Positions 1-37,051 of a stretch of 37,051 nucleotides of DNA are shown here, piece after piece. A program made the position numbers and the translations under genes. Positions within the stretch are counted from its first letter, which is position 1, and each line of letters starts with the position of its first letter. The notes under the pieces were generated by a model. That model ran no database searches, had not been told where the DNA came from, and saw only the letters and a list, made by a program, of their open reading frames with translations. Source of the stretch: Fidelibacterota bacterium (GTDB lineage Bacteria; Fidelibacterota; UBA8477; JABMPR01); NCBI GenBank assembly GCA_018650445.1, contig JABIFX010000160.1, forward strand, positions 1-37,051. Reading direction: 5' to 3'.

Positions 1-735
1 CTGGTTGAGTTGAATGTTGACCACTACTTTTTTGATCTGGCCATGCATCCTGTTGATGAATTTGGTGATCATGATTTTGAAACACCCCAGGCTTTGGATT
101 TAGCCCTCATCAACCAGCATATCAAACAACTGTTGGCCGGTGAAGAAGTAATGACACCATCATATGATTTCAAGACTGGGACGAGAACTTTAGACCAGAT
201 TTCCATGAAGATAAAGCCCACGGATGTGATCCTTATCGATAGTCTCCACGGACTCTACGGTGACATGCTCAATGGGATCGATGAAAGCACAGTCTTCAAA
301 GTATATATTGAAACCTTGCTTCAGATGAAAGGGGTCAACGGAAAATTTATTCGCTGGACCGATTTGAGACTCATGCGTCGCATGATTCGGGATGAACAAC
401 ATCGTGCTTATGATCCACGTCAAACATTGACACACTGGCATTACGTCCGTAATGCAGAACTGAGGAACATCCTACCCTATATCACAACTGCTGATTATGT
501 CATCAATGGAGCAGTTCCCTACGAATTACCAGTGATGCGAAATCGGCTACTGGAACATTTCAAGGAGTGGGAGCAGGACTATAAGGATGATCCCCGTCGC
601 GTAGATGCCTATCTAAGAGCGAAAAGGGTACGGGAAATGCTTGAGTCAGTCACTCCCGTTACCGATGAATCAGCCATTCCTGAAACCTCACATTTTCGGG
701 AGTTTATTGGCGGTAGCATATATGATGTGCACTAG
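1..735 (+). CDS. Uridine kinase / phosphoribulokinase-family P-loop kinase (5' truncated)
   Basis: The reading frame is open to the left edge, so the N-terminus, including the Walker A loop, lies outside the window. What remains matches the central and C-terminal part of the uridine kinase family: an initial VDHYFFDLAMHPVDEFGD stretch (family pattern DxYF..R..P.DE.G..DFE), the FETPQALDL helix, LLAGEEV, and the substrate-binding YDFKTGTR. A VILIDSLHGLYGDM strand corresponds to the family's VIxEGIH segment. Family members phosphorylate nucleosides with ATP or GTP. In many bacteria this variant is fused to an N-terminal TGS/ThrRS-like domain; whether that is so here cannot be seen. The TTG at position 10 is unlikely to be the start because the beta-strand before it is part of the fold. 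A weak terminator-like hairpin follows. The family call is firm, the exact substrate is not. Confidence 0.8.
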   Translation: MVELNVDHYFFDLAMHPVDEFGDHDFETPQALDLALINQHIKQLLAGEEVMTPSYDFKTGTRTLDQISMKIKPTDVILIDSLHGLYGDMLNGIDESTVFKVYIETLLQMKGVNGKFIRWTDLRLMRRMIRDEQHRAYDPRQTLTHWHYVRNAELRNILPYITTADYVINGAVPYELPVMRNRLLEHFKEWEQDYKDDPRRVDAYLRAKRVREMLESVTPVTDESAIPETSHFREFIGGSIYDVH

Positions 736-744
736 CCTTTATCC

Positions 745-767
745 CTGATGATTCATCAGCTTGTTTT
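745..767 (+). terminator. Possible intrinsic terminator after the kinase gene
   Basis: A perfect 6-bp inverted repeat, CTGATG / CATCAG with loop ATT (745-759), lies just after the stop of the kinase gene and is followed by CTTGTTTT. The T tract is interrupted and the stem has few GC pairs, so this is only a weak candidate. Confidence 0.35.
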
Positions 768-822
768 AAATTTGAGCTTTTAGACACAAATAAAAAAGGG
801 GGCTTGAATATAGAGGAAAGCA

Positions 823-2283
823 ATGAACCCGTTATTACGTGTGATATTTTTGATGTTCTGCTTGCAAAAACTGTTTGCTCAAACCCCGTTTGAATCCCTT
901 TTATCAACTCTTGACACGGTTTCCGGTCCAGCCGCCTATAAGCAATCACTTATAGATAGTTTTATGACGAAAGCCCGACAAAGTGCTATACCTATTATTG
1001 AAGACTCTCTCGTGACATTTATACACATGACGGACGCGGAGAATGTTGCTCTCGGTGGTGACTTCACTACCTGGGCAGCAAGTTATAAAACACCTATTAA
1101 CCATATTGACAGCACAAATTTTTGGTATCACCAAGAAGTGTTTGAGCGAAATGCCCGACTGGATTATGCCTTTTATATAGACAGGGAATTCGTCAGGGAT
1201 CAAGAAAACCCCCGAACTGCCACAGGAAGCATTCGCGCTGCATCTGAACTCGCCATGCCCGATTATGAATACCCGGCGGAAATTGAACTCAATGAAGCTG
1301 TACCTGAGGGTCATATGGAAACGATTCTTCTGGAGTATTTCGCCAACGGTATCGATAAATCCTACCGAGTAAATACGTATTTACCTCACGGATATGATTC
1401 ATCAAGGGAAGGAGGTTATCCTGTTGTCTATTTTCAGGATGGGAGTGGATACTTAAGCCAACGTGGAGCGCGAGCACGAAACATCTTCAATAACCTTATT
1501 TTTTATCAAGAAATTGAGCCGGTAATATCAGTCTATGTAAATCCACATAATCGTGGATTAGAATATTTAATGGATCAGAAAGAGACGTATGCTGAATTTT
1601 TTGCTCTGCATCTTACAGCTTATATTGATAGCATGTACAATACGATTGAGAGTCCAGAGGGCCGGCTGGTTATGGGACCATCGTATGGAGGCAATATAAG
1701 TGCGTATATCGCCTACCAGCACTCAGACATATTTGGAAACTGTGGCTTGAATTCAGCTGCATTTCGTCCTTCCTATGAGGTGTTCAGGCTTTTGGCGGAT
1801 GGTCCACCCAAGAATGTAAACTTTTATGCCATCTGGGGAACTTACGAGTATCCCATACATCTCGATCTCCGGGCTTTGAGGGATATACTGCTAGAGAAGG
1901 GCTATACCTTTAACTGGGCTGAATATCCCGAGGGGCATAACTGGGGATTCTGGAGAGCAAGAATTGATGATATCTTAAAATATTTCTATCCGTATATTGA
2001 GGAAGAACCTGTGATTCCACAGAAATTCGTATTACGTCAGAATTACCCTAACCCGTTTAATCCTAATACAACGATTAGCTATGACCTTAAACAGGCAAGC
2101 AGCGTAAGTCTGAAGATATACGATGTCCTGGGTCGCGAAATAAATACCCTGGTCCAGAATCATCAAAACTCTGGTTCATATCAGATTATATTCAGTGCTG
2201 GTGATCTAGCCGGCGGAATATATTACTACCAGCTCGACACGGAGTACTATTCTGGTGTTCGTAAAATGCTCTTACTTAAATGA
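823..2283 (+). CDS. Secreted esterase (enterochelin esterase/esterase D type) with T9SS C-terminal domain
   Basis: A 486-residue secreted alpha/beta hydrolase. Residues 1-20 form a signal peptide ending in LFAQ. Residues about 60-140 resemble the N-terminal beta-sandwich (CBM48/E-set type; LGGDFTTWA) of IroE/Fes-like esterases. The hydrolase domain spans about 160-395, with nucleophile Ser287 in GPSYGGN and His372 in EGHNWGFW. The acid residue is probably in the GTYEY segment. Residues 400-486 are a T9SS-type C-terminal domain beginning at NYPNPFNP (407-414) and ending in a short basic/hydrophobic tail (KMLLLK). AGAGGAAA sits 5 bases before the ATG. The family includes ferric-siderophore, acetyl-xylan and feruloyl esterases; the substrate cannot be read from sequence. 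The protein is probably exported through T9SS and anchored or released outside the cell. Confidence 0.85.
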   Translation: MNPLLRVIFLMFCLQKLFAQTPFESLLSTLDTVSGPAAYKQSLIDSFMTKARQSAIPIIEDSLVTFIHMTDAENVALGGDFTTWAASYKTPINHIDSTNFWYHQEVFERNARLDYAFYIDREFVRDQENPRTATGSIRAASELAMPDYEYPAEIELNEAVPEGHMETILLEYFANGIDKSYRVNTYLPHGYDSSREGGYPVVYFQDGSGYLSQRGARARNIFNNLIFYQEIEPVISVYVNPHNRGLEYLMDQKETYAEFFALHLTAYIDSMYNTIESPEGRLVMGPSYGGNISAYIAYQHSDIFGNCGLNSAAFRPSYEVFRLLADGPPKNVNFYAIWGTYEYPIHLDLRALRDILLEKGYTFNWAEYPEGHNWGFWRARIDDILKYFYPYIEEEPVIPQKFVLRQNYPNPFNPNTTISYDLKQASSVSLKIYDVLGREINTLVQNHQNSGSYQIIFSAGDLAGGIYYYQLDTEYYSGVRKMLLLK

Positions 2284-2293
2284 TGGCTCAAGT

Positions 2294-3070
2294 ATGAATT
2301 TTTTAAAAAAATGGTTTTTCCGTTGGTCATTTATTGATGTCCCGGTTTTTGGTCTGGGTGTGGTACTGGTAATTTATCATATAAACAGCCTGGATGGCGT
2401 TAAAGCAGAAGAGCTCTTTATTGAATCCATTGTTCCTAATATTGGAACTGAATTGTTGGGAGTTTGGCTTAGTGTGAGAATCATTGAGTCCGTGCTGCGG
2501 GTAAGACAAAAACGTAGCCGTTTGCGAGCCCAGCTCATAGATAATATGAATTATCTGGTCACATTAATCCGCAGTATCGCTCCCCATTTTGAGCAGCAAA
2601 CCATTGACCATTTGAGCTCCGAGCTTAAGTGGTTTGAAGAGATGAAGCATTATAGAGTTAGCGGAATTTCAGAGCAAACCATCGGGTTGATCAATGAGGT
2701 GACTAAACTTTATGCTCAGGCTGCCACAGAAGCCACAAAAATCAATCCCTTGCGCGACCAAATCAATGATCTTTTTCTGCTTAATCCCCAAATACTTGAC
2801 AATCGCCTGATGAAAGAACTTCATGATATCTATCGGAGACAGAATTACACGCGAATTGCAGTTAAACGTATTGATTCCAGAATAAAAAGATACAAGGAAA
2901 AGATGGCTGTAGGCGATCAACACCCCGAGTGGCATGGAGAGAAGGAAACTATCTCGAAGATTGAGGAATATTCAGCAGTTTTAAAAGTTTACGTAGCCAT
3001 CACCCTGAATGCGGAAGCTGCTGTAGTTGAAGCTCGCTCTGCGGTCTTGAACCGGGAATACAACTTCTAG
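2294..3070 (+). CDS. Unknown membrane protein with helical cytoplasmic region
   Basis: I do not recognise a family. From the ATG at 2294 the product is 258 residues. Two hydrophobic stretches (about residues 12-30, VPVFGLGVVLVIY, and 44-63, NIGTELLGVWLSVRII) could be membrane helices. The rest is charged and mostly helical, with RQKRSRLRAQ directly after the second helix suggesting a cytoplasmic positive-inside anchor, and K/R/E-rich segments around 170-215 that could form a coiled coil. An upstream in-frame start at 2255 would overlap the esterase tail and adds a non-hydrophobic extension, so 2294 is preferred although its ribosome binding site is weak. It starts 10 bases after the esterase stop and may be cotranscribed with it. 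Confidence 0.6.
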   Translation: MNFLKKWFFRWSFIDVPVFGLGVVLVIYHINSLDGVKAEELFIESIVPNIGTELLGVWLSVRIIESVLRVRQKRSRLRAQLIDNMNYLVTLIRSIAPHFEQQTIDHLSSELKWFEEMKHYRVSGISEQTIGLINEVTKLYAQAATEATKINPLRDQINDLFLLNPQILDNRLMKELHDIYRRQNYTRIAVKRIDSRIKRYKEKMAVGDQHPEWHGEKETISKIEEYSAVLKVYVAITLNAEAAVVEARSAVLNREYNF

Positions 3071-3138
3071 ATAAATCCTGACTCACCATGAAAATAAATT
3101 GATCGCAGAATTTAATTTTGTAGGTTCTCTGATTAATT

Positions 3139-4083
3139 ATGAATGACCAACATCACTTTTACCACAAAAAACAGTTTCGTTGGATGGTTCCATATATCAA
3201 CCGGGCCAAGCAGGTATCATTCCCTGGTTTTGATCGGGTTCCAGTATTCAATGTACTATTATTTTTCTTTAGAGGCATTCGTGATGGCCGCGTGATTTCA
3301 AGAGCGGAGGCAGTCTCCTTCAACCTGGTATTAGCTGTCTTTCCGGCCATCCTCTTTCTATTCACCCTCATCCCATTGATCCCTATTGATGATTTTCAAA
3401 GTGATCTGCTCCTGATGATTCAATCTATTTTACCAGCGAGTACGTATGTAGTAGTTCAGAGGATCATTGAAGATATCATTACTATCAAACATGGTGGATT
3501 GTTGTCATTTGGTTTTGCTTTTGCTTTGGTATTCTCTACCAACGGTATTGTGGCTCTGATTGATGCATTTAATTCGTCAATCCATATTGAGGAAAGTCGG
3601 AGTTGGTTGATGCAGAGAGCTATTGCATTCATTCTTATGGTCTCTCTGGTCACCCTGGTCACAATCGGTGTTTCTCTCATGACGATCACCCACAGACTTA
3701 TGGATTTCCTGGTCCTCAAGGAACTCATGATACAAGGCTGGCTCTATTATATGGTAAATATCGGTAAATGGGTGGTCATCCTGTGTGTTTTCTATTTCGC
3801 TTACTCTTTTCTCTATTATTGGGGCCCTTCCAAAAAAAGCCAATATCGATTCATCTCAGCTGGAGCAAGTCTGGCTACCGCCCTCTCAATTTTGATAACC
3901 ACAGGCTTTGGGTTTTATATTGATCATTTCAGTCGTTATAATGCACTATATGGCTCCATAGGTACCCTACCCATTATCATGCTGATGATTTTTTGTTACG
4001 CTCTCGCCATTATTATTGGTTTTGAGCTTAATATCGGAATTGTAGCCGCCCGCAAAGTTCATCTAACTGAATTAAAATCATAA
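3139..4083 (+). CDS. YihY/BrkB family inner-membrane protein
   Basis: A 314-residue polytopic protein with about six membrane helices. The family hallmark is visible at residues about 54-78, SRAEAVSFNLVLAVFPAILF, the conserved segment of UPF0761 (YihY, BrkB). A second conserved region is near the C-terminus (YNALYGSIGTLPIIMLM, followed by a final helix and an ELN motif: IIIGFELNIG), also typical. BrkB was originally linked to serum resistance in Bordetella and misnamed as RNase BN in E. coli. The real function of the family is unsettled, with transport or envelope roles suggested. No strong Shine-Dalgarno is visible before the ATG. The neighbours do not reveal its job. Confidence 0.9.
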   Translation: MNDQHHFYHKKQFRWMVPYINRAKQVSFPGFDRVPVFNVLLFFFRGIRDGRVISRAEAVSFNLVLAVFPAILFLFTLIPLIPIDDFQSDLLLMIQSILPASTYVVVQRIIEDIITIKHGGLLSFGFAFALVFSTNGIVALIDAFNSSIHIEESRSWLMQRAIAFILMVSLVTLVTIGVSLMTITHRLMDFLVLKELMIQGWLYYMVNIGKWVVILCVFYFAYSFLYYWGPSKKSQYRFISAGASLATALSILITTGFGFYIDHFSRYNALYGSIGTLPIIMLMIFCYALAIIIGFELNIGIVAARKVHLTELKS

Positions 4084-4223
4084 TTCCCCTACTGGACATT
4101 GAACCAGTCCAGGGTGATGCTTCGACCTGTCTGAAAAGCTCTACCATAAGTTGCAAAAATTGCTAGCAAATTACTTTTTAAATAAACGGCTTACATATCC
4201 AATCTATAGAGGGAGAGTAACAC

Positions 4224-4589
4224 ATGCCCAGGATTATTAAATCACCAACAATCATTGAATCAGCAGGTAACAAACCAAAACGCATAGAAGAATTCGTGGG
4301 TCACGTCAATTCTGACCATGGTGAGGTGAGCGTAGCTCGCATGGTGTCACCTGGTGGATGGGTGGAACCAGGCCAGCGACCTGAATTTATGGAAATAACC
4401 CTGGTTTTGAAGGGACATCTTCATGTTGAATATATTGGGGGTGCTTGCGATGTCATGGCCGGACAATCCTTAATCACTGATCCTGGCGAGTGGGTACGTT
4501 ATAGTACCCCGGGGGAGGAGGGCGCTGAGTATGTCGCTGTGTGTCTACCTGCATTCTCTCCAGCAACTGTTCATAGAGATGATGAATAA
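4224..4589 (+). CDS. Small cupin-domain protein
   Basis: A 121-residue single-domain cupin. The beta-barrel core runs from about residue 35 to 110: a first motif around PGGWVEPGQRPEFMEITLVLKG and a second around MAGQSLITDPGEWVRYSTP. The usual first-motif histidines are replaced here (EPGQRPEFME), so a canonical two-His metal site is not evident. The glutamates in EFMEI may supply a ligand, as in ethanolamine-utilisation-like cupins. A clear AGGGAGAG ribosome binding site precedes the ATG. No substrate can be assigned; small cupins of this kind include isomerases, sugar or carboxylate-binding proteins and stress proteins. Confidence 0.75.
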   Translation: MPRIIKSPTIIESAGNKPKRIEEFVGHVNSDHGEVSVARMVSPGGWVEPGQRPEFMEITLVLKGHLHVEYIGGACDVMAGQSLITDPGEWVRYSTPGEEGAEYVAVCLPAFSPATVHRDDE

Positions 4590-4686
4590 CGCTCCAGAGA
4601 AAATTTTTACTTTGATACTCAGGTTTACACGGGAAATTATCATCAAGTAATTATAGTTAAATCAATACACAAGATAGGGGTTTGAA

Positions 4687-5214
4687 ATGAAATGTCCGGC
4701 ATGTGCCAATACACTTGTAGCAACAAAGGTTGGCGAGATCACAGTTGATGTCTGTAAAAATGGTTGTGGTGGTCTCTGGTTTGATAGCCATGAGCTAAAA
4801 CAGGTCAATGAAAGTCATGAGGCCATTGGAGAATCCCTTTTGCAGTTTGAAAAGAAGCCTGGCGTTTCAGTTGATTTCACTCAAAAACGACCCTGTCCCA
4901 AATGTGAGGGAGTGACCATGTTGAAGCATTTCATGAGCATTAAACGGGATGTGGAAGTAGATGAGTGCGGTAATTGTGGGGGGTTCTGGCTGGATGCAGG
5001 TGAATTGGGTCAAATAAGAAATCAATTCAAGACAGAAACTGACAGAACGAAAGCGGCAGAGAGTTATTTCAGCGATACCTTCGGTGAAGAACTGGAGAAA
5101 ATGTTGGATGAAAGTCAGGAAAAGGCCGACAGAGCTCACAGTATTGCCAAGATGTTTCGCTTTTTGCTGCCATCCTATTATATCCCAGGCAAACAAAAGT
5201 GGGGTGCTTTCTAA
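4687..5214 (+). CDS. Zinc-ribbon (zf-TFIIB type) protein with two ribbons
   Basis: A 175-residue protein with two copies of the TFIIB-like zinc ribbon. The first is residues 3-35 (CPAC, then CKNGCGGLWFDSHEL). The second is about residues 76-103 (CPKC, then CGNCGGFWLDAGEL). The GGLWFD/GGFWLD signature after the second Cys pair is the family hallmark. The C-terminal third (about 110-160) is charged and helical. The role of these proteins is largely unknown; a nucleic-acid or zinc-related function is usually presumed. AGGGG lies 6 bases before the ATG. The following YkgJ-type gene begins 5 bases after the stop, so the two metal-binding-Cys proteins are very likely cotranscribed. Confidence 0.85.
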   Translation: MKCPACANTLVATKVGEITVDVCKNGCGGLWFDSHELKQVNESHEAIGESLLQFEKKPGVSVDFTQKRPCPKCEGVTMLKHFMSIKRDVEVDECGNCGGFWLDAGELGQIRNQFKTETDRTKAAESYFSDTFGEELEKMLDESQEKADRAHSIAKMFRFLLPSYYIPGKQKWGAF

Positions 5215-5219
5215 GGTCT

Positions 5220-5864
5220 ATGTCAGAACCTCAGGACTTAGCGGCAGGCAATTTCTCGAACTGGCTTAGGGAAACGCATACAGCGCTAAAAAATGATGCT
5301 GAAACGGATGTACCTTGTGGGGAATGTAATGCCTGTTGTCGATCCTCCTATTTTATCCATATCAAACCCAATGAATTAGATACCCTGTCCCATATTCCAG
5401 ATGAACTTTTATTTCCTGCTCCGGGCTTGCCAGACGGGAATGTGCTTATGGGTTATGATGAGAAGGGTTACTGTCCCATGCTCAAATATGGAACCTGCTT
5501 AATCTATGATCACCGTCCCGCAACCTGTCGCAGCTACGACTGCAGGATATTTCCAGCGACAGGTATTCAGATAAGTGGTAAAGATAAGGTTCTCATTACA
5601 CAGCAGGTTCAACGCTGGAAATTCAATCTAATAGAAGCTGATGAAATCAAGAAACACAAAGCAGTTCAAAAAGCTGCCTCATTTTTGAAGCATAAATCAA
5701 AGCTATTTCCACCTGACGAACTACCAGGCAATCCGACTCAATTAGCCATTATGGCAATCAAGGTTCATGATCTCTTTCTAGAGCAGGAAGAAGCGCCTCT
5801 GGACGATACAAAAAGAGTGGAAGCTGTCATCACAGCCGGGAAAAAATTCGATACTCAGAGTTAA
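5220..5864 (+). CDS. YkgJ-family cysteine-cluster protein
   Basis: A 214-residue protein of the CxxCxxCC family (Fe-S or zinc-binding, formerly UPF0153). The defining motif is C33-GE-C36-NA-CC39/40. Further conserved cysteines follow in GYCPML, GTCLIYDHRPATCRSYDCRIF, the usual second half of the metal site. The biochemical function of the family is not established, though a metal cluster is expected. The start chosen is the ATG at 5220, preceded by AAGG 4 bases upstream. An in-frame ATG at 5199 lies inside the zinc-ribbon gene and adds no conserved sequence. It is probably in an operon with that gene. Confidence 0.85.
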   Translation: MSEPQDLAAGNFSNWLRETHTALKNDAETDVPCGECNACCRSSYFIHIKPNELDTLSHIPDELLFPAPGLPDGNVLMGYDEKGYCPMLKYGTCLIYDHRPATCRSYDCRIFPATGIQISGKDKVLITQQVQRWKFNLIEADEIKKHKAVQKAASFLKHKSKLFPPDELPGNPTQLAIMAIKVHDLFLEQEEAPLDDTKRVEAVITAGKKFDTQS

Positions 5865-5930
5865 TCACCACGGACAAGAAAATTTGACAAAGAATCGATA
5901 TACAAGTCAGCGCAAAGAGATTTTCAGGGA

Positions 5931-5955
5931 AACACTGAATTTGAACGGTGTTTTT
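5931..5955 (+). terminator. Possible intrinsic terminator after the YkgJ gene
   Basis: AACACTG (5931-5937) can pair with CGGTGTT (5946-5952) with one G-U pair and an 8-base loop; the 3' arm runs into TTTTT. It lies between the YkgJ gene and the YaiI gene on the same strand. Confidence 0.4.
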
Positions 5956-5982
5956 CCAATACCCCACAAGGAGCTGAATTAA

Positions 5983-6432
5983 TTGCTGCATATTTATGTC
6001 GATGCTGATGCCTGCCCTGTTAAAAACGAAGTATATCGAGTTGCTGATAGATATGAGCTCAAGGTCACTCTCGTCTCAAATTCCCGGATGCGTGTACCAC
6101 AAAGTGCACGTGTCAAATTGGAAGTTGTCGGTGATGGTTTCGATGAAGCTGATGATTGGATTGTCGAGCATGTACAAGAAGGTGATGTGGTCATCACAGC
6201 GGATATACCTCTGGCTGGACGTTGCATTACGGCTGGAGCTGAGGTCCTGAGTAATTCTGGGAAACGGTTTACAGATGATAATATTGGACAGACCCTGGCA
6301 ACCCGGGATCTACTGGCAGAGTTAAGGGGGGCCGGTGAATTTACAGGTGGTCCACCGCCGCTGACACAGCGAGACCGTTCAGAATTCCTCCAGAAGCTGG
6401 ATGTGGTTGTTCAGTCCATTAGAAGGAGATAA
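5983..6432 (+). CDS. YaiI/YqxD family protein (DUF188)
   Basis: A 149-residue protein covering the whole family. The start HIYVDADACPVKNEV is the hallmark N-terminus, followed by DVVITADIPLAGRCI and an NSGKRFTDDNIGQTLATRDL segment, all conserved in UPF0178 (E. coli YaiI). The acidic VDADACP motif has led to the suggestion of a PIN-like nuclease fold, but activity is unproven. The start is TTG at 5983, with an AAGGAG ribosome binding site 9 bases upstream. No ATG closer to the conserved N-terminus exists. Confidence 0.9.
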   Translation: MLHIYVDADACPVKNEVYRVADRYELKVTLVSNSRMRVPQSARVKLEVVGDGFDEADDWIVEHVQEGDVVITADIPLAGRCITAGAEVLSNSGKRFTDDNIGQTLATRDLLAELRGAGEFTGGPPPLTQRDRSEFLQKLDVVVQSIRRR

Positions 6433-6450
6433 GAAATTGGGGAGGGTAAG

Positions 6451-6912
6451 GTGGTAAATCAAAATATTGTCGAGTCGTTTCTTACAGAAAAAAAACTGGC
6501 ATTGGCGGGAGCTTCTAGAACTGCAGGTAAATTTGGAAACGCCGTGTTTAAAGAGTTAAGCAGTCAAGGCTATGAATTGTTTCTAATTCATCCTGAAGCA
6601 GAAGCAATAAGTGGTGTTACCAGCTATAGATCCCTATCTGAACTTCCAACTGTGGTAGGTGGACTCATTACTGTGATACCACCAGCTCAGACAAAAAAAC
6701 TGGTGCAAGAGGCACATGCTGTTGGGATTAAGAAAGTCTGGATGCAACAAGGCTCGGCATCCGAGGATGCCATTGGGTTTTGCCAGGAGCACGATATGGA
6801 TGTTGTCCACGGGGAATGTATATTGATGTTCGCTCAACCCCAGGGGCTTCATAAATTTCATCATTGGCTTTGGGGTCTTTTTGGAAAACTTCCTAAAGGG
6901 CACCATAATTGA
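6451..6912 (+). CDS. CoA-binding protein (YccU-like Rossmann domain)
   Basis: A 153-residue protein consisting of the CoA-binding domain found in succinyl-CoA synthetase alpha subunits and in stand-alone YccU-type proteins. Visible elements are KKLALAGASRTAGKFGNAVFKEL (Gly-rich nucleotide loop, about residues 10-32), LFLIHPEAEAISG, and VWMQQGSASEDAIGFC followed by HGECILMF. It starts at GTG 6451 after GGAGG, 18 bases after the YaiI gene, and is likely cotranscribed with it. The cellular role of stand-alone members is not known; CoA binding is the family expectation. Confidence 0.88.
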   Translation: MVNQNIVESFLTEKKLALAGASRTAGKFGNAVFKELSSQGYELFLIHPEAEAISGVTSYRSLSELPTVVGGLITVIPPAQTKKLVQEAHAVGIKKVWMQQGSASEDAIGFCQEHDMDVVHGECILMFAQPQGLHKFHHWLWGLFGKLPKGHHN

Positions 6913-7009
6913 TCTCTCAATTGATGTGGTAAATTAGGCACATTGACTGAAAAATGATTGAGGATTTCTCCAATCAGGATAACAACAATCGGGGGTGATT
7001 GGGATTAAC

Positions 7010-7735
7010 ATGTATAAAGAGTACCATGCTCTAGCTCTCCAGATAAAGAACCTGAATCTCGGGGAATACCTGGAATTTGGCTGTGGTGATGGTGGATTTC
7101 TTGATTTTGTCCTGGCTCAGAATAGCTCATATAAAACGATCACTGCTGTTGATATCAATCCTGAATCAGTTGACAAAGCTCAGGAGAAATTGGCTGGGCA
7201 TGACATCCATTTTATTGTAGATAAAAAACTTCCTCTTGATTTAAAGATGAATTCTTTCTCTACAATTACACTTTCAAACACTCTCCATCACCTCCAGAAT
7301 AAAGAATCTGTATTTGCTGAACTCAAAAGACTGATTAAACCAGATGGCGAGATCATCATTACTGAGATGATCAGTAATGAACTTGCTAGACCAGAGCAAA
7401 CCTATTGTCGTTTCCATGCACTGCGGGCTGAGGTGGATCGACTACATGGGATTTTTCATGAAACAACCTATACGGCTAATGAAATCCAAGAGATGATTTC
7501 AGAGGCAGGGCTAAGGATTAGGTCGAAGGCGATATTGCTCAATGCTAAAGAGGCAGTGCCAGATAAAATTGAGGTAGCTGAAATGGAAACCATCATTGAC
7601 AATTTGACTCAGGCTGAAAGTTTGAGACCAGAATTTCTCGCATTGGAAGAAACTGCCAGGAGCATCAAAGCACATTTGCGTCAGTATGGTATCAAGCGGC
7701 CCCGACAACTTTATCTCGCCACCACCACTTATTAG
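7010..7735 (+). CDS. Class I SAM-dependent methyltransferase
   Basis: A 241-residue Rossmann-fold methyltransferase. Motif I is LEFGCGDGGFLDFVL (about residues 22-36). The acidic strand 2 is TAVDINPESVDKAQEKL, and motif IV is TITLSNTLHHLQN, followed by LIKPDGEIIITEM. The histidines in the NTLHHL region are typical of UbiE/small-molecule methyltransferases. A GTG at 6995 would add five residues. The ATG at 7010, with GGGGGTGA about 11 bases upstream, is favoured but not certain. The substrate is unknown and the neighbours give no clear clue. Confidence 0.82.
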   Translation: MYKEYHALALQIKNLNLGEYLEFGCGDGGFLDFVLAQNSSYKTITAVDINPESVDKAQEKLAGHDIHFIVDKKLPLDLKMNSFSTITLSNTLHHLQNKESVFAELKRLIKPDGEIIITEMISNELARPEQTYCRFHALRAEVDRLHGIFHETTYTANEIQEMISEAGLRIRSKAILLNAKEAVPDKIEVAEMETIIDNLTQAESLRPEFLALEETARSIKAHLRQYGIKRPRQLYLATTTY

Positions 7736-7850
7736 TGAGGTCATGTACAAATAGCTGAGCATAATAATTATCAATTCACAGTGTCAGGGACATCACAATC
7801 AGGCCATTTCAAGCTATATTGAATGATCAAAATAATGACAGGACGACTAC

Positions 7851-8666
7851 ATGAATATATCGACATTCTCTAAAATATTTCGCCACAACAAGAGTCTCAT
7901 CGGCATGATCCATGTCCAGGCTCTGCCAGGAACCCCGCAAAACCATCTCTCTGTTTCTGAAATTGCTGCCCAGGCAGTCAAGGAGGCAAAAGTTCTTGCT
8001 GAATATGGCATGCAATCCATCATGCTGGAAAACATGCATGATATTCCCTATTTGAATCGTGAAGTTGGACCGGAAATTATTGCAGCACTGACCCGGATCT
8101 GCTCTGAGGTGCGGGCGGTCACAGATCTACCTCTGGGACTCCAGATCCTCGCCGGGGCAAATCAAGCCGCCCTGTCAGTAGCCCAGTCAGCAGAATTGCA
8201 ATTCATTCGAGCAGAGGGATTTGTATTCGGTCATATGGCTGATGAAGGCTTCCTCCAATCAGATGCAGGTGAGCTTCTTCGTTTTCGGAAGCAAATTGGT
8301 GCTGAACAGATACTTATCTTTACCGATATCAAGAAAAAGCATAGCAGTCATTCCATGACCGCAGATGTATCTCTAGAGGATACCGTAGAAGCGGCTGAAT
8401 TTTTCCTCAGTGATGGTGTGATTATCACGGGCACCCATACAGGCAAGCCGGTGAATCAAGAAGAGCTTGGTCGTGTCTATGCTTCTGCACAGTTGCCAGT
8501 CCTGGTGGGGAGCGGTGTAACACCTAAAGGCCTTCCTGAAATCTTTGATACTGCAGATGCCTTTATTGTGGGCAGCTATTTCAAGCAGGATGGCAATTGG
8601 AAGAATAACCCCGATCCTCAGCGTATCGAAGCTCTGGTTAAGGCACGTCACAGTTTGATTTCATGA
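7851..8666 (+). CDS. BtpA/SgcQ family TIM-barrel protein
   Basis: A 271-residue protein matching the BtpA family along its whole length: SLIGMIHVQALPGTP near the N-terminus, EAKVLAEYGMQSIMLENMHDIPY, LGLQILAGANQAALSVAQ, FIRAEGFVFGHMADEG and VLVGSGVTP. Cyanobacterial BtpA affects photosystem I accumulation. SgcQ of E. coli is in a sugar-PTS locus, and most members, like this one, are in non-photosynthetic bacteria where the enzymatic role is unknown. The phosphate-binding loops (GSGVTP, GSYFK) suggest a phosphorylated substrate. Its stop overlaps the start of the amidohydrolase by ATGA, so translation is probably coupled. Confidence 0.88.
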   Translation: MNISTFSKIFRHNKSLIGMIHVQALPGTPQNHLSVSEIAAQAVKEAKVLAEYGMQSIMLENMHDIPYLNREVGPEIIAALTRICSEVRAVTDLPLGLQILAGANQAALSVAQSAELQFIRAEGFVFGHMADEGFLQSDAGELLRFRKQIGAEQILIFTDIKKKHSSHSMTADVSLEDTVEAAEFFLSDGVIITGTHTGKPVNQEELGRVYASAQLPVLVGSGVTPKGLPEIFDTADAFIVGSYFKQDGNWKNNPDPQRIEALVKARHSLIS

Positions 8667-10234
8667 ATACGCTGATAGCTGAGAAAATATATATCAATGG
8701 CATCATTCTGACTCAGGATGATGAGCGTAGTCAGGTTTCTCAGATGGCAACCCGCGGGAAAACTATCCTGGCGGTTGGGGATGATCTCTCCCAGTATATA
8801 GATGCAGCAACGGAAACCATTGATTTAGAGGGTTCAGTCGTGGTACCAGGATTTATTGATGCCCATGTCCATTTTCTATGGGGTGGGGAGACTCTATTGG
8901 CCATTCCTGCCCATGATGCCTGTTCAAAATCAGAATTTATAGATATCATCAGAAAGTTTGCGGAGGGTCGACTTGCTGGATCCTGGCTAAAAGGCGGTGG
9001 GTGGAATGAGCACCATTTTACCGATCATAGTTTTCCCCATAAGCATTGGTTGGATGAGGCGGCACCGGGTCACCCCATGGTGCTCACACGTCACGATGGA
9101 CATTCAGGTATTGCCAGCTCAGCTGCACTTGCCATAGCTGATATCAATGCGGAAACACCTGATCCAGATGGTGGGGTCATTGATCGGGATGAGCACGGTG
9201 AACCCACTGGCATCTTGCGTGATGCTGCCATTGGTTTGGTTATGAAGTACATGCCTGAGGAGTCAGAGTCAGAACGCATGAGGAATTTGGAGACATCTCA
9301 AAATTATTTGCTGGAAAGAGGTGTCACCTCAGTGGGTGATATGATTTTTGATATGAACCACTTTCGTTTTCTGCAAGACATGGCTCGCCAGGGAAAGCTC
9401 AAAGTACGAGTAACTGCTTATACTCCTATTCTAAGATGGGCTGAGATGAAAACCCTGCTGCAGGAGGGTATATATGAAGATGAGTATTTCCAATATAAGG
9501 GGTTGAAGGGCTTTAGCGATGGAAGCCTTGGCTCGCACACAGCTCTCATGCTGGAGCCATACGAGGACAGCCCTGATTCAGCAGGAATCTATGACGGTGA
9601 CTGGAAAGATATAAATTTGATTCGTGAGTCCATCTCCGAAGCTGATAAGATGGGGTATCAAAGTGTGATCCATGCCATTGGTGATAGAGCAGTGCGTGAG
9701 GTTCTTGATGTGTTTGAGGAGGTCATCCAGGAAAATGGTCACCGGGACAGACGCTTTCGAATTGAACACGCCCAGCATATTCATCCCCAGGATCAAACTC
9801 GTTTTGAACCACTTGATATTATTGCTTCGGTTCAACCTGCTCATTGTGTGGATGATTCACTCTATGCCGACAAATTGCTGGGGGATCGTTGTGAATATGC
9901 CTATCCCTTCCGATCCTTACATCAAGCTGGCGTAAGAATAGCTTTTGGGTCTGATTGGCCAGTATCACCGGCGGATCCCGTTGCTACCATTCATGGTGCT
10001 ATTCATAGAGCTGGTTGGCATATTAAAGAAGCAATTGGTTTGAATGACTCCCTGGCAGCACATACCCGCCTGGCTGCCTATGCAGGATTTCGAGAACATG
10101 ATCTGGGAATACTGCAGGCTGGATATCTCGCTGATTTTGTGGTCCTTGATCCTGACTTTCAACATCTCGATGCTATGGATGAAATTCCAGCAGGGTTGAT
10201 TCAAGCGGTTTACATGGATGGATGCAAAGTATGA
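8663..10234 (+). CDS. YtcJ-like metal-dependent amidohydrolase
   Basis: A 523-residue amidohydrolase of the YtcJ/AepA subgroup. The metal site is visible as PGFIDAHVHFLWGG (HxH), then RIEHAQHIHP and FGSDWPVSPADP. GFSDGSLGSHTALMLEPYED and HAIGDRAVREVLD are typical of the subgroup. The C-terminal composite beta domain ends with GYLADFVVLDPD. Members hydrolyse N-acyl or amide bonds, but few substrates are known. There is no signal peptide, so it is cytoplasmic. ATGA overlaps join it to the BtpA-like gene before and the C26 amidotransferase after, suggesting that the three act on one metabolite. Confidence 0.88.
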   Translation: MNTLIAEKIYINGIILTQDDERSQVSQMATRGKTILAVGDDLSQYIDAATETIDLEGSVVVPGFIDAHVHFLWGGETLLAIPAHDACSKSEFIDIIRKFAEGRLAGSWLKGGGWNEHHFTDHSFPHKHWLDEAAPGHPMVLTRHDGHSGIASSAALAIADINAETPDPDGGVIDRDEHGEPTGILRDAAIGLVMKYMPEESESERMRNLETSQNYLLERGVTSVGDMIFDMNHFRFLQDMARQGKLKVRVTAYTPILRWAEMKTLLQEGIYEDEYFQYKGLKGFSDGSLGSHTALMLEPYEDSPDSAGIYDGDWKDINLIRESISEADKMGYQSVIHAIGDRAVREVLDVFEEVIQENGHRDRRFRIEHAQHIHPQDQTRFEPLDIIASVQPAHCVDDSLYADKLLGDRCEYAYPFRSLHQAGVRIAFGSDWPVSPADPVATIHGAIHRAGWHIKEAIGLNDSLAAHTRLAAYAGFREHDLGILQAGYLADFVVLDPDFQHLDAMDEIPAGLIQAVYMDGCKV

Positions 10235-10941
10235 AGCCTCTGATTGGTCTTAGTCCGGCATATTATGAGCACAAGGAAATGGATCGTAGTATCCTGGGCA
10301 AATCCTACACGGACAGCGTGCAGAAGGCTGGCGGGCTCCCCGTTTTAATACCGCCCATCATCGAGCGAGATGATCTGGCGCTACTGATCGAGAAATTAGA
10401 TGGGATTGTTCTCACCGGTGGAGATGATCTTCATCCCAAATACTATGATGAATCACCTGATCCGCTGACACCCAAACCATTTCATCTACGTCGAGGTGAT
10501 CACGACAGACAAATTTTTGATTATGTCTGGGAGAACAAAATACCCACTTTAGCCATTTGTCTGGGGATGCAGGAGGTCAATGTATTTTTAGGGGGCTCTC
10601 TGTATCAGGATATTCCCTCTCAGATCAAGGATCCGTTGGTGCACAAAATTGGAGACTGGTTTGAAGCCCGACATGATGTAAGTCTTGATAGCGAATCTCT
10701 TCTCTGCCTGCTGACAGGTCAACTGGTAGTGGATACAAACAGTGCTCATCATCAGGCAATTAAAGAAGTACCGGATATTTTACGTGTCACAGGTCGAAGC
10801 GCTGATGGTCTCATAGAGGCGTTGGAGCCCAAAGATAAATCCATTCCACTGCTGGCTGTCCAGTGGCATCCTGAATCAGAAATCAATGATGTCATTGGTA
10901 TCGATTTGTTCAAATGGCTTGTATCTGAGTCTACCAGATAA
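10231..10941 (+). CDS. Gamma-glutamyl-gamma-aminobutyrate hydrolase-like class I amidotransferase (peptidase C26)
   Basis: A 236-residue PuuD-like protein. The catalytic triad is Cys110 in ICLGMQE, His213 and Glu215 in VQWHPE. GIVLTGGDDLHPKYY, ending at about residue 73, is the family's substrate-side loop. PuuD cleaves gamma-glutamyl-GABA in putrescine catabolism; other members cut other gamma-glutamyl amides. No other putrescine-pathway gene is nearby, so the substrate is open. The start at 10231 overlaps the amidohydrolase stop (ATGA). An in-frame ATG at 10222 would add only three residues. Confidence 0.88.
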   Translation: MKPLIGLSPAYYEHKEMDRSILGKSYTDSVQKAGGLPVLIPPIIERDDLALLIEKLDGIVLTGGDDLHPKYYDESPDPLTPKPFHLRRGDHDRQIFDYVWENKIPTLAICLGMQEVNVFLGGSLYQDIPSQIKDPLVHKIGDWFEARHDVSLDSESLLCLLTGQLVVDTNSAHHQAIKEVPDILRVTGRSADGLIEALEPKDKSIPLLAVQWHPESEINDVIGIDLFKWLVSESTR

Positions 10942-10999
10942 ACTTCTACGAACACCCTATAATTGCTTCGCTCGTTATTTTACTGTAAGCAAGTAAGCA

Positions 11000-11028
11000 T
11001 AACATTCCCACCAGTTTAGGATTATAAT
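11000..11028 (+). promoter_or_regulatory. Candidate sigma70-type promoter of the M16 peptidase gene
   Basis: A perfect TATAAT at 11023-11028 has a poor -35 (ATAACA, about 10999-11004) 18 bases upstream. Transcription would start near 11035 and give a 5' leader of about 34 bases with the AGGGAG site. This would exclude the upstream in-frame ATG at 11027 as a start. Confidence 0.3.
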
Positions 11029-11068
11029 GGCTTGCAATTTTTTGATATTGATAAAGGGAGAAATAAAG

Positions 11069-13906
11069 ATGCACCGCTCACGATCACATCTAAGCTTACT
11101 GTCACTACTGATCGCACTCACGCTACTCATGTCCGCCTGTGTTTTTACAGGCCAGGATGCTGATGAAAGTAGCATCGATTTAAATGCCGAGATGCCTACT
11201 GATCCCAGTCTCATCGAGGGACAACTTGACAATGGTTTAAAATATTTTATTAAAAAGAATGGCAAGCCGGAGAATCGTGCTGAACTACGTCTGGTTATAA
11301 ATGCAGGCTCAATTATGGAAGATGATGATCAGCTTGGCCTGGCCCATCTACTGGAACATCTCGCTTTTAATGGAACTGAAGATTTCCCCAAGCAGGAACT
11401 GGTGAACTATCTGGAAGGCATTGGAATGCGTTTTGGTCCTGATCTGAATGCCTACACAAGTTTTGATGAAACCGTTTATATGCTGCAAGTTCCCACTGAT
11501 AGCGTAAACCAGATGGCGACAGGTTTCAAGATTTTAGAAAACTGGGCTCATAAAGTAAGTCTCGAAGGTGAGGAAATTGACAAAGAGCGCGGCGTTGTTG
11601 TTGAAGAATGGCGTCTGGGACAGGGAGCTGGTCAGCGGATTTTTGACAAGCAAATCCCCATTCTTTTTAAAGGCTCACGTTATGCCGACAGGCTTCCAAT
11701 TGGATCCATGGATGTGGTTAAAAATGCCAGCCACGAAAGTGTAAGGCGCTTTTATAACGACTGGTATAGACCAGACCTCATGGCTGTAGTAGCTGTGGGA
11801 GATTTTGATCCTGCGGATATTGAAGCCAGAATCAAAGCTCTCTTTGGAGCTATTCCTAAGGCTACAGAAACCAGAGATCGCACAGTTTTTGATGTTCCCG
11901 GTCAATCTGAGGTGCTATATGCAGTTGCCTCAGATCCAGAGGCCACTCGCTCCAGTGTAAATATTCTCTTCAAACACCCTGCTGGGATTGATCGTACTGC
12001 AGGTGAATACCGTGAAAATATCGTGGAGCGGATATACCACGAAATGCTGAACGCACGTTTTAGTGAGTTATCCCAGAAAGCTGATGCACCCTTCCTGTAT
12101 GCCTTCTCCACTAAATGGGGCTGGGCTAGAACCTCTGAAATGGTTGCTCTCGGGGCTGGTGTTGTGGATGGTGGTATTCCAGCTGGACTGGAAGCTGTTC
12201 TCATAGAGGGAGAACGTGTTCGTCGTCATGGGTTCACTTCAACTGAGTTGGATCGTGCAAAAAAATCGGTTCTCAGGTCCATGGAAGCGCTTTATCAGGA
12301 GCGAGATAAACAAGAATCCCGTGGTTATGCCTCAGAACTCATACGTCACTTCCTGAAAGAAGAAGCTGTCTCAGGTATAGAATATGAGTTTCAGTTATAC
12401 CAGGAAACCATACCTGGAATACACCTGGGCGAAATCAATGCACTGGCACAGAAATTTATCACAGATGAGAACCGTGTTGTCATGGCATCTGGACCAGAAA
12501 AAGAGGGGGTCTCTGTTCCAGGAGAAGCTGAACTAGCTGCCGTTATGGCCAGCATTGCCGCCTTGAATATCGACCCCTATGTCGATCAGGTTTCCAATGA
12601 ACCACTTATCCCAGAACTTCCCAAGGCTGGTACTGTTGTTGAGAAAAAATACCATGAAGATATCGATACCTACGAATTACGCTTAAGTAATGGTGTGAAG
12701 GTGGTCTTAAAATCTACTGATTTCAAGAATGATGAAATCCTTTTTCAGGCCTACAGCCCCGGTGGCTATTCTGTCTTTAAAGATGAGGATCTCATCACTG
12801 GTAAAATGGCTGATAAATTGATGGACTATAGTGGTCTAGGAAATTTCAGTCTCATGGATCTGCAGAAAATGATGGCTGGTAAAGAGGTCGCTACCACTCC
12901 ATATATCAACGCCCTCTATGAAGGTTTGCGTGGTTCAGTATCACCAACTGATCTTGAAATGCTTTTCCAGATGATCTACCTGCAATTCACAGGTAGTCGT
13001 CAAGATGAAGAAGCAGTTGCAGCCCTGATGACTCAGTTTCGCTCACAATTGGAAAACAAAAGTCTCAGTCCAGAAGCGGCTTATAGTGATACACTTAGTG
13101 CAACTATGAATCTCTATCATCCCCGTCGTCAACCCATGACCGTTGAAAAACTTGATATGGTTGACCTCAACAGGGCTCAAGAACTTTATGATGATCGTTT
13201 CCAGGATGCTGGCGATTTTACCTTTCTCTTTGTTGGAAATTTTGAAAATGAAACCATGCTGCCCCTTATTCAGCAATATCTGGGTTCACTTCCTGCCACT
13301 GGCAGAAATGAAACCTGGGTAGATGAACGTGTCATGACACCTCAGGGTAGAGTTCAAAAAGAAGTCAAACGAGGTGTCGAGCCCAAAAGTCGTACTCGGA
13401 TTGTCTTCCCTGGTAAATTTGACTATACCCGCCAGAATCGCTATGATATGTACTCCATGATGCAGGTTCTGCGTATTCGTTTGCGGGAGGTTCTCCGTGA
13501 AGACATGGGAGGTGTGTATGGCGTTAGTGTATGGGCTAGTATGTCCAAGGAACCCCAGGCAAAATACACACTGAATGTGACCTTTGGCTGTGCGCCTGAT
13601 CGTGTCCATGAATTGACAGATGCTGTTCTGGTTGAAATCAAAAAGATCATGAAGGAAGCACCTGATCAAGTGAATGTTGATAAGGTAAAAGAGTCCCAGC
13701 GTCGTGAGCGCGAGATAAATATCCAGAAGAATTCATATTGGTTGAACTCCCTGACTGTATACTACCGTGAGGGTCGTGAACTTTCAGATTTTATGAAATT
13801 CAACGAGCTAATCGAAGGATTCTCAGCTGATGATGCCCAGGCCGCAGCGGCACAATACTTTGATCTGGATCGAATGGTTCAGGTGACCTTGAATCCTGAA
13901 GATTAA
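11069..13906 (+). CDS. M16 family (pitrilysin) zinc metallopeptidase, lipoprotein
   Basis: A 945-residue two-half M16 protease. The N-terminus is a lipoprotein signal with lipobox LMSAC, so it is membrane-anchored on the periplasmic side. The inverted zinc motif HLLEH is at residues 93-97, and the third ligand is the glutamate pair 179/180 in VVVEEWR, about 80 residues on. The first M16 half covers about 45-260 and is followed by a second, inactive half (about 300-510). Two further M16 repeats lie in the C-terminal half (LRLSNGVKVVLKSTDF; FTFLFVGNFENE), as in PqqL-type proteases. AGGGAG precedes the ATG at 11069; an upstream in-frame ATG at 11027 would bury the signal peptide. Its function is presumably degradation of peptides in the envelope. 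A strong terminator follows. Confidence 0.9.
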   Translation: MHRSRSHLSLLSLLIALTLLMSACVFTGQDADESSIDLNAEMPTDPSLIEGQLDNGLKYFIKKNGKPENRAELRLVINAGSIMEDDDQLGLAHLLEHLAFNGTEDFPKQELVNYLEGIGMRFGPDLNAYTSFDETVYMLQVPTDSVNQMATGFKILENWAHKVSLEGEEIDKERGVVVEEWRLGQGAGQRIFDKQIPILFKGSRYADRLPIGSMDVVKNASHESVRRFYNDWYRPDLMAVVAVGDFDPADIEARIKALFGAIPKATETRDRTVFDVPGQSEVLYAVASDPEATRSSVNILFKHPAGIDRTAGEYRENIVERIYHEMLNARFSELSQKADAPFLYAFSTKWGWARTSEMVALGAGVVDGGIPAGLEAVLIEGERVRRHGFTSTELDRAKKSVLRSMEALYQERDKQESRGYASELIRHFLKEEAVSGIEYEFQLYQETIPGIHLGEINALAQKFITDENRVVMASGPEKEGVSVPGEAELAAVMASIAALNIDPYVDQVSNEPLIPELPKAGTVVEKKYHEDIDTYELRLSNGVKVVLKSTDFKNDEILFQAYSPGGYSVFKDEDLITGKMADKLMDYSGLGNFSLMDLQKMMAGKEVATTPYINALYEGLRGSVSPTDLEMLFQMIYLQFTGSRQDEEAVAALMTQFRSQLENKSLSPEAAYSDTLSATMNLYHPRRQPMTVEKLDMVDLNRAQELYDDRFQDAGDFTFLFVGNFENETMLPLIQQYLGSLPATGRNETWVDERVMTPQGRVQKEVKRGVEPKSRTRIVFPGKFDYTRQNRYDMYSMMQVLRIRLREVLREDMGGVYGVSVWASMSKEPQAKYTLNVTFGCAPDRVHELTDAVLVEIKKIMKEAPDQVNVDKVKESQRREREINIQKNSYWLNSLTVYYREGRELSDFMKFNELIEGFSADDAQAAAAQYFDLDRMVQVTLNPED

Positions 13907-13928
13907 TTCAGTATCAAAATATCTACTA

Positions 13929-13956
13929 GATGGCTCCTTTATGGAGCCATCTTTTT
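13929..13956 (+). terminator. Intrinsic terminator after the M16 peptidase gene
   Basis: A perfect 9-bp stem, GATGGCTCC (13929-13937) / GGAGCCATC (13943-13951), with loop TTTAT and a following TTTTT tract. It lies 22 bases after the M16 stop codon. Confidence 0.9.
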
Positions 13957-13987
13957 ATCCCCCAGAAGTGCCTGAGAAATAGTATAT

Positions 13988-14617
13988 ATGCACATGAATA
14001 AGATAGTCATGCTCAACGAAGCCAGCCTATCTACTGCTGCCGGGAAACTCTGCCAGGCGGATACCAGGCTTCAGTCCGTGGTAGATCAGTTTGGTTTACC
14101 GCCATTATGGGCGAGAGCACCCGGATTTCCCACCCTGATACATATTATCCTGGAACAGCAAGTCTCCCTGGCCTCAGCAAAGGCCTGTTTTAATAAACTC
14201 AATTCAGCCCTGGATGAATTGAGTTCAGAATCATTTTTGACTCTAGATGATGCCACTTTACTGAGGATTGGATTTAGTCGTCAGAAAACCCGCTACTCGA
14301 GAGTTCTAGCACAGGCAATCGAGGATCAGTCTTTGGATATTGATAACCTGATTCACGACTCGGATGAAGAGGTTTTCTCAAAGTTAACTGCACTCACAGG
14401 GATAGGTCCCTGGACAGCGAATATTTATCTCCTCATGGCGCTGGGTCGCCCCGATATCTGGCCAGGTGGAGATCTGGCGCTTGAAGTGGCGCTTCAAAAC
14501 CTTTTTGGGCTGGATCATCGACCCAGGGGAGAGGAATTTCAACAATTGGCCGAAGCATGGCGACCTTATCGCGCAGTTGCAGCCAGGATATTGTGGCATT
14601 ATTATCTTTCGCAATAG
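13988..14617 (+). CDS. DNA-3-methyladenine glycosylase II-like (AlkA-type HhH-GPD) protein
   Basis: A 209-residue base-excision repair glycosylase of the HhH-GPD superfamily. The helix-hairpin-helix and catalytic region is LTGIGPWTANIYLLMALGRPDIWPGGDLAL, with the catalytic aspartate at Asp162 in PGGDLAL. HIILEQQVSLASA near residue 55 is the conserved helix of AlkA-like enzymes. No 4Fe-4S Cys cluster is present, so it is not a MutY/Nth type. It lacks the N-terminal beta domain of E. coli AlkA. It would remove alkylated purines from DNA. The start is either 13988 or the ATG at 13994; the ribosome binding site is weak for both. Confidence 0.88.
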   Translation: MHMNKIVMLNEASLSTAAGKLCQADTRLQSVVDQFGLPPLWARAPGFPTLIHIILEQQVSLASAKACFNKLNSALDELSSESFLTLDDATLLRIGFSRQKTRYSRVLAQAIEDQSLDIDNLIHDSDEEVFSKLTALTGIGPWTANIYLLMALGRPDIWPGGDLALEVALQNLFGLDHRPRGEEFQQLAEAWRPYRAVAARILWHYYLSQ

Positions 14618-14653
14618 GGTAAATTAAATCAGTTCAAGTAATGAGGAAAGATT

Positions 14654-15007
14654 ATGTCTGTTAAGCATATGAAGGATTTACCATTGGAGCCTATATCAGC
14701 GGGAGAGAAGACCTCCAGGCAGGTTCTTATTTCTCCTGAAGAAGGCCCCAATTTTGCCATGCGTCGGTTTGTGATTGAAGCAGGTGGCTTTATGCCATTG
14801 CATACAAATTCAGTTGAGCATGAGCAGTTTTGCATTGGTGGTGAAGCGGAAGTCGTTATTGGAGAGGAGACAGTAATCGTTAGGGAAAATGATGTGGTCT
14901 TTATTCCAGCCGATGTTCCCCACAGTTACAGAACCACAAGCTCCGAAGCCTTCGAGTTTCTATGTCTCGTTCCCAACCAGAAAGACATCATCGACATTAA
15001 GGGGTAA
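14654..15007 (+). CDS. Cupin-domain protein
   Basis: A 117-residue single-domain cupin with an intact metal-site pattern: GGFMPLHTNSVEHEQFCIGGEAEV (first motif) and ENDVVFIPADVPHSYRTTSS (second motif with the final histidine). GAGGAAAG lies 6 bases before the ATG. The gene sits four bases ahead of the following lipoprotein gene and is likely cotranscribed with it. The substrate is unknown. It is a distinct cupin from the one at 4224 and only loosely similar. Confidence 0.82.
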   Translation: MSVKHMKDLPLEPISAGEKTSRQVLISPEEGPNFAMRRFVIEAGGFMPLHTNSVEHEQFCIGGEAEVVIGEETVIVRENDVVFIPADVPHSYRTTSSEAFEFLCLVPNQKDIIDIKG

Positions 15008-15011
15008 AAAA

Positions 15012-15500
15012 ATGAGCATTACTTACAAAACACTAGGGTCAATTCTAGGAATCCTGATTATTTTCACCACAATGATTTCAAGCTGTAACATTAAAGATGA
15101 TCTGGATACTGAGAGACGTCGATTATTAAATGCTGACAAGCAATTTGCGCAGATGTCCCTTGATAAGGGGGCCGCTGAAGCCTTTAATCACTTTCTTACA
15201 GAGGATGCCATGGGAATGTCCCACAATCAGCATCCCGTCGTTGGACGTGAACAGATCTATCAGGAAATGAAAGTTGGCCAGGAAGATTATGAATTAGCCT
15301 GGGATCCACAGCGTGCTGAGGTTGCCGGTTCCGCGGATATGGGCTGGACCTGGGGCAAGTATGTGCTGAGCTTCAACGATGAAGACGGTGTTGAGCAAAA
15401 GCGTTATGGTAAATACCTGAATATCTGGACCAGACAGGAAGACGGCCAGTGGAAAGTTGCTGTCGATATGGGCAATTCCAGTCCCAAACCTAGTGAGTAG
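15012..15500 (+). CDS. NTF2-like (SnoaL/DUF4440 type) lipoprotein
   Basis: A 162-residue protein. The N-terminus is a lipoprotein signal with a cysteine at the end of MISSC (about residue 22), so it is probably anchored on the periplasmic side. The remaining 140 residues fit the NTF2-like fold: a helix with LLNADKQFAQMSLDKGAAEAFNHFL, AMGMSHNQHPVVGREQIY, and a beta-sheet ending WTRQEDGQWKVAVDMG. This is the usual DUF4440/SnoaL pattern. The ligand is unknown. The longer reading frame beginning inside the cupin gene is not used because it would bury the signal peptide. Confidence 0.82.
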   Translation: MSITYKTLGSILGILIIFTTMISSCNIKDDLDTERRRLLNADKQFAQMSLDKGAAEAFNHFLTEDAMGMSHNQHPVVGREQIYQEMKVGQEDYELAWDPQRAEVAGSADMGWTWGKYVLSFNDEDGVEQKRYGKYLNIWTRQEDGQWKVAVDMGNSSPKPSE

Positions 15501-15536
15501 GACCAAGTAAGTTAAAAAATTAGAACGGGAGAGAAT

Positions 15537-16355
15537 ATGGATGCTCAATCAATTTTGGACCAGGTCACAACGTTTATTACTAGTTATACCTGGGATATTC
15601 TGGGTAGCATACTCATTTTCGTTGTGGGTAAATGGCTCGCCAGGAAAATGGTTTCCCTTCTCAGCAAGCTTTTAGCGAAGCAGCATGTTGATGAAACCCT
15701 CATTCGATTTCTAGATAATATTGCTTATTACGCTCTGATGGTGGTGGTCCTCATGGCTACTGCTGACAGGCTGGGCGTGGACACCTCTTCGTTTCTGGCT
15801 ATTTTTGGAGCCGCCGGTTTGGCAGTGGGCTTGGCTCTGAAAGATTCCTTAGGTAATTTCGCCAGTGGTGTCATGTTGGTCTTTTTCCGACCTTTCAAAA
15901 TAGGTGATGTCGTGACAGCAGGCGGTGTTACTGGCAAAGTTGAAGGGATCAGCATTTTTAACACGACCTTCCTGACATTTGACAATCAACGTATGATTGT
16001 TCCCAATGGTCAGATTACCAACGATGTTATCACTAATATTAATGCCAACCCCACTCGCCGCCTCGATCTGGTGTTCGGCATTGGGTATGGGGACAATCTT
16101 CTGACAGCCAAAGCTATTTTTAAAAACATCCTTGAATCTGATGCTCGCATTTTAGAAGATCCTGCGCCCTTGATTGTGGTCTCTGAATTGGCAGATAGTA
16201 GCGTAAATTTTTATGTGCGTCCCTGGGTGAACACAACAGACTATTGGGCTGTTAAATTTGATCTTACTGAAAAGATTAAGCTGGCTCTTGATGAAGCCGG
16301 CATCAGTATTCCATATCCCCAAACTGATGTTCACGTACATCAAGTTGAGAAATGA
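15537..16355 (+). CDS. Small-conductance mechanosensitive channel (MscS)
   Basis: A 272-residue MscS channel of standard length. Three N-terminal membrane helices lie at about residues 15-35, 60-82 and 87-118. The third carries the pore-lining Gly/Ala-rich pattern GAAGLAVGLALKDSLGNFASGVML, followed by the signature FRPFKIGDVV at the start of the beta domain. The protein protects cells against hypo-osmotic shock by opening under membrane tension. GGGAGAG sits 4 bases before the ATG. Its stop overlaps the start of the next membrane-protein gene (ATGA). Confidence 0.93.
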   Translation: MDAQSILDQVTTFITSYTWDILGSILIFVVGKWLARKMVSLLSKLLAKQHVDETLIRFLDNIAYYALMVVVLMATADRLGVDTSSFLAIFGAAGLAVGLALKDSLGNFASGVMLVFFRPFKIGDVVTAGGVTGKVEGISIFNTTFLTFDNQRMIVPNGQITNDVITNINANPTRRLDLVFGIGYGDNLLTAKAIFKNILESDARILEDPAPLIVVSELADSSVNFYVRPWVNTTDYWAVKFDLTEKIKLALDEAGISIPYPQTDVHVHQVEK

Positions 16356-16915
16356 TTTACTTCAAGGAATTTAAAACCCAGAACAAAACACAGCTCTTCT
16401 GGCTATTATTTGGTCTCACCGTTCTCACAATTGTGGGGATGCAAATGACGGGATCAGCTCTCGTAAATGAGATTGCTCCAGGGGGAATTATTACTTTCGA
16501 ACTTATAGGCACTCTGGCTGGGAGTCAGAGTGTTGTTGACTCCTGGCAGGGGCCAGCCATGATCTGGGCTGGTATCAATATGGGGCTGGACTTCCTGTTT
16601 CTTTTCCTGTACAGCGTAACCATTGCATTGGGGTGTTTGATCCTGGCTGATAGAATGCCGGAAAAATTACAAAGCTTGAAAGCCTTGGGGAGATGGCTGG
16701 CTGTTGGAATCCTCATCGCTGCCGGTCTGGATGTCATTGAGAACATTTCGCTTATTCTGCTGCTCACTGGATCCGAGAATGAGTATTTGTCACCTCTGGC
16801 TCGCTGGATGGCCATTCCAAAATTTGGATTGGTGCTCCTGTCTTTATTGTACATCGTGGGTGGCGGTGTGAGAGACCTGATGAGTAGGATAAAATTGTCG
16901 AGCGGGACTGCTTAG
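16352..16915 (+). CDS. Unknown integral membrane protein, four helices
   Basis: A 187-residue hydrophobic protein with about four membrane helices (near 17-37, 72-95, 110-135, 150-170). Conserved-looking features are the IITFELIGT segment and LDFLFLFLYS in the second helix, a combination seen in uncharacterised membrane proteins. I cannot assign a family. The start overlaps the MscS stop, so it is translationally coupled to the channel and could be functionally related, though that is inference. Confidence 0.7.
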   Translation: MIYFKEFKTQNKTQLFWLLFGLTVLTIVGMQMTGSALVNEIAPGGIITFELIGTLAGSQSVVDSWQGPAMIWAGINMGLDFLFLFLYSVTIALGCLILADRMPEKLQSLKALGRWLAVGILIAAGLDVIENISLILLLTGSENEYLSPLARWMAIPKFGLVLLSLLYIVGGGVRDLMSRIKLSSGTA

Positions 16916-16957
16916 AAAAATTCTACAAATATTTTGGATGAAAAGACGTCAGCTGTG

Positions 16958-17842
16958 CTAAGATTTTATGATGGCATGTTGAAGCTGTGAGCGAAGCTCC
17001 AGTACAACTTTCACATAATTTTTAGAAGGGTTGTATTTCCATACCGCTCGCCAATTGGCAGAATTCTCTGAAAAATCAGTACTACCGATATCGTAGTTAC
17101 CACGTTTGAGGAGATAGTTGGCGATACTGGCCATTACGTCAGCCCATTCAAAGGGTTCTCGAACCCCATCACCATCCATATCAACGGCATAACTCTTAAA
17201 ACTGGTTGGCATAAACTGTCCATATCCAAAGGCGCCGGCATATGAACCTTTTACATCATGTGGACCCAGGCCATCCACACGGCAGATCATAAACCAGGCA
17301 ACCATCTCATCCTCAGCCCATTTTGCCCGACGGGGAATATTGTGAATGATAGTATGCAGGGAATTAAAGACTGGGTAGGATGAGGCATAAAGTCCGTATT
17401 GAGTCTCTACGCCAACAAAGCTGAGGATCAGAAAAGGATCCACACCATACTGCTTGGCCACACTGTGTAGGAGTTCGGAGTGTTCGTTGTAAAATTTTAC
17501 ACCACCATTTACCCGTTTATCATTCACGAATATGCGGCGATAGTCGGTGTAGTCCATTCTTTCTGCTGGTTTAGAAAATTTTTCTGAGATGTTGGGTTCA
17601 ATTTTAATGCCGGAATTAGAGAATACCTGCCAGGCATAAGCAGCTGGTACACCACTGCGACGCAGGCGTTTAATAACCCGGCCATACACCTGTCTGGCCT
17701 GCTCATTTTTTGAGATAAGGCTGACCATGTCTTTTTCAACTTGATTGGACCAACTGGCTGGAGCAGGACCATGTTTTGAGTCCCGATCCGCATAGACGAA
17801 CAGACCCGCCAGTAGCAAAATGATGGTGAGTAAATTTCTCAT
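16958..17842 (-). CDS. Lytic murein transglycosylase (MltB-like, SLT_2)
   Basis: A 294-residue periplasmic transglycosylase. The N-terminal hydrophobic stretch (residues 1-18, LLTIILLLAGLFVYA) is a signal peptide. The SLT_2 domain begins near 35. The catalytic Glu146 is in FVGVETQYG, followed by the typical GYGQFMPTSFKSYAVDMDGDG and DVMASIANYLLKRG. The enzyme cleaves glycan strands of peptidoglycan to anhydromuropeptides. It starts 36 bases after the amidase stop, in the same direction, so it belongs to the amidase operon. The ATG at 17842 is chosen because it begins the signal peptide; ATG 17851 and GTG 17869 are alternatives and no strong ribosome binding site decides between them. Confidence 0.87.
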   Translation of the reverse strand: MRNLLTIILLLAGLFVYADRDSKHGPAPASWSNQVEKDMVSLISKNEQARQVYGRVIKRLRRSGVPAAYAWQVFSNSGIKIEPNISEKFSKPAERMDYTDYRRIFVNDKRVNGGVKFYNEHSELLHSVAKQYGVDPFLILSFVGVETQYGLYASSYPVFNSLHTIIHNIPRRAKWAEDEMVAWFMICRVDGLGPHDVKGSYAGAFGYGQFMPTSFKSYAVDMDGDGVREPFEWADVMASIANYLLKRGNYDIGSTDFSENSANWRAVWKYNPSKNYVKVVLELRSQLQHAIIKS

Positions 17843-17878
17843 GTATCCCATATAGTAATTCTTAACCACATCTACAAG

Positions 17879-19465
17879 TTACTTCAGGACAGTAATCTTC
17901 CGTGTGATCGAGATATCATTGGCATCCATTTTTATCAGATAAAGACCTGAGGATACATTCGAGGCATCCCAGTGTGTCACATAATGTCCTGCACTCATTG
18001 AAGCATTCATGATCTGATCCACTTCCTGGCCCTGGAGATCATATATACGAATACTCACATCAGCATTTGCAGGCAGAGTGAAGGGAATGCTGGTCGAGGG
18101 ATTAAAAGGGTTGGGGTAATTGGGTTGTAGGGCATACTCGGTTGGAGCCCCTGCGCCTGCTTCATCCAGAGCCAGATAGTCTCGGGAAATAGTGCGGAAT
18201 GAAACACTCCAATCATCACCACCTATGCCATCTTGATTTCCATCCAGTGGAAATCCCGCCATGTCTATGGCTGTGGCCGCAATTGTGATGGTATAATCAG
18301 TAAAAAAATCAAGTGAATCTGAGAGTATGAACACCAGTCGCTTCGAGTCTTGAGTAAAATGAAATGCGCCCTCAGCATTGGGCTCAATCGTAAAAGCCTC
18401 TACTACAGAAGATCTATTCATGGCTTTCGAAAAATCAAAATACGGAATACTCCAGGGAGCCCACAGGGAATCACCTTCTGCAGGATGGGATTCAACGATG
18501 ACTGGGGGAGTTGTGTTGAGAAGTTGGGTGGTAGTAAAGCTTGTATGGTTTGCAGTCACAGTAACCATAGATGTGTCTGGCGAGAAATCCTGGGCAGTAA
18601 TAATCACTTCATAAATACCAGGTGACAGAGTATCCACCTTGAAGTAGCCATTATTATTTTCGCCACCGGAATAATGATAGCCGCCAGGCTCTATGGAGAC
18701 TTCAATATTGTTAATTGGTTGCAATTGATCACCCAGGCTGGCCAGCGAAAAGTAAGGTACTGTCAGATCAGGATTTCTGACCAATCCAGCAATTGCACCA
18801 ACAGAAAAACCAGGCTGTCCAAAATACGCCAGATAGCTTCGGGCCATCGCCATCGCCTCATGCTTCCGATAGTCCAGATTCATCAATCGCCAGGATTCGG
18901 GGATATAGTCATGGAATGAACCTTCAGAAATAGTAGCTGGCATATTGGCTGGAACAAGGACCCCATAGCCATAAGTCCAACTTGGATTTAAAGTAAGATC
19001 ACCAATGACCACAGTACCCGTAGTTTGATTTACATCATGAATCAAGGGACACATGATATTTGCCATAGTTCGCGCCAGTGGAAACGTGGGTGAATTGCTG
19101 GTGCCGTTGTATATAACCATGGCATAATTCGCGGTTCCGTTAAAACCATTGCTATGATTGCTGTTGAAGTAATCAGCGTTAAAGGCATTCGCAACTCCTG
19201 CGCGCGCAGATAGTCCCAGATCATCGGTGGTATCATTATTGCCAGTGCGGGTGATGGCTACTTCAGCTCCGAGACCCAGCAGGATGCTTCTTAACTCCAG
19301 CCCTTTTGTGAGATTTGACTCAGACTCCCAGAATCCTGTTTCAGCTATATATCTATCATCACTTTCATGTCCAGAATGTCCGGGATCGATGCAAATTCGT
19401 ACCCCGGTTAAATCCTGTGAGAATAGGCTGGAAACCAGAGCAATAAGAATAATTATCTTTTTCAT
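17879..19465 (-). CDS. Secreted N-acetylmuramoyl-L-alanine amidase with T9SS tail (copy 2)
   Basis: A 528-residue secreted Amidase_3 enzyme. Signal peptide residues 1-17. The zinc site appears as His30 in DPGH, Glu47 in WESESNL and His104 in NSNHSN, and the catalytic Glu in ISEGSF. The amidase domain ends near 215. It is followed by a carboxypeptidase-regulatory-like domain (about 230-310), an Ig-like (Big_5 type) domain with a DGNQDGIGGDDW loop, and the T9SS domain beginning NYPNPFNP. It would cut the bond between N-acetylmuramic acid and the peptide. The start at 19465 follows the preceding beta-propeller gene by 7 bases. The gene is a shorter relative of the amidase at 20526-23018. Confidence 0.9.
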   Translation of the reverse strand: MKKIIILIALVSSLFSQDLTGVRICIDPGHSGHESDDRYIAETGFWESESNLTKGLELRSILLGLGAEVAITRTGNNDTTDDLGLSARAGVANAFNADYFNSNHSNGFNGTANYAMVIYNGTSNSPTFPLARTMANIMCPLIHDVNQTTGTVVIGDLTLNPSWTYGYGVLVPANMPATISEGSFHDYIPESWRLMNLDYRKHEAMAMARSYLAYFGQPGFSVGAIAGLVRNPDLTVPYFSLASLGDQLQPINNIEVSIEPGGYHYSGGENNNGYFKVDTLSPGIYEVIITAQDFSPDTSMVTVTANHTSFTTTQLLNTTPPVIVESHPAEGDSLWAPWSIPYFDFSKAMNRSSVVEAFTIEPNAEGAFHFTQDSKRLVFILSDSLDFFTDYTITIAATAIDMAGFPLDGNQDGIGGDDWSVSFRTISRDYLALDEAGAGAPTEYALQPNYPNPFNPSTSIPFTLPANADVSIRIYDLQGQEVDQIMNASMSAGHYVTHWDASNVSSGLYLIKMDANDISITRKITVLK

Positions 19466-19472
19466 ACCAGAC

Positions 19473-20390
19473 CTACTCAACAATCTCAATTGTGGTTTCA
19501 ATGATTTCACCATGAAGAGAATGATAAATTACATGCTCTCCATCTGGTGCCCATTGTGGGTACAACTCAATTTTCTCTGGAGTGTCAGTAATTTTCCAGG
19601 ATTGCAATCCATCATATGAAACGATCCAGATTTCAGAAGCCGTATACTGAACACCATCATCCAAATCCTTCATATAAACAAGATATTCACCGTCAGGTGA
19701 CCAATGGGGGGCATGTACAAAACCCAATTCAGAAATGATGTTTCCCTGAAGATCACTTACAAATGTTCCTGCTCCTGTCTTTGCATACACAAGTTTATCA
19801 AATGTGGGGGAAAGCTCTGACCAGATGTAGTTTCCTTCACCCTGTGGTGCAATCACAGATACCTCTCCAGACTGAAATAGTTTCAGGGTCAGTTTATCGT
19901 TTAGAACGGTTGTATAGTCTTCCAGGTTATGTTCACTTCGACCACTGGAACCGTTCAGTATGGCAGGAGCTTCATCAATGAGGTAGATCAATCTATCATT
20001 GACCATATTGGCGGGAGAAACAAAACGGGCAGCATCAGCGATGAGCTGGTTCTCAGTTGCTCTATCTTTATACAGTGAAGTGAATTTTCGGCCCTTCTGA
20101 TATTCATCATGACGATAAATGACAGCGCCATCTGTAAGGCTGCGTGGTTCAAAACCAGCTCCTTGGGCGTTTGTGATTTTCCTGATATCCTCGGAAGATC
20201 TGTCCAGGATCCAGAGACCTGTATAGGCATTTTGAGTCAATAATATAGATTTTCCATCAACGGTGTAAGATGGAAAATAGAAGGGTGTCTTATTGTCCCC
20301 CAGAATCATTTGAGTGTTCTTCACAATAATGTCTTTTGCCAGAAGACTGGAGGCCATAAGCAAGATCATAGTGAGATATTTTGTTTTCAA
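19473..20390 (-). CDS. Secreted PD40/TolB-like beta-propeller protein (copy 2)
   Basis: A 305-residue exported protein with a signal peptide (residues 1-18, ending SLLAK) and PD40/TolB-type repeats such as APHWSPDGEYLVYM and YPQWAPDGEHVIYH. These repeats form a beta-propeller that typically binds other proteins or glycans. It has no T9SS tail. The apparent start is TTG at 20390, with GGGG 11 bases upstream; the ATG at 20369 would shorten the signal peptide and lacks a ribosome binding site. It lies just upstream of the amidase at 17879-19465. It is a second copy of the pair described at 23021. Confidence 0.82.
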   Translation of the reverse strand: MKTKYLTMILLMASSLLAKDIIVKNTQMILGDNKTPFYFPSYTVDGKSILLTQNAYTGLWILDRSSEDIRKITNAQGAGFEPRSLTDGAVIYRHDEYQKGRKFTSLYKDRATENQLIADAARFVSPANMVNDRLIYLIDEAPAILNGSSGRSEHNLEDYTTVLNDKLTLKLFQSGEVSVIAPQGEGNYIWSELSPTFDKLVYAKTGAGTFVSDLQGNIISELGFVHAPHWSPDGEYLVYMKDLDDGVQYTASEIWIVSYDGLQSWKITDTPEKIELYPQWAPDGEHVIYHSLHGEIIETTIEIVE

Positions 20391-20525
20391 AATAATTTTT
20401 CCCCGGGTTACGTTTTTGCCACCCTCGTTAACGGTTTATGTTGATATGCCATCATCATTAAATATAAGAGCGATAGAAATTAATGGTTATCTACTTCGTG
20501 TAGTGTGATCTGGCTTAAATTTCCG

Positions 20526-23018
20526 CTATTTGATAACCATTACCTTTTGTGTCTTTGTAAGCCCATTTGCTTCCAGCCTGATCAGATAGACTCCCGAGGA
20601 AACATCGGATGCATTCCAACGTGTCTCGTGATACCCAGGAGCGAGCTTCCCACTCAACAGGGTCGCGACGGTTTCACCTCTCAGGTTATAGACTCTGATG
20701 TTGATGTGAGCATCGTTAACAAGGGTAAATGGAATGGTGGTCCAGGGATTAAATGGATTTGGATAATTGGGTAAGAGGGCAAGTTCAGAGGGTTGTTGCA
20801 GTTCCATCTCATCGACTCCAAGATAATTTCTGGTCACAACTCGTAGATTATCTATGTAATAGGTCCCGACATTGCTTTGTCCCGGCGTGTGACTCAATTG
20901 GATACTATCGAACTCAAGGGTTCCATTAAGGGTACCATCCCCTATCCAGCTTCCAGTACCATCTACAGCCATGTCCCAAGCGACCAATTTCCAGCCATAC
21001 CAATCCACTATATACCAGGGACTCACTTCATGAGCACCGGAACCGGAAATATTATCATCAACACAAAACCTGAATTTATTTCCATTCCCATCACCAAAAA
21101 TAAAGGCTTGCATGATTTTATTGGAATTGAAGTGGACATCGCGTCCAGGACCGCCACTCAGGTACTCACGAATAAGCCATGAACTGGCATTGGTATCCCA
21201 TCCATAACTCAGTTTTAGTGAGGTGTTGTCTATTGCTGTAAAAACACTTAAATCAGTTACAAAGCTCCTGGTACAGAGCGGGGCCAGAATGCCAGAATTA
21301 CTCCCTGAAGCAGTGATTTCCCACCAGTAATTGGCAGCGTTTGCTTCAAATCTATCAATATTTTCAACCTGATAACCAAAGTTGGTTGTTGAAAAATTCA
21401 TTTCAGTTTCTACCGTTCGCACATTTCCATATAAATCTTCGAAGCCCGATAATAGCCTGATGCGATAGGCTTCACTATCCAACAAATCATTCGTGGAATA
21501 AATAACGAGGACGCTTCTTGAATTTATCACATGATGTTCCAGCGTAAAGGCTTGGACCTGTCCATTGGAAACTCGCTCAAAGATCACTAGATCTGAATTG
21601 ATACTATTGGGATTAAGCTCTTCATTCCAGACCAGATTAATGATAGGTTTTTGATCGACTGTTGATGAACCATTTAGGGGTGTCGTGGCATTTACAAACG
21701 GTGGCGATACATCTTGGGGACTCGTCGAGAATTGAATACTCCAATCGTCTCCACCGACGCTGTCCTGATTGCCATCGAGAGGTCGTCCCATCAAATCGAC
21801 GGCAGTCCCTGCAACACTCATGGTGTAATTTGTAACAAAGTCCAGTGAGTCCTGGACCTGGAAAGTCATCTGTTTTTGATCAGCTGAAAAAGTGATTGTT
21901 CCAGCTGAGGGTGGATCAATGGAAAAGGCCAGGGCAGTGGAAGTTTCTTCCATGGCTCTTGAAAAAGTTATACTGGGATTACTAAAGGCTGAAAACGAAG
22001 ATTCGCCCGCAGATGGACTCGATTCAACAACAAAGGGTGGTATACTTGGAACCAGTAATATGTCTCGAAATGTCACAAAATCTGGAGACATTGCTGCGAC
22101 TACAAGCGTGTCAGAAAAATACCCGTCCGCTGATACAACTACCTCAAGAGTTGTGTCGGGAAGATCCTCAAAAAAGTAAAAGCCATTGTGAAACTCATCT
22201 CCATTAGGAAATTGATTAAAGAGGGACTCATAGGTGTCAGTGGTGTAGGTTTGACCATTCACCTGAATTGATGCCCCGTTAACGCGAACCCCAGTTTCTG
22301 AATTAGTGATGATACCAGCAAGTATACCAGGATAGGGTCTGGCTATTTCAAAGTTGTCCAGAATGGTCCAGAACATACTGTATGCCAGCATACGGGTGTA
22401 GTCAGTATTCATATCAAGCTGGTTTTGCGGAGGATTTGTATGATGCCCTTGTTCACTCAATTCACTGGGCATATTGGTGCGCCGATTTACGGAAAGGTAA
22501 GGACCCTGAAATCCAGATTGTGTGCAGATTCCATAAAAACTGCAATCTCCAGTTGATCCCCAACTATGCTGTGGAATGCGCATGACATCAGCAAGAAGAT
22601 CTACCATAATATCACTCATGGCCTCGCCACCTACTGGTGGATCTGGAGTTCCATCCCAGAGTTCGCCCCAGAGTAGTAAAACATTATTTTGGGTCGTTGA
22701 TCCAGCATTACTGTGAATAGAGTGATACCAAGATGCCCCTCGATTGTTGGCATCAGTACTTCTCTCAGAGAGACCCACGTCATCCTGATCGGTGTAACGG
22801 GAAGACCAGACTGTATCAATATCTGTCTTTGATAACAACAATTGACGGAGATGGAGAGCCGTTTGCAGTACTTCTTCAGCCTCTGAATACCCATTCACAC
22901 CCATGTTTTCTGTTTGGCTGTGACCTGGATCGACAAAGATGTTCCAACCTGACAATCCGGTAACCTGGGCGTTGAGCATTGATGCAACCAGGACGAGGAA
23001 GACAATAGATCTTTTCAT
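20526..23018 (-). CDS. Large secreted N-acetylmuramoyl-L-alanine amidase with T9SS tail (copy 1)
   Basis: An 830-residue secreted Amidase_3 enzyme. Signal peptide residues 1-18. Zinc and catalytic residues are His33 in DPGH, Glu46 in SEAEEVL, His102 in SIHSNA, and a later Glu in LSEQGHHTNP. After the amidase domain come a carboxypeptidase-regulatory-like domain, two Big_5/Ig-like domains (the first with the shared DGNQDSVGGDDW loop), a beta-sandwich domain of about 160 residues that resembles a carbohydrate-binding module, and the T9SS domain with NYPNPFNP. The gene begins with a GGAGG ribosome binding site embedded in the end of the previous gene (TGG AGG TAG AT ATG), so they are coupled. 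Confidence 0.9.
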   Translation of the reverse strand: MKRSIVFLVLVASMLNAQVTGLSGWNIFVDPGHSQTENMGVNGYSEAEEVLQTALHLRQLLLSKTDIDTVWSSRYTDQDDVGLSERSTDANNRGASWYHSIHSNAGSTTQNNVLLLWGELWDGTPDPPVGGEAMSDIMVDLLADVMRIPQHSWGSTGDCSFYGICTQSGFQGPYLSVNRRTNMPSELSEQGHHTNPPQNQLDMNTDYTRMLAYSMFWTILDNFEIARPYPGILAGIITNSETGVRVNGASIQVNGQTYTTDTYESLFNQFPNGDEFHNGFYFFEDLPDTTLEVVVSADGYFSDTLVVAAMSPDFVTFRDILLVPSIPPFVVESSPSAGESSFSAFSNPSITFSRAMEETSTALAFSIDPPSAGTITFSADQKQMTFQVQDSLDFVTNYTMSVAGTAVDLMGRPLDGNQDSVGGDDWSIQFSTSPQDVSPPFVNATTPLNGSSTVDQKPIINLVWNEELNPNSINSDLVIFERVSNGQVQAFTLEHHVINSRSVLVIYSTNDLLDSEAYRIRLLSGFEDLYGNVRTVETEMNFSTTNFGYQVENIDRFEANAANYWWEITASGSNSGILAPLCTRSFVTDLSVFTAIDNTSLKLSYGWDTNASSWLIREYLSGGPGRDVHFNSNKIMQAFIFGDGNGNKFRFCVDDNISGSGAHEVSPWYIVDWYGWKLVAWDMAVDGTGSWIGDGTLNGTLEFDSIQLSHTPGQSNVGTYYIDNLRVVTRNYLGVDEMELQQPSELALLPNYPNPFNPWTTIPFTLVNDAHINIRVYNLRGETVATLLSGKLAPGYHETRWNASDVSSGVYLIRLEANGLTKTQKVMVIK

Positions 23019-23020
23019 AT

Positions 23021-23974
23021 CTACCTCCAGCCCACTTGTTGAATAAAAAGTTGTCCGCGCTGGTCCGTATCATAGACAATCCAGGCACCATTGGGGGACC
23101 ACTGCGGGTTCATTTCAAACAGGAGAGGTGTCTCTGTCAAATTTATACGAGAACTACCATCAATATTGATGGCATAAATATCTGAAGCGGTGATGGAATG
23201 GCCATCATCAAAGGTGAGCATAAATGTGATCCACTCTCCATCAGGAGACCAGGCCGGCGCGCTACCCCGTCCAAGGCTCATACGATCTTCTCCATTCACT
23301 TTAGACAGCCATAAGTTTTGACCAGCTGTAGAATAAACGACCTGGGAACCATCGGGTGAGATCGCATAGCTATAGATATGATCCTGATCAGAGAACTGTG
23401 TGGTTTCTGAAAACCTGCCTGTACTTTGCTGCTCCAGTCGGTTTTGAAATCGACCATCTTTTATATAGTTAAGTGGTGGTAAGGTTACATCCTGGTTTGA
23501 GTCACCTGTAGTAAAGCTCTCAAATTGCTCAGCAAAAGTGAGATACAGTTGTGAGTCATCTTCTGTCCAGACAGGTGTGCCGCTCATTCTGGAACGGGGT
23601 GTTGAGAGTGTTTCCATACTACCATCGGAGACATTGAAACTGACTAGACTATGGGAGCGACGCATTTTATTGAAGTGAGAAATTTTGGATGCGATTCGAG
23701 TTCCATCATGAGACCATGCAAATCCATATCCGGCAGAGTAATCGTTGCTGATCATCCGTACATTTCCAGAGGGGAAATCCAGGAGATATAGACCGGTAAA
23801 ACTGGCTCCTCCAGCTGCAACCTGATCTCCACTGGGTGACCACTTGGGTCCCATGTAATATTCTCCAGGTCCACTGAGTGCAACAGGGTCGCCTTTGGTC
23901 TCAAGCTGCTTTGCTAAAACTGCTGAAGAACAGAGAAGAAGCAAGCTAATGAGTAATCCCGTTTTATTTGTCAT
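23021..23974 (-). CDS. Secreted PD40/TolB-like beta-propeller protein (copy 1)
   Basis: A 317-residue exported beta-propeller protein. Signal peptide residues about 1-22. PD40 motifs include PKWSPSGDQVAAGG, APAWSPDGEWITFM and NPQWSPNGAWIVYD. It has no T9SS tail. The ATG at 23974 has GGAG 6 bases upstream. Its stop codon lies within the ribosome binding site of the following amidase gene. With that gene it forms a propeller-amidase module that is repeated downstream; a partner or regulator of the amidase is plausible, but not shown. The region upstream (23975-24130) contains no gene. Confidence 0.83.
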   Translation of the reverse strand: MTNKTGLLISLLLLCSSAVLAKQLETKGDPVALSGPGEYYMGPKWSPSGDQVAAGGASFTGLYLLDFPSGNVRMISNDYSAGYGFAWSHDGTRIASKISHFNKMRRSHSLVSFNVSDGSMETLSTPRSRMSGTPVWTEDDSQLYLTFAEQFESFTTGDSNQDVTLPPLNYIKDGRFQNRLEQQSTGRFSETTQFSDQDHIYSYAISPDGSQVVYSTAGQNLWLSKVNGEDRMSLGRGSAPAWSPDGEWITFMLTFDDGHSITASDIYAINIDGSSRINLTETPLLFEMNPQWSPNGAWIVYDTDQRGQLFIQQVGWR

Positions 23975-24130
23975 GGCTATCTCCAATTATGTCGTAATGA
24001 TCCATACATCAACCAGTTTGTAAATATACTTGCCAAACTAAATACAGAAAGGTCCACCTGCAAATATCAAAAGCTTAACATTCATAATAACCACAGGTGG
24101 TTTTTGGTATCGCTTACGATTAGAAGTTGT

Positions 24131-24159
24131 AAAAAACCCAGGTCCGAAAAGAACCTGGG
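24131..24159 (-). terminator. Intrinsic terminator of the selW-like gene
   Basis: Read on the minus strand: a perfect 7-bp stem CCCAGGT / ACCTGGG (24159-24153 and 24143-24137) with a 9-base loop, followed by TTTTTT (24136-24131). It lies 40 bases after the selenoprotein stop codon at 24199-24201. Confidence 0.88.
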
Positions 24160-24198
24160 CTAAGAGGTTTTAAAAACAGCAAAGAGTAGGGGAATGGC

Positions 24199-24426
24199 CT
24201 AAGCTAATTGATCAATCACCTCATCATCACTGAGGGGGAATCGGCCTAATTCTTTTTTTGAAAAGATCAATTTACTGTCTTTCCATATATTGTATGCTCC
24301 ACCTGATGAAGGCAGGATGGTTAGGTCGTCGACTTCATTTCCGAATCTATCAAGAATGCCTGCAACCAAACTGGTTGCTCGTGGTAGGTAGTTTCAGGTA
24401 ACGCAATATTCAATTTTAATTTGCAT
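24199..24426 (-). CDS. SelW/Rdx-like selenoprotein with in-frame UGA (Sec) codon
   Basis: A 75-residue thioredoxin-like Rdx-family (SelW/SelT/SelH) protein. The frame from ATG 24426 contains a TGA at 24396-24394 (codon 11) in the motif C8-V-T-U11, precisely where family members have CxxU or CxxC. The sequence around it matches the family on both sides: IEYC, then NYLPRATSL, LPSSGGAYN and IFSKKELGRFP, which continue in frame up to TAG at 24199. The ATG has a strong AAGGAGAT ribosome binding site 4-5 bases upstream. A hairpin directly after the UGA fits a bacterial SECIS. If UGA were a stop the product would be 10 residues. The gene is transcribed divergently from the DCC gene. The function is presumed redox. 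Confidence 0.92.
24362..24396 (-). promoter_or_regulatory. Putative bacterial SECIS element after the UGA codon
   Basis: On the minus strand the UGA is followed, after 15 bases, by GCAACC-AGTTT-GGTTGC (24378-24362), a perfect 6-bp stem with a 5-base loop. The first loop base is 22 nt past the UGA, inside the 16-37 nt window described for bacterial SECIS hairpins, and the loop has a G in its first two positions. Such a hairpin recruits SelB with Sec-tRNA. Experimental confirmation is absent. Confidence 0.75.
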
Positions 24427-24446
24427 AGCTATCTCCTTTGTCCTTT

Positions 24447-24475
24447 AAAGTAAATTTTGCAACTCAGCTTGACAA
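24447..24475 (-). promoter_or_regulatory. Candidate promoter of the selW-like gene
   Basis: Minus strand: TTGTCA (24475-24470) and TACTTT (24452-24447), 17 bases apart. The -35 has five of six consensus bases, the -10 only three. The transcript would have a 5' leader of about 20 bases carrying the AAGGAG site. The -35 overlaps that of the divergent promoter. Confidence 0.4.
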
Positions 24476-24498
24476 CTGCTGAAAAATAGGATTAGTAT
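24469..24498 (+). promoter_or_regulatory. Candidate promoter of the DCC gene
   Basis: Perfect -35 TTGACA (24469-24474) and -10 TAGTAT (24493-24498), 18 bases apart. Transcription would start near 24505, that is at or beside the start codon of the DCC gene, predicting a leaderless mRNA. The only nearby ribosome binding site-like bases (AGG at 24488) lie inside the promoter. Confidence 0.5.
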
Positions 24499-24504
24499 CA
24501 CGTG

Positions 24505-24924
24505 ATGTTAGTCGAAGTCACTACTGGAAATCATCCCATCCTGCTTTTTGATGGCTATTGCAACTTGTGTAGTGGATCTGTACTTGCGATCATCAGGAGG
24601 GACCCGCAAGCCATTTTCCGCTTTATCAACCTGCAGTCAGCTCTGGGACTAGCACTTCTGGATCAGCATAATCTTAGCACGAGTGATATTGATTCGGTGG
24701 TGTTGATACATAATAAGTCATATTCAATAAAAAGTGATGCAGTCCTGGATGTTTTTCACCTGCTGGGCGGAATCTATCGATCTCTAGCAATTTTTAAATA
24801 CTTGCCCATTTCATTCCGCAATTGGATTTACGACTGGATCGCTGGGAATAGATATACGTGGTTTGGGAAAAAAGACGTCTGCATGATACCGACGCCTGGG
24901 CTGAAAGAACGGTTTCTTTCCTAA
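24505..24924 (+). CDS. DCC family thiol-disulfide oxidoreductase (DUF393)
   Basis: A 139-residue thioredoxin-like DCC protein. The family signature DGYC19-NLC22 is at the start of the fold (ILLFDGYCNLC), then FRFINLQSALG, and a C-terminal pair of helices including RSLAIFKYLPISFRNWIYDWIAGNRYTWFG, where the family has its conserved hydrophobic segment. The activity is presumed disulfide exchange. The start is ATG 24505, or GTG 24502; a strong -35/-10 immediately upstream suggests the mRNA begins there. It is divergent from the SelW-like gene, and the two redox genes share a promoter region. Its stop overlaps the end of the MFS gene by convergent TAA/TAG. Confidence 0.85.
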   Translation: MLVEVTTGNHPILLFDGYCNLCSGSVLAIIRRDPQAIFRFINLQSALGLALLDQHNLSTSDIDSVVLIHNKSYSIKSDAVLDVFHLLGGIYRSLAIFKYLPISFRNWIYDWIAGNRYTWFGKKDVCMIPTPGLKERFLS

Positions 24925-26087
24925 GTGGTCGTGCTATGCCTGATCTCTGCTTTACGGATACTCCCCGAAATAAATTGAACAGCAATAAGTGAGATAAGGC
25001 TCATCACCGCACCACCGATGAATGGAATTCGATAATCAACAATCCAGGCTAGACCTCCCAATACGGGAATAACCACGGCTGCTATGTGATTGATGGTGAA
25101 TCCCATGGCCATGGTGGGTGCCATGTGATCTGCATCCCCCACTTTTTGGAAGAAGGTGCGAATCCCCATTGAAAAATTGAAAAAAATATGATCAAGAATA
25201 TAGAGAACTGCCATCACTGCCTTGGTTTCTACGGTGGCATAGGCAATAAAAATAAAGATCAGACTTAGATACTCCGTAGAGAGAACCTTCTGTTCTCCAA
25301 ACCGAATGATGGCTTTACCAATCAAAGGACTCAGGAAGTAATTGATGGCATTGTTGAGCATGAACAACATGGTGATTTCCTTAACGCTGAAGTGGAATTT
25401 TTCAACGAGCAGAAATACAGCAAAAGCCACAAAGATCTGACGCCGGGCACCTGCCATAAAGGTTAGGAAATAATAGAGGCTGTAGCGTTTTCTGAAGATC
25501 ATCTTCTTTTGTTGGGGAACTACATCTTGCCGCGTAGGATTTTGAAACATGCCCCAGATGCCCGCGATGACGATGAAACCACCCAGGATGCCAAACATCA
25601 ATTCTTAGCTGATAACCGAGCTGGCACCCAGCAATACAAAACCGATAACGATGGCAGATGCTGAAGAATAGCTACGCAATTTACCCATGACCCAGGGGGA
25701 GGTATGCGTATCAAAATATTGTAGAGTTAAGGACTGGTTTGTAGTCTCAAAATAGTGAAAACCAAAACTCATGAGCAGCGTGGTGAAAATCAAGCCGGTA
25801 AAAGAGGGAAATACACCAGTAAAACTGATTCCAAGACCCAAAAATGCCACTGATAAGGCCGAAAGACGATGCTCTTTGATAACCAGTGTGACAAAAACCA
25901 CGAGGAGGGCCAGAAAACCAGGTATTTCCCTTACAGACTGAATAACACCAATGTGATTCCCGCCCAGTCCCACAATATCAACTGCAAAATTATTAAAGAG
26001 GGTACGCCAGACCTGAAAGCCCATAGTTGTGACAATTGACATCACAGCAAGGAAAAGGAACATACGGTCTTGTCGGACTTTTTGCAT
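24921..26087 (-). pseudogene. MFS transporter interrupted by one in-frame TAA
   Basis: Two frames with the same phase, separated only by a TAA at 25607-25605, together encode about 388 codons, the length of an MFS transporter with 12 helices. The first part (160 residues) begins MQKVRQDRMFLFLAVMSIVTTMGFQVWRTLFNNFAVD and the second continues MFGILGGFIVIAGIWGMFQNP with a long cytoplasmic loop and six more helices. There is no frameshift. The mutation may be a true pseudogene, a strain-specific nonsense change, or a sequence error. It lies 58 bases downstream of the hydantoinase gene on the same strand and could have transported its substrate. UAA is not a recoded codon in bacteria. Confidence 0.8.
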
Positions 26088-26145
26088 AGGCAGTTAGGCT
26101 AACCTGATTCCCGTGCGTAAGGAATGTCTTTTTCTGGTGTTGGAT

Positions 26146-27486
26146 TTATTTTGATTTGAGAAGGATGCCTGGTAAGGGAGAATTCAAAGACCCTCTTTCA
26201 ACAACAATTTCACCCCGCCTGATAACTGTTTCAGGAAATAATGCAGGAAAATCTGTGTAAGCATTCCAGTCCAGCGATGTGTCCAGCCTGGATTCCCAAT
26301 TATCAGCTATTGACCGGGGATCGATAATCATCAGGTCAGCATGCAAACCAGGCTTTATAGCCCCCTTAAGATGATCTAGAGCAAAAATTTCAGCCGGATT
26401 CCTGCTGGTAAGGCGGACCAATAATTCCAGATCAAGATGTCGCTCCATAAATTGAGCTAACAGGGTGGGGAAAAGCGTTTCCACGCCGCCCATCCCATTG
26501 GGAATATCCTGAAAGGGAGTGCCCATGGGTTTGTCCGTCAAACAAAAGGGGCAATGGTCAGAACCAATGGTGTGGATCTGTCCATTCTGGAGCCCCAACC
26601 ACAATGCCTCACAATCTGCTTGAGAACGTAGAGGTGGGCTGGACACAAACATTTGTCCATCCTTTCGCTCATACATCTTGTCAGAAAGCAGTAGGTAGTG
26701 GGGGCAGGTCTCAACTTTCAGTAGGGGATATTCAGTCGTCTTAGCCAAGCCAGCTGCAGTATTAAGGTGGACAATATATATGGTACAGTTCGTTCGATCG
26801 GAGATTTCTCCAAGCTTACTCACCGCCACCAACTCTGCTTTTGCTGGTCGACTCAAACCATGATAACGAGGATGGATTTCCTTCCCGTCAGCGAAAGGTT
26901 CTGATGCACGTGTGATTACATCATTGTCCTCTGAATGAACCATGAGAACACCCCGGTGTTGAGCAATTATTGTAGCGACTGCCTCTATTTGCTCATAGGT
27001 CAACATCATGTTTGCTTCAGCATAGGTGGTAAACACTTTAAAGCTATTGAATCCTCGGGCTATCAATTCTGGAATCTCAGCTAGAATTTCCGGTTCGAAA
27101 CGAGTGATGTTGACATGAATACCAACATCGCATACGGACTCGCCTGCCAGCTTTATTCGAGTGTTGAGGCTTTCTGCCAGAGATTGTCCCGCTTCTAGGA
27201 CGCTAAAGTCCAGAATGGTGGTTACCCCTCCATGGAGGGCCGAGCGACTTCCTGAGGCGAATGTGTCCGCAGAATAGCCACTTTTGATAGGTATCCCCAT
27301 GTGTGTATGCGGATCAATGACTCCTGGGAATATCCATCGTCCACTAGCATCCAAAATTGTGGTGTTCTCTGGTGGCTCAATTACGGGAGATATTTCTGCA
27401 AATAGGCTGTCCTTGATGAGGACATCCTGAATTTCCTGACTTTGAGATCCGAAGATTAGGCCATTTTTTATGAGCAAAGAACTCAA
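26146..27486 (-). CDS. Hydantoinase/dihydropyrimidinase-family amidohydrolase (hyuA-like)
   Basis: A 446-residue cyclic amidohydrolase. Metal ligands are visible: H60 and H62 in FPGVIDPHTHMG, the probable carbamylated Lys in NSFKVFTTY, then VHSEDND, IVHLNTAAG, VETCPHYL and GSDHCPF. The length and motifs fit D-hydantoinase/dihydropyrimidinase more than dihydroorotase. In E. coli a related enzyme (HyuA, phenylhydantoinase) lies beside yqeB, yqeC and mocA, as here. It would open cyclic ureides such as hydantoins or dihydropyrimidines. It overlaps xdhC by 4 bases and is the fifth gene of the operon. Confidence 0.88.
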   Translation of the reverse strand: MSSLLIKNGLIFGSQSQEIQDVLIKDSLFAEISPVIEPPENTTILDASGRWIFPGVIDPHTHMGIPIKSGYSADTFASGSRSALHGGVTTILDFSVLEAGQSLAESLNTRIKLAGESVCDVGIHVNITRFEPEILAEIPELIARGFNSFKVFTTYAEANMMLTYEQIEAVATIIAQHRGVLMVHSEDNDVITRASEPFADGKEIHPRYHGLSRPAKAELVAVSKLGEISDRTNCTIYIVHLNTAAGLAKTTEYPLLKVETCPHYLLLSDKMYERKDGQMFVSSPPLRSQADCEALWLGLQNGQIHTIGSDHCPFCLTDKPMGTPFQDIPNGMGGVETLFPTLLAQFMERHLDLELLVRLTSRNPAEIFALDHLKGAIKPGLHADLMIIDPRSIADNWESRLDTSLDWNAYTDFPALFPETVIRRGEIVVERGSLNSPLPGILLKSK

Positions 27487-28505
27487 ACTGACTTCCCACG
27501 GTAGACTGATATAATTTCTGATAAAATGCTGATGGCGATCTCCGGCACGGTTTGGGCATCTATATCGATGCCTACTGGCGCATGAACTTTTGCTAGGGCC
27601 TCCAGCGAAAAACCGCTGGAGTGCAAATTATCAGATAATAGTTTCCATTTCCGGGCACTACTTACGAGTCCGATGTAGTGAGCCGGAATATCAAGAGCGT
27701 GAGATAATAGTTGGCGGTCATGTTTATGTTCCCGACTGGCAATGAGGAAAAAATCTCGCTTTGGAATGTGTGAAATGGCTTCCCGGTTTATCGGGAACTC
27801 CGTTTGAAGCCTTTCTGCAAAAGGGAATCGTTCAGGAGTTATCAGTTCTGTTCGATCATCGTAGACTTTGACTTGAAGCTCATTAAAATGAGCCAATTGA
27901 GCTACAGCCTGACCTACATGTCCTGCTCCAAAGATATGAAGCATTGGTGGAGAAAACACCTGCCACATGAGATAGAGGGAATCACCGTGAACAAGAGATC
28001 GGGTAAGTTGATTTTCAAATGTACTCCTCAATCTTTCTTCCAGTTCAGTCTCTGTTTCCTGAATGTCCTGGCGAGAGGTCACAATTTGTCTGTCGACTTG
28101 AGCAGGGGAGTCTCCACTAATATGGAGTTTGACCATAAGTTTTTGGTTACGAGCGGACTGCATGAGCATATCGCCATAAAAGGCTTCCAGGTCAAGTGAG
28201 AAGGGTTCGACAAGAACTTTCAAAGTTCCGCCGCAAAGCCCCACATCAGCATCGACATCATTCCCCGTCATATCAAAGTCAAACAGAGTTGAACTGGGTT
28301 TGGAAATCATTTTCAGAGCAGCCCGACTGATTTTCAATTCCATGGATCCGCCACCAATGGTCCCGAGAAGTGAGCCGTCATCCAGAACAAGCATCATGGG
28401 ATAATCTTTCCTGGGGACTGAGCCTTTCCATTGAACAACTGAACAGAGCATTGCACTTCTGTCATCCCGAAGGGATTTCCATTGATTCAGGAGAGATTTA
28501 ATCAT
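27483..28505 (-). CDS. xdhC: XdhC/CoxI-family molybdenum hydroxylase maturation protein
   Basis: A 340-residue XdhC family protein. The N-terminal CoxI-type domain includes MLCSVVQWKGSVPRKDYPMM and GTIGGGSMELKI. The C-terminal Rossmann-like domain has LHIFGAGHVGQAVAQLAHF and an YDDRTEL strand. XdhC binds molybdenum cofactor and aids insertion of the sulfurated or selenated form into xanthine dehydrogenase-like enzymes. It overlaps the yqeB stop by 4 bases (ATGA), so the genes are coupled. Confidence 0.9.
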   Translation of the reverse strand: MIKSLLNQWKSLRDDRSAMLCSVVQWKGSVPRKDYPMMLVLDDGSLLGTIGGGSMELKISRAALKMISKPSSTLFDFDMTGNDVDADVGLCGGTLKVLVEPFSLDLEAFYGDMLMQSARNQKLMVKLHISGDSPAQVDRQIVTSRQDIQETETELEERLRSTFENQLTRSLVHGDSLYLMWQVFSPPMLHIFGAGHVGQAVAQLAHFNELQVKVYDDRTELITPERFPFAERLQTEFPINREAISHIPKRDFFLIASREHKHDRQLLSHALDIPAHYIGLVSSARKWKLLSDNLHSSGFSLEALAKVHAPVGIDIDAQTVPEIAISILSEIISVYRGKSV

Positions 28506-29305
28506 GAGAGTGTCTCATTTTGATGGAGTACAATTGCCTCAAATACGCCAGCTGCAATAGTGCGGGCTTTTTCTGAGATTTGCTGGTATTCTACAGCTTC
28601 TCCCCGGGGGTCAATATCGCCAATTTTCATGCCCTTGACCACGGGAGTGTATTCAGAGATCATACCGCGAACGATGCCATCGATAGGAGCAAATACGGGC
28701 TTATCGTTGTTGATCAAAGCAAGTTGTTGTCCTTTGGTCACGAGATCTCCAAACTGGGAAGACCACTTTATTTGCCCACTTCGGGTAGCCCGAACCAATC
28801 GTCGCCTGGTTTCCCCTCCTAATTTTCCCGGTATACCCGTATCTGCCAGGGGTACCCCCTCGGAGATGATGCGACCAAGATTGTGTCCGCGCATGGTTTC
28901 TATGGCGCGATGACAGTTTTTATCAACTTCAAATCCAGGTCCTAACCCAATGACCAGATCTGCCCATGTTCTGAAATCCTCAGCATATTTTTTTATCATG
29001 CGTGCATCGATAAGGACCGTGGGTTTTAATTCAAGAAGCTTCCCAGGATCATCCTCAAACATGGGAATGTGTTTCCAGCGCTTGGATTGGTTTAATTTAT
29101 ACGATTGAGCCTTTTTCGACTCAATCCCCTCTACTTCGGAGCTCCCCTCTATCAGCGCACTACTGAAAGTGACTGGTCTCCGAATAGCCAGAGCAGGAGT
29201 TATATCTGACATAAACACATGCAGACCAACCCGATGCAACAGATGGGCTACTCCGCTGCCTAATTCTCCGGCACCTCGCACCCAGACCAGTTCATTAGCG
29301 AGCAT
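28502..29305 (-). CDS. yqeB: Selenium-dependent molybdenum hydroxylase system protein YqeB
   Basis: A 267-residue protein that matches the YqeB/EF2563 family along its length. The N-terminal nucleotide-binding segment is ELVWVRGAGELGSGVAHLLHR, with IRRPVTFSSALIEGSSEVEG, LVIGLGPGFEVDKNCHRAIET and RGHNLGRIISEGVPLADTGIPG. A C-terminal biotinyl/lipoyl-like fold follows (TKGQQLALINNDKPVFAPIDGIVRGM), then KGMKIGDIDPRGE. The family is found with selenium-dependent molybdenum hydroxylases; its chemical role is not solved. The ATG at 29305 overlaps the end of mocA by 11 bases. A longer start is possible but carries no conserved sequence. Confidence 0.92.
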   Translation of the reverse strand: MLANELVWVRGAGELGSGVAHLLHRVGLHVFMSDITPALAIRRPVTFSSALIEGSSEVEGIESKKAQSYKLNQSKRWKHIPMFEDDPGKLLELKPTVLIDARMIKKYAEDFRTWADLVIGLGPGFEVDKNCHRAIETMRGHNLGRIISEGVPLADTGIPGKLGGETRRRLVRATRSGQIKWSSQFGDLVTKGQQLALINNDKPVFAPIDGIVRGMISEYTPVVKGMKIGDIDPRGEAVEYQQISEKARTIAAGVFEAIVLHQNETLS

Positions 29306-29882
29306 TTTCAAACTCCAGATAGTGGTCCATATCCATACTGACACCTTCATCAGGTACATCAACGAACAGGGTGTCGGACCGAAATGTTTCAATCACCTGA
29401 CGCCCCCCCACATCACCCGTGGCAGCCAGAAAAAAGGGTGATAGTTCGGTGGAAAAAAAGGTAGGGTGCCCAGGTTTATTCTGGTGACGAGGGGCTAAAA
29501 TAAGGGGCTTCTTCTCATTTAAGATATCAATGAGACTGGCAACAGTCTTTTGCTGTATAAAGGGTTTGTCACCAGGACAAAAACACCAGTAGTCATAGGT
29601 CCGTCCTGCTGCCTTTACTCCGGTAATTACAGAACTGGCCATGCCAGAATGAAAATCGGTATTAAATTCGTAAATGATTTTATCATCGAAGCGTTGGTCC
29701 AGAACCTCTTGGATCTGTTCACTCTGGTACCCAAGAATGACGTATACATCCAGATCAAAATCGATAAAGGTGTTTACTGTATGCTCGATGCCAGTTCGGT
29801 CTTCCAGCACTTCAAGAAGTTTATTTGGGGGAAAGCGCGTGGAACGACCAGCCGCTGTGATAATCATTGCTAGATTGAGCAT
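29295..29882 (-). CDS. mocA: Molybdenum cofactor cytidylyltransferase-like nucleotidyltransferase (MocA)
   Basis: A 195-residue NTP-transferase. The N-terminal glycine-rich motif is AMIITAAGRSTRFPPNKLLEVL; then YWCFCPGDKPFI (metal-binding Asp) and LAPRHQNKPGHPTFFS. MocA attaches CMP to molybdopterin to form the cytosine dinucleotide cofactor used by xanthine dehydrogenase-family enzymes. The glycine-rich motif is a little divergent (AAGRSTRFPPNK instead of LAAGxSxRxGxxK). It begins in the stop region of yqeC (TAATG) and is part of the same operon. Confidence 0.85.
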   Translation of the reverse strand: MLNLAMIITAAGRSTRFPPNKLLEVLEDRTGIEHTVNTFIDFDLDVYVILGYQSEQIQEVLDQRFDDKIIYEFNTDFHSGMASSVITGVKAAGRTYDYWCFCPGDKPFIQQKTVASLIDILNEKKPLILAPRHQNKPGHPTFFSTELSPFFLAATGDVGGRQVIETFRSDTLFVDVPDEGVSMDMDHYLEFENAR

Positions 29883-30619
29883 TAATTAACCCTTTGAATG
29901 TTGCCCTGTTCTATACTGCCGTAATAAACCGAATCATGGCTCAATCGTGAAAGTGTTTTTGCCAATTCGGCAGCTTGCTCTGGATAAGCATCAGCCTTGT
30001 TTACAAAATAGATCAACTTGATTTCTTTTGGTACTTTCTGGAGATATCCATATTCACTGGTGAGGACTCGGGCAATAAAGATGGGATCAAGTATCTGGTT
30101 GGCATTCACATCCCACAGCTCTCTAAATAATTCTGGGCGATGCACCATTTTTCCATCCACTCTGGCACCCACAGCATCTGCTCCAACCACGATAACAGCA
30201 TGGGTGGCAAAATAGGGTATAACTGGATCAAAGGGCTGATGGGCTTTGATAGGTTTTTTTCTCGCCCCATCACACTCAAAGAGTGTCAGATCAGAAGCCT
30301 CATGCACTAACCTCAGTTGGTCAGGGTCGAGCCCAGTGAGTTTATGTTCACTTTCCTGGTCACCCATGATGTAGAGGGGATTAATCTCCATTAAAGCTTC
30401 TCGACTTGCCTCATCTTCAAATTCAGGAAAGAAGTGGATCTCGTGTTGTGATGAAATTCCAGCTTTAGTTAGTGAGGAAAGTGTGACATGATCATAGGCT
30501 TTTGAGAATTCATTGCCAAGCTCATGAAGTAGAGCGGTCTTGCCTCCGCCACCGAGAATACCCACACAGCTCTTGTCAGCTTCGGCTAAATTTTGAAATA
30601 AGATTTGAGAAAATTTCAT
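29882..30619 (-). CDS. yqeC: Selenium cofactor biosynthesis protein YqeC
   Basis: A 245-residue P-loop protein. Walker A is GGGGKTALL (about residues 23-31). The family-defining segments are LFECDGARKKPIKAHQPFDPVIP, IVVGADAVGARVDGKMVHRPELF and LIYFVNKADAYPE. YqeC is a presumed energy-dependent step in making the labile selenium cofactor of selenium-dependent molybdenum hydroxylases. It is the first gene of the operon yqeC-mocA-yqeB-xdhC-hyuA and lies 57 bases from the gene at 30676. An identified promoter is not visible in that gap. Confidence 0.9.
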   Translation of the reverse strand: MKFSQILFQNLAEADKSCVGILGGGGKTALLHELGNEFSKAYDHVTLSSLTKAGISSQHEIHFFPEFEDEASREALMEINPLYIMGDQESEHKLTGLDPDQLRLVHEASDLTLFECDGARKKPIKAHQPFDPVIPYFATHAVIVVGADAVGARVDGKMVHRPELFRELWDVNANQILDPIFIARVLTSEYGYLQKVPKEIKLIYFVNKADAYPEQAAELAKTLSRLSHDSVYYGSIEQGNIQRVN

Positions 30620-30675
30620 GAGAGAATATAATCAGAATTTTCTAGGCGTGGATTCGAATCCTTGACCAGATGTAA

Positions 30676-31692
30676 TTATATGTGAACAATAATTTTCCCC
30701 TGGCTATTACGGGATTCCATGAGTCTGTGTGCTTCAGCCATCTCTTCAAACTTGAATTCGTGTCCCACAATGGGCTTGAGTCCATGCTGACGAGTATATG
30801 AGCTCAGATCTGTCCATATTTTCATCATCCGTTCAGTATCTTTCAAGAGATAGCCAAGGTGACTTGCACCCACCACCTGAGAAGAAGTGGCCATGGCATC
30901 GATTTTAACACGGGGAATGTCCTGCCAGGTTTTCCACCAGGAGAAGGGATTCAGTCTATTCAGATTCAGACTGGCAAATCCAATCACAGCGAGTCTGCCA
31001 AATGGGTTCAATACATCCATGCTCTTGCGAAAAACCTCGCCACCCACAACTTCAAGAACGACATCCACACCCTGCCCACCTGTTTTATCTCGAATGAACT
31101 CAACAAAATCATCGGTGTGGTAATTGATGGGATGGTCTGCTCCCAGTTGGCGAATAAGATCCAGCTTGATATCCTTGCTGGCAGTACCAAAAACTTCACA
31201 ACCCAATGCCTTGGCTAATTGAACAGCTGCAGTCCCAACACCTCCAGCAGCGGCTTGTATTAGAACACGATCAGTGCTTCGTATTCTACAGACTTCGAAC
31301 AGAGCCACCCAGGCTGTCATAAACTGAACAGCAAATCCTGCATTTTCTGCAGGGCTGAAATTCTCAAAGGCTGGTAAAATCTGACTGACTCGAACCACAA
31401 CTTCCTCGGCATAACACCCAAACTGACCGACGACGATCACAGGGGTTCCAACCTGAAGATGGGAAACTCCCTCACCCAGTGCCTCAATTTTCCCATAGGC
31501 TTCCATACCTGGGATGTAGGGACGTTTGGGAGCCCAGCCATAAAGTCCCTTACGACTCTGAATCTCAGCGTAATTCAAACCAATAGTTTCGATCCGAACT
31601 CTGGCTTCATTTGAGCCTACGGGGGTTGAGGCTACGTCTGAGATTGTTAATACGTCTGTTCCGCCAGCTTTATTGAGGACATAAGCTTTCAT
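30676..31692 (-). CDS. Zinc-independent quinone-oxidoreductase-like MDR dehydrogenase
   Basis: A 338-residue medium-chain reductase of the QOR/zinc-binding-dehydrogenase type. N-terminal GroES-like domain: MKAYVLNKAGGTDVLTISDV, then RIETIGLNYAEIQSRKGLYG and PYIPGMEAYGKIEALGEG. NADPH-binding Rossmann domain: RVLIQAAAGGVGTAAVQLAKALGC. A structural zinc lobe is absent, as in quinone oxidoreductases. The ATG at 31692 has AAGGA 6 bases upstream and fits the family N-terminus; ATG 31698 is too close to the ribosome binding site. It runs in the same direction as yqeC, but a link to the selenium genes is not shown. Confidence 0.87.
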   Translation of the reverse strand: MKAYVLNKAGGTDVLTISDVASTPVGSNEARVRIETIGLNYAEIQSRKGLYGWAPKRPYIPGMEAYGKIEALGEGVSHLQVGTPVIVVGQFGCYAEEVVVRVSQILPAFENFSPAENAGFAVQFMTAWVALFEVCRIRSTDRVLIQAAAGGVGTAAVQLAKALGCEVFGTASKDIKLDLIRQLGADHPINYHTDDFVEFIRDKTGGQGVDVVLEVVGGEVFRKSMDVLNPFGRLAVIGFASLNLNRLNPFSWWKTWQDIPRVKIDAMATSSQVVGASHLGYLLKDTERMMKIWTDLSSYTRQHGLKPIVGHEFKFEEMAEAHRLMESRNSQGKIIVHI

Positions 31693-32139
31693 AAACATTC
31701 CTTATTAAGGTGTTTTCAGGTATATAAGGTATTATGATGATTCAGCATATCATCCAAGGAAAAACTTCTCCACCAGTCAAGCAAGAGAACAAGTGGGTAT
31801 GTCGCCCCCTTAATAACTGCATCAGGAAAACGTAAAAATACCCGTTTGAGAATAAGAAAATTCTGACAAAGCGCTCCAGGACAGTAACTATGGGGATAGT
31901 GACGATTTTTTGTAAAAACATGTAACACTATAAATATCAATAATATATGACAGGATAAATCTTTGAATAGGGTGTCTTTGTGACATTAATCAACTGCCTA
32001 AATGAAGCTGAAAAAGATTATCATTTAGCCCTTGTTGACCCAATTTGCGTCGTCTATAATGCCTGCCCAAAGACAATAACCCCATGAAAAAATCCAACTT
32101 ACATAAAATTAATAAAAAAATAGCTACGATAGAGGAAAT
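31693..32139 (+). other. 447-base intergenic region between divergent genes
   Basis: No convincing gene or RNA is visible. A 74-codon frame on the minus strand (31940-31716) has no recognisable motif, no ribosome binding site and no hydrophobic pattern. The right end holds a candidate promoter for the 3D-domain gene. The remaining stretch is AT-rich and I see no repeat, riboswitch core or tRNA. Confidence 0.5.
32032..32060 (+). promoter_or_regulatory. Candidate sigma70-type promoter of the 3D-domain gene
   Basis: A perfect -10 TATAAT (32055-32060) with a weak -35, TTGTTG (32032-32037), 17 bases upstream. A better-looking TTGACC at 32035 would leave only 14 bases of spacing. The transcript would have a leader of about 70 bases. 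Confidence 0.35.
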
Positions 32140-32685
32140 ATGAAATACAGACACATTATCGCTTACACAATGATCTTGCTCGCATTCTGGGCAGTTCACG
32201 TGAATCGTGAGGCGAGGCATCATACAGAAGTTGAAAATATTCTCACTCACGAATCCATGATTAAAGATTCCTTAAATACCTACCTGGTAGAAATGGCAGC
32301 TGCTCTGGATCTGTTCACAGAAGGACACCCCCTGGTGTTCACTGCCTACAATGCCTTGGTCGGACAGACAGACGATACGCCAAATATTACAGCCAGTAAT
32401 AAAGAGATTTTTCCTGGTGTTCTGGCATTGAGTCGTGAGTTAATCACTCGTTATGGTTATGGTGGCGATATTCAATATGGTGACAAGGTCTGGGTGGTAG
32501 TACCCATGCAGGTTGAAGATACCATGAATAAACGCTGGCGTGGTCGTGGGGATGTCTTCATGCTGGACTATGACAAGGCAGTTCAGTTTGGTAGAAAATC
32601 TGGAATTCTTTACCATCAGGGTGATGACATTGAATATGCCAGTGTAATTCAAGAAGATGAAGAGACTTTTGCTGCGGTTAATTAA
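32140..32685 (+). CDS. 3D-domain protein with N-terminal membrane anchor
   Basis: A 181-residue protein. Residues 5-20 (HIIAYTMILLAFWAVH) form a signal peptide or anchor. Residues about 66-155 match the 3D (three-aspartate) domain: VFTAYNALVGQTDDTPNIT, FPGVLALSRELI, VPMQVEDTMN, RGDVFM and AVQFGRK. The conserved aspartates are D78/D79, D127 and D138, the acidic residues that name the domain and are shared with MltA-type lytic transglycosylases. A peptidoglycan-cleaving role is therefore plausible. AGAGGAAAT precedes the ATG. A bidirectional terminator follows. Confidence 0.8.
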   Translation: MKYRHIIAYTMILLAFWAVHVNREARHHTEVENILTHESMIKDSLNTYLVEMAAALDLFTEGHPLVFTAYNALVGQTDDTPNITASNKEIFPGVLALSRELITRYGYGGDIQYGDKVWVVVPMQVEDTMNKRWRGRGDVFMLDYDKAVQFGRKSGILYHQGDDIEYASVIQEDEETFAAVN

Positions 32686-32710
32686 CGCAGATTTAGATAA
32701 ACAGAAAAAA

Positions 32711-32735
32711 GGGTTCCTGCGGGAGCCCTTTTTTT
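32711..32735 (+). terminator. Bidirectional intrinsic terminator
   Basis: GGGTTCC (32711-32717) pairs with GGAGCCC (32722-32728) with one G-U pair, loop TGCG, followed by TTTTTTT. An A-tract (32705-32710) precedes it, so it also acts on the minus strand for the convergent AmrS gene, whose stop overlaps the T-tract. Confidence 0.88.
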
Positions 32736-33798
32736 ATAGCTGTATCCGCTGATACCGATTACCCCAAGTTCCATGAACAGGTTCAAAAATCCCTGGTAGC
32801 GTCTGTCCGCATGACACACAGTTTCGCTTTGCATTAAGATGCCATTCCGTAATGGTATACCCAACTCGGCTAATCACGGTTTCACCACAAGCCGGGCAGA
32901 TGGTAGATGCGTTTTCAGGATCATGCACATTCCCCAGATAAACATAATTGAGACCATTCTTCAAGGCGATTCGTTTGGCTTTGAGCAAAGATTGGTGAGT
33001 CGTAGGTGGATGAGTCATTAATTTGTAATCGGGGTGGAAAGCTGAAAAATGTAAAGGTACATCGGGACCGAGGTGCTCCGCTATCCAGCGGGTCATTGCA
33101 TCGAGTTCATTCTCTGAATCATTTTCACCAGGAATAAGCAAGGTGGTGATTTCTGTCCACACCTGAGTCTCACTAACAAGATATTCAAGTGTATCCAGAA
33201 CCGGTTGTAAGGAGCCGGTACAAAACTCATGGTAAAATGATTCGCTAAAACCTTTCAGGTCCACATTCACTGCATCCATGCATTGAAAGAAACCTTCACG
33301 GGCCGTATCATTTATATAGCCGGCAGTGACTGCTACAGTATTAATGTCTAACTCATGACAGGCAATAGCAGTATCCACGGCATACTCATAAAAAATAACC
33401 GGGTCATTGTAAGTGAAGGCCACACTATGACATTCATGATCTCGGGCGGCCCGGGCAATGGCTTCAGGGGTGGCAGGAGACTGGAGAATATCCATTTCTC
33501 GTGATTTACTCATGTCCCAGTTCTGACAGAACTTGCAGCTCAGGTTGCAGCCTGCAGTCCCAAAGGAGAGCACCGAACTCCCCGGGTAAAAATGATTGAG
33601 GGGTTTTTTCTCTATGGGATCAATAACGAAGCCACTGGAACGACCATAGGTAGTTAATTCAATCTTGTCACCTTCACGTTTTCGGACAAAACACAAACCT
33701 CGCTGTTCATCAGCCAGTTGACACTCTCGGGGACACAGAGTGCAAAGGAGGCGTCCATCTGGTAAGGGCTCTGAGAATTGTGGATGCTTAGTCATCAT
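32734..33798 (-). CDS. amrS: AmmeMemoRadiSam system radical SAM enzyme
   Basis: A 354-residue radical SAM protein. The cluster-binding motif is C84-NLS-C88-KF-C91 in GTAGCNLSCKFCQNW. It also has an N-terminal Cys-rich region (CTLCPRECQ, GLCF) and two C-terminal Cys pairs (CPACG, CVSCG), as in full-length members. The family is a widespread radical SAM enzyme whose reaction is unsolved. It always occurs with the AMMECR1- and MEMO1-like proteins, which are the two genes upstream here. The ATG at 33798 or 33795 overlaps the amrA stop (ATGATGACTAA), so the trio is translationally coupled. Confidence 0.93.
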   Translation of the reverse strand: MMTKHPQFSEPLPDGRLLCTLCPRECQLADEQRGLCFVRKREGDKIELTTYGRSSGFVIDPIEKKPLNHFYPGSSVLSFGTAGCNLSCKFCQNWDMSKSREMDILQSPATPEAIARAARDHECHSVAFTYNDPVIFYEYAVDTAIACHELDINTVAVTAGYINDTAREGFFQCMDAVNVDLKGFSESFYHEFCTGSLQPVLDTLEYLVSETQVWTEITTLLIPGENDSENELDAMTRWIAEHLGPDVPLHFSAFHPDYKLMTHPPTTHQSLLKAKRIALKNGLNYVYLGNVHDPENASTICPACGETVISRVGYTITEWHLNAKRNCVSCGQTLPGIFEPVHGTWGNRYQRIQL

Positions 33799-34399
33799 CG
33801 CTGAATTCAAAACTAAAGAATTTCTGGCAAGATATTGAAGCTGACCAGTATTCCTGGGGGAAACCCGCTTTTTGTTTGAGATGTGACAGAAATGAATCTA
33901 CATCAGGAAGTTTTTCCCACACGGCTGGAAGAAATAGACCACGGTGATACCCTTCTCTGATGATCAAGCCATCTCGGCCAGGCACAAGCTGCTGCTTCAG
34001 GTCTTCTTCGGAGTTGAAACTCATGTCCTTGGGTCTGGTAAGTACAGATATTTCTATACCAAGCAGTTGAAATTCAGCCGAGGTAAGAGGGCTGAAACGA
34101 GGGTCTGTAAAGGCAGCATTCCAGGCATTTTCTGCAACATCTTCCACCAGAGGCCTATATGCCTCCACAGAACCTATACAGCCACGCAAATCCCCTTGTT
34201 TTTCAAGGGTGACAAAGGCCGCGCCGGGTTTCTGGAGATCAGCGGCGAAAGATTGAATATCGACTGATATCGACCTCCCATGATCAAGACCATGTTGTAT
34301 GGATTCTCGCGCTAGAGACAAAAGGCTTAATTGCCCCAATCGACTGAATCCAGGTGATAAAGATGTGTGTTTATGATTCAAATAAACCCCATGCTCCAT
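33788..34399 (-). CDS. amrA: AmmeMemoRadiSam system protein A (AMMECR1 family)
   Basis: A 203-residue AMMECR1-domain protein. The conserved hallmark is LRGCIGSVEAYRPL, followed by AFTDPRFSPLTSAEF and LGIEISVLTRP, then PGRDGLIIREGYHRGLFLPAVWEK. In humans AMMECR1 is linked to Alport syndrome with elliptocytosis; the bacterial role is unknown. The start at 34399 lies inside the end of amrB (29 bases overlap), the most unusual of the overlaps in this trio; a later start is possible. Confidence 0.92.
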   Translation of the reverse strand: MEHGVYLNHKHTSLSPGFSRLGQLSLLSLARESIQHGLDHGRSISVDIQSFAADLQKPGAAFVTLEKQGDLRGCIGSVEAYRPLVEDVAENAWNAAFTDPRFSPLTSAEFQLLGIEISVLTRPKDMSFNSEEDLKQQLVPGRDGLIIREGYHRGLFLPAVWEKLPDVDSFLSHLKQKAGFPQEYWSASISCQKFFSFEFSDDD

Positions 34400-35177
34400 A
34401 ACCTACTACCTGGTCTTTTCTCCCAGAAGTATCGCCAGAATTTCTTAAGTCAAAGCGTTTGATGGACATCCCTTTTTGTTGAGCCAGATGGAGTAATCCC
34501 CTCAGGGGTATGCGGCCACAGGCTGAGTGATCACCAAGCTGCTCGCCTTGAAACGATTCGATCTGCCTGGCTGCAATGGTATCCAGCCTGACAGCTTTGT
34601 CATAACTGTGAAAATGGCTCAAATCAGTAGAGATGACGATGAGACACTCGTCTCCACCCCAGAGATGTTCGATAACATCCGCAACCTCTTGTTGCCTGGC
34701 TTCACCAACTACAAATGGAATCAGTCTAAAGCTGGCCAGAACTTCCTGTAAAAAGGGAAGCTGGACTTCAAGTGAATGCTCCTCGGCATGTGCCTGATCA
34801 GAAAAAGATATCTGAGGAAAGTCGGAAACCAGGTTTTGAATGGTTTTTGTATCCAGGTTGATCTCACCCAGGGGGGTTTGGAACTGATCTACTGTTGGGA
34901 GCGCCAATCCATGTACATAAACACGATGGGCCGGTCCAAGAAGTATCACCTTGCGAATGAGGTGTCGGTATTGGAGTAGTGTACGGTAGGCCGCCGCAGC
35001 AATTGAACCTGAATAGACAGTACCAGCATGAGGAACAATAATAGCCTTGGGAAGCCCTGTCGTTTTATTCGGTTTTTCATGGATGAAGCCAGAGATTTGA
35101 TCTTCTAATGTGTCAGGATCACCAGGATAAAACATACCTGACACAGCTGAGGGACGTATTTGCTTGATCTTACTCAT
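34371..35177 (-). CDS. amrB: AmmeMemoRadiSam system protein B (MEMO1 family)
   Basis: A 268-residue MEMO1-like protein. Family motifs are IRPSAVSGMFYPGDPDTL, IVPHAGTVYSGSIAAAAY, VILLGPAHRVYVHGLALP, EEHSLEVQLPFLQ and VISTDLSHFHSYDKA. The fold resembles class III extradiol dioxygenases, and the human homologue binds metal. The bacterial function is unknown. First gene of the amrB-amrA-amrS set. The ribosome binding site is weak. Confidence 0.92.
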   Translation of the reverse strand: MSKIKQIRPSAVSGMFYPGDPDTLEDQISGFIHEKPNKTTGLPKAIIVPHAGTVYSGSIAAAAYRTLLQYRHLIRKVILLGPAHRVYVHGLALPTVDQFQTPLGEINLDTKTIQNLVSDFPQISFSDQAHAEEHSLEVQLPFLQEVLASFRLIPFVVGEARQQEVADVIEHLWGGDECLIVISTDLSHFHSYDKAVRLDTIAARQIESFQGEQLGDHSACGRIPLRGLLHLAQQKGMSIKRFDLRNSGDTSGRKDQVVGYGAWGLFES

Positions 35178-35329
35178 GGTGGATTCTTATCAATGAAATA
35201 TAGCGGTGGTAGGGATATTGGCCAATACTGGATTCCTCCAATCTTTGAAAGGACGTGTTTCATTCATTACCTGAAATTAAAGGCCAAAATCTTTGCATGC
35301 GCAAAACTCAGGTCTATATTCACCATGAA

Positions 35330-35374
35330 ATGAAATGGAATGCATCATATTACTTTTTTATGCGATCTGGGTGA
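35330..35374 (+). CDS. Putative leader peptide with tandem Tyr-Tyr-Phe-Phe codons
   Basis: An ATG-to-TGA frame encodes MKWNASYYFFMRSG. Codons 7-10 are TAT TAC TTT TTT (35348-35359). The operon that follows encodes TyrA-PheA and a DAHP synthase, so the four control codons match its end products. A further in-frame ATG at 35297 would give 25 residues with an extra Tyr. Neither start has an ideal ribosome binding site, which is the main weakness. Confidence 0.7.
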   Translation: MKWNASYYFFMRSG

Positions 35375-35408
35375 TGGTTTAAATCTGTATATTTGAACTT
35401 ATTCACCC
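35369..35408 (+). promoter_or_regulatory. Putative antiterminator hairpin of the tyrA-pheA leader
   Basis: GGGTGA (35369-35374, which includes the leader stop) pairs with TCACCC (35403-35408), and inside it GTTTAAAT (35377-35384) pairs with ATTTGAAC (35391-35398), with one G-U pair. The bases 35406-35408 are shared with the terminator, so the two structures are exclusive. The upstream copy TCACC (35320-35324) can instead pair with GGTGA and would act as the 1:2 protector. Confidence 0.65.
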
Positions 35409-35434
35409 TCGTCAATTGGCGGGGGTTTTTTTTT
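35406..35434 (+). terminator. Attenuator terminator upstream of tyrA-pheA
   Basis: CCCTCGTC (35406-35413) and GGCGGGGG (35418-35425) form an 8-bp stem with two G-U pairs and loop AATT, followed by nine T. No plus-strand gene ends nearby, so a terminator here makes sense only as a regulatory element of the operon starting at 35504. Confidence 0.85.
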
Positions 35435-35503
35435 GCTATCAATTTTGTCTCGATAGTAGTGAAAGCGGCGAATTTTGAAAATTGAGAAAAAAGGATCAAG
35501 ATA

Positions 35504-36829
35504 GTGGTACAGAATAATAAAGGAGTAGGGATAATAGGCTTTGGACGCTTTGGAGCGCTACTAGCTGACCTGTTGAGCAATGATTATCAACCCATCATCA
35601 CTGATGAGCGCGACCTATCCGAGCTGGCTCAGTCCTCAGGATATCCCTGGGCAGATCTTGAGACAGCCATGCAACAGGAAACCGTTTTTTTGGCCGTTCC
35701 TATCAGTCGGATGGAGAGTCTACTTAAGGAAATATCTCAACTGAGTCGACCAGGTCAGGTTTTGATTGATGTGGCCTCTGTAAAAACCCGTATTCGAGAC
35801 TGGATGATTGCAGCATTGCCCTCAACCGTGCAAATATTGAATACTCATCCCATGTTTGGACCTGATTCCTACAAGCGGGATCGTGATCTAAGGATGGTCT
35901 TCTGTCCCACTCGTATCGATGCAGAAATTGAAAGTAACTGGCGAAATATTTTTGAATCCTGGGGTTGCAGACTCATTGATCTTGAAGTTGAGGATCATGA
36001 CAGATTAGCCGCTCGCTCTCAAGGTATCACTCACTTTGTGGGTCGCGTCATGAAGGGTATGGATATTCAACCTACTACTGTAGACACACATGGATTCAGA
36101 CAAGTCCACCATGTGGTTGAGCAAACCTGTCAGGATACGGAAGAACTCTTTCATGATTTGCAGTATTACAATCCCTATACACCTGAAATGCTCACCGACT
36201 TCTCACGATCGGTTCATGCCGTGAAAGCTCGTGTGTATAGACCCGATTCTCCCCCCGAGGTGATCGGGTATCAGGGCATCCCAGGCAGTTTTTCTGAGGA
36301 AGCAGCACGCAACTATATGCAAGAGGAAAAGCTGGGAGACATAGACACCAAACCCTGTCTTACCAGTCGAAATGTCATGGAAAGCCTTTATACATATGAA
36401 ATAGATCGTGGAATTATTGCCATGGAGAATGCCCGGGGAGGTGTGGTACATGAGAGTATCCATGCTCTGGCAAAAGCCCGCTGCAAGGTGCGCTCCATGT
36501 TCCACATCCAGGTAAATCAATGTCTTATTACAAAGCGAGGAGTTGATCCCAAAGAGATAACTGAAGTTCGATCTCACCCTCAAGCGCTCAAGCAATGTTC
36601 ACGGTTTTTAAGGGAGAATTTTGCAGACGTCCCTCACCTTGAAGCTGAGGATACTGCTGAAGCTGCCCTGAAACTGCACCAGGGAGAATTTTCAGATACC
36701 ACTGCCGTCATTGCACCTGCTCGAGCAGCTGAATTATATGAGCTGAATGTGAGTCAGTTTGGGATTCAGGACCTGAAAGACAATAAGACGCTGTTTCTTG
36801 TTGTAGAGCGAACAGGAACATCGATTTAA
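35504..36829 (+). CDS. Fused prephenate dehydrogenase (TyrA) - prephenate dehydratase (PheA)
   Basis: A 441-residue bifunctional enzyme. Residues about 6-245 are TyrA: VGIIGFGRFGALLADLL (NAD-binding Gly loop), VFLAVPI, and the catalytic His115 in THPMFGPD. Residues about 253-441 are PheA: VIGYQGIPGSFSEEAA, the NARGGVVHES segment (usual ENSxxGxV), and SHPQALKQC. The typical TRF end is TLF here (DNKTLFLVV). No ACT domain follows, so Phe feedback inhibition through ACT is not expected. GTG start with AGGA 8 bases upstream. The enzyme would give both hydroxyphenylpyruvate and phenylpyruvate from prephenate. Preceded by a putative attenuator. Confidence 0.9.
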   Translation: MVQNNKGVGIIGFGRFGALLADLLSNDYQPIITDERDLSELAQSSGYPWADLETAMQQETVFLAVPISRMESLLKEISQLSRPGQVLIDVASVKTRIRDWMIAALPSTVQILNTHPMFGPDSYKRDRDLRMVFCPTRIDAEIESNWRNIFESWGCRLIDLEVEDHDRLAARSQGITHFVGRVMKGMDIQPTTVDTHGFRQVHHVVEQTCQDTEELFHDLQYYNPYTPEMLTDFSRSVHAVKARVYRPDSPPEVIGYQGIPGSFSEEAARNYMQEEKLGDIDTKPCLTSRNVMESLYTYEIDRGIIAMENARGGVVHESIHALAKARCKVRSMFHIQVNQCLITKRGVDPKEITEVRSHPQALKQCSRFLRENFADVPHLEAEDTAEAALKLHQGEFSDTTAVIAPARAAELYELNVSQFGIQDLKDNKTLFLVVERTGTSI

Positions 36830-36887
36830 GTTGCAATTACTTAACAGAAATAAAACCTTATAGGCCACCACTAAAGGATAGTACACG

Positions 36888-37051
36888 ATGATTGTCATAA
36901 TGAATGTAAACGCTTCCCCCGAAGCAATTGATAGAGTCCAGCAGGAAATCACCAAATTGGGTTATACACCCAAACCTGCTCCGGGTGAAACCCGTACCAT
37001 TGTAGGGGTGATGGGAACTAAACCCCTGCGCGGTAAGCAGCACCTCCAAGC
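36888..37051 (+). CDS. DAHP synthase N-terminal part (3' truncated)
   Basis: An open frame from ATG 36888 runs off the right edge (54 codons). The visible sequence (MIVIMNVNASPEAIDRVQQE, then KLGYTPKPAPGETRTIVGVMG) matches the N-terminal ferredoxin-like regulatory domain of type I-beta 3-deoxy-7-phosphoheptulonate synthases (AroF/Thermotoga type). The enzyme joins PEP and erythrose 4-phosphate, the first step of the shikimate pathway. AAAGGA lies 9 bases upstream. It follows tyrA-pheA by 58 bases in the same direction and likely shares its attenuator. Confidence 0.85.
   Translation, partial: MIVIMNVNASPEAIDRVQQEITKLGYTPKPAPGETRTIVGVMGTKPLRGKQHLQ

Follow-up and report, generated by a model that had tools for sequence, protein, structure and literature searches.

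A SelW-like gene of Fidelibacterota (SAR406) with an in-frame UGA that is very probably read as selenocysteine

In the Sargasso Sea survey of 2005, SelW-like proteins outnumbered every other selenoprotein family, with 48 genes, and in the available sections of that study (PMC1088965) the function of the family is described as unclear, with the CXXU motif suggesting a redox role. The passages available from the 2008 survey of the GOS data (PMC2398784) give SelW-like proteins and SelD as the most widespread selenoproteins, and SelW-like proteins head its table with 427 Sec forms versus 56 Cys homologues; in excerpts of a 2021 marine survey the family makes up 11.3% of selenoprotein genes. For the bacteria known as the SAR406 cluster or Candidatus Neomarinimicrobiota, two names that share one NCBI taxid (62680, Fidelibacterota), part of a 2016 survey (PMC5029168) lists three single-cell genomes as 'orphan SelD', and we found no description of SelW in this phylum in the accessible portions of three open-licence PMC papers, PMC8318568, PMC9012183 and PMC5029168. 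The gene described here has the same CxxU motif as the Sargasso Sea and GOS genes, with a SECIS-type element behind the UGA as in those (PMC1088965 and PMC2398784, sections available), and very probably belongs to this known, widespread marine selenoprotein family.

The gene lies on the minus strand of the window (the whole 37,051-nucleotide stretch of DNA that was analysed), where one frame runs from an ATG at 24426 through a single TGA at 24396-24394, codon 11, to a TAG ending at 24199. Reading through the TGA gives MQIKIEYCVT-U-NYLPRATSLVAG..., a product of 75 residues, and a genome search arrived at the same place, with one TGA inside. An earlier sequence-only reading of this DNA had proposed a hidden SelW/Rdx-like selenoprotein gene in this frame, and both its coordinates and its letters proved correct, as did the sequence AAGGAGAT that it had noted ahead of the ATG, the ribosome-binding site; similar purine-rich stretches precede the start in close relatives. 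The strong terminator that it had placed after the gene is borne out by the folding energy, the z-score and the T run (Table 1), but a terminator pattern scan missed the hairpin at 24165-24125 and found none. A gene of this kind would be expected to be lost or truncated by callers that treat every UGA as a stop; SelW genes of Epsilonproteobacteria were also wholly missed in annotation, as reported in the available part of PMC4607533.

Table 1. Features at and around the SelW-like gene, in window coordinates.
Feature	Coordinates	Strand	Basis
SelW/Rdx-family gene, putative selenoprotein	24199..24426	(-)	75 aa with predicted Sec at residue 11; Pfam PF10262
In-frame TGA, very probably read as selenocysteine (C8-V-T-U11)	24394..24396	(-)	one TGA in 144/150 listed phylum matches
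Putative bacterial SECIS-type hairpin	24362..24378	(-)	6-bp stem, 5-nt loop AGUUU; fold -8.3 kcal/mol, z -3.05; covariation over 64 sequences
Ribosome-binding site AAGGAGAT before ATG	24431..24438	(-)	read from sequence
Terminator-like hairpin and T run, downstream of SelW gene	24125..24165	(-)	fold -17.9 kcal/mol, z -4.74
Divergent DCC1-like thiol-disulfide oxidoreductase	24505..24924	(+)	Pfam PF04134 E 1.7e-27 (ORF 24502-24924)
MFS-transporter gene, upstream, conserved selW neighbour in the window's family	24921..26087	(-)	comparison of loci

The read-through protein matches the Pfam Rdx profile (PF10262) with an E of 2.9e-18 and 66.3 bits, versus a cut-off of 22.6, and reaches 48.7 bits in the NCBIfam subfamily TIGR02174 CXXU_selWTH, above the curated cut-off of 34.2, in agreement with the Rdx assignment first made by eye. 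Its best NCBIfam match is NF041051 SelTWH_Campy (E 4.1e-21), the equivalog of the Epsilonproteobacteria SelW (PMC4607533), yet with 75 bits it stays under the cut-off of 88 and is not filed there. Behind the first strand lies the CxxC/CxxU motif, with the TGA in place of its second Cys, and columns 8 and 11 are invariant in the 29 aligned sequences, in which U was written as C. A structure model predicted from these 29 sequences has a mean pLDDT of 97.0 and shows the order E-H-E-E-E-H-H in a short thioredoxin-like fold. When the PDB was searched with the model, 21 chains were returned at E <= 0.001, all from six entries of SelW-related bacterial proteins (2fa8, 2obk, 2p0g, 3dex, 2oka and 2ojl), with TM (query) values of 0.88-0.92 and identities of 24-33%, and the sequence search matched the same six entries. 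Their chains are of 103-108 residues versus 75 in the window protein, and 2fa8 has a Cys (CTQC) at the position aligned to Sec. Mouse SelW (2npb), which carries a CxxU motif, was rank 22 in the fold search, so that the 22 best PDB chains are all SelW-related; the fold is the same, with a TM (query) of 0.73, at an identity of only 18%.

An in-frame TGA could also be a true nonsense mutation that split a former Cys-type SelW gene, and the adjoining MFS gene is itself interrupted in this assembly, by a TAA found in 0 of 15 relatives. The Rdx genes of the phylum speak against this reading. A Pfam Rdx search of 245 phylum genomes, which reads through stops and requires none, gave 151 matches in 144 genomes, of which 150 are listed: 144 of the 150 contain exactly one TGA, and every one of them begins within profile positions 1-3; the remaining six have no stop and set in from position 16 onwards, past the motif (the window Sec is profile position 10). 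No Cys form at the motif was seen among the 150 listed matches, six of them not reaching it, and one of the 144 matches with a TGA, in genome G144, is short and below the cut-off. The table of this search counts stops and does not place them; DNA was read for 50 of the 144, and in all 50 the TGA stands at the motif. The same search gave matches in two archaeal controls and is thus able to find Rdx genes elsewhere. In a protein search 26 of 26 relatives had the TGA at the motif, among them Bacillota, Zixiibacteriota, a planctomycete and an actinobacterium; the sets of relatives overlap, and 12 of the 26 are judged to come from the window's own genus. All 64 sequences that were collected, window included, carry a TGA at this codon, a count shaped by the collection script, which demanded a stop there; the search of the 245 genomes made no such demand.

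Both halves of the protein are conserved in these relatives, and conservation at the protein level extends over the 64 residues that follow the UGA. The residue three before Sec is Cys in 63 of the 64 sequences and Ser in one (L019), and one sequence (L062) reads YCNA, then TGA. L019 (15-239) is a close relative in which the TGA and the hairpin are kept, and its Ser in place of the CxxU Cys represents either an SxxU form or a record error. Relatives lacking the C-terminal part or the TGA, which the sequence-only reading had named as evidence that would tell against it, did not appear; the relatives keep both. The conserved residues also bear on whether the full product is made. SelB-driven read-through of UGA competes with termination, and the UGA might mostly terminate to give a short peptide, with Sec insertion rare or selenium-conditional; the conservation of 64 residues behind it argues that the full product is made often enough for selection, and we consider predominant termination barely conceivable.

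Eukaryotic SECIS elements sit in the 3' UTR, unlike the window hairpin (PMC1088965, sections available). In the bacterial SECIS model of PMC13188914, as far as given in its accessible part, the loop has 3-9 nt, the upper stem 4-16 bp and the spacing 16-37 nt (legend of Fig. 2A), a G stands within the first two loop positions, mostly as N1-G-[G/U]-N-N2 with N1 and N2 pairing, and the minimum free energy is -7.5 kcal/mol or lower. Applied by hand, this model agrees with the window hairpin on every point. Fifteen nucleotides after the TGA follow the stem GCAACC, the loop AGTTT and the stem GGTTGC, giving a 5-nt loop on 6 bp or, if the A-U pair closes, a 3-nt loop GUU on 7 bp; the loop reads A-G-U-U-U with G in position 2, the UGA-to-loop spacing is 21 nt, and the 23-nt hairpin stretch folds below the energy limit (Table 1). 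The stem, the loop, its G and the distance from the TGA are as described in the sequence-only reading; the loop spacing, which it had put at about 22 nt, is 21. The z-score in Table 1 is that of the 23-nt stretch alone against its shuffles, whereas a 61-nt fold did not stand out from its shuffles (z -0.02), and an Rfam search of 24100-24520 gave nothing above the gathering score. At the exact spacing, the loop G with at least 4 contiguous pairs is found in 55 of the 64 SelW genes versus 1.3% of 14629 background TGAs from the same DNA, real genes included. A freer search, with hairpin loops of 3-8 nt and a spacing of 16-37, was too loose to discriminate well and reached 6 pairs in 29 of 57 SelW genes versus 13% of 1710 sampled TGAs.

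Covariation was analysed over the 64 aligned sequences (window included, 62 distinct). Overall, 83.9% of the cells are paired versus 71.0% in shuffles, and 50 cells carry changes in both partners versus 13.1; when the partners were slid by 1 to 3 columns, 14.5-54.3% were paired and at most 21 cells were changed on both sides. One stem pair takes AU, CG, GC, GU, UA and UG forms. Four stem pairs show changes in both partners, a number equalled by 2 of 6 slides and 10 of 500 shuffles, and the outermost two pairs of the stem are frequently lost (19 and 28 of 62 unpaired). Since the hairpin codons also encode conserved residues and kinship inflates the contrasts with shuffles, the covariation supports the hairpin without proving SelB binding. 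The three pairs nearest the loop are not all formed at the window register in six of the 64 sequences: L027, L028, L029, L032 and L040 from other phyla and L049 from Fidelibacterota. Of the two Bacillota sequences L027 and L029, neither with a clear hairpin of the window form, the former has a different fold (-11.9 kcal/mol, z -2.21) and reaches only 3 pairs in the free search, and the latter has no fold better than shuffles and reaches only 4; in L030 and L031 the hairpin lies in another register, and L035 is in register. A count over 59 sequences, with L027, L029, L030, L031 and L035 (all from other phyla) left out, gives 86.5% paired and is not used as evidence.

With the TGA conserved across relatives of several phyla, both protein halves kept and a covarying hairpin, we reject decay of a Cys-type gene: a nonsense mutation is ruled out by the conservation of the TGA in relatives, and we give this reading next to no weight.

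The window's own genome is of 3.9 Mb in 273 contigs and 86.75% complete. It has matches to SelB (347.8 bits versus a cut-off of 242.25) and SelA (520.6 bits), whose genes are neighbours on the same contig (C265), to tRNA-Sec (72 bits; called tRNA-SeC with anticodon tca by ARAGORN) and to SelD (362 bits, with 1 TGA inside). All four genes that the sequence-only reading had proposed to look for, selA, selB, selC and selD, are present, and the absence of selB or tRNA-Sec, which it had named as counter-evidence, was not found. The tRNA-Sec model also scores over its cut-off in the Caulobacter, Thermus and Thermotoga controls and is thus not wholly specific; we know of no Sec use in these three. 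Beside SelW, at least three more genes of this genome have an in-frame TGA at known Sec-type sites, namely SelD, a UxxC peroxiredoxin-like gene and a CHYU AhpD-like gene. The TGA of SelD (L072, contig C56, around 1528) lies in KAAG-U-AGK, presumably the Sec site of the SelD family, and a GGUCCAGGGGACC-type hairpin stretch follows it (-14 kcal/mol, z -1.82). The AhpC/TSA-type, peroxiredoxin-like gene (L099, contig C148, position 1615 of the reverse complement) has its TGA in UxxC (GGW-U-PYC), the AhpD-like gene (L103, contig C116, position 1618 of the reverse complement) in CxxU (CHY-U), and each is likely a further selenoprotein. A second AhpC/TSA match (G000:C235:3543-3899) also contains one TGA.

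UGA codons inside several genes of one genome could also mean that they encode an amino acid other than Sec (Trp, Gly, or Cys via a special tRNA), genome-wide or locally, and a Cys-charged tRNA-Sec would be compatible with the sequence alone. Against this, TGA closes 6 of 33 hand-picked genes of the window, so that UGA is a normal stop; the in-gene UGAs that were read (SelW, SelD, peroxiredoxin-like UxxC, AhpD-like CxxU) are all at family Sec sites, and SelA, SelB, SelD and tRNA-Sec are present. The Sec motifs of the SelW, peroxiredoxin-like and AhpD-like families are tabulated in the available parts of PMC2398784 and PMC13188914. A reassigned code is ruled out by the genes that end normally in UGA and by where the in-gene UGAs stand, and recoding in any of these forms is very improbable compared with selenocysteine.

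The phylum as a whole appears to use Sec broadly, as SelB is found in 167 and SelD in 176 of the 245 genomes; most of the SelD matches listed contain a TGA. SelB is present in 122 of the 144 Rdx genomes versus 45 of the 101 without Rdx (Fisher p 4.7e-11, uncorrected for kinship). A SelB match is absent in 22 Rdx genomes, among which 15 have a tRNA-Sec match (5 of the 5 of good quality, with completeness of 90% or more and contamination of 5% or less) and 7 have none; SelA is found in only 6 of the 22 (3 of the 5 of good quality). Because selA and selB are neighbours in the window's genome, assembly gaps are the likely reason for the missing SelB and SelA. Given the frequency of SelB and SelD and the TGA in most listed SelD matches, incompleteness is also the simpler reading of the three SAR406 'orphan SelD' single cells (PMC5029168, as listed in the part available), which we infer are likely just incomplete genomes. 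In some genomes (G032, G112, G113, G204-G212, G214, G215 and G217-G222 among others) SelD lies in an open frame of ~735-765 residues with no internal TGA, which may represent a fusion of the kind of Ndh-SelD, named in the available text of PMC2398784. Whereas the Sargasso Sea and GOS SelW-like genes come from metagenome data (PMC1088965 and PMC2398784, in the sections at hand), the window gene has a known host phylum with known Sec machinery, and no Cys form was seen among the 150 listed matches.

The neighbourhood of the gene was compared over 18 distinct loci of the window's family, the window not counted, two of which begin too close to selW. Of the 16 loci with enough upstream DNA, 15 have an MFS gene ahead of selW in the same orientation, and the DCC1-like gene is beside selW in 11 of the 16, in part of the genus. 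The MFS gene of the window has an in-frame TAA at 25607-25605 (-), and with the stop in 0 of the 15 relatives read, intact copies exist; the TAA is either a real interruption or a sequence or assembly error. We rejected a second hidden selenoprotein upstream, at the ORFs 25605-26087 and 24921-25601, as the two form a single MFS gene in the same frame and the codon that interrupts it is TAA, a stop that the 15 relatives all lack. For other families of the phylum we compared 30 loci (L041-L070, the reference L055 included), which are the best-scoring ones and not a random draw. The upstream gene is related to the 450-residue gene of L055 in 25 of the 30, and in the same 25 the downstream genes of L055, of 262 and 129 residues, also have relatives. 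These genes conserved around selW (L055 2-1354, 1706-2494 and 2495-2884, with their counterparts in L041-L070) are uncharacterised, and the flanking proteins of L055 and L054 that were scanned gave no Pfam or NCBIfam match above a curated cut-off. Selenium-dependent molybdenum hydroxylase genes had been reported 1.7 kb from the SelW gene. Maturation genes of this system are real in the window, with YqeB at 4.1 kb and YqeC at 5.5 kb, both over their cut-offs and YqeB being the nearest such gene, but what lies at 1.7 kb (26146-27486) is a dihydropyrimidinase-like gene, the XdhC-like gene that starts at 3.1 kb is below its curated cut-offs, and no molybdenum hydroxylase subunit was found among the 27 window ORFs, of 115 listed, that were scanned with Pfam or NCBIfam.

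Taken together, the Rdx match, the Sec machinery, the conserved TGA and the covarying SECIS-type hairpin support the reading of UGA as selenocysteine that had been made from the letters alone, and codon 11 of the SelW gene is almost certainly decoded in this way. We propose that SelB with Sec-tRNA(Sec) would bind the hairpin just behind UGA codon 11 at the ribosome, and that selenocysteine would be inserted at this codon. The predicted product is a small thioredoxin-fold protein in which the Cys8/Sec11 pair may form and resolve a selenylsulfide, and it probably acts as a thiol-dependent redox protein through these two residues. A more tentative idea, which we hold to be rather doubtful at present, is that SelW is Sec-only in the whole phylum and occurs in two conserved neighbourhoods, with an MFS transporter next to it in the window's family and uncharacterised genes on either side in other families. 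If true, a Sec-only SelW would mean an obligately Sec-dependent pathway with dedicated partners, in a phylum for which the 2016 survey has three 'orphan SelD' listings. The broader gain is a clear Sec trait of the phylum Neomarinimicrobiota (SAR406).
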